Position numbers and translations under genes: made by a program | From: Nitrospira sp. | Lineage (GTDB): Bacteria; Nitrospirota; Nitrospiria; Nitrospirales; Nitrospiraceae | DNA length: 64,000 bases | NCBI GenBank assembly: GCA_024998645.1 | Contig: JACOEJ010000001.1 | Location: 1-64,000, forward strand | Direction: 5' to 3' | The notes under the pieces: model-generated | Database searches by the model: none | What the model was told of the DNA's origin: nothing | The model's input: the letters and a program-made list of their open reading frames with translations, nothing else | Part shown: positions 1-64,000 of the stretch, one piece after another | Position numbering within the stretch: position 1 is the first letter of the stretch | Layout: each line of letters begins with the position of its first letter

Positions 1-166
1 GAGGGAAGTCGGGAGCATCGAGCCCCTTGAGAATGCCCGTGCCCCGCACCGCCGTCAGCTTATCGGGAAAGTTGCCACCAAATTGTCCTGCCACATACCA
101 CTCAGCCGATGCCAGGGATGGAAGTCCGGCCAGCAGCAACAGGAGGCTGAGCAGAACTTTCATCAT
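1..166 (-). CDS. Secreted/outer-membrane beta-barrel-like protein, 5' part only (runs off window)
   Basis: Reverse translation gives MMKVLLSLLLLLAGLPSLASAEWYVAGQFGGNFPDKLTAVRGTG...: signal peptide followed by a barrel-like start. Confidence 0.55.
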   Translation of the reverse strand, partial: MMKVLLSLLLLLAGLPSLASAEWYVAGQFGGNFPDKLTAVRGTGILKGLDAPDFP

Positions 167-786
167 CCCCCAAACACCAGAGGTGAAAGCACGAGGCTAT
201 CGTGCAATGCGATCAACGAACAATGGCTCTCTTGAGCAAAAGTCACGCCGACGGGAATGAATGGTGTGAAGGATCGAGGTCAGCATCAGGCCGATGCACG
301 AGCCCCCAAGGGCCGCTCAGCTAACCCATCACAAAACCGAACGATTTCTTAGGCGTGCTAAGCAAAAGAGGTGTGACTTCAGTAACCAGCCGCCATCTTG
401 AGAGCGGCGAAGCTGCCTCTATGGCCGTCCCACTCACTGTGGCGGAAGAAGCCACATGGTCACAACACTGTGTCGTTTTTGTCAGACGGTCATGCGCCGG
501 GGACAAATACCTGTGTGGCACACAAAAGATACTCGAAGCTGCTGAGGATGGAGTTGCGACCAGGGAAGAGTCCGACTCGTCCTGATCGAGAACATGCACC
601 CAGGGATTCACCTAGTGGCGTGTCTGAAATCTGATTGGTAGACTTATTGCAGATACTCAGGAAGAAGGAGGACATTGCCTGGCGCAAGAGCCGGTAAAGA
701 AGCCCTGTACCGAACCTCTAACTTGGACTTATTTTCCGCTCTTTGCTCACGAAGGCAACGCCTTCCTCTCACATGGAGGTGCAGGC

Positions 787-1041
787 ATGGCGTCAAAATT
801 CTACGTCAGCGGGTTCCCGCCCGCGTACACCCAGAGACAGCTCCGTCAGATCTTCATCCCTTTCGGCGATGTGAAATCCGTGCAAGTCCAGCGGGATAGG
901 CATGGCTATTTCATCGGGGTCGTGCAAATGTCCTCGCCCGAAGAAGTGGAACATATCTTCGGAGCACAACAGGTCTTCAAAGTGGAAGGCAAGCATCTGG
1001 ATATCTGGGAACCCCCGGAGACAGAGAGCGCGCAGAACTGA
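787..1041 (+). CDS. RRM-type RNA-binding protein
   Basis: RNP-like motifs KFYVSGFPP and HGYFIGVVQM; length typical of bacterial single-RRM proteins. Confidence 0.85.
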   Translation: MASKFYVSGFPPAYTQRQLRQIFIPFGDVKSVQVQRDRHGYFIGVVQMSSPEEVEHIFGAQQVFKVEGKHLDIWEPPETESAQN

Positions 1042-1189
1042 CCGGATGTGAGACACATGGCGTGACGATCACTCGTGCTCTCTTACGGGGTCGCCAGAAG
1101 AGAACCACACTGTAGGGGAAGAAGGTCAGGAGCGCACAGTTCTGAATGAAGGGACGGCTTCGTGACTGCGGACGTCTCCCTCGACTCAG

Positions 1190-1471
1190 CTACCGGCTCT
1201 GGAAGAAGACATACGCGGCGGCGGCGGCAAAGATCAGCGCAACGAGCAACCCTCGCTTCAGTTTCTGCCACATCTCCGCTTGAGCCTGCTCCATCTTCTG
1301 CCGCAAGGATGGTTGCGAGCGGATGTAGGCATCCACCAGATCCTTCGCCTCTTTCAGACCAAGATTCCGCTCTGCACGCACGACTTTAATCGCTGCAATC
1401 ACATCGCCCCGCCACAGCATCTCGACTGCCGCGTTGGAAAGAGTGGACGACTGAGTCGGTTCTTGTGTCAT
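1190..1471 (-). CDS. Ribosomal L7/L12 C-terminal-like domain protein with C-terminal TM helix
   Basis: AIKVVRAERNLGLKEAKDLVDAYI resembles the L7/L12 C-terminal fold; hydrophobic C-terminus. Confidence 0.7.
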   Translation of the reverse strand: MTQEPTQSSTLSNAAVEMLWRGDVIAAIKVVRAERNLGLKEAKDLVDAYIRSQPSLRQKMEQAQAEMWQKLKRGLLVALIFAAAAAYVFFQSR

Positions 1472-1530
1472 AAGAGCGGTCCTCCAACCATGCAGGCCTT
1501 ATGATTTGAGTAGCCGGTCCCCTTTGCTCC
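1472..1530 (-). repeat. Leader repeat copy 1 (promoter/5'UTR-like)
   Basis: taagagcggtcctccaaccatgcaggccttatgatttgagtagccgg; matches 6353-6412 and 7021-7079. Confidence 0.7.
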
Positions 1531-1554
1531 GCCCAGGAACCGGCCGCGGCCACA

Positions 1555-1980
1555 CTATCCTTCCAGCCTAGCTTGCATCGTGATCGTCGTGTTGAGCAGG
1601 CGCGAGATCGGGCAGCCGGCCTTGGCGGCCTGCGTCGCCTTCTCCCACGCGGCCTGATCCGCCTTGGGCACTTTGCCTTTGACATCCAACAAGATGCCCG
1701 TCACGGTCCATCCGGCTTCAAGCTTCTCGAACGTGACAGTGGCCGTCGTCTCCAGTTTCTCAGCGACCAGATCGGCAGCGCCCAATTGCCCGGACAGCGC
1801 CATCGTGAAACACCCGGCATGCGCGGCGGCAATTAACTCTTCCGGATTGGTGCCCTTGCCGCTTTCGAATCTCGTCGAAAAGGAATATTGCGTCTGCGAC
1901 AACACTCCGCTGTCCGTCGACACAGTGCCTTTGCCGGACTTCAAGTCGCCTTGCCAGATAGCCGAGCCTTTGCGTTGCAT
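1555..1980 (-). CDS. OsmC family peroxiredoxin
   Basis: SGKGTNPEELIAAAHAGCFTMALSGQL and GCPISRLLN motifs. Confidence 0.92.
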   Translation of the reverse strand: MQRKGSAIWQGDLKSGKGTVSTDSGVLSQTQYSFSTRFESGKGTNPEELIAAAHAGCFTMALSGQLGAADLVAEKLETTATVTFEKLEAGWTVTGILLDVKGKVPKADQAAWEKATQAAKAGCPISRLLNTTITMQARLEG

Positions 1981-2074
1981 GGGACCTCCTGTGCTTATGG
2001 AATGATCAACCCGCTCTTTCGTACTTTGCTTCGACGTATGTACTCACTTCGCTCAACAACCGCGTTGAGGCGAA

Positions 2075-2533
2075 TCAAATCCACCGCCGCACCCGGGCGG
2101 CATAGGCGGTGAACTCCGTCCCGAACAATGAGGTCAGCGCCCGTTCTTCCGGTTCGATCTGATACCGGTTCATATACCAAACGAATGCCGGGAGAAAGAG
2201 AACGGTCAGAACATTGGCCAAATAGATCGCCCAGGCAAGCAGCACCAGGAGCACCCCCAGATACATCGGGTTGCGTGTGACGGAATAGATTCCGGTCACA
2301 ACTAAAGAAGACGAGGACCCTGGTTTCATGGGATTGACAGTCGTGCCTGCCCGGCTGAATGCGACCACACCCAAGAGAGCAATGAATCCACCCGACACCG
2401 CCACCGTGCCGGTAACGACATCGTGCCCGGGAAAGGAAACTTCAATACCCGGAACGGCCCTCGCCGCAAGCCACATACAGGCGGCTGTGATCAGGGCGAC
2501 CGCCATCGGGGGAATCTTGAGCTCAAGCGTCAT
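2075..2533 (-). CDS. Isoprenylcysteine carboxylmethyltransferase/PEMT-like membrane methyltransferase
   Basis: GIYSVTRNPMYLGVLLVLLAWAIYL...IEPEERALTSLFGTEFTAYAARVRRWI. Confidence 0.9.
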   Translation of the reverse strand: MTLELKIPPMAVALITAACMWLAARAVPGIEVSFPGHDVVTGTVAVSGGFIALLGVVAFSRAGTTVNPMKPGSSSSLVVTGIYSVTRNPMYLGVLLVLLAWAIYLANVLTVLFLPAFVWYMNRYQIEPEERALTSLFGTEFTAYAARVRRWI

Positions 2534-2612
2534 GTTATAAGGCTACGCCTCTCGTACCCGGTAGACAATCCACACGTCACCTGTGTTGACTGCCCCAGTT
2601 CCTTCACAGCCC

Positions 2613-3023
2613 TCATCGAGCAGCCGTTTTGATTGTCCCATCTGAACGGGAGAGGCCGATCACCCATAGCCCTAACACCACATCAAGCGAACCACAAAAG
2701 CCCGGCCACCAGTCCGGAACGCCGGCATCCTCAATCATCATGTAGTGAACGAAATCGAAGAGGCCGTGAGAGAAGATCCCCACTCCGACGAGCACAGGCA
2801 GGCGCAACGCCCCCGTGATGGCCACGGTCGAAAAAGCGACGGCTGCCGCAAGCTCCCACACCAGCGCCTGGGGCGAACCGCCCATCACGGCAAAGAGAAT
2901 GTAGTACGCCGCAATGACGACGAGCACGGTGGGATAGAAGCTGCGGTCCTGGTCAAATCGCGTGGACCTGGCCAGCGCGGCAATCCCAACGGCAGAGAGC
3001 ACACCGATCAATATAGGAATCAT
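2613..3023 (-). CDS. Hypothetical multi-pass membrane protein
   Basis: Hydrophobic ORF with conserved-looking HGLFDFVHY segment. Confidence 0.7.
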   Translation of the reverse strand: MIPILIGVLSAVGIAALARSTRFDQDRSFYPTVLVVIAAYYILFAVMGGSPQALVWELAAAVAFSTVAITGALRLPVLVGVGIFSHGLFDFVHYMMIEDAGVPDWWPGFCGSLDVVLGLWVIGLSRSDGTIKTAAR

Positions 3024-3331
3024 GCAGACCTCTCAGCGCAGAGAACCCTACGCTTGCCACTGCCCTGCGTCAAGAATGGGAATCAGCGATGAGACGACGG
3101 CCCGGGCGCGGCAGAGTCCTTCGTCAGGCGTGGCTCAACGGAGCGCTACTCAGCAGGCTCTTGGCTGGCACCACAGGTCCGCACAGACGAGGCAATCAAA
3201 CAAAGCCTCTCAACCCCTTTGTTTCGGCTCATGCCCCGTCCATAAAACACGAGACTCTCCTGCAACAGCGCGGCAGATCCCTCATCGGGAACATTTACAG
3301 CCGCCGCTCACTCGGCTACGCTGAAGCTTCC

Positions 3332-3736
3332 ATGCACAGACTCACACCCGCGCTCGTCTATTTTCTGATCGTCTTCGGGGCCGGCTTCGCCCTGGGAACG
3401 ATTCGTGTCCTGTTCATCCTCCCCCTTCTAAGCGAGCGGGCGGCGGAACTCCTCGAAATGCCCCTCATGCTCACCGTCATCGTCATAGCCGCCCAATGGA
3501 TCACCAGGCAATATCTTCAGGACGCACAGCCATGGGAACAGCTTGCCGTTGGATTGATGGCAACCGGGTATATGCTGGCCGCGGAATTCCTGGTAGGGAT
3601 CACGCTTCGGGGTCTGTCGCCGGCGGAGGTCGTGGTCAATCGCGACCCGGTTGCAGGGACCGGCTACTATCTAAGCCTGATGCTCTTCGCCGTGATGCCC
3701 TGGCTCCTCGCGCGTCGTCAGTTGAGACAGCGATAG
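3332..3736 (+). CDS. Hypothetical membrane protein
   Basis: Internal ATG of ORF 3089-3736; MHRLTPALVYFLIVFGAGFALGTIRV...PWLLARR. Confidence 0.7.
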   Translation: MHRLTPALVYFLIVFGAGFALGTIRVLFILPLLSERAAELLEMPLMLTVIVIAAQWITRQYLQDAQPWEQLAVGLMATGYMLAAEFLVGITLRGLSPAEVVVNRDPVAGTGYYLSLMLFAVMPWLLARRQLRQR

Positions 3737-3851
3737 AAACCGGCCGGGAACAGCGAACGACTCAATCGGTTCGGATGTTGCCTCACGGGCGGGGCTCAAA
3801 CCGGACAGACCTTACGACTTCACGTAGCCTGTCCGCTATGCTCGTCCTCAT

Positions 3852-4010
3852 TCATGGATTATCCCCCTTGTGATCGAGGATATTCGTCGGAAGGCCGTCG
3901 AGACTGAGCTGATTCTTCTCCTTCCAATACTGCCGCAACCCCTCCTCGCCTTTCTTGGCCGCCCACTCGTTCAGCAACTCGCGGTCGCCGGCGTAGGAGA
4001 GATAGGGCAC
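3852..4010 (-). pseudogene. C-terminal fragment of a pyridoxamine 5'-phosphate oxidase-like gene
   Basis: 3879-4010 is 126/132 identical to 5690-5821; continues to its own stop (..TNILDHKGDNP*). Confidence 0.85.
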
Positions 4011-4031
4011 AGCCCAGGTTCGGACCTAAGG

Positions 4032-4793
4032 CTACGGAGCCAAACTGGCACCTCTCCGCTGCTTGATGTATTCCAACTCATGCACGGCAACAGGATTGGC
4101 TGGTTCTACTTTGAGCGACTCCCGAAGCCACCGTTCAGCCAGATCTAAATCACCAAGATCAATTAGAGCCACTCCCATGCCCCGCAACGCGGGTCCCTCC
4201 AATGGCGCCGAGCTGACATGCCTTCTGGATCGATCCAAGGCTAGTGAATATGCCTCCAAAGCCGCTTTAGGATCTCCGAGCTGATTGCGGATATATCCTT
4301 GCTCGATGTATGGGGCAGCCGCAGTAGGTGCGTATTTGATTTCTTCAGCAAGAAATTGGAGTGCGGGCTCAAACCGTTTTGAGGCCGCTTCAATAAATGC
4401 CTTTAAGTGCAACGCCTCTCGGAAGCTCCAATCCAACCAGATAATTTTCCCCGATACCGTTGCGGTCTTCTTGTAGTCTGCAAACTCATCCCTCGTCGCA
4501 GCAGAAATATAGATCGCGCCAGGATCCGTCAGTTTCCCACGGAAGACTGCGAGAACCTGATCCAGGATATTGTCTGCTTCAGAAAGACGTCGTGCTTTGA
4601 TGTGCGAAACGGCTACCGCAACTAATTGCCGCTGATCAGCTCCCAGCCCAGGCTCAGTTGCAATCGGGGTTGCTTGCGTGTCGACTGTAACGTCCGGGCT
4701 TGCATCGACATAAAATGGAAGAACGCCATAACCAACCTCCATCGCAAAAACAGCCCCAATGAGAAACCAACTGCGCAACCATAAAATACTCAC
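4032..4793 (-). CDS. TPR-repeat protein
   Basis: YIEQGYIRNQLGDPKAALEAYSLALD and LGDLDLAERWLRESLKVEPANPVA repeats. Confidence 0.8.
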   Translation of the reverse strand: MSILWLRSWFLIGAVFAMEVGYGVLPFYVDASPDVTVDTQATPIATEPGLGADQRQLVAVAVSHIKARRLSEADNILDQVLAVFRGKLTDPGAIYISAATRDEFADYKKTATVSGKIIWLDWSFREALHLKAFIEAASKRFEPALQFLAEEIKYAPTAAAPYIEQGYIRNQLGDPKAALEAYSLALDRSRRHVSSAPLEGPALRGMGVALIDLGDLDLAERWLRESLKVEPANPVAVHELEYIKQRRGASLAP

Positions 4794-4956
4794 GAGACCC
4801 TCCCCACGATCAAATCACCCGAACAGACATTCGCAGGCTACCCGCCCCCTTGACCTCTCTGATCCCCGCCCGCCAAGCTGCCTCCATCGCCCCTATGCCT
4901 GACGCTCATCACGGCCGCGAGGCAAACTGAAATCTCGAATGTTCCTATTTCCAGGT

Positions 4957-5436
4957 TTAATTAGCCTGTGGCGATGAAGCTGCACCCTTGGGAGGGAAGG
5001 GGTCGGATTTATCACCGGCACGTCTTGATACCACCGAAGCGCCGCTCCATCGCATAATATCGTTGAGTTGGCCACTCATGATCGGTTTAAGCGCTCCCCC
5101 GGCAAGCCCAGGTTCGGCATCCAGAGTGAAGGGAATGAAGAGCATGAAAAGCTGATTCGACTGGAAATAGTACTGAATGTTCAGCACAGAAGCCGGCGCG
5201 TCATACGAGAGATTTGCGTGAGAGGCGCTGTACCCAAGAGATAGGGTACTGTGAATCGGCCAGGCATCGGTGAGAATTAGGGTATTGGCATCAACCCGCT
5301 CAACAGACCAGTTGTCCCGGGCCTGCTGCGCAACTCGATCGAGAGGATTGTCCGTGACCGTGGCGCGAATGTACGTGGCCGAAGAACAGCCAAACGTTCC
5401 GAGCAGGAGCACAACGAGTGCGAGACGAGAGAGCAT
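4957..5436 (-). CDS. Hypothetical lipoprotein
   Basis: Lipobox in MLSRLALVVLLLGTFGCSS. Confidence 0.7.
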   Translation of the reverse strand: MLSRLALVVLLLGTFGCSSATYIRATVTDNPLDRVAQQARDNWSVERVDANTLILTDAWPIHSTLSLGYSASHANLSYDAPASVLNIQYYFQSNQLFMLFIPFTLDAEPGLAGGALKPIMSGQLNDIMRWSGASVVSRRAGDKSDPFPPKGAASSPQAN

Positions 5437-5653
5437 CCTATTCCTCCTTCGTGAAGACTCAGCAATTAACTGGTATGCGAAGTAAATTCGGCGACAGGCT
5501 AAACTTCAGACAAGAAAGTGTCAACAAGCAGGCAGAGAAATCGTTTCATTGTAGAAGAGCACTCTCACGAGGAGGGATAGAGGTTGTTCCGCGAGAAGAG
5601 AGCCCCGCTGGCAGGGCAAGACCGTCCGATTCAGTAACCATCGCCTTTCTTTG

Positions 5654-6223
5654 TCATTTCACTCCGAAATCATCGCCGTCTTTGCTGACGATATTCGTGG
5701 GAAGGCCGTCGAGACTGAGCTGATTTTTCTCTTTCCAATACTGCCGCAACCCCTCCTCGCCTTTCTTGGCGGCCCACTCGTTCAGCAACTCGCGGTCGCC
5801 GGTATAGGAGAGATAGGGCACCGCCATCCCGCAGGAGGTTTGCACGAGATCGAGCGTCACGTCGAAAATCTGCCGCGCGCCAGGCAGCGAAGGGAACAGC
5901 GCGACAAGCTCGCGCCATTCCTGGTCGCCTTGGTGGACGACGGTCGCAGTGCCGTAGAGCCGCAGAATCACTGGTGGCCCCTCAAAGGCGCAGAACATCA
6001 GCGTCATGCGCGGGTGCTGCTGAACATGGGCCGCCGTTTCATTCCCGCTCCCGGTGACATTGAGCCACACCACGCGCCGGGGGCTGAGCACCCGCAAGGA
6101 ATCCATCCCCTTGGGCGACACATTCACCCGGCTCTCTGCCGTCGCGGTTCCGACAAAGAAGACCTTCTGATGGGAGATGAAATCGATATGGGTGCTGGAG
6201 AGTTCGGGATATCGTTGAGCCAT
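5654..6223 (-). CDS. Pyridoxamine 5'-phosphate oxidase family protein
   Basis: MAQRYPELSSTHIDFISHQKVFFVGTATAESRVNVSPKGMDSLRVLSPRRVVWLN; start at internal Met. Confidence 0.88.
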   Translation of the reverse strand: MAQRYPELSSTHIDFISHQKVFFVGTATAESRVNVSPKGMDSLRVLSPRRVVWLNVTGSGNETAAHVQQHPRMTLMFCAFEGPPVILRLYGTATVVHQGDQEWRELVALFPSLPGARQIFDVTLDLVQTSCGMAVPYLSYTGDRELLNEWAAKKGEEGLRQYWKEKNQLSLDGLPTNIVSKDGDDFGVK

Positions 6224-6352
6224 CGTATTTCCCTTACCTGTGATTCGTCCCCCGAATGTCGATGGACCGACCCTCACCGCGCTTGAGCGCATACCCCTGC
6301 ATATCAGGTGGAATCACGACAACCCCTCACGAGTTCTTTGAAAGAGCCGTTT

Positions 6353-6412
6353 GTAAGAGCGGCATTCCAAGCACACAGGCCTTATAATTTAAGTAGTCCG
6401 TTCTCTTGTTCT
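6353..6412 (-). repeat. Leader repeat copy 2, upstream of the pyridoxamine oxidase-like gene
   Basis: gtaagagcggcattccaagcacacaggccttataatttaagtagtccg. Confidence 0.65.
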
Positions 6413-6428
6413 CACCCTTGCCTACACG

Positions 6429-6746
6429 TTACTCGGGCTTAGCTGGCGGAGACTTTTCTCCATCGCTGCAAAGATTGCCGTAAATCAATTGAGTGGCAAC
6501 TGTGTAAGGAAGCACCACCGTATCAGCAACGACACTAAACGGCACGTCGAAGGCAACAAGTCCCTTATCTGGGCTATTGTCACTCAGAAATCTGATATCG
6601 TTAAAGAGGCCTGAGTACATTCTTGGAATTGTAGCCCCACCACAGCTAAAGCGAGAATCTTGGCTTCCTCCGATTAGCGTTACAGCAGTAGAGCATCCTG
6701 CACTGCCAGCCACAGCAAGCAATAGAGCGATCACAAAGACTCTCAT
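6429..6746 (-). CDS. YceK/YidQ-like lipoprotein
   Basis: Lipobox plus PRMYSGLFNDIRFL...FDVPFSVVADTVVLPYTV pattern. Confidence 0.75.
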   Translation of the reverse strand: MRVFVIALLLAVAGSAGCSTAVTLIGGSQDSRFSCGGATIPRMYSGLFNDIRFLSDNSPDKGLVAFDVPFSVVADTVVLPYTVATQLIYGNLCSDGEKSPPAKPE

Positions 6747-6938
6747 TCAATATCCCGTTTCAAGAGAACCGACATCAACCAAGGTGCATTCTAGAGTGGC
6801 TCCAGACACCATCTCCTTCTTGCAGATGTAATCCAGACAGCTCCTCAAGAGTTCTTCGAGTTGGCCGTTTGAACGAAATCTGAATGCGGCAGGATTGTGG
6901 CGAGCAGACAAAGCACTGTCAATCAGGGGCGGGAGGAG

Positions 6939-7020
6939 ATGGCCTTGATCACGTTCCGACGCCACAGCTCTTTGCAGCCGCGTTGAGCAGAGTGAACAAC
7001 TGGGAAGGTTCGGTTGTCAT
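6939..7020 (-). pseudogene. Frameshifted 5' remnant of an L7/L12-like-domain gene
   Basis: Reverse reads MTTEPSQLFTLLNAAA + frameshift + ELWRRNVIKAI, cf. MTQEPTQSSTLSNAAVEMLWRGDVIAAIK at 1471. Confidence 0.65.
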
Positions 7021-7079
7021 AAGAGCGGCCCTCCAGCCATGCAGACCTTACAATTTAAGTAGCCTGGCCCCTTATGGCC
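7021..7079 (-). repeat. Leader repeat copy 3
   Basis: aagagcggccctccagccatgcagaccttacaatttaagtagcctgg. Confidence 0.7.
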
Positions 7080-7092
7080 CTTCCGATTTTCG

Positions 7093-7893
7093 TTAAGATA
7101 ATAGTTGCCGAGTAATGCTCTTAGAAATCTCCCAAAACAACTTGGCATCGTCGTCGTGAATTACAACTCCATGCGATACTTCCTTAAACGGATGAACATA
7201 ATTCCGGTAGTCTCGCATTACTGCACCAACATCCCTAGCCGACTGCGAGATCCATTTCAGTTCATGTGCGACGTCAATATAGTGCTTTAATGTCCACCCA
7301 CTCAGGGGAATGGTTTTCCCTGTTGACTTGTCCTTTGGCGCCGCTACCGCTTTGAATATAGGAGACTTGTCTCGCTCAACATTAACGCGAGCTAACAACA
7401 ACGCTTCAACAAGTCCCCCTATCATGACGATAGCAGCAAGTGGGACACCAGCCGTTATGCATCTTGCACACTCATTCCACCTACGCTGAAGCACCTCTCT
7501 CATCGCAGGCTCTCCAACCAATTTACCAAAATCAGGAGGTGTATCTGCTGTCTGCGAAAAATGTGCGGCAGTACTTATTAGCGTTTGGAGTCTAAGATTG
7601 GCGAGGCTTGAACGAACAGCTGAAAGTATGTCCAAGTAAGTGCGTCTGGCACTTGCTCGGTCGGTGGCAGAAATTAACGATCGAAACTGATCGTCAACAT
7701 CCCGCAGAGCCTCGATATCTGTGGCAGACAAGACTTTTTCCCGACGTTCATTGAACCAGGATAGTGCTGTCGCTTTTGCGATTGCCCTCTCTTCACTTGC
7801 CCGTATTTGCGCACCTGCAGATCGATTGATAACTCGCTTGAGTCGATCAATCTCCGCGATTGTGGAATCAACAGCCGCATGCGCTTCATTCAT
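7093..7893 (-). CDS. Hypothetical protein, possible HEPN-like
   Basis: 266-aa, largely helical; C-terminal RDYRNYVHP resembles HEPN R-x(4-6)-H. Confidence 0.6.
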   Translation of the reverse strand: MNEAHAAVDSTIAEIDRLKRVINRSAGAQIRASEERAIAKATALSWFNERREKVLSATDIEALRDVDDQFRSLISATDRASARRTYLDILSAVRSSLANLRLQTLISTAAHFSQTADTPPDFGKLVGEPAMREVLQRRWNECARCITAGVPLAAIVMIGGLVEALLLARVNVERDKSPIFKAVAAPKDKSTGKTIPLSGWTLKHYIDVAHELKWISQSARDVGAVMRDYRNYVHPFKEVSHGVVIHDDDAKLFWEISKSITRQLLS

Positions 7894-7907
7894 TAGTTAA
7901 CTCGGTA

Positions 7908-8513
7908 CTAACGAGACCTTTTGGCTGAGCGGTTTGATGTTCCCTTTGCTTTTCTACCAACAGACACAGACCGCTTGCTCTTGGTTCCTGTAGCTTTTTC
8001 GGCTCCACCTGGAAGGGTCATCGCAACCAGGTTTTCCCCCACTGTATTGATTTTGTAATTTCCAGCCTCACCTGCTTTATCTAAAAGCCCAACACTGTGC
8101 GCATTTCTCAGGGTCTTTCCAGGATCACCAAGACGATTACGCCCTGCTTGCCTACACGCCTCCTGTAAATCCGCTGCTCCAACTGCATCCTTCCGTTCAC
8201 TCTCAGGAGCCTCGAATCGATAGTAGTATGCCACTGCTGCTGCAAACTGGTTGTCGCTCCGGGGATTCTTTTGCGCTACAAACTCCCGTATACTGACAAT
8301 CTGTTTGCCATGTACTCCGGAAACAACGCCTGCCTCATGTGCACCCTTCCCACTACCTGAACTACCCCCCACAGAAGTAGAGACTCCTATCGTCAGCCCC
8401 AGCTTCTCGCAAGCCCACCTAAGAATTCTTCGTTGCTCTTCTTGATCTTTGAACGCTTCCATCGTTTTCACGATTACCCTGACTGCTTCAAGATCATCTG
8501 GCTTCTCGCTCAT
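7908..8513 (-). CDS. Hypothetical protein, upstream partner of 7093-7893
   Basis: 201 aa; FVAQKNPRSDNQFAAAVAYYYRFEAPESERKDAV core, basic tail; 14-bp gap to next gene. Confidence 0.7.
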   Translation of the reverse strand: MSEKPDDLEAVRVIVKTMEAFKDQEEQRRILRWACEKLGLTIGVSTSVGGSSGSGKGAHEAGVVSGVHGKQIVSIREFVAQKNPRSDNQFAAAVAYYYRFEAPESERKDAVGAADLQEACRQAGRNRLGDPGKTLRNAHSVGLLDKAGEAGNYKINTVGENLVAMTLPGGAEKATGTKSKRSVSVGRKAKGTSNRSAKRSR

Positions 8514-9092
8514 GACAAATACCCTCCATCAGTGCTGAGCAAAATCACCAATCTCCCTGCCATTTTCGGAACTGAAAGATTCGACAGGCTACGACTCGTT
8601 GCCGGAGACTGTCAACAGGATAGGGACACGAATTGGACACAATTAATGAGGTCGGCAAGTCCCTGTCCGTACACGCTTCGAAGCGATAACAGGTGCCGGG
8701 AGTCTTTTCTCTCCTAACACACGTCAAACAATACTCTAATAGTCCCTTTCAAGCTCGCTCGTTTCTCTTCTTTGGGGATGGTCTTGATTAATCCTCCGCT
8801 GTGCACCTGGCACAATCCTCCTTCACCTTTCCCCACTTTGCCATGAGGGGAGCGGCCAAACGGTCCGTCACTGCGCGCATCCGATCTTCCGAGCTTGCTC
8901 ATTTTCTTCTCAAGGGGCGGCCGGTCGATCCTCAACTGCGCGCATTGAGGGAGCACATTCCGATCGTGCGGCCTCAGCGAGCAAGAGGACGACCAGGCTG
9001 CCCCTCTCCCCCCTCCCCCTCTCCGCTGACATCCCCTCCCAGGTGTGCTACAAACCCGCTATATAATGATTGGGCTTCTCGGTGAGTGCCAT

Positions 9093-10298
9093 ATGACAAC
9101 GACTCTCCGCTTCACATCCTTTGCCCGGCTCACGTTGGCCGGGGCCTTCTGTAGCTTGACGCTGTCCGGCTGTTTGTCGCCGATCACACTGAATCGCGCG
9201 GTGACCTCGTACGATGAAGCCGTGACGGATGCCGTCTCCAAGCAACTGCTTATCAACATTGCCCGCGCTCATCGCCATCAACCCATCCACTTCACCGGCG
9301 TCTCGAACATCGCCGCGACGTTCGACTTCCGCGTGAATGCCGGAGCGACGCCAGCGCTGACGGGCGAGGCCAGCAAGACGCTCATGCCGGTCTTCGGCGG
9401 CAGCGTGGCGGAGAATCCCACGATCAGCATCGTGCCGATCGAAGGGGAAGAGTTTACGAAGCGGCTGTTGACCCCCTTTCAGGAAACCAAGTTCACGCTT
9501 CTGCTCCGGCAGCGATTCGACATCGATCTGTTGCTCCGGCTGATGGCGCAGGAACTGCGGATCAGGCAGGACGGCCAGGAGGTTTCCTACCGCAATGCCC
9601 CGGCCGATAAGCCGGGCTATGAGATGTTCCGCCGCGTGGTGACGCACCTCTCGTCCATTCAGGACCACAACCAGCTCTACGCTGAGCCGCTCGTCTCCCA
9701 GCGCACCTGGACGATTCCCGCCAACGCGGTCACCGCCGAAGGCTTTCAGTCGCTGCAAAAAGAATATCTCGTGGCCTACAACCAGAAGGACAACACCTAC
9801 ACGCTGCGCAAACAGATCACGGGGCGCATTCTGATCACGAACTATGACCCCGCTACGCTCTCATCCGAGGAACGGGCGCGGTTGATCGACGAGACGGATG
9901 ACGGACACCAGAACGATGTCTCCTTCGATATTCGCCCCGGGCACATCGGCGGGGACTATCCGCTGAAGGGCGATTTCCGGCTGCGGAGCTTCAACACGAT
10001 TCTCAACTTCCTCGGGCGCGGACTGGATGAAGACCCCGAATATAATGTGGAGAAGGATCCGCGGACACCGCCCGTGCACGAAAATCCCGTCCATGCGATG
10101 GAACTCGTGCTGTCGGACAGTGCGCCGTCGGACGCCGACCTGTCGATCAAGTTTCAAGGCAAGCATTACGCCGTGAGCACGACCGGGCCGCTGGCCCGTT
10201 GGAACCGCGAGGGATTCCAACTGCTGTACCTCTTGTTCCAGATGACCGTGAGCGAAGTCCCGCGCGTGGGCATCCCCAGCATCACGATTGCGAAGTGA
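9093..10298 (+). CDS. Hypothetical lipoprotein
   Basis: MTTTLRFTSFARLTLAGAFCSLTLSGCLSP lipobox; long ORF. Confidence 0.8.
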   Translation: MTTTLRFTSFARLTLAGAFCSLTLSGCLSPITLNRAVTSYDEAVTDAVSKQLLINIARAHRHQPIHFTGVSNIAATFDFRVNAGATPALTGEASKTLMPVFGGSVAENPTISIVPIEGEEFTKRLLTPFQETKFTLLLRQRFDIDLLLRLMAQELRIRQDGQEVSYRNAPADKPGYEMFRRVVTHLSSIQDHNQLYAEPLVSQRTWTIPANAVTAEGFQSLQKEYLVAYNQKDNTYTLRKQITGRILITNYDPATLSSEERARLIDETDDGHQNDVSFDIRPGHIGGDYPLKGDFRLRSFNTILNFLGRGLDEDPEYNVEKDPRTPPVHENPVHAMELVLSDSAPSDADLSIKFQGKHYAVSTTGPLARWNREGFQLLYLLFQMTVSEVPRVGIPSITIAK

Positions 10299-10464
10299 AG
10301 GTCTGAGTGTCGGGTGCTGAAAACCCCCTAAAGAGGGCTGTCTTTTCCGCTCTGCCACCTGCTACAATTCCGTTCCTGCCGGCTCCCTCACTTTCCGTGT
10401 AAGGCTTGCCAGGCATAGCTTTGCGGCAGGTCAACGGATCTTCGGGTTCCACGTTATACAGCGC

Positions 10465-11559
10465 ATGCGACACACACCTTTCCTGACCATCTGTCTCTCC
10501 TTTGCGCTCAGTCTCCTTGCCGGCTGCAGTAGCAGCGGATCGGATACTCCTCCTGCACCAGGCCCTGCCACCGGCCCATCCTGTTCGGTCACGCAACTCG
10601 AAGGGGCGATGGATAGCACGCTGGCACAAACTTCGTCGGATGTGGACTTTTCATTCTCAGTCGAACGGCAGGATGGGCGCCGCTACAGCTACAACCGGGG
10701 TGGCTCCACGTTGCTGACTTCGTATGAATCCGCCTCGACCTCCAAAATGGTCTCGGCGGTCATCATTCTACGGCTGGTGGAGAAAGGGTATCTGAGCCTG
10801 GCAGACAAACCGCAGCGCTACATTACGACCTGGCCTATCACGAACACCGATCCCCTCTTCAATATGACGCTCGAGCAGATGCTGAGCTTCACCTCCGGCC
10901 TGACGACCGAGCCGCCTTGTCAGAACTTCGGAGGATCGAGTTTTGAGACCTGCGTGAACAGCATCGCGACAACCAACGCCGGGAACGGCATTACTCCCGG
11001 ACAGGAGTTCTATTACGCCAGCACCCATCTGCAAGTGGCGGGGCTCATGGCCGTCAAGGCGCGGGGCGTCGCCACCTGGCAGGATGTCTTCACGGAATTT
11101 AAAACACAGACGGGCCTCTTCCCCACTGCGGCCTATGATTTACCCTCTACCACGAATCCCCGCCTGGCCGGCGGCATGCACTGGACCGGCGAGGAATACA
11201 TGGCCTTTCTCAAGGCGCTGAAAAACGGTTCGCTGCTGAGCAGCGCCTCGATGGGCCAACTGTTAGCGGATCACACTGCCTCTGTCGTGATGACCTATTC
11301 ACCGGCCCTGGTCGGAGCAGGCGAAGACTGGCACTACGGGCTCGGCCTCTGGCACGAATGTCAGAGCCCCACCTTCAATTGCACGGCGGGGACCCGCGTC
11401 TCCAGCCCCGGCGCCTACGGGGCCTATCCGTTCTGGGATCGCAGCAAAAACTATTTCGGGATCGTCGCCCGCCAGGGCGCGCTCGGGACGTTTCCAAATG
11501 GTATTGCGATTGAACGATCGGTGAGACCCGACGTGGAACAGTGGTTCGCCTGCCCGTAG
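10465..11559 (+). CDS. Beta-lactamase/class C-like serine hydrolase, lipoprotein
   Basis: Lipobox LLAGCSSS; STSKMVSAVIILRLVEKGYLSLADKPQRYI with SxxK. Confidence 0.85.
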   Translation: MRHTPFLTICLSFALSLLAGCSSSGSDTPPAPGPATGPSCSVTQLEGAMDSTLAQTSSDVDFSFSVERQDGRRYSYNRGGSTLLTSYESASTSKMVSAVIILRLVEKGYLSLADKPQRYITTWPITNTDPLFNMTLEQMLSFTSGLTTEPPCQNFGGSSFETCVNSIATTNAGNGITPGQEFYYASTHLQVAGLMAVKARGVATWQDVFTEFKTQTGLFPTAAYDLPSTTNPRLAGGMHWTGEEYMAFLKALKNGSLLSSASMGQLLADHTASVVMTYSPALVGAGEDWHYGLGLWHECQSPTFNCTAGTRVSSPGAYGAYPFWDRSKNYFGIVARQGALGTFPNGIAIERSVRPDVEQWFACP

Positions 11560-11668
11560 TAAAATAGTCCCTTACAATCTGGAATCCTCCTCTCTTGCAT
11601 AGCCTCAGACTTTTTGTTACCCTGGCGCCCGTTCGAGACCGGCGAATTCGTCATCCATCGAGGTGAAC

Positions 11669-12661
11669 ATGCCCCGTCTCTCCATCGTTCCCCCGCTTCT
11701 GCTTCTCCTCTGCGCAGGCTGTGCCAGCTACGATAAACGGGAAATCGTTGATGCCAGAGCCTCGGCCCCGAACCCGGCCGCTCAGGCTCCGACCAATCTT
11801 TCAGCCGCCTCGCCGACTTCATCCGTCCGTATTCTCAAGCGCAAGGTGGCGGTCGCCCGGTTCACCAACGAAGCGAAGGCCGCATCGTCCAGTCTGTTCG
11901 GCGAAGCGTACAACCGGGACCCGAATTTCGACCGCTTGGGCAAGCAGGCCGCCGATATGTTGTCGACGGAACTGACCCGCTCCGGAAAGTTTATTGTGCT
12001 CGAGCGTATAGACTTAGGCAAGCTCGAAGCCGAGAGCGAATTGATGGGCCTCTCACGCGACCAATTCAGGCAGAGCCTGGTCGGCGTTGACGCGTTGATC
12101 TTCGGATCCGTGGCCGAGTTCGGCAGGAAAGACGTCGGCGAGGTACAAATGTTCTCCCGCTCGAGGCAGCAGATTGCGCATGCCAAGGTGAACGCCCGCC
12201 TGGTCGATCCGCGCACCGGCCATGCCTTTTTCAGTGACGACGGCGCGGCCGATGCCACGCTCGAACAATCCACGATCCTCGGACTGGGCGACCGGGCCAC
12301 CTTCGATTCGACCCTGGGCGACAAGGCGCTCTCGGCAGCGGTGGTCAACCTGCTGGATAAGTTCATCAACAAGCTGTCCGACAAACCCTGGACGACCAAT
12401 GTCCTGACCGTCGAAGGCGGTAACGTCGTCATCTCGGGCGGAGCACGCCAAGGACTCCGGACCGGCGACCACCTCAAAGTGATGGTTCCCGGCAAAGTGA
12501 TCAAGAGCCCGCAAACGGGCTTCAACATCCAGCTGCCGCCGACCCAGGTCGGCGAGTTGGAAGTACTGTCATTCTTCGGCGATTCGGATGTGAACGAGGG
12601 CTCGATCTGCAAAGTATTGTCGGGCCAGACTCCGACCACCGATCACGTCATTCAGTTCTGA
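11669..12661 (+). CDS. CsgG/HfaB-family lipoprotein
   Basis: KVAVARFTNEA..., DMLSTELTRSGKFIVLERIDLGKLEAE, NARLVDPRTGHAFFSDDG. Confidence 0.88.
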   Translation: MPRLSIVPPLLLLLCAGCASYDKREIVDARASAPNPAAQAPTNLSAASPTSSVRILKRKVAVARFTNEAKAASSSLFGEAYNRDPNFDRLGKQAADMLSTELTRSGKFIVLERIDLGKLEAESELMGLSRDQFRQSLVGVDALIFGSVAEFGRKDVGEVQMFSRSRQQIAHAKVNARLVDPRTGHAFFSDDGAADATLEQSTILGLGDRATFDSTLGDKALSAAVVNLLDKFINKLSDKPWTTNVLTVEGGNVVISGGARQGLRTGDHLKVMVPGKVIKSPQTGFNIQLPPTQVGELEVLSFFGDSDVNEGSICKVLSGQTPTTDHVIQF

Positions 12662-12677
12662 GGGGAGGGCGCTGCTC

Positions 12678-13022
12678 ATGACGAAGACTCTCGCGCAACG
12701 CACCGTGGGTGTGCTGGGCGCACTGCTCCTCTCTGGATGCGGGTTGTTCGCTCCCATCTTCGGGCCGGTGTCCCAAACCACCACGTCGAACGTCGATCAG
12801 AACAAAGACGAAGGCTATATCCGCTTTTCCAATATCGCCGCCCACCACGAAATCTTCTTGGACGGCACCGCAATCGGAACCGGAGAGGTCTATCGCTCAG
12901 GCGGCCAACTGGGTGTCACCCCCGGTACACACGAGATCGAAATCCGGGAGGCCGGACTTGTGCGCTTGAAGCAAAAAGTCTTTATCGGAACCGGCTCTAC
13001 CCGGACGATCGACATCCGATGA
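12678..13022 (+). CDS. PEGA-like small lipoprotein
   Basis: Lipobox LLLSGCG; FLDGTAIGTGEVYRSGGQLGVTPGTHEIEIREAG. Confidence 0.7.
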   Translation: MTKTLAQRTVGVLGALLLSGCGLFAPIFGPVSQTTTSNVDQNKDEGYIRFSNIAAHHEIFLDGTAIGTGEVYRSGGQLGVTPGTHEIEIREAGLVRLKQKVFIGTGSTRTIDIR

Positions 13023-13402
13023 TCTCGCGGCTTCTTACAACCGCCGGTCTGTTTACCTGCGCCGTCTTTCTAAGCGCGTGCCAGCCTCCCACTCAATTCT
13101 ACTGGGGCTCCTACGAAGAGAGTCTCTTTTCTCGCCAACAACAAGCAGGCGCAGGCGGTGAAGCCCAGGCTGCCTCCATGCTGCTCTCCACAATGAGTCA
13201 TGCTGAACCCGGGAAGGCGCCGATCGGCCCCGGCATTCACGCCGACTATGGTTACCTGCTGTTCAAGCAGGGACAAGTCGACGAGGCGATTGCCGAGATG
13301 CAGAAAGAATCGGCGGCATATCCGGAATCGAAACCGCTGATGGACACCATGATCTCTCGAATTCAGGAGCGGAAGAACAAGGAGAAGAAACCCACGCCAT
13401 GA
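13019..13402 (+). CDS. DUF4810-like lipoprotein
   Basis: Lipobox; YWGSYEESLF...GPGIHADYGYLLFKQGQVDEAIAEMQKESAAYPESK; ATGA overlap with upstream gene. Confidence 0.8.
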   Translation: MISRLLTTAGLFTCAVFLSACQPPTQFYWGSYEESLFSRQQQAGAGGEAQAASMLLSTMSHAEPGKAPIGPGIHADYGYLLFKQGQVDEAIAEMQKESAAYPESKPLMDTMISRIQERKNKEKKPTP

Positions 13403-14064
13403 GACTCTTCTCTTCTATTGTCGCCCTATGTACCGTTCTCTATCTCTCCGGTTGCGTTACACAACCCAAACCGGATTACTCGACCTTTTTCGACCATCAA
13501 CCGCACTCGATTCTTGTCGTTCCTCCTGCCAACAAGACCACGGCGGTAGATGCCCCTGCCGTGTTTCTCACAACCGTCAGCGCCGCATTCGCCGAGCGCG
13601 GCTATTACGTCTTTCCGGTGTTCCTCGTTCAAGATATCCTCAATGATCTAGGCGCGACCGACGAAGGCACAGTTGCAGCTATTCCCCCGGGGAAATTCAA
13701 AGAGGTTTTCGGAACTGACTCGATCCTCTACGTGACGATCACAGACTGGACCACCTCCTATGTCGTCCTCGCCTCGAATATTATCGTAGGAGCCGAATAC
13801 CGTCTCGTGGATGCCGCCACCGGAACGGTACTGTGGACGGCCAAGCAAAAGGTGGTCCACAATAGTAACCAGGGTGGAGGCGGCGGTGGACTCATCGGAG
13901 CCCTCGTAGTCGCTGCGGTCAAAGCAGCAGTGACCGCCACGACCGTGCAGTATCGGCCCATCGCTCTGCAGGCCAATACCATCGTCGCCAAACGATCCGG
14001 GTATGGACTTCCCGCAGGGCCGTACCATCCGGAATTCCAAAAAGATCGAGAACAATTCAAGTAA
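13399..14064 (+). CDS. DUF799 (GNA1162-like) lipoprotein
   Basis: HSILVVPPANKTTAVDAPAVFLTTVSAAFAERGYYVFPVFLVQDIL. Confidence 0.85.
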   Translation: MRLFSSIVALCTVLYLSGCVTQPKPDYSTFFDHQPHSILVVPPANKTTAVDAPAVFLTTVSAAFAERGYYVFPVFLVQDILNDLGATDEGTVAAIPPGKFKEVFGTDSILYVTITDWTTSYVVLASNIIVGAEYRLVDAATGTVLWTAKQKVVHNSNQGGGGGGLIGALVVAAVKAAVTATTVQYRPIALQANTIVAKRSGYGLPAGPYHPEFQKDREQFK

Positions 14065-14169
14065 GCTAATCCCGCCCATCGTTCAACCAGCGGTCGATTG
14101 CCCAAGCAGGCCTCAGCACATGCACTTCCCGCAGGACCCGCTCAGAATTTTCTGCTACCCTTCTCCCCC

Positions 14170-15084
14170 ATGCCCCCGGCCCTGCAAGCATTTCTGATTC
14201 TCTTCGTCGTCGGCGCATCGCTCCGTCTGTCCGGACTGCTGACCAAGCAGCACGCGGAACGGCTGGGGCTGTTTGTCTTTTCTGTTACGCTGCCGGCGAC
14301 GATTCTCGTCTCGTTGGATCGCGTGGCCTTCGCCCCGGCGGCCTGGAAGCTGCCGTTGGCCGCCTGTCTCGTCTCGCTCCCGTTGGTACTCGCTTCATGG
14401 CCGCTCGCGCGAGCGCTGCATCTCGCCCGCCCGACGCAGGGCGGATTCCTCCTTGCCATCGGCTGCATCAACTCCGTGTACTTCGCCTATCCCGTGGCCC
14501 TGGCGACGTTCGGTGATGAAGGCCTCGCCCAGGCGATCCTCTTCGACCTCGGCCAAACCACGCTCACCCTCACGGCGCTCTATGCCCTGGCCGTCTGGCA
14601 CGGTACCGCCGCACCCTCGGCGCGCTCGGCACTCACGCGATTGCTCACGTCGCCTCCCTTCTGGGCCTTGACCGTCATGCTGGCGATGAAAACGGCGGGA
14701 CTCCATCTGCCCTCCTGGCTCCATACCATCTTGACGCCGGTGCATCTCATGACGACACCGCTGGCGAGTCTCGTACTCGGTCTCTCGATCAGCTTCGCGG
14801 CGTTGCGACGGACGTGGTGGCTCACCTGCCTGGGCGTGGCGCTGCGGATGTTCGGCGGACTGGTGCTGGGAATGGCCGCAGCCTGGCTGCTGGATTTGAC
14901 TGGAATGGAACGGGCGATGGTGATCCTGATCGCCGCGATGCCCTCGGCAGTGACAGCGGTCATCTTCGCGACGGAAACCGGATTGGACGAGGATCTCGTT
15001 GCCTCGATCGTGGCGCTCTCGATCTGCCTCGGGGTAGCCCTGCTCCTCTGGCTGCCCCAACTTGCTGCTGCACTGCGGGGATGA
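14170..15084 (+). CDS. AEC family (auxin efflux carrier-like) transporter
   Basis: Multi-TM protein; MVILIAAMPSAVTAVIFATETGLDEDLVASIVALS. Confidence 0.85.
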   Translation: MPPALQAFLILFVVGASLRLSGLLTKQHAERLGLFVFSVTLPATILVSLDRVAFAPAAWKLPLAACLVSLPLVLASWPLARALHLARPTQGGFLLAIGCINSVYFAYPVALATFGDEGLAQAILFDLGQTTLTLTALYALAVWHGTAAPSARSALTRLLTSPPFWALTVMLAMKTAGLHLPSWLHTILTPVHLMTTPLASLVLGLSISFAALRRTWWLTCLGVALRMFGGLVLGMAAAWLLDLTGMERAMVILIAAMPSAVTAVIFATETGLDEDLVASIVALSICLGVALLLWLPQLAAALRG

Positions 15085-15177
15085 AAGCCTATCGCCACCC
15101 GACTCCTCGCCTTGACTTGCTCCGGCAAGGCGGGTACAAGCCTCTCAGGATTTCACCTTAACCAGGACTTTCTGCCC

Positions 15178-16062
15178 ATGATCGCATCGCCGGATACCAC
15201 ACCGTTCCGCACCCTCGCCGTGATCCTGACATTCGCCGGTCTCGTCGCTGCATCAACAGGCTGCGCCAAAAACGTATTGCCGAAACCGACCGCCACGCAG
15301 CCGCCTACGCCCATCGATTTCGCGCTCGCGTTGCAGTATGCGCAACGGGCGGCCCTGGTCTATGAGAGCGATGCGGCCATCAAACAGAAATCGCCGGCCG
15401 GCACGATGATCTCCTTCATGGTGGAATCACCCAGGGGAGTGAAGGCTTACATCGAGACGGACGACGCCAGAAAGATTCAATGGGTTGCCGTGCGGGGAAC
15501 CTGGAGCCTGGAAAATGTGAAACTCGACGTGGACTACAACAAGGTGGTGGACGGGCGGCTGAAGATCCCGCTGCACAAGGGGTTCGCCGACACGGCGCTG
15601 CAGGTCTATGCCTTTGCGAAGCCGCTGCTGCGACCGGGTTATGAGGTGCGCGTGACGGGCCACAGCCTGGGCGGCGCGGCTGCGTCGATCGTCTTGATGC
15701 TCTTCAAGGAAGACGGAGTCAAACTCGGCCAGGCGATGACGTTCGGCCAGCCGAAGGTCACGAACCGCGCGGGCGTCGACAAGTATCGCGGGCTGCCGCT
15801 GCTGCGTTTCGTGAACGACAAGGATCCGGTGCCGCTGCTCCCGCCGTTCGATATCACCACGATTCTCGACGAAGGCCCGTACAAGCACTTCGGCCCCGAA
15901 GTGGTGCTGAAAGACGGGACCAGTTACGCCTACTTCGACGAAGCCCAGACGGAACGCTTCTCCGTGATCTCGTTCTGGAACAGCCTCGGCAACCAGCAGG
16001 TCCCGGACCATTCCATCGCCAACTACATCCAGAGCCTGCAGGCAAAAACGGGAGTGCGCTAG
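15178..16062 (+). CDS. Class 3 lipase-like lipoprotein
   Basis: VTGHSLGGAAASIVLMLF (GHSLGG), TFGQPKV, lipobox. Confidence 0.88.
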   Translation: MIASPDTTPFRTLAVILTFAGLVAASTGCAKNVLPKPTATQPPTPIDFALALQYAQRAALVYESDAAIKQKSPAGTMISFMVESPRGVKAYIETDDARKIQWVAVRGTWSLENVKLDVDYNKVVDGRLKIPLHKGFADTALQVYAFAKPLLRPGYEVRVTGHSLGGAAASIVLMLFKEDGVKLGQAMTFGQPKVTNRAGVDKYRGLPLLRFVNDKDPVPLLPPFDITTILDEGPYKHFGPEVVLKDGTSYAYFDEAQTERFSVISFWNSLGNQQVPDHSIANYIQSLQAKTGVR

Positions 16063-16095
16063 TCGGATGGCTAGGGGAACTACCGGCCAGGCTCC

Positions 16096-16917
16096 CTAGA
16101 GCTTCGGTTTCTCCTGCTGCTTGGCCTTCTCGAGTTCCTGCTTGTGCTGGCCTTCAGCGATGTCCTGCTTCCACTTCACCGTGGCCTCCCCCGCGCGCCT
16201 GGCGAAGGGAAGACTGACGACGCCGACGATCATTCGGCTATACAACTCCGGCACCTCGCTGTCCATAAACGTCACGTTCACGGCCGTATAATTCGACAGA
16301 CACCATTTATAATCGGCAGACGCGAACGTCGTGGGTTGCGGAGATTCGACGAGCAGCCCGGGGTTACCTTCTGCGCTGGCCTTGCATGACGTTAAGGGAT
16401 CGACCATCCCAACAAGAGGAGGAAGAGTTGATGGATGTCCCTGTTCATCCATCAACCACACGAGGCCCATTATGTTGTTCTCGTCGGTAGTCGCCTTCCC
16501 ACCGGGCGCGATGGCGCGGCTCTCTTTTCCATATTTCTCGCGCAGCGAGGCCAGCAGCGTCTTCCTGGGAATCCCTTTATTGGGAAAGAAATGCTCGCGA
16601 GCGACCCGCCAGACCGCTTGTTTGTTTGGCGGCAACGTGACATCCACGGTTACCGTATCCGCCTCATCGCCAATCGCGATGGTTTGCTTCGGGGCAGACT
16701 GAAAGGATGAGATGACCGGCTTGTCGATGGTCGGCAGATTCGTAGACATGACCTGAATCGGGTTTTTGGGAATCTGAGCTTGAAGCTTAGCATGGGCCTC
16801 CCGCGCCGGCATGCCGAGCTGAATGCCGAGAATATCGGGCAATCCTTCAGCTCCCGCATAGCTTGCCAGTGCAAAGACAATTGCCGCAGCGCCCACAGCC
16901 ACGCCTCTTAAGATCAT
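16096..16917 (-). CDS. Hypothetical secreted protein
   Basis: Signal peptide MILRGVAVGAAAIVFALASYAGAEG; basic/Gln-rich C-terminus. Confidence 0.65.
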   Translation of the reverse strand: MILRGVAVGAAAIVFALASYAGAEGLPDILGIQLGMPAREAHAKLQAQIPKNPIQVMSTNLPTIDKPVISSFQSAPKQTIAIGDEADTVTVDVTLPPNKQAVWRVAREHFFPNKGIPRKTLLASLREKYGKESRAIAPGGKATTDENNIMGLVWLMDEQGHPSTLPPLVGMVDPLTSCKASAEGNPGLLVESPQPTTFASADYKWCLSNYTAVNVTFMDSEVPELYSRMIVGVVSLPFARRAGEATVKWKQDIAEGQHKQELEKAKQQEKPKL

Positions 16918-17184
16918 GGTGATCTCCCGGTGTGAAGGTAAATTACGCTCTACGTTTTCCGCCCTCGGACAGGCCGATATGTGCATCGATTCAGCCTGAT
17001 TCGCCGCAAGTATCCGCGGGAGGAAGCAAAAAGGTCAAGATCGGGAGTACTCTATAGACGGGGCGATTTGACAGGCCGCAGAATATGTGACGAAGTGATT
17101 GTCCACACCTGACGCGAGAGAGCCAGATTGTCTCCGCCCGTTAATGGCGTCGTCCGCCTCTTTCACTCCGGAGGAACAACGCTT

Positions 17185-18198
17185 CTATTTGTAGCCGATC
17201 ACCATGCCGTCCGGTCCGGCCAAGCGCTCCACCTTGGTCTTCTTGAAGCCGGCTTCCTTCATCCACGTGCGGCAGTCGGCGCCGGTGAAGTCGAAGCCTC
17301 CGGGGGTTTCGATCAGCATATTCAGGCTCATCAGCAACCCGAACGCGTTCTCTTTGCGCGCATCGTCGATGAGAGCTTCGTGGATGATCACCGCACCGTT
17401 CGGCGACAGGGCCTCATAGGCCTTGCGCAAGAGCATCCGCTTCTCGTCGAGATTCCAGTCGTGGAGGATGTGGCCCATGATGATGACGTCGACTTTCGGG
17501 AGCGGCTCTTTGAAAAAATTGCCCGGATGAAATTGCAGCCGCTGCGCCACACCCTTGGCCTGCGCGTAGGCTTCAAACACCGGTCGGACGACCGGCAGAT
17601 CCACCCCCAGACCGGAAAGGTGCTTGTGCGCGAGCGCGATTTCGACGGCGACGCCACCCTGCGCGCAGCCGACATCGGCAAAAGTCTTGTATTTCTTCCA
17701 GGGAAACTTTTTCGCAATCCCGCGGCTGGCCCCGATGCTGAGGCCGGTCATGGCCTTCAGAAATCCTTCGAGCCGTTGAGGATCGCTATAGAGCGTGCCG
17801 AAAAAATCCCCGCCGGTCTTCACTTCATTCTGCGGCTGGCCGGTGCGGAGCCCGTCGGTGAGCGATCCCCAAAAGCGATACAGCCGCGCGTTGCACATTT
17901 CGAGGATGCCGCCGATGTACGACGGCTTGGCCCGATCGAGGAATAAGGCCGTTTCCGGCGTGTTCGCGTACCGCGTGCCTGTCCGCTTCAACATGCCCAA
18001 TGCGACCAGGGCATCGAAAAAGTCCCGCGCGCTGCGCGGATGCAGATTGAGTCGCGCGGTCAACTCCTCCAGCGTGCGCGCCCCTTTCGCCAGCTCGGTG
18101 AAGAGACCGAGTTCGATCGCGCTCAACAGGGTCTTCGACCCGAAGAATCCGGTGCCCAGTTCCATGACCTTCGCGGGTGTCAGAGGCTTCTTTGCCAC
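17185..18198 (-). CDS. SAM-dependent O-methyltransferase-like protein
   Basis: [30 protein letters not shown]...[29 protein letters not shown]. Confidence 0.92.
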
Positions 18199-18221
18199 GA
18201 TGCGATCCTTTCGTCAGGGAG

Positions 18222-18980
18222 TTATTCCGATCGTTGAACGGCCGCTGACTCTTTCGCCCCGGCAGCCGAGTCGTAATACTTTTCGCGATAGATAGGACAG
18301 AGCCCCTTCTGCTGTAACGTCTTCGTCACGTCGGCAATCATCCCGCCGCTTCCGCAGAGATACACGGCAAGTTGCGCGACCGACGTGACGCGCTCCTCGA
18401 CAAGCCGTTGCACCCGGCCGGTTTCTCCGGACCAGCCCGGATCCGGACGGGAGAGCGTGAGGACCGTCGTCATCTTCGGCATCTTCCGCGCGAGCGCGAG
18501 CAAGTCTTCCTGATAGTACAGATCCCGCTGGCTCCGCAGTCCCCAGAACAGGGTGGCCGGCCTGGGATCGGGCCGCTCCGCGTTCGCCAGAAGCATCGAC
18601 CAGATCGGGGTGATCCCCGTGCCGGTGGCGACAAAGAGCAGGTCGCGCCCCGGATCGTCGCGCAACGTGAAGTGACCGGCCGGTCCTTTGAATCGGGTCG
18701 TATCGCCCTCTTTGAACCCGTAGAGCAACGTGGAGCCCGGCCCGCCCGACACGCGATTGAACAGCAGCGTGACGACGCCGGGACGGCTGGGTGATGAGGC
18801 GATGGAATAGGCCCGCGTCACGAGGCGGCCGGTGGCAGGATGCGGCATCTCGAAGGAAATAAACTGGCCCGGTTTGAACTCGATGGCGGCCGGCTCGACG
18901 AGCCGCAAATCGAGTTGCCGCACATCGTGCGTCAAATCCTTGATCGACTCAATCTGTGCCGTCACCGTGGGGATACTCAC
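18222..18980 (-). CDS. Ferredoxin/flavodoxin-NADP+ reductase-like oxidoreductase
   Basis: RAYSIASSP, FVATGTGITPIWSMLLAN; likely GTG start at 18980. Confidence 0.88.
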   Translation of the reverse strand: MSIPTVTAQIESIKDLTHDVRQLDLRLVEPAAIEFKPGQFISFEMPHPATGRLVTRAYSIASSPSRPGVVTLLFNRVSGGPGSTLLYGFKEGDTTRFKGPAGHFTLRDDPGRDLLFVATGTGITPIWSMLLANAERPDPRPATLFWGLRSQRDLYYQEDLLALARKMPKMTTVLTLSRPDPGWSGETGRVQRLVEERVTSVAQLAVYLCGSGGMIADVTKTLQQKGLCPIYREKYYDSAAGAKESAAVQRSE

Positions 18981-19211
18981 CGTGAACCAGCTCCAACGTC
19001 TGTCAAACCGGGGTCGTGGTTGATGCACCGGTGGCCGGGCACGCTTGGGTACGTTGAGCCTGTGAGTGAGGCAAGGACGCTGCCGGCCGACTGTTCCAGC
19101 GTCCTGCCAGAGACCGCGGCATTATCGGCTGGCCGAGTCCTCAGCGTCAAGAATGGGAGTGCGAGGAGTTAATTGAATGACCGGCTTGACGAAGGACGCC
19201 AGGAAACCGGC

Positions 19212-20675
19212 TCACCAGCCGAGTTGCCATTGATGGCCCTGTCGTTCCACCAGCGCATCCGCCTCACGCGGTCCCCAGGAGCCGGCTGAATACGGATGCA
19301 CGACTTGCTTGCCGGTCAGGAGCGGATCGTACAGTTTCCAAGCCTTTTCCGTGAACTCCGCGCTGACGAACAGGGTCTGATCCCCGATCATCACATCGCG
19401 CAAGAGCGTCTCGTACGCCTCAGGCAGCTGGCCGAACGCTTTCTGATAATCGAATTGCAACGCATGGTCGCTCAGCATGAACGGCCGTCCGGGACTCTTC
19501 ACGGAAAAGCAGAGGGAGAATCCTTCACTGGGCTGCAGGGTGATCAACAACTTGTTGGACGCGATGCTGCCCGGATCGATGGACGGAAACACGTGGGCCG
19601 GCGCCTCGCGGAAAATGACGGCGATTTGGGTGAGTTTCCGGGGAAAGCGCTTCCCGGTGCGCAGATAGAACGGAACGCCCTTCCAGCGCCAGTTGTTAAT
19701 CTCCGCTTTCAATGCGACATACGTCTCCGTCGCGGAGTCTCTCGGCACACCCGGTTCCTCGCGATATCCGGGAATCGTCTGGTCGCCGACCTGCCAGGAG
19801 GTGTACTGGCCGAACACGACGTCCTGTTCCGCAATCGGCGCGATGGAATGCAGCACCTTCAGCTTCTCACTCTGAATGGCCGCTGCATCGAATGAGACCG
19901 GGACCTCCATCGCCACGACGGTCAGGAGCTGGGTCAAATGATTCTGCAGCATGTCGCGCAGCGCGCCCGCCTGTTGGTAGTAGGCCCCGCGATGTTCGAC
20001 GCCGAGATCTTCTGCCACGGTAATCTGCACGTTCTCGATGGCGTCGCGCTTCCAGAGCGATTCGAAAATCGGATTGGCGAACCGGAAAGCCAGCAGATTC
20101 TGGACGGTTTCTTTTCCCAGATAGTGATCGATCCGGTAGATCTGCGATTCGTCCACGTACCGGTGGAGCGTGGTATTCAGCTGGCGAGCCGATTGAAAAT
20201 CGTGCCCGAAGGGTTTTTCGAAGACGACGCGCACCCAGCCGCGCCCCTTGAGCAATCCCGCCCGATCCAGCCCTTCGATGGCGTTGGGGGCGATGTCCGG
20301 CGGCACGGCCAGATAGAACACGCGATTTTCCGGCATGACGTGTTCCAGTTCGATGCGCCGGATGTAGGTAGCTAACGCGGCATAATCATCATCCGTCCCG
20401 CGACCGATCGTATGATAGTAGAGACAGGCGTCGCACCACTCGCGCAATTCGTGATCGTTGTGCCAGCCGGCCTTGTGCAGCCCTTCGTGCGCCCAGAGCC
20501 GAAACCCGTCCTCACCGACTTCAGGCAAGGCCGCACCCACAATCAGCGTGTTCTGGGTTTCCAGCACACCCTGATCCCGCAAATGGTAGAGCGCAGGCAG
20601 CAGTTTGCGGCGTGTAAGATCGCCGGTGGCTCCGATGATGACAAAGACGTGCGGCTCAACCTGCTGTGGCGGCAT
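19212..20675 (-). CDS. zwf: Glucose-6-phosphate 1-dehydrogenase
   Basis: IIGATGDLTRRKLLPALYHL, RIDHYLGKETVQNLLAFRFANPIFE. Confidence 0.97.
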   Translation of the reverse strand: MPPQQVEPHVFVIIGATGDLTRRKLLPALYHLRDQGVLETQNTLIVGAALPEVGEDGFRLWAHEGLHKAGWHNDHELREWCDACLYYHTIGRGTDDDYAALATYIRRIELEHVMPENRVFYLAVPPDIAPNAIEGLDRAGLLKGRGWVRVVFEKPFGHDFQSARQLNTTLHRYVDESQIYRIDHYLGKETVQNLLAFRFANPIFESLWKRDAIENVQITVAEDLGVEHRGAYYQQAGALRDMLQNHLTQLLTVVAMEVPVSFDAAAIQSEKLKVLHSIAPIAEQDVVFGQYTSWQVGDQTIPGYREEPGVPRDSATETYVALKAEINNWRWKGVPFYLRTGKRFPRKLTQIAVIFREAPAHVFPSIDPGSIASNKLLITLQPSEGFSLCFSVKSPGRPFMLSDHALQFDYQKAFGQLPEAYETLLRDVMIGDQTLFVSAEFTEKAWKLYDPLLTGKQVVHPYSAGSWGPREADALVERQGHQWQLGW

Positions 20676-20742
20676 GCGATCCGTTCCTCCCATTCCCGAT
20701 CATATCGACTGCGATCCCGGCATCACGCCACCTGGCACTACC

Positions 20743-20866
20743 GCAGGATGCTCAAAATGGCCGTCCAGCAAGGCCGCAGCCAGCGAAGAGGCGAGGCGTA
20801 CGCTTCGGTACGTGGAGCCTCTAAGCGCCGCGAGAACGCCGCTGGCGGCCTTTTTCAGCATCCTGC
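20743..20866. repeat. 124-bp intergenic repeat-like element with terminal inverted repeats
   Basis: GCAGGATGCT ... AGCATCCTGC perfect 10-bp ends, with inner matching GGCCG.CCAGC / GCTGGCGGCC arms. Confidence 0.7.
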
Positions 20867-21945
20867 TATGATAATCCATGCTGCTCCCGCCCGATGCGGC
20901 CGTCGTAGCGGTTTGTAGACTTGAACAACTCGAATCGCCCGTCCATGGCGTAGCGGGCCACGCGAGTCCGCAGGCCCTGCATCTCGGCGACCGTCATCGG
21001 GACGAACCGCCGCACAATGTCGAGATTCTGCCGCAAAATCTCCTGCGAATCGATGCCGCTGACCAGAGACGCGATCGGCAGGCTCAGCACATACCGCAGC
21101 GCTTCCTCCGGTGTGACAAGGCCCTGCTTGATCGGCTCGGCATTCCCGCTCAAGCTTTTCATCCCGATCGGGGCGATGCCCCGCTGCGTGAGGACCGGTA
21201 GCACCTCCTGCTCAAAACTCCGATAGGTTCCGTCGAAGACATTGAGCGGCATCTGGCAGGTGTCGAAAGTAAAGTCGTGGGCGAGCATCTTCAGGTGAAT
21301 CTTGGGATCTTTGTGTCCGGTGAAACCGATAAACCGCACCTTACCCTGCCGTTTGGCGTCGAGCAAGGCCTCGGCCGCCCCGCCCGGCGCGAAGTGCCGG
21401 TCGGGATCGTCGAGATAGACGACTTCGTGAATCTGCCAGAGATCGAGATAATCCGTCTTCAGGCGGCGGAGCGATTCATCGAGCTGCTGCAACGCCACCC
21501 GCTTATCGCGTCCGTGCGAACAGACCTTCGTCATGAGAAAGACCTGCTGCCGCCGGCCTTGCAGGGCCTTCCCCATCAGCTCTTCGGAGCGTCCGCCGTT
21601 GTACTCCCAGGCATTGTCCAGAAAGGTCACGCCTGCGTCGATCGCTTCATGGAGGATGCGAATCGCCTCGGCGTCGTCTTCGATCCGGCCCCAATGGGCG
21701 CCGCCGAAACAGAGCGCGGAGACCTGCACGCCGGTTTTCCCCAGCACGCGCTTCGGGACTTCCCCGGTCGTAGACGAACGCGCCGGCTCCAGCGCATCGG
21801 CCAGTCCGCGAGTGCCACCCAGCGCGACAATCGACCCAAGCAGGCCAAGCGCCTTCAAGAGTTGTCGGCGATTGAGCGCCCCTACCCAAAGATCCCTGTT
21901 AGGCATTGGTGAGTTCATGTCAGAACCTCCGCTTCCCCCACCCAC
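20866..21945 (-). CDS. Aldo/keto reductase
   Basis: VPKRVLGKTGVQVSALCFGGAHWG...DYLDLWQIHEV; N-terminal secretion-signal-like segment. Confidence 0.92.
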   Translation of the reverse strand: MGGGSGGSDMNSPMPNRDLWVGALNRRQLLKALGLLGSIVALGGTRGLADALEPARSSTTGEVPKRVLGKTGVQVSALCFGGAHWGRIEDDAEAIRILHEAIDAGVTFLDNAWEYNGGRSEELMGKALQGRRQQVFLMTKVCSHGRDKRVALQQLDESLRRLKTDYLDLWQIHEVVYLDDPDRHFAPGGAAEALLDAKRQGKVRFIGFTGHKDPKIHLKMLAHDFTFDTCQMPLNVFDGTYRSFEQEVLPVLTQRGIAPIGMKSLSGNAEPIKQGLVTPEEALRYVLSLPIASLVSGIDSQEILRQNLDIVRRFVPMTVAEMQGLRTRVARYAMDGRFELFKSTNRYDGRIGREQHGLS

Positions 21946-22151
21946 CCCAAGGCGGATGGAAGGACGGGCTGCTTCGGTGACGACATCGCGTGCCGGTCAT
22001 AGTCACTAGGCCTACAAAGAGAGCGTACGACGACATTGCGCTGTTCCAGCGCAGCCTTATAGGAGTACGCGGTGTGCTCTATCACGAATCCAGCAGCTCG
22101 CGCGATGTATCGCATGATGTCGCCGCCCAAGCAGCCCGCCCTCTCAGCCGC

Positions 22152-22739
22152 CTACTTCCCCACATCTCCCAATCCCCGCATCTCATCCAGCCAATCGTCT
22201 CTTTGTCGTTCGGTAAGCCCGTCGATAGATCCGATGATAGTGGATTTCACCGGCCCGATGCCACAGAACCAGAGGGTGTTCCGCGTGAGACTTTTGAGAC
22301 TGTGGGCGAAAAAGATCCAGCGGTACACCAAGGCCGGCATCCCCATGGTCACGACAATCCGGGCCGACTTTCCCGTGAGCAGCTTCTTCGCCATCCCGCC
22401 GGATTTCTGATACTCGAAGGCAAAGCCCGGCCGCAGGAGCTGCTCCAGGAACCCCTTCAGCAGCGCCGGCATCGACCCGAGCCAGAGGGGATAGATGATC
22501 ACCAGGTGATCGGCCCAGGCCACGATTTCCTGCGTCCGCTTAATCGCCTCGGGAGGCTGGCCCTTCTCAAAATCCTGTTTCGTCCGCAAGAGAGGGAAAT
22601 CCAGCGCCGCCACTTCGATACGCATGACATCGTGCCCGCCATCCTCGGCGCCCTTGGCATATTCGTCGGCCAGCGCATGACAGAAGTGTCGCGCAGTCGA
22701 GTCGGGATGACCCTGAATGATGGCGATACGCTTGGGCAT
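22152..22739 (-). CDS. NAD(P)H dehydrogenase (quinone)-like flavodoxin-fold oxidoreductase
   Basis: IAIIQGHPDSTARHFCHALADEYAKGA...HLVIIYPLWLGSMPALLKGFLEQLLRPGFAF. Confidence 0.93.
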   Translation of the reverse strand: MPKRIAIIQGHPDSTARHFCHALADEYAKGAEDGGHDVMRIEVAALDFPLLRTKQDFEKGQPPEAIKRTQEIVAWADHLVIIYPLWLGSMPALLKGFLEQLLRPGFAFEYQKSGGMAKKLLTGKSARIVVTMGMPALVYRWIFFAHSLKSLTRNTLWFCGIGPVKSTIIGSIDGLTERQRDDWLDEMRGLGDVGK

Positions 22740-22770
22740 AGAGTCCTTGGGGAATTATTTCTGTACCTTG

Positions 22771-23331
22771 CTAGAAGAGTGGATGATGCGGCGCACTGCT
22801 GGGCGGCACCGACTCTGTGATCCCTCCCTTGTTGCCAAGGAACCGCCAGGCTCCGTCCTCGTAAATCAGATAGTGGACCTCGCTTGCCCAGCTATCGATG
22901 GTGATGGTTTTTCCTGAGTCCTTATCGATGCCGTAGAGCCCGCCGGTACAGGTCACCGAGGCCTTTTTCACCTTCCCGGTCTGCATCAGTTTCACGTCGG
23001 TGAACACATGGCGGGAGGACAGGTCCCGATAATGTACGAACACTTCAGCCCAGATCCGACGGACATCGGCCGGCTTCAGACCATAATAATTGTAGCCCTT
23101 TGCATAGAACGACATCAGGGACTCGATGTCGGCCTGCCGGACCGCCGCATCGGCCTGATCGAAGGCCGCCACGACATCCCGCATCAGCGCTTGATCATGC
23201 TCCCCCACCACCTCCGGCACCACTTCGACATCGGCGACCGACAGCGCCGGCTGGTGAAAACGGGAAACGGCGACGACAATGCCCAGCAGCACAAGACCAA
23301 AAATAAGACTCTTCAGCTTCATGCCGATCAA
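22771..23331 (-). CDS. Secreted SnoaL/NTF2-like protein
   Basis: ADIESLMSFYAKGYNYYGLKPADVRRIWAEVFVHYRDL. Confidence 0.7.
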   Translation of the reverse strand: MIGMKLKSLIFGLVLLGIVVAVSRFHQPALSVADVEVVPEVVGEHDQALMRDVVAAFDQADAAVRQADIESLMSFYAKGYNYYGLKPADVRRIWAEVFVHYRDLSSRHVFTDVKLMQTGKVKKASVTCTGGLYGIDKDSGKTITIDSWASEVHYLIYEDGAWRFLGNKGGITESVPPSSAPHHPLF

Positions 23332-23576
23332 TTCAGCAATGATGATGCCATGCTCTTCGCATACTATTTCTCCTGCTTATTCACTCTGTCGCGGCCCTTT
23401 CAGGGCTGTTACCGGAGCCGAACCCTGCCGAATGGGGCCTAACTCCCCAGCCCTCAGGTTCGCTCTGCAGCACAATGCACCAATCGAAGAACCGGGCGAC
23501 CGGCAACCGCCGCATATCCGAGAGGCCGGGCCGGGCATACCGGATGCACTTCCTCTCGATGAGGAGATTTGCGACG

Positions 23577-24305
23577 ATGCCGGTTCCCCTACTCGATATT
23601 GCTGCGCTCACCTTCGAAGCGGATCACCATCCCATCCTCGATCGGCTCGACCTGTCGATCCAGCCCGGTGAAATTCATGCCCTGCTCGGCGCCAACGGAT
23701 CCGGCAAAACCACGCTGGCCTATGTGTTGATGGGGTGCGAGGGCTATGTGCCGAGCGGGGGACGCATCCTGTTCAACGGTGCGGACCTATTACCGCTCAA
23801 GATGTATGAACGGGCCAGATTAGGACTCACACTCGCGTGGCAGGAACCGGCGCGATTCGAGGGGGTCACCGTGCGCGAATATCTCAGCCTGGGAAAGCCG
23901 GACTTCGATCCGGCGCCGGCGCTGAAGCAGGTCGGTCTCGACCCGGACCGCTATCTGAATCGCCGGGTGGACAAATCCCTCAGCGGAGGGGAGCGCCACC
24001 GGATCGAACTGGCCTCGGTGTTATCGATGAACCCGAAGCTGGCGATTCTCGATGAGCCGTCGGCGGGGATCGATATGCTCTCGATCGCACACATCATCGG
24101 CATCATTCGCGCGGTGAAAGCCGGCGGCGGATCCGTCATCTTGATCACGCATCAAGAGGAGGTCGCCCTCATCGCCGACCGGGCCTCGCAGCTCTGCGCC
24201 GGCCGCATCATCTTCTCCGGCAGTCCCCGCGATGCCGTCGACCATTTCCGCGGACGTACCTGCGTCCGCTGCGACGGAGAAGTGTGCAACTATGTCAGAC
24301 CTTGA
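23577..24305 (+). CDS. SufC-like Fe-S assembly ABC ATPase
   Basis: LLGANGSGKTTLAYVLMG (Walker A), SGGERHRIELASVL, LAILDEPSAGID; C-terminal CVRCDGEVC. Confidence 0.88.
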   Translation: MPVPLLDIAALTFEADHHPILDRLDLSIQPGEIHALLGANGSGKTTLAYVLMGCEGYVPSGGRILFNGADLLPLKMYERARLGLTLAWQEPARFEGVTVREYLSLGKPDFDPAPALKQVGLDPDRYLNRRVDKSLSGGERHRIELASVLSMNPKLAILDEPSAGIDMLSIAHIIGIIRAVKAGGGSVILITHQEEVALIADRASQLCAGRIIFSGSPRDAVDHFRGRTCVRCDGEVCNYVRP

Positions 24306-25227
24306 ATACCTCAGACGAGCCCTGCCGATGGTCGGCGCCGAACCGGCCATCCTCGACGATACGCGCATCGCGCATGTCGTGGCGCACGGGCATCGCATCC
24401 TCAGCCATCGGACGGTTCCCGGAGTCCGCGTCGAGCTGGAAGAAACGCCGGATGCCATTATCGGGAAACTGATCGTCGAAGCGGGTGCGCAGATCACTCA
24501 GCCCATTCACATGTGTTTCGGGCTCGCCCATCCGACCGGAGTGCAGCAGATCAAGATCGACGTAGTGATCTGTGAAGGGGCGCAGGCGCGCGTGCTGTCC
24601 CACTGTCTCTTTCCCTTCGCCCGGGCGGCCGAACATCGCATGCAGGCCGTGATGGAGATCGGACCGGGCGCGTCGCTGACGTATACGGAAGGCCACTACC
24701 ACGGCCCCCACGGGGGCATGCGAGTCCTGCCCCATGCGACGATCAAGATCGGACCGGGCGCACGGTACTTTTCGGACTTCTCCCTGCTCTCCGGCTCCGT
24801 GGGCACCCTCGACATCGACTATCTCGTGAAAGTGGAGGCCGACGGCCTTGCCGAACTCAGCGCGAAGATCTTCGCGCACAAAACCGATCACATCACACTC
24901 AAAGAAGCGGTGATGCTCCGCGGAGAGCGTTCGCGCAGTCTCATCAAGACCCGCGTGGTGCTGGAAGATCAGGCGCAGGCCGACATCGTCGGCATCACCG
25001 AAGCCTATGCCAAAGGCGCACGCGGTCACGTCGATTGTATGGAGATCGTGCAGGGCCGGGCGCATGCCAGCGCCATCCCCATCGTGCGGGTCTTTCATCC
25101 TGAAGCCAAGGTGACGCACGAAGCCGCCATCGGCAGCGTGGATAAGAAAGAGCTCGAAACCTTGATGGCCCGCGGGATGAGCCCCGAGCAAGCCGTCGAA
25201 ATGATCGTCAGCGGCATTCTGCGCTAG
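24292..25227 (+). CDS. SufB/SufD-like Fe-S cluster assembly protein
   Basis: HITLKEAVMLRGERSRSLIKTRVVLEDQAQADIVGITEAYAKGARGHVDCMEIVQG; overlaps 23577-24305 by 14 bp. Confidence 0.88.
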   Translation: MSDLEYLRRALPMVGAEPAILDDTRIAHVVAHGHRILSHRTVPGVRVELEETPDAIIGKLIVEAGAQITQPIHMCFGLAHPTGVQQIKIDVVICEGAQARVLSHCLFPFARAAEHRMQAVMEIGPGASLTYTEGHYHGPHGGMRVLPHATIKIGPGARYFSDFSLLSGSVGTLDIDYLVKVEADGLAELSAKIFAHKTDHITLKEAVMLRGERSRSLIKTRVVLEDQAQADIVGITEAYAKGARGHVDCMEIVQGRAHASAIPIVRVFHPEAKVTHEAAIGSVDKKELETLMARGMSPEQAVEMIVSGILR

Positions 25228-25253
25228 CGGAACATCGTGAGAAGTACCGGCTG

Positions 25254-25715
25254 CTATCGGCCGAACTGTCCCATGAGTTGCGCCTCCGCCAAGACATGCC
25301 CTTTGCAGGCCTCCAGCACTTGGCTCTTGGTTGCGCGCAGCTTCAGATTCAGGACGGCATCCAGCGCATACAATTTGAAATAGTACCGATGCGGCTTCCC
25401 CGGCGGAGGACAGGGCCCCCCGTAGCCGACCCGCTTGAAATCGGTCAGACCTTGCAGCGCGCCGTCGAGCCAATGGTCTTTAGCAGGAATGCCTTCGGGC
25501 AAGCCGCGCAGATCGAGCGACAGATTGTAGATCACCCAATGCACCCAGGTGCCTCCCGGCGCGTCGGGATCGTCGGCAATCACGACGAAACTTTTCGTGG
25601 CGGCCGGCGGCACACCCCAATGGAGCGGCGGCGACAGATCAGCTCCTTCGCAGGTATGCCGGTCCGGAATACGCTCCCCCTCCTTAAACGCCGAACTCGT
25701 GAGTTCAAACGCCAT
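25254..25715 (-). CDS. YbhB/YbcL (PEBP) family protein
   Basis: LSPPLHWGVPPAATKSFVVIADDPDAPGGTWVHWVIYNL. Confidence 0.95.
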   Translation of the reverse strand: MAFELTSSAFKEGERIPDRHTCEGADLSPPLHWGVPPAATKSFVVIADDPDAPGGTWVHWVIYNLSLDLRGLPEGIPAKDHWLDGALQGLTDFKRVGYGGPCPPPGKPHRYYFKLYALDAVLNLKLRATKSQVLEACKGHVLAEAQLMGQFGR

Positions 25716-25843
25716 GTGTATTCTCCCTCCTCTAGACTAGGACCGAACCAGACGCAGGCGTCAAGACCCCGTCAGGCACTCTTCCCGGAGGGTATTCGTT
25801 AACGCTGTATCCGCTAGGAAGCCCTCGGTGGCACAAAGGTTCC

Positions 25844-26533
25844 TTATCCAGCACTTTTCCCCTTCGGCAGGAGTGCATTACGCACTTCCTCCAGGCAGGC
25901 AATCACCTCTTCATCCTCGACCTGAGGAAACTCTTCATAGAACTGGCCGATGCCGAAGAACCATTCGGACGTATGCAGCACCACGACCTCATCGACGAGC
26001 GTATTCAACTCCGCCGCGATCCGGGGCGGCGCCACCGGCACCGCAGCCACTACTCGAGCCGCTTCTGACTTGATCAGCGCACCGAGCGAAGCATAGAACG
26101 TAGCCCCTGTCGCGATGCCATCGTCGACCAGAATGACGGTCCGGCCTTTCAAGGACGGAAGAGCTCGTCCACCCCGATACCGCGTGAGTCGCCTGTCGAT
26201 TTCACTCTTCTGACGCCGCATCACTTCATCCAGCTGAGCCTTCGTCACCTGGTATTCCCGCATCACATCCTGATTCATGTGCAGATAACCGGTCTCGGCC
26301 AAGGCACCCATCGCCAACTCGGGATTCAAGGGAGTTCCCAACTTCCGGGTGATCAACACATCCAGAGGAAGCCCCAATGCGAGGCTGATGTCATAACCCA
26401 GCACAACACCGCCCCGCGGCAAGGCGATGACGATCGCATCCTTGGCTCCCTTATAATGGAGGAGCTTCTGAGCCAGGCGTTTTCCGGCATCATGGCGATC
26501 CTTGAACAGAGCATACTCACCGCTCGGTATCAT
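25844..26533 (-). CDS. Phosphoribosyltransferase family protein
   Basis: FKDRHDAGKRLAQKL, IVIALPRGGVVLGYDIS, VILVDDGIATGAT. Confidence 0.93.
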   Translation of the reverse strand: MIPSGEYALFKDRHDAGKRLAQKLLHYKGAKDAIVIALPRGGVVLGYDISLALGLPLDVLITRKLGTPLNPELAMGALAETGYLHMNQDVMREYQVTKAQLDEVMRRQKSEIDRRLTRYRGGRALPSLKGRTVILVDDGIATGATFYASLGALIKSEAARVVAAVPVAPPRIAAELNTLVDEVVVLHTSEWFFGIGQFYEEFPQVEDEEVIACLEEVRNALLPKGKSAG

Positions 26534-26842
26534 ATTCTCTCCACGGGCCAGAGGGTTAAAAAGGAGTACCCTGATGGAGTCACTGTACTCGCCGGAGTAC
26601 GGACCTGGATCGAACCGGTCACTTCACCGACTACCGTCTCTCTTGTTCTGCCCCCAATCGTCATCGCATCGAGAAAGCGTGGCAGAGCAGGAAGACACGT
26701 CCTCCGGCACCGGGCAACTGCCCCGGTTCCACCTTAGAAAGCCCGTCAAAGAAGGATGGGCAAACGAGTGCCCGGATCTTGATCGAGTGAGCAAATGGAA
26801 CCTCCTGTGTCTGCAGAAGAAATTGGCCCCACAGGACGCCTG

Positions 26843-26932
26843 CTAGTCTGAGTTCCCCTTCTTCCAGAATATCCAGAAAAGCACCGCAACCACGGCGCCC
26901 GAAAGAATCAGTTCGAAGACTTCAGCAGACAT
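26843..26932 (-). CDS. Possible 29-aa single-TM microprotein
   Basis: MSAEVFELILSGAVVAVLFWIFWKKGNSD*; hydrophobic with Lys anchor; no clear SD. Confidence 0.35.
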   Translation of the reverse strand: MSAEVFELILSGAVVAVLFWIFWKKGNSD

Positions 26933-27051
26933 AGCGTCAAATAAAAAGATCTGAACCATGGTGAGTCATTTGAACCACGCCAGCGCTAGATGAGGCACAG
27001 CATCCCCCCCCTCACCCAATGCAGCCCATAGGCCGGTTTCGCTCAGCTCCA

Positions 27052-27564
27052 CTAATCGATCTTGACCGACACCGCTTTCTTCTTAGCTTCTTCCGTCTTC
27101 GGCATCCGGACTTCCAGCACGCCGTCTTTGAATGAGGCTTTGATATCGCCACTCTTCACTTCGCAAGGCAGGGCGACTGTCCGCAAGAATGACCCGTAAG
27201 ACCGTTCCCGGCGATAATAGTCGTCTTCTTTGACTTCCTTGTCCTCTTTTTTCTCGCCCTTGATCGTCAGATTCTCCCCGGTGAGATTCACGTCAATATC
27301 TTCTTTCTTCATACCTGGCAGTTCAGCCTTAACCACCACGCTGTCCTTCTCCTCATAGACATCGAGCGACGGAATCCGGATACCCAGCGGACGAATGGGC
27401 AACCAGCGATCTCGGCCGAACAGACCGGGGAACGGACGACGCCACATGTCATCCATGACGCGCTCCAGCCAATGCTCGAACTCTTCTCCGCGGGACACGA
27501 CCTCACCGGATTTCTTCGTGGCAACGGCATTTTCTTCTTTTTCCTCGGCGGCTGCTTTGGTCAT
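27052..27564 (-). CDS. Hsp20/alpha-crystallin small heat-shock protein
   Basis: VVVKAELPGMKKEDIDVNLTGENLTIKGEKKED, FLRTVALP. Confidence 0.96.
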   Translation of the reverse strand: MTKAAAEEKEENAVATKKSGEVVSRGEEFEHWLERVMDDMWRRPFPGLFGRDRWLPIRPLGIRIPSLDVYEEKDSVVVKAELPGMKKEDIDVNLTGENLTIKGEKKEDKEVKEDDYYRRERSYGSFLRTVALPCEVKSGDIKASFKDGVLEVRMPKTEEAKKKAVSVKID

Positions 27565-27645
27565 GATCGGCCCTCCTCGTTGGGGTGATGGAACACGTTG
27601 CGTTTGACTGCCGACACACTTCGATTACACGGCCTGGTTCCCCGC

Positions 27646-28371
27646 TTATGGGTGGACTTCCAAGCGATTGATGACCTTATCGACGCCGAACACATACCAG
27701 GCGTCGAATTCCGCCATCTCCTTCTGCGGCGCGGACGGGGCGTCGCCTTCGAGCGTCACGACCGATTGCCGGACCACCACACTAATTCGCTCACCATTCA
27801 CGAACGGATCTTTTTTCAAAACGATTCGCACGGCTTTCGCCATTTCTTCGTCGGAGTCGGGCTGATCCGGGATCACTTCCATCCCATTGATGACGTCGCG
27901 ACTGCCGGGCACCCACCAGGCCAGCACCCCGGCCAGGCGTTTCTCCGTGAGTCCGGTCACATGGTCGTCGAGCAAGACCACACCTTCGTTCACAGACACG
28001 CGTATTGCCCCGCGAGGCTCGCGGGCAACTTCACGGACGGTTTCAAGCGCCCCCTTGCGGATCAGGTGAATCGAACAATTCATGAGGGTCGACTCCTGGA
28101 GCAGCGCATCGCGCACCGCATCTAAAATGGCTCCGTCTCCCATGCGGGTCGCGGGCGCCACATGAAGCCGGTCGACGATACCGGTGACGCCCTGTACCGC
28201 GATCGCAAGCTCAAGGCTGAGTTTCTTCGCCGCAACATGCTCCACCTCGCCTTCCAGAGTAAGCACGCCGTCGGCAAATTCCATTGTGACGGAACACTTG
28301 TGCAGATTGACCCGGGGCTCATGCTCCAATGCCGCACGGACCTCTTTCAGGACTCGCTCTCGCTCTGACAT
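27646..28371 (-). CDS. Three-BON-domain protein
   Basis: Three tandem BON-like units (VTMEFADGVLTLEGEV, VSVNEGVVLLDDHV, VVVRQSVVTLEGDA). Confidence 0.88.
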   Translation of the reverse strand: MSERERVLKEVRAALEHEPRVNLHKCSVTMEFADGVLTLEGEVEHVAAKKLSLELAIAVQGVTGIVDRLHVAPATRMGDGAILDAVRDALLQESTLMNCSIHLIRKGALETVREVAREPRGAIRVSVNEGVVLLDDHVTGLTEKRLAGVLAWWVPGSRDVINGMEVIPDQPDSDEEMAKAVRIVLKKDPFVNGERISVVVRQSVVTLEGDAPSAPQKEMAEFDAWYVFGVDKVINRLEVHP

Positions 28372-28728
28372 GAGTGGCGCCTCTCTAAGACGAACGTCGA
28401 GAACAGGACTCTCGAAGACAGGCAGAGCAACAGCAATGCCAGGCTGCATGATAGCGCGACACCGTTGATGATTCAGGCAAAGATGAATCGAGGCTGTACG
28501 GATCGCGCTGAGAGCGAACCTACCCTGTGGAGTAACTCCCCAATGACACCGTTCCCGTGCCGCGGAATGCCACGGTGGGAGCCAATGAACCCGTTACATG
28601 CATCCCTTTGAGATCACCATTAGGGGCACGCAAAATACCACCCGCATTCATTAGAAAATTTTGGCCCATGACCGAACGCTCACGCCGTGCTGTCGATCAC
28701 GGTTCCTGCTATTCTCACAGTTGCTGCT

Positions 28729-29244
28729 ATGAATAGGCCTCGACAGCCCAATGAGCCGGTTGTGCGCTTCATCGCCGATGCGATGCTCGGTCGCCTGGCG
28801 CGCTGGCTGCGCATTCTCGGGTACGACACGGCCTATGAGAAAGTAATCACGGACGAGGCCTTAGTCGAACAGGCCGTACGCGAAGATCGGTGGCTGCTCA
28901 CGCGTGATCAAAACCTGGCACTACGCAGACTCCTCCGCGGTCGTCACACGCTCATCCGCAGTGATGACGTCGAAGGGCAGCTGCACCAACTTCATCGGGA
29001 TCTCAAGATCGACCTTAACCTGACACACCAACGAGCGTATCGCTGCGCAGACTGCAATGTCACCCTTACCGCCTCCTCGCATGACGATGCAGCTTCTCTC
29101 GTTCCTCCCTTTGTCGCGGAGCAGTATCGAGCGTTTCTCCAATGCCCTCACTGCCGCCGCGTGTATTGGCCAGGCACTCACTGGCAGGATCTCGACCGCC
29201 GTCTCACCGCCGTCAGAGCGCGCTCCTTGGACACACAGCCATGA
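28729..29244 (+). CDS. Mut7-C RNase-domain protein
   Basis: RFIADAMLGRLARWLRILGYDTAY...WLLTRDQNLALR; C-terminal CADCN / CPHCRRVYWPGTHW zinc ribbon. Confidence 0.92.
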   Translation: MNRPRQPNEPVVRFIADAMLGRLARWLRILGYDTAYEKVITDEALVEQAVREDRWLLTRDQNLALRRLLRGRHTLIRSDDVEGQLHQLHRDLKIDLNLTHQRAYRCADCNVTLTASSHDDAASLVPPFVAEQYRAFLQCPHCRRVYWPGTHWQDLDRRLTAVRARSLDTQP

Positions 29245-29939
29245 ATAACGATAAACCACCGCTGGGCATTCCGATCATCCTGCCGCTCCTTCTTTTCCTG
29301 TTGTTGTTGGCGCTGCTCCCATTTGTATTCGGCCAATTGTTCACTGTGGCCTTGATCAAACTCAAACTCGATCCGACGATCGCCCTGCTCATCGTGATCG
29401 GCTTCTTCGTAGGCAGTCCAATCAATATTCCGGTGAAACGGATTCCCCGCACAGAACCAATGACGGCAGACCCGTTGACGGTCGTCGGATTATCCAGCTG
29501 GTGGCCCTCGACCCTGCGTGTGCGGCGGGAAACAATCATTGCCGTCAATGTCGGAGGCTGCGTAATTCCAGTCGCGCTGGCAACCTATGAAATACTCCAT
29601 CTTATAGAGGCCGGCCTTCAACCGTTCTCAGGATTGCTCCTGGCCATCCTCATCAACACCATGGTCTGCTACTGGATGGCGCAACCGATAGAAGGAATCG
29701 GGATTGCAGTGCCGGGGCTTTTTCCTCCGCTGATCGCCGCCGTGAGCGCATTGCTCCTGGTGCCGGACCAGGCCCCTCCCGTCGCCTTTGTCTCCGGTGT
29801 GCTCGGACCGCTTATCGGCGCGGATCTGCTCCACCTTCGCGACGTATCAAAGATCTCCACCGGCATCGCCAGCATCGGCGGCGCCGGCACATTCGATGGG
29901 ATCGTGCTGTCGGGAATCGTCGCCGCCTATTTGGCATAA
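29241..29939 (+). CDS. DUF1614-like membrane protein
   Basis: LLIVIGFFVGSPINIPVKRI..., GGAGTFDGIVLSGIVAAYLA; ATG overlaps upstream stop. Confidence 0.85.
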   Translation: MNNDKPPLGIPIILPLLLFLLLLALLPFVFGQLFTVALIKLKLDPTIALLIVIGFFVGSPINIPVKRIPRTEPMTADPLTVVGLSSWWPSTLRVRRETIIAVNVGGCVIPVALATYEILHLIEAGLQPFSGLLLAILINTMVCYWMAQPIEGIGIAVPGLFPPLIAAVSALLLVPDQAPPVAFVSGVLGPLIGADLLHLRDVSKISTGIASIGGAGTFDGIVLSGIVAAYLA

Positions 29940-30232
29940 GCTGCAACACTTTTCCCCGTGCATGTACAGTGGGGGGGCGCTTCGTTGATCACAACGGGCC
30001 AGATTTCCACAATCGTCCTCGATGATCTGAGGAATAAGGCCACAATGCATCCCACTGCCCTCATCACCCGATGACAAAACCTCCAATATCTCAATGCTCT
30101 CTCCTGCCTCCTCGGCAATCAATGAGAAGGCACAGTCATTGCTGACCTTCCCAACAAAAACATGAGGAAGGGTCCATCCTACGATCACTCCAAGCTCCTT
30201 CATTGCTTACCCGGTCTTCACGTTTTGAGCGG

Positions 30233-30331
30233 CCACAGGCGTTTCCGTCGGATCCTCTTGATCGACCGTTCATCCCCGGTTCGATGACTGCGGCAGAGAG
30301 CGGACTGCGCATGAGTATGTCATCCCTGTAA
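30233..30331 (+). pseudogene. C-terminal remnant of a sugar-phosphate nucleotidyltransferase
   Basis: AFPSDPLDRPFIPGSMTAAESGLRMSMSSL* aligns without gaps to the last 30 aa of the 53164-54168 product, with 19 bp spacing to a DUF2934 gene in both places. Confidence 0.75.
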
Positions 30332-30349
30332 TCCAAGGAGGAAACAGAC

Positions 30350-30604
30350 ATGAAGTCAGTCACCACTAGCACGACCAAATCAGGGCGAAAAGCACCGCCC
30401 CCCCAACAAGACCAGCAGATGGCCCCAAAGCCGCCGACACAGAAATTTCACGTGTTGCCGCTCGCGCCCTGCGAAGACCCGCAAGCCCGCATCGCCAAAC
30501 GGGCCTATGAGCTCTACTGTGAGCGAGGGTACCGGGATGGATCGGCGCTCGATGATTGGCTCGACGCGGAGCAGGAAATTCTGAGTCAGATCCCGGCAGT
30601 CTAA
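30350..30604 (+). CDS. DUF2934 protein (paralog of 54187-54438)
   Basis: ARIAKRAYELYCERGYRDGSALDDWLDAEQEIL. Confidence 0.88.
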   Translation: MKSVTTSTTKSGRKAPPPQQDQQMAPKPPTQKFHVLPLAPCEDPQARIAKRAYELYCERGYRDGSALDDWLDAEQEILSQIPAV

Positions 30605-30733
30605 GAAGGCAACTTCACAGTTCGTCTTTTCCGGAAGACCGCAGACAAGAGGTGAGTGTTTCGCCATACCGTCCACCCTCGCGATCAAGCGGGCCTGGCC
30701 ATCGGTACAACTCCGGTTCCTGGAGGAACTCTC

Positions 30734-33700
30734 ATGTCGTATATCGGCATTAATATCGGCGCTCTCACGGTGAAGGTGACAGCTCTCCGGGATAACGCCA
30801 GGAGTGCTACCGTACTGGCGCATCAAGGCCGCCCCCTCGAAATACTCTACGAGGTGCTCGCCCGTCCGGAATTTGCCGATGCGGAATACTTCGGTGTGTC
30901 CGGCCAGCTTGGGCATATTTCCGAAGTGGCGGCAGTCCAACGGGCACTTCGTGAGGTGAACGGTACATTCGATGCGGTTGCGTCGCTCGGAGGGGAATCC
31001 TTCCTCGTCTATCTCCTTCTGGACGGAAGAATTACCAATGTCGTGTCCCACAATAAATGCGCGGCGGGCAGCGGCGAGTTTTTCGTCCAGCAGATCGGCC
31101 GGATGGGCCTGGGCATGGAGGAGGCGATCCAGCGGTCCTTCAGCGGCAAGGTTGTGCCGCTGGCCTCACGCTGCTCGGTCCATTGCAAATCGGACATCAC
31201 CCACAAGCTAAACCGCAACGAAGCCACGCCCGAGGATATTCTCCACACGCTGCACGACAGCATGTCCAACAAGGTGATTGCGTTGCTGGAGAAAGGCCCT
31301 CATGAGCTGAAGCGAGTCCTCTTGATCGGCGGGGTGACCCGCAATGAGGCCATGCTGGCCTCGTTGCGGGCCAAATTGCCGTCCACGGAATTTGTGGTGC
31401 TGCCGGAAAGTGCCTGGTTCGAAGCCTGGGGCACGGCCCTGCTCGTGCGGGATTCACCCAGCGAGATATCTCCGAAGATTGCGGCGCAACCCGGCCTTGG
31501 CCGCCTCCCGCCGCTCCATCTCTATGGCGAACGGGTGCAAGTGATCGCGGCCCCACCCCATCAGGCTCCTCCCGAAGGGCCGCTGGTCCTGGGAGTCGAT
31601 GCGGGATCGACGACGACTAAGGCTATCTTGCTCGATCCTTCGACGCACGCCGTGGTGGCTTCATATTACGGGCGCACGAAGGGCAATCCCGTAGCGGCTA
31701 CACGCGAATGTCTCCAAGCGCTCATCCAGCAGGTGGGCAATCGCCCGATCGGGTTGATCGGCACCACCGGATCGGCCCGGGAACTCGCCGGCGCCTACCT
31801 CGGCACCGAGCACGTCTATAACGAGATCTCGGCCCATGCAGCCGGCGCAACGCACTTCGATCCGGAAGTAGATACGATTTTCGAGATCGGCGGGCAGGAC
31901 TCCAAGTACATCTATCTGCGCAACGGCGTGCCTATCGACTACGCGATGAATAATGCCTGTTCGGCAGGCACGGGCTCCTTTCTGGAAGAGAGCGCCCACA
32001 GCGATCTCGGCATCACCGTCTCGGACATCGCCGACCTGGCGCTGGCCGCTCCTTCCCCGGTGCATTTCAAGGCGACCTGCGCGGCCTTCATCAATTCCGA
32101 CATTCGTCTCGCCCAGCAACAGGGCCATCCCCGCGACAACATCATCGCTGGTCTCGTCTATGCCATTGCCGGTAATTATCTGAATCGCGTCAAGGGACCG
32201 CGTTACGTGGGAAAGAAAATCTTCCTGCAAGGTGGCGTCGCGCTGAATCGCGCTGTCGGGTACGCCTTCGCCCATAGCGTCGGCCGGCAGGTCGTGATCC
32301 CGCCCAGCCCCGAATTACTCGGCGCGCTGGGGGTCGGGCTCCTTGCCGTGAAACGATCCGATGCGATGCCGGGTCATACCGTCGATCTGCTCACTCTCGG
32401 CGCACCGGAGATGAAGCTTGTCGGCCGGTTCACATGTGGCGCCTGCAAGATGTACTGCAGCATCGACCGGTTCGAAGTCGCAGGCCGCCGGTTTCCGTTC
32501 GGGGGCCGCTGCAGTCTCTATGAGAATGTGTGGAAGCGAAAGGCCCGGATCACAGCGGCTCAAGATCTGGTCGAGAAACGAGCCGAGGTGCTGTTCCAAG
32601 TCACCCCGACCAGACCCGCCGCCACGCCAAAGCCTGAGCGAGTGGAACGCACCCACTGGGGCGTGGGGCCCGCCTATGAAAGCGCGAAGGCCTTTGTGCG
32701 GGAGTCTCTGGGCCGCTCTAACGGCAATGCGGTGGCAAGCGGCACCCGCATCGGCATTCCCAGGGCGCTGACGACACACTCGCTGTTTCCTCTCTACTCC
32801 ACGTTCTTTTCACGTCTGGGCATGGAGGTTGTGCTCTCTGATGTGGACCCGCGGGGGGACCTGAGTTCGCAATCGGGATTCTGCTTCCCTGCGCAGATAG
32901 CGCACGGCGCCGTCTTGGACCTGGTCAAGAAAGACGTGGGACTGATCTTCATGCCGCACGTCGTTCGTATGCCCCATCCGAACCAGTGCAAAGATTCGTA
33001 CCTCTGTCCGATCACGCAGGCTGGACCCTATTTCCTGGCCAAGGCCTTTCCCGATCGCCGCCTCCTCTCACCGGTCCTGGAGTTCATCAACGGATACGAG
33101 ACCTGCACCGCCATGGTTGATATGGCTGTGGCAGAACTGGGAATCGGACGCGAAGTAGCCACCGGCGCCTGGGCAGCAGCTGTGCAGGCCCAGACAGAAG
33201 CCGAGCGCACGCTCCGTGACCTCGGGAAACGGGTGCTTGATGACGCGATCGCGACAGGCAAACCGGCTATTTTACTCGCCGGACACAGCTACAACGCGTT
33301 CACCCCGGAGGCATCGCAATCCGTGGGTAAAAAACTCTCCAGCATGGGCATAGCCGTCATCCCGGCTGACTGTCTGCTGTCATCCGGAGAAGGGCCAACC
33401 TCCTGGCACTTTGCAAACCAGATCCTGAACGCCGTCGGCATCGCGAAGCAACATCCCAACTTGTTCCTGCTGAGCGTCAGCAATTTCAGTTGCACCATCG
33501 ATGCGTTTACCCACTCCATGCTCGCTTCGGAAATGGGATCGAAACCCTACCTGGTTCTTGAGATCGACGCGCACACCGCCGATGCCGGAGTCCAAACCAG
33601 GCTGGAGGCCTTCCTGGACATCATCCACAATTACCGGGACGTGCAATCTGTCGGCGCCAGCCCCTTCGTTCCCTGTCGACTTGTTTCCGGCGGCCGCGTC

Positions 33701-34987
33701 ATCCGATCGAACGGCGAGTCTGTGCCACTCACGGACCCTCGGGTGAAGATCTACTATCCGAACTTCTCCCCCTATCACACCAGATCCCTGGCCTTGGCGA
33801 CCGGCTGGCTCGGACTCCATCCTGGTCAGGTCATTCCACTGGACAGAGCCCAACTCGATAAGGGCCTGCAGCATACCTCCGGCCGAGAATGTCTCCCCTT
33901 GCCGATCTGCATCGGCCAACTGCTCCAGATCCATGAGCAACGCCAGCCCGGAGAAATCTCGGGATTCCATATGGTGCAGGGGGGCGCCCCCTGCGTCACC
34001 GATGCCTACATGGGATACTTTGAGCGGTTCATCGCCGAACAACGGCTGACCGACCTCTTCCTCTTCAGTCCCCAGCCGGAGAACGACTACCTCGGCTTCG
34101 GAAAAATTGTCCTGGCCCAGCATCTGTCGCTGGCGGTCATCCTCGCGGACATTCTGGTGGAGATCGAGCATGTCCTCCGGGTCGTGGGGCAAGCAGGTGC
34201 GCTCGATCAACTGCGGACAGAATGGGAGCGGTTCGCCAGGGAGACCAACTCGCTCGAAGAATTCCAAGCTACGCTGCCCACATTCGTCGAACGACTGGCG
34301 CAGCTGCCGCGCACCAAAGATCCCCGTACCTGCCCGCGCGTCGTCGTAGCCGGTGACTTCTTTACCCGCTTCAGTTCGTTTTTCATGGATGGCGTGCGCG
34401 ACCTCTATGCCGCACGAGGCATCATCCTCAAGCCGGTCGACCTGAGCGAGTTGTTTCTCTATATCGCCTATCATCCCATGGCGGAAACCGCCGGTACCTG
34501 GGGCATGAAACCGGGCGGCATGGCCCTGGCCAAAGCCTGCACGAGGATGTTTGAGCCGGAAGGGAAAGAATATATTCACCAGTGGATGGCCTACCAGACT
34601 TTGCAGCATGAGGAGGAACATTACCGAACGCTCTTCCGCGAGACTGGTCTGCTGGTGGCCGCTCCCAATGCAGTCGCCTCCATTTTCGAGAAAGGCGCCG
34701 AACATGTTTCGCCCGCCATTTATGGCGAACTACTCCCGACGGTGGGCAAGGGGCTCGAAGCGGCCCATGAGGGGTACGACGGCATGCTCGTCATCGGGCC
34801 GTTCAATTGCCTCCCCTACCGAATTTCAGAGGCTATTCTCAAACCGCTCAGCATCCAACAAGGCATGCCCATTCTCACCTACGAGAGCGACGGCTACGCC
34901 GTCTCCCCGTCGGTACTCCGGCAGGTAGACGTACACATCCAACAGGTGCTTGAACATGCGGCCAGAAACCATGTGACGCCAGCATGA
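30734..34987 (+). CDS. Fused acyl-CoA dehydratase activase (two BadF/HgdC ATPase units + DUF2229/HgdB-like region), 1417 aa
   Basis: Two ASKHA ATPase units (IGINIGALTVKV; LGVDAGSTTTKAIL), KCAAGSGEFF and ACSAGTGSFLEE motifs, Cys-containing C-terminal region. Confidence 0.9.
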   Translation: MSYIGINIGALTVKVTALRDNARSATVLAHQGRPLEILYEVLARPEFADAEYFGVSGQLGHISEVAAVQRALREVNGTFDAVASLGGESFLVYLLLDGRITNVVSHNKCAAGSGEFFVQQIGRMGLGMEEAIQRSFSGKVVPLASRCSVHCKSDITHKLNRNEATPEDILHTLHDSMSNKVIALLEKGPHELKRVLLIGGVTRNEAMLASLRAKLPSTEFVVLPESAWFEAWGTALLVRDSPSEISPKIAAQPGLGRLPPLHLYGERVQVIAAPPHQAPPEGPLVLGVDAGSTTTKAILLDPSTHAVVASYYGRTKGNPVAATRECLQALIQQVGNRPIGLIGTTGSARELAGAYLGTEHVYNEISAHAAGATHFDPEVDTIFEIGGQDSKYIYLRNGVPIDYAMNNACSAGTGSFLEESAHSDLGITVSDIADLALAAPSPVHFKATCAAFINSDIRLAQQQGHPRDNIIAGLVYAIAGNYLNRVKGPRYVGKKIFLQGGVALNRAVGYAFAHSVGRQVVIPPSPELLGALGVGLLAVKRSDAMPGHTVDLLTLGAPEMKLVGRFTCGACKMYCSIDRFEVAGRRFPFGGRCSLYENVWKRKARITAAQDLVEKRAEVLFQVTPTRPAATPKPERVERTHWGVGPAYESAKAFVRESLGRSNGNAVASGTRIGIPRALTTHSLFPLYSTFFSRLGMEVVLSDVDPRGDLSSQSGFCFPAQIAHGAVLDLVKKDVGLIFMPHVVRMPHPNQCKDSYLCPITQAGPYFLAKAFPDRRLLSPVLEFINGYETCTAMVDMAVAELGIGREVATGAWAAAVQAQTEAERTLRDLGKRVLDDAIATGKPAILLAGHSYNAFTPEASQSVGKKLSSMGIAVIPADCLLSSGEGPTSWHFANQILNAVGIAKQHPNLFLLSVSNFSCTIDAFTHSMLASEMGSKPYLVLEIDAHTADAGVQTRLEAFLDIIHNYRDVQSVGASPFVPCRLVSGGRVIRSNGESVPLTDPRVKIYYPNFSPYHTRSLALATGWLGLHPGQVIPLDRAQLDKGLQHTSGRECLPLPICIGQLLQIHEQRQPGEISGFHMVQGGAPCVTDAYMGYFERFIAEQRLTDLFLFSPQPENDYLGFGKIVLAQHLSLAVILADILVEIEHVLRVVGQAGALDQLRTEWERFARETNSLEEFQATLPTFVERLAQLPRTKDPRTCPRVVVAGDFFTRFSSFFMDGVRDLYAARGIILKPVDLSELFLYIAYHPMAETAGTWGMKPGGMALAKACTRMFEPEGKEYIHQWMAYQTLQHEEEHYRTLFRETGLLVAAPNAVASIFEKGAEHVSPAIYGELLPTVGKGLEAAHEGYDGMLVIGPFNCLPYRISEAILKPLSIQQGMPILTYESDGYAVSPSVLRQVDVHIQQVLEHAARNHVTPA

Positions 34988-35024
34988 TACGCAACTGGAT
35001 CAATTTCACCGGAGACATTTGCCC

Positions 35025-35378
35025 ATGATCACCTCAATCGCTTTCACTGTCTACCCGGTCTCGAACATGGAGCGGGCCAGAGCCTTCTATCAACACGTGC
35101 TCGGATTGCATGTGAGTTACAACTATCAGGACGTGTGGGTGGAATATGATCTTGGTGGTTCAACCTTCGCCATCACCACGACGGACATGGGCCATACGCC
35201 TGGTACAAAAGGCGCTGTCGTGGCGTTTGAGGTATCAGATCTCGATGCCTTTGTGCAGAAGATGAAGGAGCGGGCAGTCTCCTTTGTCACAGAAACGTTC
35301 GACACGCCGGTCTGCCGCATGGCGGTGATCGAGGATCCGGACGGTAATCACATCACGATTCACAAACGACATCAGTAA
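35025..35378 (+). CDS. VOC (glyoxalase/dioxygenase) family protein
   Basis: FTVYPVSNMERARAFYQHVLGL...AVIEDPDGNHITIHKR. Confidence 0.94.
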   Translation: MITSIAFTVYPVSNMERARAFYQHVLGLHVSYNYQDVWVEYDLGGSTFAITTTDMGHTPGTKGAVVAFEVSDLDAFVQKMKERAVSFVTETFDTPVCRMAVIEDPDGNHITIHKRHQ

Positions 35379-35390
35379 GGGCGCTGCAGA

Positions 35391-36383
35391 CTAGCCCAGT
35401 GCGATCACCCCTACCCGGCCCTCGACATCCATCGCGGTTCCGAAGGCCTTGCACTTGGCCTGCATCGTTCGTTTGAGAAACTGCCACTCCCGCTCATTCG
35501 CCTGACGAACCCCGAAATTCTCGATCCGGACCGGATACAGCCGGATCTGTCCTATGCGGCCCTTCTCAACTTCCAGCATGAACAGAAACGAGAGATCGTT
35601 GCGTTCATCCTGATCGACCGCATAGTCGTCCACAAAATCGCCGGCCGAATAGAGAATGGCCTTCCCCTTATAGCGTTCGATTCCCTGCGGAGTATGGTTG
35701 GAATGGCCCCAGTAGAAATCCGCCCCCATGTCGAGAAGATCGCGGGCCAGCGCCTGGATCGCTCGTGACGGCGCGCCCCAGTTGGGACCCACATGAGCGC
35801 TGACAATCACCAGGTCCGCTTGCCGCCTGGCCGAGGACAGCACCTGGGCCAGGCGTGATCGGTAGGGCTCCATCAACCCGCGGTCGTGATAGGCCACGTG
35901 ATTGACACCGGGCCTCGTGCCGGCCGCTTCCCAGTCCGGCTCATTGTCCGTGAGAGCCACCACCGCAATTCGGTGCTGCGGCAATCCAAACAGGGCCGGA
36001 TAGAGCGCATCCTGCAATGTCGCACCGGCGCCGGCTCGCTTGATCCCCGACCGGTCGAGCAGGGCCAGACAGTCCAGCAGCGCGTCGGCTCCGAAATCCA
36101 GAACGTGATTATTTGCCAACGTCACGCCATCGATCCTGGCCGCTCGGAGAAATTCCAACGCGCGGGGATGGGCCCGGAAGTGAAAGGCCTTGGTCGCCGG
36201 ATGCCACGCATCTCCCAGACTGCTGATGACACATTCCAGATTGATGAGCCGGCAATCGGCAGCCAGCATGACCGGAAGGACGTCACCCCACAGAGCTTCC
36301 GGGCGCAGGGACCGGTTCTGGATGACAGACTGATCCACCATCCGTCCCAGCATCACATCGCCGGTCAACGCGATCTGCATCAC
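35391..36383 (-). CDS. CapA family (poly-gamma-glutamate synthesis-like) protein
   Basis: MLGRMVDQSV, DGVTLANNHVLDFGADALLDCL, GHSNHTPQGIERYKGKAILYSAGDFVDDY. Confidence 0.93.
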   Translation of the reverse strand: MMQIALTGDVMLGRMVDQSVIQNRSLRPEALWGDVLPVMLAADCRLINLECVISSLGDAWHPATKAFHFRAHPRALEFLRAARIDGVTLANNHVLDFGADALLDCLALLDRSGIKRAGAGATLQDALYPALFGLPQHRIAVVALTDNEPDWEAAGTRPGVNHVAYHDRGLMEPYRSRLAQVLSSARRQADLVIVSAHVGPNWGAPSRAIQALARDLLDMGADFYWGHSNHTPQGIERYKGKAILYSAGDFVDDYAVDQDERNDLSFLFMLEVEKGRIGQIRLYPVRIENFGVRQANEREWQFLKRTMQAKCKAFGTAMDVEGRVGVIALG

Positions 36384-36398
36384 CCGCCGCTCCGTCCG

Positions 36399-36887
36399 TC
36401 AGGAGTTCTCCCGATGGTGGTTCGCTGCCCGTTTGTGTCTCCAGGCCACGGTTTCGATACGAAGCTTCACATCCTCCGGATAGCGCACGCCGCGCATCGA
36501 TAGCACCCGGTCGCCGTGTCGAGCATAGACAAGCACCGTACCGATCCCAAAGAAATCCGCAATCACCCCTTGCTGCACGGTCACGCTTTCCATGTCGCGC
36601 AGAGGCATTGATTCAATCTCACGTCCGGTATAGCCATTCCGCACCGAAATCTGATCCCTGGTCAGATCATAGTGCGCCCACTGTCGCAGGATCGCGGCAC
36701 AGGCCAGCAGGACCACGCTCCCCAACATCCATATCTGCCAACCAGCCACGCCAAATCTGAACAACAGCGCACCCCGCAGCACGGAAATCGCGCTCACAAA
36801 ATAGAGCCAACTAAACTGTGACCAGGAGGGAAAGCCTCCCCAGACTACCGGCTGCTCCTCCGGCTTATTGACCGCCCGTAATGTCAT
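36399..36887 (-). CDS. PH-domain (bPH2/YdbS-like) membrane protein
   Basis: Two TM segments then YDLTRDQISVRNGYTGREIESMPLRDMESVTVQQG. Confidence 0.75.
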   Translation of the reverse strand: MTLRAVNKPEEQPVVWGGFPSWSQFSWLYFVSAISVLRGALLFRFGVAGWQIWMLGSVVLLACAAILRQWAHYDLTRDQISVRNGYTGREIESMPLRDMESVTVQQGVIADFFGIGTVLVYARHGDRVLSMRGVRYPEDVKLRIETVAWRHKRAANHHRENS

Positions 36888-36967
36888 CACCGGAAGATCC
36901 CCCCTCCAAGATCGCAGATGGTCGCGGAACACTTTGCAGTGGCTGTGCGAGTGGCCCCCCTCCGTTC

Positions 36968-37876
36968 TTACAACCACTCCCGTTGCGCCTTTTCCGCCCG
37001 TTCACCCCACAGCGCAGTGAGCGAAACCTCCGGAAGCACATAAGCTCCCGCTTCAAGCTGCGGGATCGCGCGAGCGGCTGCGAGCATGACCTGCGCCGTG
37101 AGCACGGTGTCATCAAAGCGCGCTTCCAGCAGCAGATGCTGGTGTCCGAATCGTCCCGGAGGCCCCCGCCGATCGAGCACCACTCCCCGACCCTCTTCTT
37201 CCAACTCCGCAAGACTCTCGACGGGAAACACCTGCGTGTCCTCTCCGAGAAAAAGCGGATCGGCACGGATGGCATGCGCGATCTTGTCCGGATCCGCTCC
37301 CTTCTGCAGTTCGACATATACGTACCGCTGCAGACTCCGATCCGGGGCTCGCACTTCCGCACAGAGCGCATCCTTTACCCCGACCACGGTTCGAGCCATC
37401 GCCATATGGCGAAGGCTGATGCCTGTGTGGTGCCGCGTCTCGGTGGCTCCTCCTGGCGTCAGCAAGGCAAACCACGAGCGGAACACCGACAGCGCGCCGG
37501 GATCCCAACCCGCCCCCACAATGGCCGCTGCCCGATGATGAACAGCCGCCTTGTGGATTACTTGCTTGTGGGCCTCGAGCGCCTCTCCGTGCAGCAGCAC
37601 ACAGTCCACGATCGGAATGCCATGCTGAAGAATCTGAGCGGCAATTTCCGCGACGGCGTTCGTCGGCACGCAGAGGAGCGCGGCATCGAGATCCCTCGCC
37701 TGTCCGAAGTGGGTGATGACGGGAACGGACCGCAGCGTCTCCGGCAGCTTTCCCGACGCGCTGACAGCCCGCCGCACGATAGCGGCCAGACTAAGGTCGT
37801 GGCTCTGAGAAATGAGTTCCGCGCAGATCTGTCCGACCCTGCCGAATCCCACAACCGCGAGGCGCAATGGCTTCAT
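36968..37876 (-). CDS. Diaminopimelate dehydrogenase-like oxidoreductase
   Basis: LRLAVVGFGRVGQICAELI, IVDCVLLHGEALEAHKQVIHKAAVHHRAAAIVGAGWDPGALSVFRSW. Confidence 0.82.
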   Translation of the reverse strand: MKPLRLAVVGFGRVGQICAELISQSHDLSLAAIVRRAVSASGKLPETLRSVPVITHFGQARDLDAALLCVPTNAVAEIAAQILQHGIPIVDCVLLHGEALEAHKQVIHKAAVHHRAAAIVGAGWDPGALSVFRSWFALLTPGGATETRHHTGISLRHMAMARTVVGVKDALCAEVRAPDRSLQRYVYVELQKGADPDKIAHAIRADPLFLGEDTQVFPVESLAELEEEGRGVVLDRRGPPGRFGHQHLLLEARFDDTVLTAQVMLAAARAIPQLEAGAYVLPEVSLTALWGERAEKAQREWL

Positions 37877-37892
37877 GGATGACACAACCCTC

Positions 37893-38453
37893 CTACTGCC
37901 AGAGAAGAATTTCCGGCGCCCGCCGTGGAACCGGCGGCGTCTCGCCGCTCGGATAACCCAGCACAACAGGGAACACCGGCACATAGACATCGGGGATGCC
38001 GAGACTGCGTTTGATCCTGGCCTGGCTCAACCAGAGTCGCGCAAATCCGATGGGGCAGGTCCCCAAGCCCATCGAGCAGGCGGCGAGCATCAGATTCTGC
38101 GCAGCCAGGGAACAATCTTCCGCCCCGTTATGCGTGTCAGGCCTCGCACAGATAATGATGAGCGTTCCCGCTCGATGGAAGACGTCATAGTCGGGACTCG
38201 AGAGCATCTTGCGATACTTCGCCATCGGGGAATCCGGCTTGAGACGCTTGAGCATATGGGTCTTGATGCGCTCAGACCAGGATGCGAGTTTCCGCGGCTC
38301 CTGAATCACGGCAAACGCCCAGGGCTGCTCGTTCATCGAGCTGGGAGCATGGGTCGCAGCTTTGATCAGCGCTTCGACGGTCGCTTTATCGACCGGTTGG
38401 TCGGTATAAGCGCGCACGGAACGGCGCCGGTATATGGCTTCCATCACATCCAT
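37893..38453 (-). CDS. Nitroreductase family protein
   Basis: MDVMEAIYRRRSVRAYTDQPVDKATVEALIKAATHAPSSMNEQPWAF. Confidence 0.95.
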   Translation of the reverse strand: MDVMEAIYRRRSVRAYTDQPVDKATVEALIKAATHAPSSMNEQPWAFAVIQEPRKLASWSERIKTHMLKRLKPDSPMAKYRKMLSSPDYDVFHRAGTLIIICARPDTHNGAEDCSLAAQNLMLAACSMGLGTCPIGFARLWLSQARIKRSLGIPDVYVPVFPVVLGYPSGETPPVPRRAPEILLWQ

Positions 38454-38919
38454 CGTATCGATCCTTGTTTACGCGATGAGAGCAGCGATACGGAAACGCG
38501 CACTGCGCCTTTCCCCCGGTGAGACGGAAACTGCCCTTCACAGTACTCATGCAATGAGCAATCGCAATGCCGGACCCTGCCGATTCGCATCCTTTTCTCT
38601 CAAAGCTCCCATGGCAGAATAATCACAACGAAATCGTCTCTTTCCGGAGAGACTCTCACATCAGCCGCGAGGGGTGATGCGTGCCACTCTCAGAGAATCT
38701 CAGCGACTTTTCGCCACAGTAAGGACAGCACATCTGTTGCGGATCTCCTCAAAACAGCCGCAGCACCCTTTGCTGAGCTCAATTTCACGCTGGTTTCTCG
38801 CCAACTGAATAGCGGGTCGATGCTGAGGTACTATGGCCCCGTTCTTGCCTTGGCTTCACAATATCAATGACGACAAACCATTGAGTCGGCATTCCGCCTA
38901 GAGAAGGAAAGGCTCAGCT

Positions 38920-39258
38920 ATGAGAACAATGCTATGTTCGCTGTGTCTGGTATGTGCCGTTGGACTCATGCCCCTCGCGACCCCATTTCCAACCATCGCA
39001 GCAGAGACCCTCCAGCGAACGGTGCGAGGCACCGTGATCGCCACCAATACTGCTGTCGATCCTCAGACCATCGTCATGAACGTGATCCTGCCGAACAAGG
39101 AGACGTTGATCGTGGGAGCCCGCGTGCCGGCTGACACCCGGATCACACGAGGCTCGCGGGCGACCCGATTGGCCGACCTGAAGGCGGGAGAAGCGGCCGA
39201 GTTGACCTACCTGAAATCGCCGGATGGTTTGATTGCACGATCCCTACACGTTCGATAA
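38920..39258 (+). CDS. Hypothetical secreted protein
   Basis: Signal peptide; RGTVIATNTAVDPQTIVMNVILPNKETLIVGARVPADTRITRG. Confidence 0.7.
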   Translation: MRTMLCSLCLVCAVGLMPLATPFPTIAAETLQRTVRGTVIATNTAVDPQTIVMNVILPNKETLIVGARVPADTRITRGSRATRLADLKAGEAAELTYLKSPDGLIARSLHVR

Positions 39259-39271
39259 CCAAGGAGCGCCC

Positions 39272-39979
39272 ATGCCGACCCGGTGCCATCTGTCCTCATT
39301 CCGTTTTTGCCTCTGCCTGCTTATTGTGGCGATCCTGTCCGGCTGTTCCAGCCGCAAAATCGTCACGGCGGTCGAAGACCAGAGCACCATCCAAAGGGCG
39401 GCAACAGAAACTCCGGCGCCTGTGGCCGCCGCCACGGTCTCTCCGCAGATCCCGCCTGAGCCGCCGAAAGCCGAACCAGCGGCTCCGGTTGAGCCGGCGC
39501 CAGTCCAACCGGAACCGGTCAGGATTGAAAAGATTATGCCCCCGCCTGTCGTGGAAGAAGCACGGCGCATGGAACAGCCTCCCGCACCCACACCCACTCC
39601 AGCACCAGCACTGTCGTCTCAACCAACCGTACGCCCGGCTCAGCCGGTGACCGAACTGTCCGACATATTTTTCGATTTCGATCGGTTTACCGTTCGGGGT
39701 GACGCGCAACCGGTGCTTGAAGCCGACGCCGGCATCCTCAAGTTGCAACCTGATCAACAGATCGTCATTGAAGGCCACTGCGATGAGCGAGGAACGAGCG
39801 CTTACAACCTTGTGCTGGGAGAACGCCGTGCTCAGTCGGCGAAACACTATCTCCAGGTCCTGGGGGTTCCGGCCTCACAGATTCGAATCACCAGCTATGG
39901 GAAAGAACGTCCCTTTTGCACGGAGCACAGTGAGGACTGCTGGCAGTCGAATCGACGGGCTCACTTCAGGCGCCCGTGA
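39272..39979 (+). CDS. OmpA/Pal-family lipoprotein
   Basis: Lipobox ILSGCSS, Pro/Ala-rich linker, IFFDFDRFTVRGDAQPVLEADAGIL...IEGHCDERGTSAYNLVLGERRAQSAKHYL. Confidence 0.95.
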   Translation: MPTRCHLSSFRFCLCLLIVAILSGCSSRKIVTAVEDQSTIQRAATETPAPVAAATVSPQIPPEPPKAEPAAPVEPAPVQPEPVRIEKIMPPPVVEEARRMEQPPAPTPTPAPALSSQPTVRPAQPVTELSDIFFDFDRFTVRGDAQPVLEADAGILKLQPDQQIVIEGHCDERGTSAYNLVLGERRAQSAKHYLQVLGVPASQIRITSYGKERPFCTEHSEDCWQSNRRAHFRRP

Positions 39980-40041
39980 TAAGGCCGACGAAGGAAGTTC
40001 CGATGCCGTCGGGAACGCACGGGTTCTAACCGTTTGACTCC

Positions 40042-40677
40042 ATGGAGGGTCCTGTGAAGCAAGCAATCGCGCAGTGCATTGGATTGATCGGGCTCTTGGC
40101 AATGGTCGGGTGTGCCGGCACCGGCGAGGTGATTCCGCTGCAACTTCATCCGGTCCCAGCCGGTGCCGAAAAGATATCGACACAAGCCCCACCCTTGCGG
40201 GTGGCGATCGGGTCTTTGGACGATGGTCGGAGCCACCACACAGGTCTTGGACTGAGGACCCACCTCTGGGGAGGGGTCAGTTACTTTGATGTGCCTGGAG
40301 GCAAACCCACCGACGCCGTGGCCCAGGCACTGACCGACTACCTGGCAGCCAAGGGCTGGCAGGTCCTCAAACCTGGAAGCAGGGAAACAGCGGATGTCGT
40401 CTTGGCAGGTAAGATTCAGCAGCTCTTCGTCCACGCCAAGAGCCGGGTCGGCTTCACGGAAATGACAACTGCGACCAGGCTCGCCCTTCAGGCCACAAAT
40501 GCGGCCGATGGAAGCGTCGTGCGCCTGACCTTGAACGGCAGCGGAGCTGATGACGTTTTCTGGTTTGACCCTGAGGACATGCAGAGCCTGCTCAACGATG
40601 TCCTCACCGACAGTTTCGCGAAGCTGACACAGGACACCACGGTTGAGAACAGGATGCTCCGGCTGAAAAATCCATGA
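40042..40677 (+). CDS. Hypothetical lipoprotein
   Basis: Lipobox LLAMVGCAG; AQALTDYLAAKGWQVLKPGSRETADVVLAGKIQ. Confidence 0.75.
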   Translation: MEGPVKQAIAQCIGLIGLLAMVGCAGTGEVIPLQLHPVPAGAEKISTQAPPLRVAIGSLDDGRSHHTGLGLRTHLWGGVSYFDVPGGKPTDAVAQALTDYLAAKGWQVLKPGSRETADVVLAGKIQQLFVHAKSRVGFTEMTTATRLALQATNAADGSVVRLTLNGSGADDVFWFDPEDMQSLLNDVLTDSFAKLTQDTTVENRMLRLKNP

Positions 40678-40830
40678 ACAGACGAGTCCCCATGCGTCAT
40701 CTGCGCCGAAGGCGATCGATATGCACCGGGGCCACATTGGTTTCTGAAGCAGTCCCGCATCGCGAGTGTTGAGCCTTGAGGAAGAGGCACAGCACTCGGA
40801 ATCCTCCACTCCGAAATCGCGGAAACGTCT

Positions 40831-42558
40831 ATGTATCGCCGGATCATGGCTTTCGACTTCGACGGCACACTGGCCGTCAACGGGGATGTGCCTCCCGAGG
40901 TGGAGTCGGCCTTGGCACGCTGCCGTGACAGCGGCCATGTGCTCTTCCTCGTCACGGGGCGCCGCTACGAAACCGTCCAGCTAGGCTATCTGGGAAGTCT
41001 GTTCGCCGGTATCGTCTGGGAAAACGGCGCAGTCCTGTCCCATGCGGCCAGCGGGGAGACGTACCTCCCGTTCGGGCAGCTCGACAGTCGATTGCTCAAG
41101 GCGATTGAAGAGGCAGGCATTCCATTCGAGCGAGGACTCGCCATCGCCGCGACCTGGACACCCCATGACCAGGCTCTCTGGCGCATTCTCAGCGCCCACG
41201 GCGGCAGCACGTCGGTCGAATACAACAAAGGCGCAGTCATGGTCCTGCCTCCTGGCGCGACAAAAGGCTCCGGTCTCGAACGGCTCCTCGCCTTGTGCGG
41301 TCTGTCGCCGAGAAACCTGGCGGCGTTCGGCGACGCCGAAAACGACCTCTCCATGATGACCTTGGCCGAGGTGTCTGTCGCGGTAGGCGATGCGGTCCCG
41401 GCCGTCAGAGAAATCGCCGATATCCTTGCCTCAGCCCCCGGCCCCCAGGGCGTCCTTGAAATTCTCAACGAGTATCCGCTGGGCGGGAAGTTCCTCGATA
41501 TTCCGCTCAAACGCGAACGGCAAATCTTGCTCGGACAGACCGACTCCGGCACGGTAATCAATATCCCCGCTGCCCGCTTAGCCGGGCGCAATCTGGGGGT
41601 CTTCGGCAATTCGGCAACCGGCAAATCCTGGATGGTCGGCTTGATCGCGGAAGGCCTGCATCATGAAGACTATCAGGTCCTCCTCATCGATCCAGAAGGG
41701 GACTTTCGCGGGCTCCGCGTCCTCCCGCGATTCGTGTCGGTGAGCGGCGACCGAACTACCCTCCCCCCTCCATCCGCCGTCGTCTCACTCCTTGATGAGG
41801 GAGGGGTGTCGCTGGTCCTCGATCTGAGTCAATATCCCATCAGCTTGCGGAGCCCATATATTGCGGAGCTGATCCGGGCGCTACGCCCGGTGCGCGAACG
41901 CAAATTTCGCCCCCACTGGATCGTCCTGGATGAAGCCCAGGAGTTTTTGCTTGAAGGGAGTGAAATCACAGGACTGCTCCGCCCATTGCTGGAAGCCGGC
42001 GGCTGGGCCTTCGTCTCCTACCGTCCGGACCGTTTGAGCGATTCGGTTCTCGCCTCCCTCCATCACCTGCTCTTGACCAGACTCACAGACCGCCAGATTG
42101 GGCAATGCCTGCAGACACACTGCGCGATCTGCAGTTTGAAAGGAGCAAATCTTCAACAGATTCCGATGGGAAGCGCCCTGCTCTGTGGGGGCGAACTCGT
42201 TCGTATGCGCCCGGCCATCCGGCGTGTCCCCCACATCCGCCATCTCTACAAATACCTCGATATCCCCCTTCCGCATGGGAAGCGCTTCTCTTTTAGAACG
42301 GAAACGGGATATCTCGGCATCGAAGCAGCGAGTCTGTATGAGTTGTCTCGTTTGATTTCGACCCTTCCGTTCGAAAGCCTCGAGTATCACGACCGGCGGG
42401 AAGATTTTGTGAAATGGGCCGACTGGACACTCGGCGACGGAGGACTCGCCTCACGACTTCGAAAGGTGGCGAATCGTCACTATCAGGGAGAGGAACTCCG
42501 TGAAGCGCTCAAACAAGTCGTGTCGACACACTACGAAGAGCTCCGGCAACTCCGGTAA
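40831..42558 (+). CDS. HAD-IIB phosphatase / HerA-like ATPase / DUF5752-like fusion
   Basis: N-term MAFDFDGTLAVNGDVPPEV...AAFGDAENDLSMM; middle GNSATGKSWMVGLIAEGL...VLLIDPEGDFRGL...WIVLDEAQEFLL; C-term RTETGYLGIEAASLYELSRLISTLPFESLEYHDRREDFVKWADWTLGD. Confidence 0.85.
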   Translation: MYRRIMAFDFDGTLAVNGDVPPEVESALARCRDSGHVLFLVTGRRYETVQLGYLGSLFAGIVWENGAVLSHAASGETYLPFGQLDSRLLKAIEEAGIPFERGLAIAATWTPHDQALWRILSAHGGSTSVEYNKGAVMVLPPGATKGSGLERLLALCGLSPRNLAAFGDAENDLSMMTLAEVSVAVGDAVPAVREIADILASAPGPQGVLEILNEYPLGGKFLDIPLKRERQILLGQTDSGTVINIPAARLAGRNLGVFGNSATGKSWMVGLIAEGLHHEDYQVLLIDPEGDFRGLRVLPRFVSVSGDRTTLPPPSAVVSLLDEGGVSLVLDLSQYPISLRSPYIAELIRALRPVRERKFRPHWIVLDEAQEFLLEGSEITGLLRPLLEAGGWAFVSYRPDRLSDSVLASLHHLLLTRLTDRQIGQCLQTHCAICSLKGANLQQIPMGSALLCGGELVRMRPAIRRVPHIRHLYKYLDIPLPHGKRFSFRTETGYLGIEAASLYELSRLISTLPFESLEYHDRREDFVKWADWTLGDGGLASRLRKVANRHYQGEELREALKQVVSTHYEELRQLR

Positions 42559-42607
42559 CCTCGTCCCATAAGGAAGCCGGGAACTATTCGCGCCTCTTGT
42601 CTTGCCT

Positions 42608-45292
42608 ATGACCGGATGTGACACGCTACAGGCTTTTGTTCGCGCGCTGGCTGCTCAGAGGAACCGCCCGGCGCTTCTGGCGTTCCACAAACCTACAATC
42701 GAAACATGGTCTTTTGCAGAGCTGGTGGATGCCGCCACGCGGCTGGCCTCAGGTCTTCTAGAGGCTGGTCTGCGTGACGGCGAGCCTGTGGCGATCTACT
42801 CGCCGAACCGGGTCGAATGGATCATCGCCTGCCTGGCCCTGCTGGATGCGGGCGCCTTGCCGGTTCCCATCGACTCTCAGATGGCGAGCGACGACCTCGC
42901 ACATGTGCTCGAGGACAGCGGGGCTCGGCGGCTGATAACCATTCGCCCTCTGGCGGACCGCTTAACGACACTGGGTCTCCACCGGGACCGCTCCATCATA
43001 GTATTGGATGCCGACAAGGATGATCCCCGGAGCTGGCAACAGTTCCGGCAGGAACCGGCACGCACAGGCCCTTCCGTAAAGCCTGAGAATCCAGCCTTGA
43101 TGTTTTACACCTCCGGCGTCAGCGGCCGGCCCAAAGGCGTGCCGTTGAGCCATCGCAATCTCATGTCCAATCTCCAGGGGCTGCTGACCGCGCAGGTCTA
43201 CCGCCCCGATGAACGGCTGCTCCTGCCGTTGCCGCTGCACCACGTGTATCCCTTTATGATCGGACTCCTTGCACCGTTCGCGCTGGGGCTTCCTGTCATC
43301 CTTCCCCATTCACTGACCGGGCCTCAGATCCTGCGCGCCCTGCGGGAAGGTCGCGTCACCGCAATCGTCGGGGTCACTCGACTCTATTCCGCGCTGTACG
43401 CGGCGATCGAGCAGCAGGTGCGACAGAAAGGACGGGGCCTCTCCGCAGCCTTTCACGGGATGCTCATGCTGTCCGCTCTGTTGATTCGATATGGGAACAT
43501 CCGGCTCGGTCTGCGCCTGTTCGCCCCGCTCCGCGCGCAGGTGGCACCGGAGCTGAGATCGTTGGTCTATGGCGGAGCCGGGCTGCCGCCGGATCTCGCC
43601 TGGCGATTGGCGGGATTGGGCTGGCAGATCGCCGGAGGCTTCGGACTCACGGAAACGTCCCCGATTCTCACGCTCATCGCCCCCGGCAGCCGGCACATTG
43701 ACACGGCGGGCACACCGCTCCCCGGTGTTCATATCCGCATCGCCGATCCGGACCCGGCCAGCGGCCAGGGGGAAATCCAGGCCCGGGGCCCCAATGTGTT
43801 TGCCGGCTATCTGCATCTGCCGCACAAGACAGTTGAAGCGTTCACTCAAGACGGCTGGTTCAGAACAGGCGATGTAGGCTTCATCGATAAGAACGGGTGC
43901 GTGCGCCTGGTCGGGCGCGCCTCCTCCCGTATCACCTTACCCGGCGGCGAAAAGATCTGGCCTGAGCGGGTGGAGGACGTCCTGGATGGCGCTCCCTCGA
44001 TCAGGGAAACGGGCGTGCTCGCTTACGAAGGCCGCCTGGTGGGAGTCATCGTCCCGCGCGCCGCCGCGATCCAAGCAGGCGAGCGGGATGCCGTGACACG
44101 CCTGATCCGTGCTGAGATTGAAGCGCGCCTGGGCCTCCTGCCTTCATATTGTCGTCTCACCGACTTCACGCTCAGCCTCGACCCCTTACCTCGAACGCGA
44201 CTCGGCAAGATCCAACGCCATAAACTCGACGATCTCTTCGCAGCGGGCAAACAGCGACAGGACAAGGCCCTCGTCGAATCGCGACCGATCCCCATCGAGC
44301 TGATGGCGCCGGAAGACCGGCAATTGCTGGAAGATCCTGTCGTGTTGCGAATGTGGAACTGGCTGGCCGGCCGGTTTCCCGCCCTGCGGCTCACCCCAGA
44401 CACTGCTCTGTCGCTCGAACTGGGTCTGGACTCACTGGAATGGATGTCGATGACGCTGGAGCTGCGCGACCAGGTCAGCGTCGATCTGCCTGAAGAAGCC
44501 CTCCAACGGATCGGAACCGTGAGGGATCTGCTGCGGGAAGCAAGCGAAGCTGAAGAGGCGACCAGCGCGGCGATTGATCCGACGGTTCAACTCGCGCAGC
44601 CGGAAGAGCTGCTCGATCCACGACAACGGCGCTGGATTGCGGAGAGGGGATGGTTCTTACGAAGACTCGGGGCAGTGCTGTTTGGGCTCGACCGACTGCT
44701 CATGCGATCGCTGTTCGATTTCGAAATCCTTGGGGCCGAGCGGATACCGGCACAAGGCGCCTGCGTCCTGACACCCAATCATGCCAGCCTGCTCGATCCG
44801 CCGGCCCTCATTGCTGCGCTGCCCGCCGGTTTCGTGAACCGGACCTACTGGGGAGGGTGGACTGGGATTATGTTTCGCGATCCCGTGATGCGCCTCGTCA
44901 GCCGAGCGACGCGTGTCTTCCCCGTTGACCAGAGCAGCCGTCCGTTGACGAACCTTGGCCTCGGCGCGACTGTACTCGCGCGCGGCCATAATCTGGTGTG
45001 GTTTCCCGAAGGAAGTCGATCTCCGGACGGCACGCTCCGGCCGTTTCAGCCTGGAATCGGTTTGATTCTGGCGGCTCATCCGGTCCCGGTCGTTCCCGTC
45101 CGCATCGAGGGGAGCTTTGAAGCGCTTCCGCCCGGCGCATGGTGGCCGCGCCGACGACGGATCACGATCATATTCGGCCGAGCGCTCAACCCGACCGCAC
45201 TTGTCGGACAGAGTGAGGGAGCCGAACGCTATCGAGAGATCGCAGCCGCGCTTCATGATCATATCGCAGGACTGGGCGTTCATCCCGAATAA
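42608..45292 (+). CDS. AMP-dependent acyl ligase / acyl carrier / PlsC acyltransferase fusion
   Basis: MFYTSGVSGRPKGVPLSHRNL; GGFGLTETSP; LGLDSLEWMSMTLEL (carrier Ser); NHASLLDPPAL and WFPEGSRSPDG acyltransferase motifs. Confidence 0.93.
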   Translation: MTGCDTLQAFVRALAAQRNRPALLAFHKPTIETWSFAELVDAATRLASGLLEAGLRDGEPVAIYSPNRVEWIIACLALLDAGALPVPIDSQMASDDLAHVLEDSGARRLITIRPLADRLTTLGLHRDRSIIVLDADKDDPRSWQQFRQEPARTGPSVKPENPALMFYTSGVSGRPKGVPLSHRNLMSNLQGLLTAQVYRPDERLLLPLPLHHVYPFMIGLLAPFALGLPVILPHSLTGPQILRALREGRVTAIVGVTRLYSALYAAIEQQVRQKGRGLSAAFHGMLMLSALLIRYGNIRLGLRLFAPLRAQVAPELRSLVYGGAGLPPDLAWRLAGLGWQIAGGFGLTETSPILTLIAPGSRHIDTAGTPLPGVHIRIADPDPASGQGEIQARGPNVFAGYLHLPHKTVEAFTQDGWFRTGDVGFIDKNGCVRLVGRASSRITLPGGEKIWPERVEDVLDGAPSIRETGVLAYEGRLVGVIVPRAAAIQAGERDAVTRLIRAEIEARLGLLPSYCRLTDFTLSLDPLPRTRLGKIQRHKLDDLFAAGKQRQDKALVESRPIPIELMAPEDRQLLEDPVVLRMWNWLAGRFPALRLTPDTALSLELGLDSLEWMSMTLELRDQVSVDLPEEALQRIGTVRDLLREASEAEEATSAAIDPTVQLAQPEELLDPRQRRWIAERGWFLRRLGAVLFGLDRLLMRSLFDFEILGAERIPAQGACVLTPNHASLLDPPALIAALPAGFVNRTYWGGWTGIMFRDPVMRLVSRATRVFPVDQSSRPLTNLGLGATVLARGHNLVWFPEGSRSPDGTLRPFQPGIGLILAAHPVPVVPVRIEGSFEALPPGAWWPRRRRITIIFGRALNPTALVGQSEGAERYREIAAALHDHIAGLGVHPE

Positions 45293-45366
45293 GAACGAGC
45301 CGAACAAGAACGAGACGACGATCCATTACCTCCCCCCTCGTTTGGTTCATACACCGCCGGATCGGA

Positions 45367-45567
45367 CTACTTCAGCCCATGGTAGGGGTCGTCGAATTTG
45401 GCGCCGCACTCGACACAGTGGACCTTGCCGGTCCGCTTGCCGTTTCTCGTCAGGACGTCATCGATGAGCCGACCGTGGCTGCAGGTTTTCTCAAGGATCA
45501 TACTGCTTACCTGCTGGGCGGTCACGCTGTCCATGCTCTCCTCCTCATTATCTGAAGCAGAACCCAT
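45367..45567 (-). CDS. Small zinc-ribbon-like protein
   Basis: CSHGRLIDDVLTRNGKRTGKVHCVECGAKFDDPY; SD upstream of MGSAS. Confidence 0.6.
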   Translation of the reverse strand: MGSASDNEEESMDSVTAQQVSSMILEKTCSHGRLIDDVLTRNGKRTGKVHCVECGAKFDDPYHGLK

Positions 45568-45641
45568 TGCTTCCTCCTCGTCTTGCTGCCGTGGCATAAG
45601 GCTAACCCCCGCCTGTCTTCCTCATGACCCGATGGATCTCC

Positions 45642-45863
45642 TTAAGTCTGGAGCTCCCGGTCGTGAACGGCCTGAACTCTATACGTCCTGCCGTCGTCCA
45701 CGGTCATGCGAATCTGCCCGCTCCGGCTTAGATAGTCGACAGCAAGAAAGACCTCGTTCCAACTGAGATGCGGACAAAGCGCGCCGACCTCTTCCAGCGG
45801 ACAATCGGTGCCGAGCTGCTCCAGTGCGTTATAGACCTGCTGGACCATCGTCTCGACCCTCAT
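45642..45863 (-). CDS. Small winged-helix-like protein
   Basis: VYNALEQLGTDCPLEEVGALCPHLSWNEVFLAVDYLSRSGQIRM; paralog-like to 52120-52371; good SD. Confidence 0.7.
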   Translation of the reverse strand: MRVETMVQQVYNALEQLGTDCPLEEVGALCPHLSWNEVFLAVDYLSRSGQIRMTVDDGRTYRVQAVHDRELQT

Positions 45864-45920
45864 CGCCCATCTCCCTTCCCCAGTGCATCGCAACTCCACC
45901 GTTCAACCCGCGAGAAACCC

Positions 45921-46385
45921 TCAGCGAATCGACGGCCATTTAGATCGGACAAGACCCGCGGTTAACGCGCCGTCCCCAAGCTCCCCTTCCCCACTCACCC
46001 CCAGGCCGACATAGCGGTCGCCCGCGAGCACATGCAGCAGGGCTTGAGATAGTTCCGCATGAAGCGCCGTCTTCTTGAGAATATAGCCGCAAGCCCCCGC
46101 CTCGAATGCCAGGGTCACGTAGGCCGGCTCCTGAAAGCTCGATAAAATAATAACCCGACTATCCGGCACCTGCGCACTGATCGCCCGCGTCGCGTCGAGG
46201 CCATCCATCTTGGGCATCGAGATATCGGTGAAAATAATGTCCGGCTTCAGCCGTTGCGCGGCTTGCACGAGTGCCTGACCATCCGTCACCGTTCCGACTA
46301 CCTCGCCCAATTCGCTTACGAGATCCCGCAAGGCCTTCAGCAGGTCAGGATGATCATCGGCAAGTAAGATACGCGCGCTGGCCAT
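45921..46385 (-). CDS. Response regulator, receiver domain only
   Basis: RILLADDHPDLLKALRDLV...DIIFTDISMPKMDGLDATR. Confidence 0.93.
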   Translation of the reverse strand: MASARILLADDHPDLLKALRDLVSELGEVVGTVTDGQALVQAAQRLKPDIIFTDISMPKMDGLDATRAISAQVPDSRVIILSSFQEPAYVTLAFEAGACGYILKKTALHAELSQALLHVLAGDRYVGLGVSGEGELGDGALTAGLVRSKWPSIR

Positions 46386-46547
46386 GGACCAATACCCTCA
46401 AATCTCACATAAGTCGGAGATATCGTAGGCTTCATGAAGGGGGGCTGGAACTAGGAAGAACCCTGGTGCCGCGGGAGATTCGTACTAGCGCTACTTGGTC
46501 ATGCGGGATAGACAAAGGTGGAGAAACTGAGGTGTGCAGGGTGTTTG

Positions 46548-47195
46548 CTAGAGACCGGTGAGGCCGTGGGCGATGGCATACTTGGTCAAATCGGCGGTGG
46601 TATGAATGTCCAGATGCTGCATGATGCGGGCTTTATGGAACTCCACCGTTTTCACCGACACATTGAGGATCGTGGCGATCTCCTTCGTGCCGTGGCCTTC
46701 AGCGACGAGCTGCAACACTTCCCGCTGACGGTCGGTGAGCGAGGAGGACGCAGCCTTGACTGCCTCGCCGGTGGATGGCTTCAGGACCGATTCCAGCACA
46801 TCCTTCGTCAGCGACGGCGTGAGATAGTGCTGGCCTTGGAGGACGGCCTTGATCGCCAGACCGAGTTCCGACGCCGCGGAACGTTTGAGGAGATACCCGG
46901 AGGCCCCGGCTTGGAAGGCCTCGGTCGCATAGGTCGGGCTGGCATGCATCGTCAGAAAAATGACTTTGCTTTCGGGAAGGAGCTTCCTCAGCTGGCGGGC
47001 CGCGTCGAGCCCGTTCAAGAGCGGCATGGAGATATCCAGGAGAATCAGATCGGGCCGCAGTCTCTGCGCCGCCTCCACCAGCGCCCGGCCGTCCTCCACT
47101 GCGCCGACCACATCACACTCAGCCTCTACCAGCTTCCGCAAGCCGGCCAGGATCAACGAGTGGTCGTCGGCCATGAGCACACGGGGCCGTTTCAT
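46548..47195 (-). CDS. NarL/LuxR-family response regulator
   Basis: VLMADDHSLILAGL...LILLDISMPLLNGLDAAR; LTDRQREVLQLVAEGHGTKEIATILNVSVKTVEFHKARIM. Confidence 0.96.
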   Translation of the reverse strand: MKRPRVLMADDHSLILAGLRKLVEAECDVVGAVEDGRALVEAAQRLRPDLILLDISMPLLNGLDAARQLRKLLPESKVIFLTMHASPTYATEAFQAGASGYLLKRSAASELGLAIKAVLQGQHYLTPSLTKDVLESVLKPSTGEAVKAASSSLTDRQREVLQLVAEGHGTKEIATILNVSVKTVEFHKARIMQHLDIHTTADLTKYAIAHGLTGL

Positions 47196-48850
47196 GCGTC
47201 CTCCTGAGAGCGGGGAATCCAGACGCACACCTTCGTCCCATCCGCCGGAAGGGAATGGACGCGAAAAAACCCGCCCAACAGACGCGCCCGCTCTTGCATA
47301 CTCGTGAGGCCGAGCCCTTTCACGCGGGCGGCCTTACTCTCAAGGTCGAACCCCTTGCCGTTATCACGCTCCGACACACCGACCCCCTTGGACGATCCGC
47401 TCAGCCTGACCGTCACACGGCTCGCATGGGCATGCTTGAGCACATTCTGGAGACTCTCCTGCAAGACGCGGAACAGATTGGTCTTCACTTCCGGTGAAAG
47501 CACCTTCGGCACCTCACGGGGAGTAAACGTCGCCGGAAGCCCTGTCCGTTTCGTAAACTCGGCGACATGGTCCCGCATAGCCACCTCCAAACCGACGTGA
47601 TCGAGCAACGAGGGATGCAGATTGTACGCGAGATCGTGCAGGTCGTCGGATAGCCGCCCGATTCCAGCGCGAATTTCCGCGCACTGCCGGGAGATCGGCT
47701 CAGGGAGATGGACGATCAAGTTGCGTTCCAGCGTCTCGAGTTCGACCGCCAGCGCTGCGAGCCGCTGGTTGAAGTCGTCGTGCAAGTCGCGCGCAATCCG
47801 CTTGCGCTCCTGCTCCTGAGCCTGGAGGAGTTTCTGCGTCAACGATTCCAGCTCGCTCTGCTTCTCACGAAGCAGAGCGACGTGCCCCTCCAAGGCCCGC
47901 GCCGCCACAGACCGCTCCGTGACATCGCGCAGAATCACGGTCAAGAGCGTCTTGCCGACCAGCAAAACCCGGGAGATTGAGGCCTCGATGGGAAACTCCT
48001 CTCCATTGGATCGCAGGCCGTACAAGGTGCCGCCGCGTTGCATCGTGCGGGAGACCACACCGCCCCTGGCGAAGAAGCTCATGTGACCGTGATGCGCCTC
48101 TCTGAACCGTTCCGGAATGAACCGGTCCAGCAATTGTCCGATCGCGTCGTCCGCCCGGCAGCCGAACATGGATTGAGCCGCCCGGTTGAAGAGCAACACG
48201 CGCCCCTCTGCATCCACGGTAATGATGGCGTCCATCGCCGACTCGATAATCGCATTCAGCTGCGTCCGCTGCGCCTCCAGCTCCTGCTCAGTCCGCCTCC
48301 GATCACTGATGTCCAGCAACGACGTCCGCCAGTGGGTGATGTGCCCGAACTCTTCGTGCACCGCGAGACTCTCGAGATGGACGCAATCGGAGGCGCCGGC
48401 CTTTTTCCGGATATGCACCTCACAGGTCTGTCGGGTACCGTTCTTCAAGACCTCCTGACAATGCCGGTGGAACAAGTCCTGGTCATCCGGCGTAACGAAG
48501 CGTGCGAGTGATTGTCCGATCAGCTCCTTCCGGTGGTTGCCCAGCAACAGCCCGGCCCTCAGACTGGCCTCCACAATCGTACCGTCCCGATCCAGCGTGA
48601 GATGGCCGGCGGGTGAAAAATCGTAGAGATCTTCATAGCGATCACGAGCGGCTTGGAGCTCCACCTGAGTCCGGCGGAGTTCGTCGTTCTGCATCTCCAG
48701 CTCGACCTGATGGACTTGCAGCTCATGCACCAGCTGCTGTACATCCTTGACCGGCATGGCGGCCACGTCACGTTCGGCCATCCGGAGGAGTTCCTCCGCC
48801 TGTCGGCGAAGCCCGGTGAGGTGCTTGGGGTCGTCCGGCTTCTTAGCCAT
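47192..48850 (-). CDS. PAS-domain sensor histidine kinase (HisKA_3/NarX type)
   Basis: Multiple PAS repeats; QERKRIARDLHDDFNQRLAAL; ERDNGKGFD...GLGLTSMQERARLLGG. Confidence 0.95.
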   Translation of the reverse strand: MAKKPDDPKHLTGLRRQAEELLRMAERDVAAMPVKDVQQLVHELQVHQVELEMQNDELRRTQVELQAARDRYEDLYDFSPAGHLTLDRDGTIVEASLRAGLLLGNHRKELIGQSLARFVTPDDQDLFHRHCQEVLKNGTRQTCEVHIRKKAGASDCVHLESLAVHEEFGHITHWRTSLLDISDRRRTEQELEAQRTQLNAIIESAMDAIITVDAEGRVLLFNRAAQSMFGCRADDAIGQLLDRFIPERFREAHHGHMSFFARGGVVSRTMQRGGTLYGLRSNGEEFPIEASISRVLLVGKTLLTVILRDVTERSVAARALEGHVALLREKQSELESLTQKLLQAQEQERKRIARDLHDDFNQRLAALAVELETLERNLIVHLPEPISRQCAEIRAGIGRLSDDLHDLAYNLHPSLLDHVGLEVAMRDHVAEFTKRTGLPATFTPREVPKVLSPEVKTNLFRVLQESLQNVLKHAHASRVTVRLSGSSKGVGVSERDNGKGFDLESKAARVKGLGLTSMQERARLLGGFFRVHSLPADGTKVCVWIPRSQEDA

Positions 48851-51800
48851 CAAGACTCTTCCCTTCCCCCGCCTTCACCTCTTCCATCGCCAGCAGAATT
48901 CGACCCGGCTCCGGAGCGTCCTGCTCCAGGCGGCGGCCGTTGAGCGCCAGCACTTTGCGGCCGATGCGGGGGAACGTCTTCGCCACGATAAAATCCTGAA
49001 ACGAGGTACGCTTGGGCAGAATCTCCTCCAGCATTGAGCGCAATTCGGGAATGTTCCAGGCCCCGTCGCAGAGGTGGTAGAGCAGCTGTTGCTCGACCTC
49101 GCGCGGCGTGACCTGAAAGATCCGGTAAAAGGACTGGTTCACCGAGACCACGCGAAGTTGATCGTCCAGCACCAGCAGCGGTTCTCGCACCGTCTCTACG
49201 ATACTGGCAGCCACGCCGCGCACCGCTTCGATCGCCCGCTCCGCCTCCTTCACCTTGGTAATGTCCAGAAACGTCAGCACAAGCCCATCGATGATATTCT
49301 TAGCAGTTCGATACGGCAGGATCCGCATGAGGAACCAGCTACCGTCGGCGGCCTGGACTTCCCGCTCCTTGCTGACCAGCGTCTGCAACACGTCCTGCGC
49401 ATCCTCCAACAGCCGGTCATAGGCCAGCTTCGAGACGATGTCCGAGAGCGGGCGGCCGACATCGATGGCGATCAGGTTGCTCACACGCTTCGCCTCCGCG
49501 GTGAACCGCTTGATGTGCAGATCGTTGTCCAGGAAAATGGTGGCCACCTCGGTGCTGTTCAAGAGATTCTGCAAGTCGTCGTTCGCGTCCGCCAGCGCAT
49601 CGAGCTTGCCTTGCAGTTCGGAGTTGACGGTCACCAACTCCTCGTTCAGGGATTGCAGTTCCTCCTTCGCCGTCTCCATCTCCTCGTTCGTGCTTTGCAG
49701 TTCTTCATTGGTGGATTGGAGTTCCTCGTTGGTGGACTTCAACTCCTCATTGGAGGTTTGCAGTTCCTCGATCGTCCGCTGCAGCCGCTGCTTGGTGAAC
49801 TCCAGTTCCCGCTTGAGCCCGGTCTCCCCGGGCTTCGACAAGACCGCCGCTCGCGCCTGTCGCCCCTTTCGTACGGGGGTCTTGTCCACACGCTCGGTTT
49901 CAAACGTCACCAGGAACAACCCCCGGAGGGACTCCGGTTCGGCAATCTTCCTGACCGTCAGAGTGACCAGAATGAACTCGCCGTTGGCCTTCACCCGCAC
50001 ACCACGGCGCACGACTTCATCCTGCTTGCCATGCGCCTGATGGAGCGCAGTCGCCAGATCGTGATCCAATCCCTCCCGTGCCATCTCGACCAAGTGGTGC
50101 GTGGGTTGACCGGGAGCCGGTTGGAGATAGGCCCCGGTGTGCCCGTGGATGTAGACGACCTCGCCCCGCTCGTTGACGACAACGGCCGCCGGCGCGAAAC
50201 GCGCGACCAACAGGTGCTGGACCAGATCGGGAATCGAGGCAGGTCGCGTCGTGCCGGACTGCGCCTCGAAGTCCGCGCGGGCCTCGGCGATCTCTTTCAT
50301 CAATCCACCGGGAAACCGTTCCAGCCGGGGGAACGCGCCGGGCTCCTCGGACCGCCTGAACAGTTTCCATTTCCGATCGATCACGCTATAGAGCCGCTCA
50401 AATCCGCCGATCGTTTCGGAAGAACCGAGAAACAGAATGCCGTTCGGTTTCAACGCGTAGTGGAACAGCGGCAGCATTTTCTGTTGTGCCTCGGCATCCA
50501 GATAGATCAGGAGATTGCGACAGGACAACAGGTCCAGTTTCGTAAACGGCGCATCGGTCAGAATGTTATGCGTCGCAAATACCACCAGGTCCCGAATCTC
50601 CTTCTTGACCCGGTAACTACTGTCTTCCCGCGCAAAGAATCGCTGGAGCCGCTCCGGAGCAATATCTCCGGCGATGCCGATCGGATAGAGGCCGGCGCGG
50701 GCCGTTTCTATGGCCCGGCTGTCCAGATCCGACGCAAAGATCTGCACACCGAGACGAAGCTTTCGCTCGGTGAGGTATTCACGGATGAGCATGGCCAGGG
50801 AATAGGCTTCCTCTCCCGTGGAACAACCGGCCACCCACACACGCAACGTCGCGCCTTCGGGCTTGCCCTCCACGAGCTCGGGTAACACTTTCTGGGCAAG
50901 GACTTCGAAGGCTTGCGGGTCGCGAAAGAAGCTGGTGACCCCGATGAGCAACTCCTGAAACAGCGCATCGAGTTCGTGCGGATTCGCCAGCACAAACCGG
51001 AGATACTGCTTCAGGTTGCCGATCTGATGCACGTTCATCCGGCGTTCGATGCGCCGCTGAATCGTGTTGGCTTTATAGAGCGCAAAATCGTTTCCGGTCC
51101 GATCGCGCAACAGGATGAAGATCTTCTGGAGCGTCTGAGCCGCATCATGTTCAGGCAGCGGCAGGCCCGGCTTCGTCAGGCTGCGGGCATAGGCCAGCAG
51201 CGGCACCGACATCTGGCCCGCCGGCCGAACGACATCCACGACGCCGGCGGCAATGGCGCTGCGCGGCATGCCCTGATATTTGGCGGCCTGCGGATCCTGG
51301 GCCATCGTCATGCCGGACTCGGCTTTGATCGCGCGCAACCCCAGGGTCCCGTCAGTGCCGGTCCCTGAGAGAATGATCCCGACAGCACCTTGCTTTCGAT
51401 CTTCTGCCAGTGAGCGAAAGAAGTAATCGATCGGCAGCGGCACTCGCTCCTGCGAGACAGGCTCCATGAGATGCAACCTGCTATGCAGAGTCGCCAGATT
51501 GGCTCCGCCCGGCGCCAGGTAGACCCTGTTGGGCTCCACCTCCATCCCGTCTGAAACCTCAACCACCGGCATCGCGGTGCATTTGCTGAGCAGACCGGGC
51601 AGGAGACTGACATGGCCCGCATGCTGATGCGACACCACCACGAAGGCCATCCCGCTGCTAGGCGGCATGTGCTGGAAAAACTCTTCCATGGCTTCCAACC
51701 CGCCGGCAGAGGCGCCGATCCCGACGATGAGAAAACCGGACGATTCCGGCGGCAGACCGGCCACTGAAGCAGGTTGTACGGAAGGGAGGGAGGAGGCACC

Positions 51801-51881
51801 GCGTTTCTTCTTGGTGGCTTTGGGCCTGGCGCCTACGGTGGCAGGGGTCGCTTTACTCGCCTTTTTTCGTACCTTGGCCAC
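48843..51881 (-). CDS. CheB-CheR-PAS fusion chemotaxis-type protein
   Basis: VGIGASAGGLEAMEEFF, GTGTDGTLGLRAIKAESGMTMAQDP, CheR RVWVAGCSTGEEAYSLAMLI, coiled ELQSTNEELQSTNEE; probable GTG start at 51881. Confidence 0.95.
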   Translation of the reverse strand: MAKVRKKASKATPATVGARPKATKKKRGASSLPSVQPASVAGLPPESSGFLIVGIGASAGGLEAMEEFFQHMPPSSGMAFVVVSHQHAGHVSLLPGLLSKCTAMPVVEVSDGMEVEPNRVYLAPGGANLATLHSRLHLMEPVSQERVPLPIDYFFRSLAEDRKQGAVGIILSGTGTDGTLGLRAIKAESGMTMAQDPQAAKYQGMPRSAIAAGVVDVVRPAGQMSVPLLAYARSLTKPGLPLPEHDAAQTLQKIFILLRDRTGNDFALYKANTIQRRIERRMNVHQIGNLKQYLRFVLANPHELDALFQELLIGVTSFFRDPQAFEVLAQKVLPELVEGKPEGATLRVWVAGCSTGEEAYSLAMLIREYLTERKLRLGVQIFASDLDSRAIETARAGLYPIGIAGDIAPERLQRFFAREDSSYRVKKEIRDLVVFATHNILTDAPFTKLDLLSCRNLLIYLDAEAQQKMLPLFHYALKPNGILFLGSSETIGGFERLYSVIDRKWKLFRRSEEPGAFPRLERFPGGLMKEIAEARADFEAQSGTTRPASIPDLVQHLLVARFAPAAVVVNERGEVVYIHGHTGAYLQPAPGQPTHHLVEMAREGLDHDLATALHQAHGKQDEVVRRGVRVKANGEFILVTLTVRKIAEPESLRGLFLVTFETERVDKTPVRKGRQARAAVLSKPGETGLKRELEFTKQRLQRTIEELQTSNEELKSTNEELQSTNEELQSTNEEMETAKEELQSLNEELVTVNSELQGKLDALADANDDLQNLLNSTEVATIFLDNDLHIKRFTAEAKRVSNLIAIDVGRPLSDIVSKLAYDRLLEDAQDVLQTLVSKEREVQAADGSWFLMRILPYRTAKNIIDGLVLTFLDITKVKEAERAIEAVRGVAASIVETVREPLLVLDDQLRVVSVNQSFYRIFQVTPREVEQQLLYHLCDGAWNIPELRSMLEEILPKRTSFQDFIVAKTFPRIGRKVLALNGRRLEQDAPEPGRILLAMEEVKAGEGKSLDG

Positions 51882-52119
51882 AGAATCTTCTCCCGGAAGC
51901 GGACGGAGAACCCGGCATCCCGCACACGTGTCGAGGAAAAGCCAATACAGAAGCCGGAGTTTAGGCTCTTTCCCCGTTTCCAGCAAGCGAGACAACCACG
52001 ACCAGACCGGCGCTGGTAAGGTCTCCAACCAGAACCAGGGTTTCTCCGAGTGTGCCCGGGGTGGCGCCTGTCGTACAAAGTCAGCGGAAGACACTCAGTC
52101 GTATTGCGCGGGAGATCTT

Positions 52120-52371
52120 ATGCTTCGGACAGACTCGCTTGAGTCGGCCATCTGCCGGGAACTTGGAAGGATCGGCCCTTGTTCGCTGGAGGAACTCAAC
52201 GAGCGTTTACCCTACTATTCTTGGAACCAGGTATTTGCCGCCGTCGATCGGCTCACCCGTGAAGGCATCGTGACCCTCCAGCGACCGGACTCGTTAGACT
52301 ACATCCTCTCGCTCGCTCGCCCCCGCTCTCCCTTTTCACCCATCAAAACACCCCACAAAATCCCGGCCTGA
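52120..52371 (+). CDS. Small winged-helix-like protein
   Basis: ICRELGRIGPCSLEELNERLPYYSWNQVFAAVDRLTREGIVTLQRPDSLDY. Confidence 0.7.
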   Translation: MLRTDSLESAICRELGRIGPCSLEELNERLPYYSWNQVFAAVDRLTREGIVTLQRPDSLDYILSLARPRSPFSPIKTPHKIPA

Positions 52372-52701
52372 ATGCAGGCCGCACACATCTGGGCGCGGCA
52401 TGACCTCCGGGCTATTTTCCCTCCGATGCGCTCACCTCATTCAACGTATTCCCATCGCGCCAGGAATCAACCCTCACGCATGTCCGGCTCTCCGGTAAAC
52501 GCCCCGTATCCTCCCTCACTCTCTCTCCAGCGATTGTTTGGCACTAGTACATTGCGCTGGCGTAACTGGTGAGTTCCCCAGTTTCACAAACGGCTACGAA
52601 TCGCCATGATTGCCCCGTCACATCCACTATCAGTGTCGCCATAAGACGATGTTTCCGTGCCCTGTTCGCCGGGTGACTGAAGCGAATGAAGGAGGTGCTG
52701 C

Positions 52702-52983
52702 ATGTCTCGCGAAGAACTATCCATGCAGAAGGCTCCTCACCCACCTTCCGCTTCGATGAGCAATCGATACATCACACAGCAACTGCTCCCTGTCTGTTGT
52801 ATCTGCGGATTCGTTGGAGAAGAAGCGGGATGTCCCCCTCAGCGCGGGCGGTAGGTCGCGCCGCGGACCTATCAAAAGCTACATGGGGAGAATCTGGCGA
52901 ATTCCTCTTTGACACATACCTACTGTCCGAAATGTCTGGTGAAAGTCCGGAAGACCGTTCGGCAGCCAGGAGGGGAGATTTGA
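52702..52983 (+). pseudogene. Zinc-ribbon small protein interrupted by one in-frame TAG
   Basis: SD ggaggtgctgcATG; CCICGFVGEEAGCPPQRGR*VAPRTYQKLHGENLANSSLTHTYCPKCLVKVRKT; TAG at 52852-52854, same frame open on both sides. Confidence 0.7.
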
Positions 52984-53163
52984 ACAACCCAATGACTCCT
53001 TCTCTCCGACCTTCTGGATACCATCCCTTCCCGTCAGGGGGCAGATTCGGGCCGGCGCGCAGGACCGCCGGGAGGGCCTCAGAGCCCAGGTCTGGCGGGC
53101 GGAGCGGCAACAGGCATTACCCGGCAACACGTGCGTGAACGTAACGATCAGGAGGGCGACGCC

Positions 53164-54168
53164 GTGACTGCACCCAACACATCGGATCAGCTCTGGTCGA
53201 TTATCCTGGCAGGAGGGGAAGGGTCGCGGATGAGCGCCTTCGTGCATCGGTGGCTGGGCCGGCCCAGACCGAAACAGTATTGCGCCTTCGTCGGCACACG
53301 CTCCATGTTTCAGCACACGCTGGACCGGGCGAGCCGGCTGACGCCGCCGGACCGCATGGTTACCGTTGTCGCGCACAGCCATCGCCATGATGCGCTCGCC
53401 CAATGGGGAGACCGGCGGGGCGGCACCATCCTCTTCCAACCCGCCAATCGCGACACGGCGGCCGGCCTGTTCCTGCCGCTGACCTATATCCGCGCCAGGG
53501 CCCCGGAGGCCACCGTCGTGCTCTACCCGTCGGATCATTTCGTCTATCCCGAAGACCGGTTCCTCGAAGCGGTCCGGCGCGCGGTCCGGGTCGCCGAGTC
53601 GCGCACTGATCGGGTGGTGATGCTCGGCGTCGCCCCTGATCGCCTGGAACTGGACTACGGATGGATCCAGCCCGGCTGCCCCCTCGATAGCCGGGACGGC
53701 GAACCGGTGCAGACCGTTCGCTCGTTTCTTGAAAAGCCCAACGCCGCCCAAGCCGACGCCGCGTTGCGGGCCGGCGCTCTCTGGAACACGCTGGTATTGA
53801 CCGCAAAAGTTGATGTGCTGTGGAAGCTCGGCTGGCAATGCCTGCCGGACATGATGCGGCGCTTTGAGCAATTGGGACAGGCCATCGGAGGGCCGGAAGA
53901 AACGCGGCTTCTGAACGCCATGTATCACGATCTGCCGATGCACAATCTCTCGTCCGACCTGCTGCAACTAGTCCCGGATCAACTTGCGGTGATCGAACTC
54001 ACCGGCGTCCTCTGGAGCGACTGGGGCAAGCCCGAACGGATTGCCGAGACGCTGCGGCGGATCAACCGGCGACCGGCGTTCCCCTTGACCTGCCTCGAGC
54101 ATCCATTCGTCCCGCTCCCGATGACCGCCCCGGAGGTAGGGCTGTCTCTGGGTGTGTCATTCCAATAA
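53164..54168 (+). CDS. Mannose-1-phosphate guanylyltransferase-like sugar nucleotidyltransferase
   Basis: WSIILAGGEGSRMSAFVHRWLGRPRPKQYCAFVGTRSMFQHTLDRA; likely GTG start. Confidence 0.85.
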   Translation: MTAPNTSDQLWSIILAGGEGSRMSAFVHRWLGRPRPKQYCAFVGTRSMFQHTLDRASRLTPPDRMVTVVAHSHRHDALAQWGDRRGGTILFQPANRDTAAGLFLPLTYIRARAPEATVVLYPSDHFVYPEDRFLEAVRRAVRVAESRTDRVVMLGVAPDRLELDYGWIQPGCPLDSRDGEPVQTVRSFLEKPNAAQADAALRAGALWNTLVLTAKVDVLWKLGWQCLPDMMRRFEQLGQAIGGPEETRLLNAMYHDLPMHNLSSDLLQLVPDQLAVIELTGVLWSDWGKPERIAETLRRINRRPAFPLTCLEHPFVPLPMTAPEVGLSLGVSFQ

Positions 54169-54186
54169 TCCAAGGAGGAAACAGCC

Positions 54187-54438
54187 ATGAAGTCAGTCAC
54201 CATCAGCACGACAAAGCAGGAGCGCAAAGCACCGGTTGCCCAGCAACAACAACTGCCGAAAAAGACGGCGACGCAGAAGTTTCACGTGCTACCGCTGTCG
54301 CCCTGCCAGGACCCGCATGCCTTGATCACCAAGCGGGCCTATGAGCTCCATTGCGAGCGGGGTTATCGGCATGGCAATGCCCTGGAGGACTGGCTCGACG
54401 CAGAGCGGGAGATTCTGAGCCAGTACAATGGGCAATAA
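54187..54438 (+). CDS. DUF2934 protein
   Basis: ALITKRAYELHCERGYRHGNALEDWLDAEREIL. Confidence 0.88.
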   Translation: MKSVTISTTKQERKAPVAQQQQLPKKTATQKFHVLPLSPCQDPHALITKRAYELHCERGYRHGNALEDWLDAEREILSQYNGQ

Positions 54439-55190
54439 TTATGAAACTGCTTGACCAGACCAATGGGGCAGTTGAAGGGATCATCCTCCTACCCCCATCC
54501 TGTGATGTACTGTATATGAGTCCGAGGGCGACACAGCAGATCACACAGCTCACGATCAGCCCGACGGGAGATCCGCCATCAGATGCAGGCCTCTCTGAAG
54601 CATGGCAACGGACTCACATGCAATGTAACGCATACGATTTCCTCAGCGGGAAGGACATTGTTCGTGCAGGGCCTGGGAGCGCCGAATCAGTATGAGGGAG
54701 GATTTATTACGACTTTAGTTGTCTCCGAATCGCCGATACAGATCACTTTGCCGCGCAGGAGGTCTATGACGAGCCCTGTCCTGCCACGCATGGATCATTG
54801 AATAGCATAGGGCCGGCTCTCAGTCCCGATACGATCACCCATTGAACGACTGTCGCCATTTGCGCCAGGAGCTTTCTCTGAATTGGAGCGCTTTGCGGCA
54901 GGAGACGGAATGCAACTCGGCTTCTCCTGCGTCTCCAGGGCCCAAAACCCTAACCCTATCAATATTCTCTCCCTGCAACCAGACCTGCAATCATCGGCAT
55001 GTCGCTTGCTCCTTAATGTCTGACATCGATAAAGTCACTGGTACCTTGCGATGTCCTGAAGTATCGATCATGTTGCCTGTGCGCGATGCAGTCACGGCTC
55101 AATCCAGGGGCATATTCTCTTACCCTGTAACCGTGTGGGGCAAATAACCGATCATCACCCGCGCGCAAGCGCGTCACAAAGGAGGGGTCC

Positions 55191-55391
55191 ATGTCCGTCG
55201 CCAAGATCATCGAGATCAGTTCCGAATCGCCGAAGAGTTTTGAGGATGCCATTCAGAACGGGATCGCCCGGGCATCCAAGACCGTGCATAACATCAAATC
55301 GGCCTGGGTGAAGGAGCAGCATGTCGTAGTCGACAACGGGAAAGTTTCTCTCTATCGCGTGGACCTGAAAGTCACCTTTGTGCTGGACTAA
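55191..55391 (+). CDS. Dodecin family protein
   Basis: VAKIIEISSESPKSFEDAIQNGIARASKTVHNIKSAWVKEQHVVVDNGKVSLYRVDLKVTFVLD. Confidence 0.96.
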   Translation: MSVAKIIEISSESPKSFEDAIQNGIARASKTVHNIKSAWVKEQHVVVDNGKVSLYRVDLKVTFVLD

Positions 55392-55469
55392 CAAGCATCT
55401 CCGATCGCTCAGCATGGCCGTTCGGTCGCGGCGTCGTACCGCGGCCGTACCACAGTGAGGATCCATCAC

Positions 55470-56126
55470 ATGACTCCCACCCGCCTCCGCCGCTGGAATC
55501 TCCGGGCTGCAGCCTGCTCTCTGCTTCTACTTCTTATTCTCGCGGCAATTCCACATGCATCTTGGGCATCAAGCCAGCCCGCCGAATCGCCCACTGCGGT
55601 CGTGCGGGCGACGCTCACAGAAGTGTTCCGCATTCTGGATGATCCCAAGCTGAAGGATCCGGACAAGCTCATGCCGCGCCGGCGCATGCTGGAACAGGTC
55701 ATCGGCGAGCGCTTCGACTATGCGGAAATGTCCAAGCGCGCCCTGGCCGCCAACTGGACTCCTTTGACCAACGACCAACGAGCCGAATTCGTCGAGTTAT
55801 TCAAAGCCTTCCTGTCTGACCGGTATGCGGGAAAAATCGAAGGTTATTCCGGCGAGCGGACCGAGTATTTGAGCGAGCGGCTGGAAGGGCAATATGCGGA
55901 AGTCCGCACCAGGCTGATCTCCAGCAAGACCGAAATCCCGATGGATTACCGAATGATCAATAAAGCGGGCCGCTGGTATGCCTACGATATCATCGCGGAT
56001 GGCGTCAGCCTGGTGAAAAATTACCGCAGCCAGTTCGACAAGATCATCCACTCCGACTCCTATGATGAACTGGTCAAACGACTGCGCGACCGCACCGTCG
56101 GCGAAGAGAAGAAGGAAACACGGTAG
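55470..56126 (+). CDS. MlaC/Ttg2D-family periplasmic lipid-transport protein
   Basis: FDYAEMSKRALAANWTPLTNDQRAEFVELFKAFLSDRYAGKIEGYSGE...YDIIADGVSLVKNYRSQFDKII. Confidence 0.93.
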   Translation: MTPTRLRRWNLRAAACSLLLLLILAAIPHASWASSQPAESPTAVVRATLTEVFRILDDPKLKDPDKLMPRRRMLEQVIGERFDYAEMSKRALAANWTPLTNDQRAEFVELFKAFLSDRYAGKIEGYSGERTEYLSERLEGQYAEVRTRLISSKTEIPMDYRMINKAGRWYAYDIIADGVSLVKNYRSQFDKIIHSDSYDELVKRLRDRTVGEEKKETR

Positions 56127-56155
56127 CGCGCTGGTCGGATCACCCTTCCCGCCGA

Positions 56156-56395
56156 CTAGCCGCCGGCAGGAAACTTCCGTACACCCGTGCGCCCGGCCAG
56201 CTCATGCAGTTTCTCATGCACCGATTCATTGCAATAGGTCTGCACTTCGGAGAGGGCCACACAGTAATCAGTCAGCGCCTCCAACCATGCCTTCTGGTTC
56301 TCACAGGTCAGGGGGCCTTGCCGGGCCGCCTCGATCCTGAACGAGGCTTCCTTCATCCTGGCCGCGGCGTTGTCCAGATGCTGAGGTACTGTCAT
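56156..56395 (-). CDS. Hypothetical helical protein
   Basis: MTVPQHLDNAAARMKEASFRIEAARQGPLTCENQKAWLEALTDYCVALSEVQTYCNESVHEKLHELA. Confidence 0.7.
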   Translation of the reverse strand: MTVPQHLDNAAARMKEASFRIEAARQGPLTCENQKAWLEALTDYCVALSEVQTYCNESVHEKLHELAGRTGVRKFPAGG

Positions 56396-56597
56396 ACGTG
56401 CCTCCCTGTGTGATGGCGGCACCTTCACGAAAGAGGAACGATCCGGCATCGTTCGCGTGATCATCCGATGCCACTGCCGTTCCGCCGGGCGCCGCTGTTC
56501 ATGGTCTCTGGTTGCCAGCCCCACATTCCACCATCGGGAAGACTGAGGTATTTCGTTCGCTGCCATTGATGCCACCGGCCTCTTCACACTATTACCT

Positions 56598-57137
56598 TCA
56601 CCCGCAGCGATACGTCTCCAATGTCCCGGCTTCGACCGCGGTTTCCAGGTCCTTGATGGTTCTCCCGGACAATACCGAGTCGTCATGTTCCTCCACCACC
56701 TCCCGGCCTGGACACGCCTCCGCGTCCCGCTGTTTGATGAGCAGCCACTGCCGGGGCCGGTCTTTCATCCGCACCAGCGTAAAACCGCCACGCAGACATT
56801 GCCCGTGCAAACACACCTCCACTTTGCCTGCATGAACCATCCCGGCCAGGGACTCCATGTCGTGGTTCGCATCAAGCGGCTCGAACCAACCTGTATCCCA
56901 CACCAACACCGGCCCGCTTCCATAATGACCTTCTTCGATGACACCTTCGAAGTTCGCATAGTCGAGATCGTGGTCCTCCACTTTAACGGCCAGCCGCTTG
57001 ACCGAAGGATCCAATGAGGGACCTTTGGGGATTGCCCAGGACTTCAACACCCCGCCGATCTCCAGCCGGAAATCATAATGGACGTGAGAAGCCCGGTGTT
57101 TCTGTACCGTAAAGATCGGCCGCTTGATTCCCGACAT
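56598..57137 (-). CDS. Stand-alone LigD-type 3'-phosphoesterase domain protein
   Basis: FTVQKHRASHVHYDFRLEIGGVLKSWAIPKGPSLDPSVKRLAVKVEDHDLDYANFEGVIEEGHYGSGPVLVWD. Confidence 0.94.
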   Translation of the reverse strand: MSGIKRPIFTVQKHRASHVHYDFRLEIGGVLKSWAIPKGPSLDPSVKRLAVKVEDHDLDYANFEGVIEEGHYGSGPVLVWDTGWFEPLDANHDMESLAGMVHAGKVEVCLHGQCLRGGFTLVRMKDRPRQWLLIKQRDAEACPGREVVEEHDDSVLSGRTIKDLETAVEAGTLETYRCG

Positions 57138-57150
57138 GGGCTCCTGTGCC

Positions 57151-57639
57151 TCAGAGCTTGTAGCCGAATCGGCGTAATAGTGCTTTCCGTTCGGCGATCT
57201 CTGTCTCCCCTTCGATCCCCTTTGGAGGATATCCGTCGATCACGCCGAGAATGCCGCGCCCCTGCTCCGTCTCCGCCACGATCACCTCTACCGGATTGGC
57301 CGTCGCACAAAAGATCTGACACACTTCCGGAACCAGACGGAGAACCGGCAGCACATTGATAGGAAAACAATCCCGCAACAGCACGACGAAACTATGTCCT
57401 GCGCCGATTGCCAGTGCGTTGGTCTGTGCCAACGCCATCAACTCCTGATCCGTCCCGCTCCTTCGCACCAGGCAAGGCTCCGAGGCTTCGCAGAACGCCA
57501 GACCGAATTTGATGCCGGGCACGGCGGTCACGAGCGCCTCGTGCAGATCCTCCACCGTCTTAATAAAGTGGGCCTGGCCGAGCATGACATTGACCGACTC
57601 AGGTTTCTGAACCGGGACCGCATGCAACGTGATCGACAT
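57151..57639 (-). CDS. Adenosine-specific kinase family protein
   Basis: NVMLGQAHFIKTVEDLHEALVTAVPGIKFGLAFCEASEPCLVRRSGTD. Confidence 0.93.
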   Translation of the reverse strand: MSITLHAVPVQKPESVNVMLGQAHFIKTVEDLHEALVTAVPGIKFGLAFCEASEPCLVRRSGTDQELMALAQTNALAIGAGHSFVVLLRDCFPINVLPVLRLVPEVCQIFCATANPVEVIVAETEQGRGILGVIDGYPPKGIEGETEIAERKALLRRFGYKL

Positions 57640-57657
57640 CGACGCCTCTCCGGTCTT

Positions 57658-58548
57658 CTATGGTTTCACGATAAGAACAGGACACGTGGCCAACTGCGCC
57701 ACTGCGCGGGATACGCTTCCAAGCGAAATTGCTTTAACACCCGTGAGACCGCGCGATCCGACGACCAGCAAATCCACCCCCTCGCGTTGCGCCGCCCGGA
57801 CAATCGTTTGGGCCGGATGGCCGGACAACACTCGTGTGCGAAGTGGGGCTTGAATACCTTTCAATGCTTCCATCGCCCCCTCGATGGCCTGATGCGCAAG
57901 CTCCTTTCGATGACGGATGAACTTCGCCTGCATTTTCCGGCTCTCGGCGTCATGAAAACGGTCGAGTACCAGCTTTTCAGCTCCCAGCGGACGTGCCACA
58001 CTGACGACGGCGATCTCGCGCAACTCGGGCAGCGTGGCTAACACACGAGCCGCTCTCTGCGCATCGGCCGAACCATCCGTCGCCAGCATGACCCGCAGCC
58101 CTCCGCCACGCTGAACCCTGCCGGGGACTAAGAGCACCGAGCAGGGAGCATAGGACACCAAGCGATGAGAGACGCTGCCTAATCCAAATCCGGCAGCCTG
58201 GTGGGGCCCGCCCCGTCCGGAGATCACAAGATCCGGCTCACATTCCCGTATTAATCGAAGAAGCTCCTGACCTGGGACTCCTTCCCGCGTGATCACCTCC
58301 ACAGCCGTAAACTTCTCTTTCAGAATCCGTTGCGCCCAGCTGAGAGCCGTATCGATCATCGCTTCCTGTTGCTGCAGGAGAAGCTGTCGACCGGCGGCTC
58401 CGATCGCGTCAGGAATCTCCAGCGGCCCCAGGACATGCACCAGCGTCACAACCGTATTCCCTGGATGCGGGAAGTCCCGCATCCACTGGACGATCTTTTC
58501 TGCCGTACCGGATTCGTCCAGTGCGACCATCCAACGCCTGGCTACCAC
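57658..58548 (-). CDS. Universal stress protein, two UspA domains
   Basis: GVDLLVVGSRGLTGVKAISLGSVSRAVAQLATCPVLIVKP and N-terminal Usp copy. Confidence 0.95.
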   Translation of the reverse strand: MVARRWMVALDESGTAEKIVQWMRDFPHPGNTVVTLVHVLGPLEIPDAIGAAGRQLLLQQQEAMIDTALSWAQRILKEKFTAVEVITREGVPGQELLRLIRECEPDLVISGRGGPHQAAGFGLGSVSHRLVSYAPCSVLLVPGRVQRGGGLRVMLATDGSADAQRAARVLATLPELREIAVVSVARPLGAEKLVLDRFHDAESRKMQAKFIRHRKELAHQAIEGAMEALKGIQAPLRTRVLSGHPAQTIVRAAQREGVDLLVVGSRGLTGVKAISLGSVSRAVAQLATCPVLIVKP

Positions 58549-59409
58549 AAGCCCCCTCCTGAGACTTCCAGCCTCCCTCCACGTTGATAAGCATCGGCCG
58601 TGCCGGACTCATTCGATTCGCTGACGATCACAAGCAAGACAATCACCCGCCCTTTCTTCAAGAGAACCGGTGCTTACGCGCAAGGGGCCGTTCTAGGAAT
58701 CAGTCCCCGACGAGATGCTGTCCTATAATGCGACAGATACAGCAAAGAACGGTGTGGCATCACCGCCCTCAAGATGAAGCTTGACCGGGCGCGGAAGAGC
58801 GTTATGTAATAATTGAGCGGAGGCCTCGGTGAGAGGAACAGTCAAGGACAAGAGGCCGAGCGCAGGGGTGGTGAGCAAGCCCGCAGAACGAGCGGGAAGC
58901 CTGAAGCTCCTCCAAGGTCTCAAAAATTGGCCCAAGCTCTCTAAACCCGCCCCCGCTCCGCTTTTTGTTTCCGGATAAACCCCTTCCAAGATGAGTGGAC
59001 TCTTCAACTTCTCCAGGGAGGTGTTTTTGTATGATTTCGATGAGATGTATGGCGGGCTAAAAAAAAGGGGCCTGCCCTTATGTGGTTCCACGGAATGCCG
59101 CCCACTGGCCGGAATCGGATTCAGCAACCCTTCAGTCGCTTGAGGCTGATTGCTCCGCGTCTCGACTTCATACAGACTCGAATCAACGACCATGCCTAAT
59201 GGCACCGATGATCGATAACGCGTCCCTCGAACCCGAACCCGCTACTCTCTCGACAACCGCGCCCTCTGCACGTTGGCTGCATAAGAGCAGATCGAACTTC
59301 CAAGAGGTTGCTACCCTCACTACGCCGCTCCCACCTCCCTCACTTTTATGGTAATCACTCTCCCCCGGGGATCAAGCGAGTCTCCAAGCCGCGACGGTCG
59401 CCCGATATC

Positions 59410-60753
59410 TCACGGTTCAGGATTCGGCGGTGTTGGAATAACCCCTTGGCCGGTGAGGACGGCAAGAGCCTTCCGGGCATCGCTGATCCGGTCCACCGCA
59501 GACCGGTGCAACTCTTCGGCGGTTTTCAGCAGCCGGGCGACGCCCTGCGCTTGCGCTTTCATCGCCGTTGCCACAGCCACTCTCGGAACGACCTCCCATT
59601 CATCCATCGCCGGCAGAATGTACCCGTCGTGGAGTCCCTTGTCCGCCGCACACTGGGCGAGCTCATGCGCTGCCGCCATCGCCATCTCATCGGTGATGGT
59701 CCCGGCCCGCACATCGAGCGCGCCACGGAAGACGGCCGGAAAGACGAGGGAGTTGTTGACCTGATTCGGGAAGTCCGACCGCCCCGTGGCGACAATGCGG
59801 GCGCCCGCCGCTTTCGCCTCCCACGGCCAGATCTCAGGGACCGGATTCGCACAGGCCAACACGATGGCGTCCCGGGCCATCGTCCGCACCCACTCCGGCC
59901 TGATGATACCGCCGGCGGCAAAGGCCACACACACATCCGCTCCGGCCAACGCCTCGGCTATTCCTCCTCGACGCTGCTCCCTGTTCGATTCCACGCACAC
60001 CGTCCATTGCTCGCTATAGTCCTGATCCGTTTGATACTCACGACGATACGGTCCGAGAATCCCTCCGAGATCGCAGGCCACGATCTTCCCCGCATCCGCG
60101 CCGCAGGCCTTCAGATAGCGATAGGTCGGGATATTGGCCGCACCCATACCGATCATCGCGAGACGGACATGGCCGATCTGTTTGCCGACGACCTTCAAGG
60201 CGTTCAGCACCGCCGCGAGCACCACCGTGCCGGTCCCCTGCTGATCGTCATGCCACACCGGAATCGTGCACAGCCGACGGGCTTCGCGCAGAACGCGAAA
60301 GCACTTCGGCATCGAGATATCTTCGAGATTGATCCCCCCGAACGAGGGCTCCAGCACCTTCACCGTGCGAACGATTTCATCCGGATCTTTGGTCCCGAGA
60401 CAAATCGGCACCGCATCCACTCCGCCCAGATACTTAAACAGCAGCGCCTTGCCTTCCATGACCGGCAGCCCGGCCTCCGGTCCGATGTCGCCTAGGCCGA
60501 GGACTCGCGTACCGTCTGAAATGACGGCGATCGAATTCGCCTTATTGGTGTGCTCATAAACCAAATCCGGCCGAGCCTGAATCGCACGGCAGGGAGCGGC
60601 GACGCCCGGCGTGTACCAAATCGAGAAATCCTCGACGCCTCGAATGGGACACTTGGGCGCCGTCTGGATCTTGCCCTTGTAATAAGCGTGGAGCCGGAGC
60701 GCCTCTTCGGCCGGCTTCCGGGCTTTGGCGAGCAACTCTTCCGGCGTGGGCAT
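59410..60753 (-). CDS. NAD(P)-dependent malic enzyme
   Basis: FSIWYTPGVAAPCRAI, GLGDIGPEAGLPVMEGKALLFKYLGGVDAVPI, GTGTVVLAAVLNALK. Confidence 0.96.
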   Translation of the reverse strand: MPTPEELLAKARKPAEEALRLHAYYKGKIQTAPKCPIRGVEDFSIWYTPGVAAPCRAIQARPDLVYEHTNKANSIAVISDGTRVLGLGDIGPEAGLPVMEGKALLFKYLGGVDAVPICLGTKDPDEIVRTVKVLEPSFGGINLEDISMPKCFRVLREARRLCTIPVWHDDQQGTGTVVLAAVLNALKVVGKQIGHVRLAMIGMGAANIPTYRYLKACGADAGKIVACDLGGILGPYRREYQTDQDYSEQWTVCVESNREQRRGGIAEALAGADVCVAFAAGGIIRPEWVRTMARDAIVLACANPVPEIWPWEAKAAGARIVATGRSDFPNQVNNSLVFPAVFRGALDVRAGTITDEMAMAAAHELAQCAADKGLHDGYILPAMDEWEVVPRVAVATAMKAQAQGVARLLKTAEELHRSAVDRISDARKALAVLTGQGVIPTPPNPEP

Positions 60754-60930
60754 CAGCGCCCCCTTTCCTGCACATGATCGTGCGTCAACCGCATGACGCA
60801 CCAATGCGCTGCGGCGCACGTTCAATTCGTCGTATCGTGGACTCTTGCTTCCGGTCTTGAAGCCGGCGGGACTGTCGGCCTTGTCCGAACAGGGAGCGGC
60901 AAGGCTCCCTTGTTCCGGCAGGCCTGTGGG

Positions 60931-61167
60931 TTAGCTGAGAGAGAAATGTCTCTGGCTGGTACCGATGTGTCCACGTTCCGGCTCCGCGACGGGTTGCCGA
61001 CGATGGGCGAGAATCACCGGATCGATCCGCTCGCCGCAACTGACGCAGCGCCAGTCGAACGAGGCGAGTTCGTGCACCGGCTCCGGAACCATGAGACCGC
61101 CGCAACGATGACAGTGGTCGGCATGAGCCTGCCCTCGCGCGACGGATAGACTTGAGCGTTTGATCAT
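60931..61167 (-). CDS. Small double-CxxC zinc-ribbon protein
   Basis: CHRCGGLMVPEPVHELASFDWRCVSCGERIDPVILAHR. Confidence 0.7.
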   Translation of the reverse strand: MIKRSSLSVARGQAHADHCHRCGGLMVPEPVHELASFDWRCVSCGERIDPVILAHRRQPVAEPERGHIGTSQRHFSLS

Positions 61168-61322
61168 ACGCAACTCCTTCCTTGTGGCTGAAGTATCGGT
61201 TTACACCTATGAGCCACAATCCCGTAAAAGGATTCATCCCTGCTATTCCTCCTTCAATTCCAAGTGAGGCCGCTTCATGATCGTTGCGTAGTCCGGACCG
61301 CTCACGCCTGAGCGTGACGGTT

Positions 61323-63056
61323 TCACGCCCTCCGCATCGTACGCATGAGCAATGGGCGCAGCTCATGCAGTGGCCTGGCATTCAGGACCTCGCGCGTTTC
61401 GATCCACCCCCGTCGCGCCTGTCCCACCCCGTACCGGAGATTCCCGAGGTCGAGGGTGCTGTGGGCATCGGAGTTGATGCTCACCATGACGCCTGCTTCT
61501 TTCGCCAGCTGACAGTCTGTATCGGCCAGATCCAGACGGATCGGATGCGCATTCACCTCCAGGAAGCAGCCCCGCTCACGCGCATGACGGATGACCCGCG
61601 GCATATCCACATCGTACGGCGCACGTTCATCGATGAGCCGGCCGCTGGGGTGCGCCAGGATCGTAAAATACGGATGGTCCATGGCCCGCAGAATCCGCTC
61701 GGTCTGCTTCTGCCGGGAGAGCCGGAAGTGGCTATGGACGGCGCCGACAACCAGGTCGAGCCGGCTCAGATCGTCATCCGGAAGATCCAGGCTGCCGTCC
61801 TCCAGAATATCCACCTCGATCCCCTTCAAGAGCGTGATGCCGATCGCGGTGTCGTTCAGCCGGTCGATCTCCTCAAGCTGTTCACGCAACCGTTGGGAAT
61901 CGAGGCCTTTCGCCATCGCGAGCCGTCGTGAATGCTCGGTGATCGCCAGATATTCCAGCCCGCGGTCGCGCGCCGCCGCCGCCATTTCTTTGAGGCTGTT
62001 CTGACCGTCGGTCGCCTTGGTATGGGCATGCAGGTCCCCTTTCAGATCGGCAACCTCCACGAGCCTCGGCAGGCGTCCGGCCAGCGCCGCGTCGAACTCT
62101 CCGCGATTCTCCCGCAGTTCCGGTGGAATCCAGGGCAGCCCCACCGCGGCGTAGACCGATTCTTCGGTGGCGCCAGCGACAGCTCGATCGCCCTTGAACA
62201 CTCCGTACTCATTGATCTTGAGCCCTCGCCGTTGAGCCATCTGGCGAAGCGCCACATTGTGCGCCTTGCTCCCGGTGAAATATTGAAGCGCCGCTCCATA
62301 GCTTTCCCCGGGTACAACCCTCACATCGACTTGCAGCTTACAGGCAAGGCGAAGACTTGCTTTCGTGGCACCCTGCGCCAGCACCTCTTCGACTTCCGGA
62401 TAGGACACGAACCGGTCCATCACAGCACTGCCGGGAGCAGCCGTGACCAGAAGATCGAGATCCCCGATCGTTTCTTTCGCCCGCCGGTAGCTCCCCGCTG
62501 CGACAACTCGTTCCACCCCGGGAGACTCTTTGAGGTATGCGATCAGAGATTCGGCATATTGGGCCGCAATCGCCAGTTTGACGCGCTTCGCTTCACCGGT
62601 CCTGGCTTGCAGATGATGCAGGAGATATTGTTCGGTTTTGTCTCCGAACCCACGGAGCGTTCTCACGCGCCCCTCCTCCGCCGCCTTTTGCAACTGGTCG
62701 AGGGTCCGGATACCGAGATCGTGATACAGCACTTTCACCCGCTTCGGTCCGATACCGGGGATTTTGAGCAATTCGACCAGCGTCGCCGGCACCGTCTTTC
62801 GATGTTCTTCCAGCATGGCCGCTGTGCCGGTTTCGACAATCTCCCGAATCTTCGCGGCCAGATCTTTGCCGATCCCCGGCAATTCGGTCAGATCCTGGCC
62901 CTTTGCGAGCATCGCCGCGACATCCTGAGGCAGATCGCGAAGTGTACGCGCCGCGTTACGATAGGCGCGGATGCGGAACGGGTTGGCGCCTTCAATCTCA
63001 AGCAGGTCCGCCAACTCATCGAAGTCCGCGGCGATATCCGCATTGTGTACCGGCAT
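61323..63056 (-). CDS. polX: DNA polymerase X with PHP domain
   Basis: N-terminal HhH/Pol beta (GIGPKRVKVLYHDLGI; GDLDLLVTA) and C-terminal PHP (DLHAHTKATDG, ITEHSRR). Confidence 0.95.
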   Translation of the reverse strand: MPVHNADIAADFDELADLLEIEGANPFRIRAYRNAARTLRDLPQDVAAMLAKGQDLTELPGIGKDLAAKIREIVETGTAAMLEEHRKTVPATLVELLKIPGIGPKRVKVLYHDLGIRTLDQLQKAAEEGRVRTLRGFGDKTEQYLLHHLQARTGEAKRVKLAIAAQYAESLIAYLKESPGVERVVAAGSYRRAKETIGDLDLLVTAAPGSAVMDRFVSYPEVEEVLAQGATKASLRLACKLQVDVRVVPGESYGAALQYFTGSKAHNVALRQMAQRRGLKINEYGVFKGDRAVAGATEESVYAAVGLPWIPPELRENRGEFDAALAGRLPRLVEVADLKGDLHAHTKATDGQNSLKEMAAAARDRGLEYLAITEHSRRLAMAKGLDSQRLREQLEEIDRLNDTAIGITLLKGIEVDILEDGSLDLPDDDLSRLDLVVGAVHSHFRLSRQKQTERILRAMDHPYFTILAHPSGRLIDERAPYDVDMPRVIRHARERGCFLEVNAHPIRLDLADTDCQLAKEAGVMVSINSDAHSTLDLGNLRYGVGQARRGWIETREVLNARPLHELRPLLMRTMRRA

Positions 63057-63100
63057 AGGTGGCCTGCTCTCTCTCTCCTACGGCTGGCTGGAAGCGGGCT

Positions 63101-63259
63101 TCACGGCCCCGCCTTGTCGCTTCTTTTTCTCTGAGACCGTTTCCTGCTCGGTTTGACCGCTGCCCCCTTGGCCGCTTCCCGCTCTTTCTCCAACCTCAAC
63201 TTCTTGAATCGCTTCGCCTGGATTTTCGGCAGATTCTTAAACAACAGGCGCTGCTTCAT
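63101..63259 (-). CDS. Small highly basic hypothetical protein
   Basis: MKQRLLFKNLPKIQAKRFKKLRLEKEREAAKGAAVKPSRKRSQRKRSDKAGP. Confidence 0.5.
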   Translation of the reverse strand: MKQRLLFKNLPKIQAKRFKKLRLEKEREAAKGAAVKPSRKRSQRKRSDKAGP

Positions 63260-63311
63260 GAACGGTCCTCGCGACTCCCGGAATATCGGGTTGCATGGCC
63301 CCGGCCTTTCG

Positions 63312-63785
63312 TTAGAAGCTCCCCAATGAGGCCGCGAAGCCGGCAACCACATGCCTGGCCACCGGACTCTTGCCGGCTCCCGTCCGTACCGCACAGATGG
63401 AAATCACGGGTTTCGTCGACCGGAGCATCGTGGCATGCGGACCCATCAGCCGGAAGTCCGCGCCTGCGGCCAGTGCACGCGATGCCTTATGCATGAGCTC
63501 TTCATGCGAGACATCGCTGTACGCAAAAATCACTTGATCAACCGCCTGGTCTGCAATGAGGGTTTCCAGAGATTCCTCCGGCATGATCGGGATACCGTCC
63601 GGATACAGCGCTCCGGCCAGAGCGGGCGGATACATCCGTCCCGCGATGTTGGGAATCTGCGCGGCAGTAAAGGCCATGACCCGGTAGTCGGGGTCGGATC
63701 GGAACACGACGTTGAAGTTGTGGAAGTCTCGGCCGGCTGCCCCCATAATCACGACCTTGATAACCTTGCTGACGCGATTTGCCAC
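63312..63785 (-). pseudogene. Truncated cyclic 2,3-diphosphoglycerate synthase-like gene (N-terminal part only)
   Basis: KVVIMGAAGRDFHNFNVVFRSDPDYRVMAFTAAQIPNIAGRMYPP...AVRTGAGKSPVARHVV then stop; full-length relatives continue well beyond the P-loop. Confidence 0.7.
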
Positions 63786-64000
63786 TAGCCTTCTCCTGCT
63801 CTGGTGATTTCTGCGACAAACTGAGACAGCCTTATGCCCTGCCCCTGAGTTGGAATCCCTGGATTCACAAGAAGATCGCGCAGGCCGCCGCACTTACTTC
63901 CTGGTCTCTACCTTGCAGTTCTCATACTCACGGTCACAGACAGATCACTCACAGGAGGACGATTCCTATGAATGTTCGATCAGCCTCGATTTTGGGTGTC

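Follow-up and report, generated by a model that had tools for sequence, protein, structure and literature searches.

The HerA/FtsK-class ATPases (DUF87) are movers of DNA or protein. Their structurally characterized member HerA from Sulfolobus solfataricus (PDB 4d2i) has about 500 aa and combines a RecA-like core with a HAS barrel and a helical bundle. In the Sir2-HerA and HerA-DUF4297 defence complexes, a HerA-type ATPase is paired with an effector enzyme. The HAD-IIB phosphatases with a cap usually act on small molecules; Pyrococcus PH1421 (1wr8), Thermoplasma TA0175 and the Cof-YidA enzymes belong to this group. The OrfY protein (4CSO, PDB title 'ORFY PROTEIN, TRANSCRIPTION FACTOR'), which we take to come from Thermoproteus tenax, is built of two tandem units, as is the free-standing DUF5752 protein. 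A msc-gt-tpsp operon and a trehalose synthase complex have been reported from T. tenax (PMC3634074).

The window analysed here is a stretch of 64,000 nucleotides from Nitrospira sp., in which one gene joins parts of these systems in a single polypeptide. The parts are known, and their arrangement is undescribed but widespread; a literature search for a HAD-HerA fusion revealed no description that we could recognize. The features are as follows.

40831 to 42558, + strand: the whole fusion gene for 575 aa, with HAD-IIB, HerA-like ATPase and DUF5752 unit (ORF, Pfam, family alignment)
40831 to 41475, + strand: HAD-IIB phosphatase domain, residues 1-215 (Pfam Hydrolase_3, 2.2e-26; TIGR01484 above cut-off; Foldseek 1wr8, TMt 0.80)
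40855 to 40869, + strand: HAD motif I DFDGT, residues 9-13 (D9 and D11 in 58/58 rows; the motif was among the row-selection criteria)
41053 to 41250, + strand: short C2-type cap, about residues 75-140, located between motifs II and III (AlphaFold2 model, DSSP)
41263 to 41346, + strand: HAD motifs III and IV, from K145 to GDAEND, residues 145-172 with GDAEND at 167-172 (K145 and D172 58/58, D168 57/58)
41521 to 42255, + strand: HerA/FtsK-type RecA ATPase core, residues 231-475 (DUF87, 1.0e-07; top Foldseek match of residues 222-575 is HerA 4d2i, E 5e-10)
41605 to 41628, + strand: Walker A GNSATGKS, residues 259-266 (K265 and S266 58/58; motif used for row selection)
41689 to 41703, + strand: DPEGD motif after strand 2, residues 287-291 (alignment; motif used for row selection)
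41917 to 41934, + strand: Walker B WIVLDE with catalytic Glu E368, in WIVLDEAQEF, residues 363-372 (E368 58/58, not a selection criterion)
42106 to 42132, + strand: CLQTHCAIC stretch, residues 426-434 (Cys not conserved across the family)
42220 to 42255, + strand: R..RH..KY stretch after the ATPase core, residues 464-475 (R470 58/58, H471 57/58, K474 55/58)
42271 to 42555, + strand: DUF5752/OrfY-type unit in single copy, residues 481-575 (hhalign to free-standing DUF5752 98%, E 1.6e-13; 4cso_A 1.1e-05)

The ORF runs from ATG to stop without an internal stop, and on the opposite strand this span is interrupted by stops. Pfam matches follow from the N- to the C-terminus as Hydrolase_3, DUF87 and DUF5752 (5.5e-05); the last lies exactly at the curated cut-off (23 of 23 bits) and covers half of the profile. 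In the family alignment, Hydrolase_3 and DUF87 were matched by 20/20 members and DUF5752 by 17/20 at E <= 0.001. The first-pass annotation, made from the letters alone, had proposed one continuous reading frame with these three domains as an unusual fusion, and both this architecture and its oddity are supported: the HerA and DUF5752 assignments survive the HMM searches, and the motifs DFDGT, GDAEND, GNSATGKS and WIVLDEAQEF are all found. A search for the same domain order recovered it in several phyla with conserved junctions, and so it is not peculiar to one genome with frameshift-prone junctions. A frameshift or assembly artefact is excluded by the uninterrupted fusion in many independent genomes.

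All four HAD motifs (DxD, T/S, K and GDxxxD) are there, and the column of T42 holds T or S in 58/58 rows. With 65.4 bits for TIGR01484 (cut-off 41.8) and a C2-type cap, the domain falls within the HAD-IIB class. It has the four motifs, the short cap and the fold in common with the PH1421, TA0175 and Cof-YidA group (TMt 0.80 for PH1421 and 0.79 for TA0175); the Foldseek matches also include trehalose-6-phosphate phosphatase (T6PP) and sucrose phosphatase. However, the fusion differs from that group in being joined to an ATPase and in scoring below the curated cut-off of every specific equivalog (phosphoglycolate, T6P, sucrose-6-P and MPG phosphatases). The closest NCBIfam equivalog is the archaeal phosphoglycolate phosphatase TIGR01487 (1.6e-21), at 77.1 bits against a cut-off of 122.75, and the others are far below theirs. 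The S6PP model was matched in 20/20 family members; the T6PP model had no match in the HMM scan of the fusion protein, and the HAD part is not OtsB-like by HMM.

The ATPase shares with HerA the RecA-like core, the Walker A, the acidic strand-2 motif and the DE Walker B. Besides HerA, the Foldseek search with residues 222-575 also matched Sir2/HerA rings and HerA-DUF4297 complexes. The core of the fusion has only about 245 aa; the N-terminal HAS barrel and the inserted helical bundle of HerA are both absent here, and the secondary structure of the AlphaFold2 models shows the HAD domain followed by a bare RecA core. In these models the N-terminal HAD domain takes the position of the HAS barrel of HerA. 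No NurA partner was recognized among the examined neighbours. A role as a DNA or protein pump is not supported, given the missing barrel and bundle and the absence of a recognized nuclease partner such as NurA in the loci seen. The full protein was modelled from an alignment of 28 sequences with a mean pLDDT of 88.0 and a pTM of 0.78, and residues 222-575 alone with 87.2 and 0.72; all models are of monomers, which do not predict ring assembly.

A possible metal site had also been proposed in the ATPase, under the misquoted string CATHCAIC (the true one is CLQTHCAIC). The aligned position 431 holds Cys in 17 of the 28 subfamily-A rows, and in subfamily B Cys is outside the five commonest residues there; the stretch is therefore not a conserved metal site, and the 58-row alignment rules out a CxxxHCxxC site by its lack of Cys conservation. 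Judged by its conservation, the R..RH..KY stretch is a candidate for trans-acting or contact residues.

The tail of about 95 aa corresponds to one DUF5752 unit, so the protein lacks the two-unit form. Profile comparison by hhalign aligned it with unit 2 of free-standing DUF5752 (98.0%, E 1.6e-13) and with unit 1 (97.2%, E 4.2e-11); the two units also match each other (99%, E 4.5e-18). The free-standing protein is homologous to OrfY 4CSO (3.9e-17), and the family profile with the tail matches 4cso_A. The profile-profile comparison and the 4CSO match exclude a chance DUF5752 hit at the cut-off. The tail shares with OrfY the signature H...DF..W...D..LA, and its H520, D525 and W529 are invariant in 58 non-redundant members; whereas OrfY and free-standing DUF5752 have two tandem units, the fusion has one. 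Literature searches found no paper on DUF5752 and no relevant one on OrfY/4CSO.

No free-standing DUF5752 was found in the genome of the window (about 89% complete). In most of ten regions elsewhere, which were picked from DUF5752 matches and are not a random sample, it adjoins TreT-like GT4, TreS, maltokinase, trehalase-like GH15 or OtsAB. In two genomes it is fused to an MscS channel: at L194:6472-7848 (-) and L195:5981-7357 (-), MscS is joined to a complete two-unit DUF5752, beside a trehalose-phosphatase-like HAD gene and a GT4 whose cluster also contains TreT-like enzymes. These two loci show an apparent channel-osmolyte link in Nitrospirota. The OrfY-type modules of Nitrospirota thus sit in MscS/GT4/trehalose gene sets comparable to the T. 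tenax operon (PMC3634074); the fusion gene in the window, by contrast, does not lie within such an operon, and by HMM its HAD part is not of the OtsB type.

Scanning a single genome from each species yielded 38 loci, almost all of them with the full architecture; they come from Nitrospira, Sedimenticola/Gammaproteobacteria, Anaerolineae, Bacteroidota and a deltaproteobacterium assigned to Myxococcota. Overall, full-length relatives occur in Nitrospirota, Pseudomonadota, Chloroflexota, Myxococcota-type deltaproteobacteria, Bacteroidota and on one cyanobacterial plasmid. In the whole-genome samples, full-length members were present in about 20 of 198 Nitrospirota, 8 of 249 genomes of the Sedimenticola phylum, 4 of 141 of the Myxococcota-type phylum (plus one match over 4-405) and 11 of 151 Chloroflexota (plus one degenerate copy); the sole Bacteroidota match was the seed genome itself. 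A phage origin was rejected, as no relative was confirmed among IMG/VR viral contigs and the PHROGs matches are generic HAD and P-loop ones.

The family divides into two subfamilies, A and B. Subfamily B is about 29% identical, with a motif I of the form D-Y-D-N/G-T, and is found in other Nitrospira, on replicons of Sinorhizobium, Aminobacter, Caballeronia, Paraburkholderia and Agrobacterium, and on a Synechococcus plasmid; the only label in the annotated records seen was HAD (family) hydrolase. In a few lineages the gene is divided at the boundary between domains, or the HAD part stands alone. In the single-contig genome G172, the HAD part (233 aa) is encoded by one gene and the ATPase-tail part (345 aa) by its neighbour; the HAD stop lies 25 bases before the start of the ATPase gene. 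HAD-only relatives occur on a Nostoc plasmid, in several proteobacteria and in Chloroflexota. In a quick tree with several weak branches they are nested in subfamily B, which suggests that the ATPase and tail were lost repeatedly; the same nesting, weak as the branches are, led us to reject the HAD-only form as the ancestral state.

Among 58 non-redundant members, the catalytic residues of both enzymes are retained. K145, D172, E368 and R470 are invariant, the first three without having served as selection criteria. D9, D11, K265 and D287 are invariant too, but rows were gathered with the help of the motifs in which these residues lie. Comparing the window gene with six close relatives gave dN/dS values of 0.02-0.10 for all domains and both junctions where computable, as low for the ATPase as for the HAD part. 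Strong purifying selection thus acts across both junctions.

The neighbourhoods of the fusion gene differ strongly, even inside Nitrospira, but genes for stress or low-oxygen conditions are frequent in them. In subfamily A a CBS-domain gene lies near in many loci, and Hsp20, a COG1926-type phosphoribosyltransferase, Usp, MgtC/DUF4010, an ADP-forming acyl-CoA ligase and PEP-utilising enzymes are further neighbours. PEP synthase is likewise among the genes around the fusion. Subfamily B is accompanied by TreZ, debranching enzyme, Ku, catalase, a FAD-Rieske protein, cytochrome bd, PRC-barrel and Slp; its members from rhizobia and Burkholderiales have OtsA, debranching enzyme, GT4, CBS, Usp and phosphoketolase nearby. 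A stress-panel gene was present in 30 of 59 fusion loci and 3 of 40 control windows, most of which came from genomes that also supplied fusion loci; this is a tendency and not a test, and its p-value overstates the contrast, because the panel was picked after inspecting the neighbourhoods and related loci are not independent. Trehalose/glycogen panel genes were found in 6/31 subfamily-B loci, 0/28 subfamily-A loci and 1/40 controls, and no trehalose gene was seen among the window genes adjoining the fusion. For the fusion itself, the connection to trehalose is therefore weak. The carbohydrate connection in the first-pass annotation is supported indirectly by the OrfY/DUF5752 tail, whose relatives lie beside trehalose genes, and by the genes for TreZ, debranching enzyme, OtsA and GT4 near subfamily-B members. 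Microoxia in Bradyrhizobium induces similar gene sets, including the unspecified HAD family hydrolase blr3815 (PMC6515984), which is matched by label only.

Directly downstream of the fusion in the window, at 42602-45292 (+), is a gene for an 896-aa AMP-binding, carrier protein and acyltransferase fusion. The first-pass annotation had asked whether this linkage is conserved. The neighbour is common to near Nitrospira relatives only, and its panel protein matches 4/40 control windows too; a conserved partnership was thus rejected. Scans for promoters and terminators gave nothing above chance.

These data might be explained by a protein in which a HerA-type ATPase is the scaffold of a stress-linked small-molecule phosphatase, a reading that we prefer tentatively and put a little short of an even chance. 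The HAD-IIB domain would cleave a phosphate ester, with a sugar phosphate or similar small metabolite as the likeliest substrate. The ATPase core would probably allow subunits to assemble, plausibly into a ring, and ATP binding or hydrolysis would switch the phosphatase activity or access to it rather than move DNA. The single OrfY/DUF5752 unit would probably dock the enzyme to partners, or sense conditions, in the metabolism of osmolytes or carbon reserves (trehalose, glycogen), and the gene might be expressed under osmotic, desiccation or low-oxygen stress. The HAD-only relatives and the split form show that the covalent linkage is dispensable in some cases. A fuller version, possible but doubtful, is an undescribed class of NTP-driven enzyme with several HAD heads on a HerA-type ring. 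ATP turnover would gate the metabolite phosphatase in it, and the OrfY unit would link it to osmolyte metabolism.

The strongest rival is an ordinary housekeeping HAD phosphatase of the phosphoglycolate type for damage control, working as a monomer or dimer, with the ATPase a vestigial motor and mere nucleotide sensor. It would fit the archaeal phosphoglycolate phosphatase as closest equivalog, the nested HAD-only relatives and the Chloroflexota member at L183:1414-3564 (-), a possibly decaying copy with a degenerate Walker A (GHREARSR). However, the Walker A, DPEGD and E368 are otherwise retained in both subfamilies (the first two partly via row selection), and the ATPase evolves under as low a dN/dS as the HAD part; we consider this rival unlikely. 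It seems quite improbable that the protein is a DNA-acting machine, whose ATPase would encircle and move DNA like HerA while the HAD part trims phosphates of DNA ends or nucleotides in post-desiccation repair. HerA is the top fold match, and Ku, an EEP-family nuclease/phosphatase and catalase are near neighbours in one Nitrospira subfamily-B clade; but Ku is confined to that clade, outside it no NurA or other nuclease partner was seen adjoining the fusion, the HAS barrel and helical bundle are absent, and the usual substrates of capped HAD-IIB enzymes are small molecules.

Two further rivals have very little to recommend them. At L035, L036, L119 and L121, all of one Nitrospira clade, the gene is flanked by hypF on one side and hypC-hypD-hypE on the other, within an operon for a NiFe hydrogenase (spans L036:3617-9254 and L119:5372-11007), and comammox Nitrospira carry a group 3 hydrogenase (PMC5596200). 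An accessory enzyme of hydrogenase maturation, with carbamoyl phosphate or a related intermediate of that pathway as one conceivable substrate, would explain this position; but it is limited to that clade, no hydrogenase gene was recognized near the fusion in the window or the other examined loci, and we regard the idea as very improbable. Anti-phage defence by a HerA ring with a HAD phosphatase effector is given the least weight of all. The Foldseek matches to Sir2/HerA and HerA-DUF4297 complexes speak for it, as do weak PADLOC matches to HerA and mad8, confined to about 40-70 residues of the P-loop, which fall short of the model coverage in PADLOC. Unlike those complexes, the fusion is a single polypeptide with a phosphatase in place of the NADase or nuclease; its neighbours are of the stress type, with no defence genes noted among those annotated or Pfam-scanned, and IMG/VR held no confirmed relative.

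If the preferred reading, a HerA-class motor wired to a small-molecule phosphatase, is true, such motors have been reused for metabolic control and not for moving polymers. Although the family spans several phyla and includes nitrifiers and rhizobial replicons, the annotated records seen call it nothing more than 'HAD family hydrolase'. Recognized as half of an OrfY protein, the tail ties a Pfam domain that has no name to gene sets for trehalose and for mechanosensitive channels, and this link offers a concrete start for experiments on both the fusion and DUF5752.

Some members depart from the common form. Larger fusions (ORFs of 983-1235 aa at L153, L156 and L179) were rejected, as they look like upstream extensions in GC-rich DNA with the usual family start. 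At L118:6134-7866 (-) in genome G146, a subfamily-B copy is split inside the ATPase into two ORFs and may be a pseudogene, a split gene or a sequencing error; the same genome has an intact subfamily-A copy. The deltaproteobacterial genome G222 (L168-L172, L147-L152) carries five or more copies that are full-length or nearly so, in addition to partial ones, and two of its copies are in tandem (L169).
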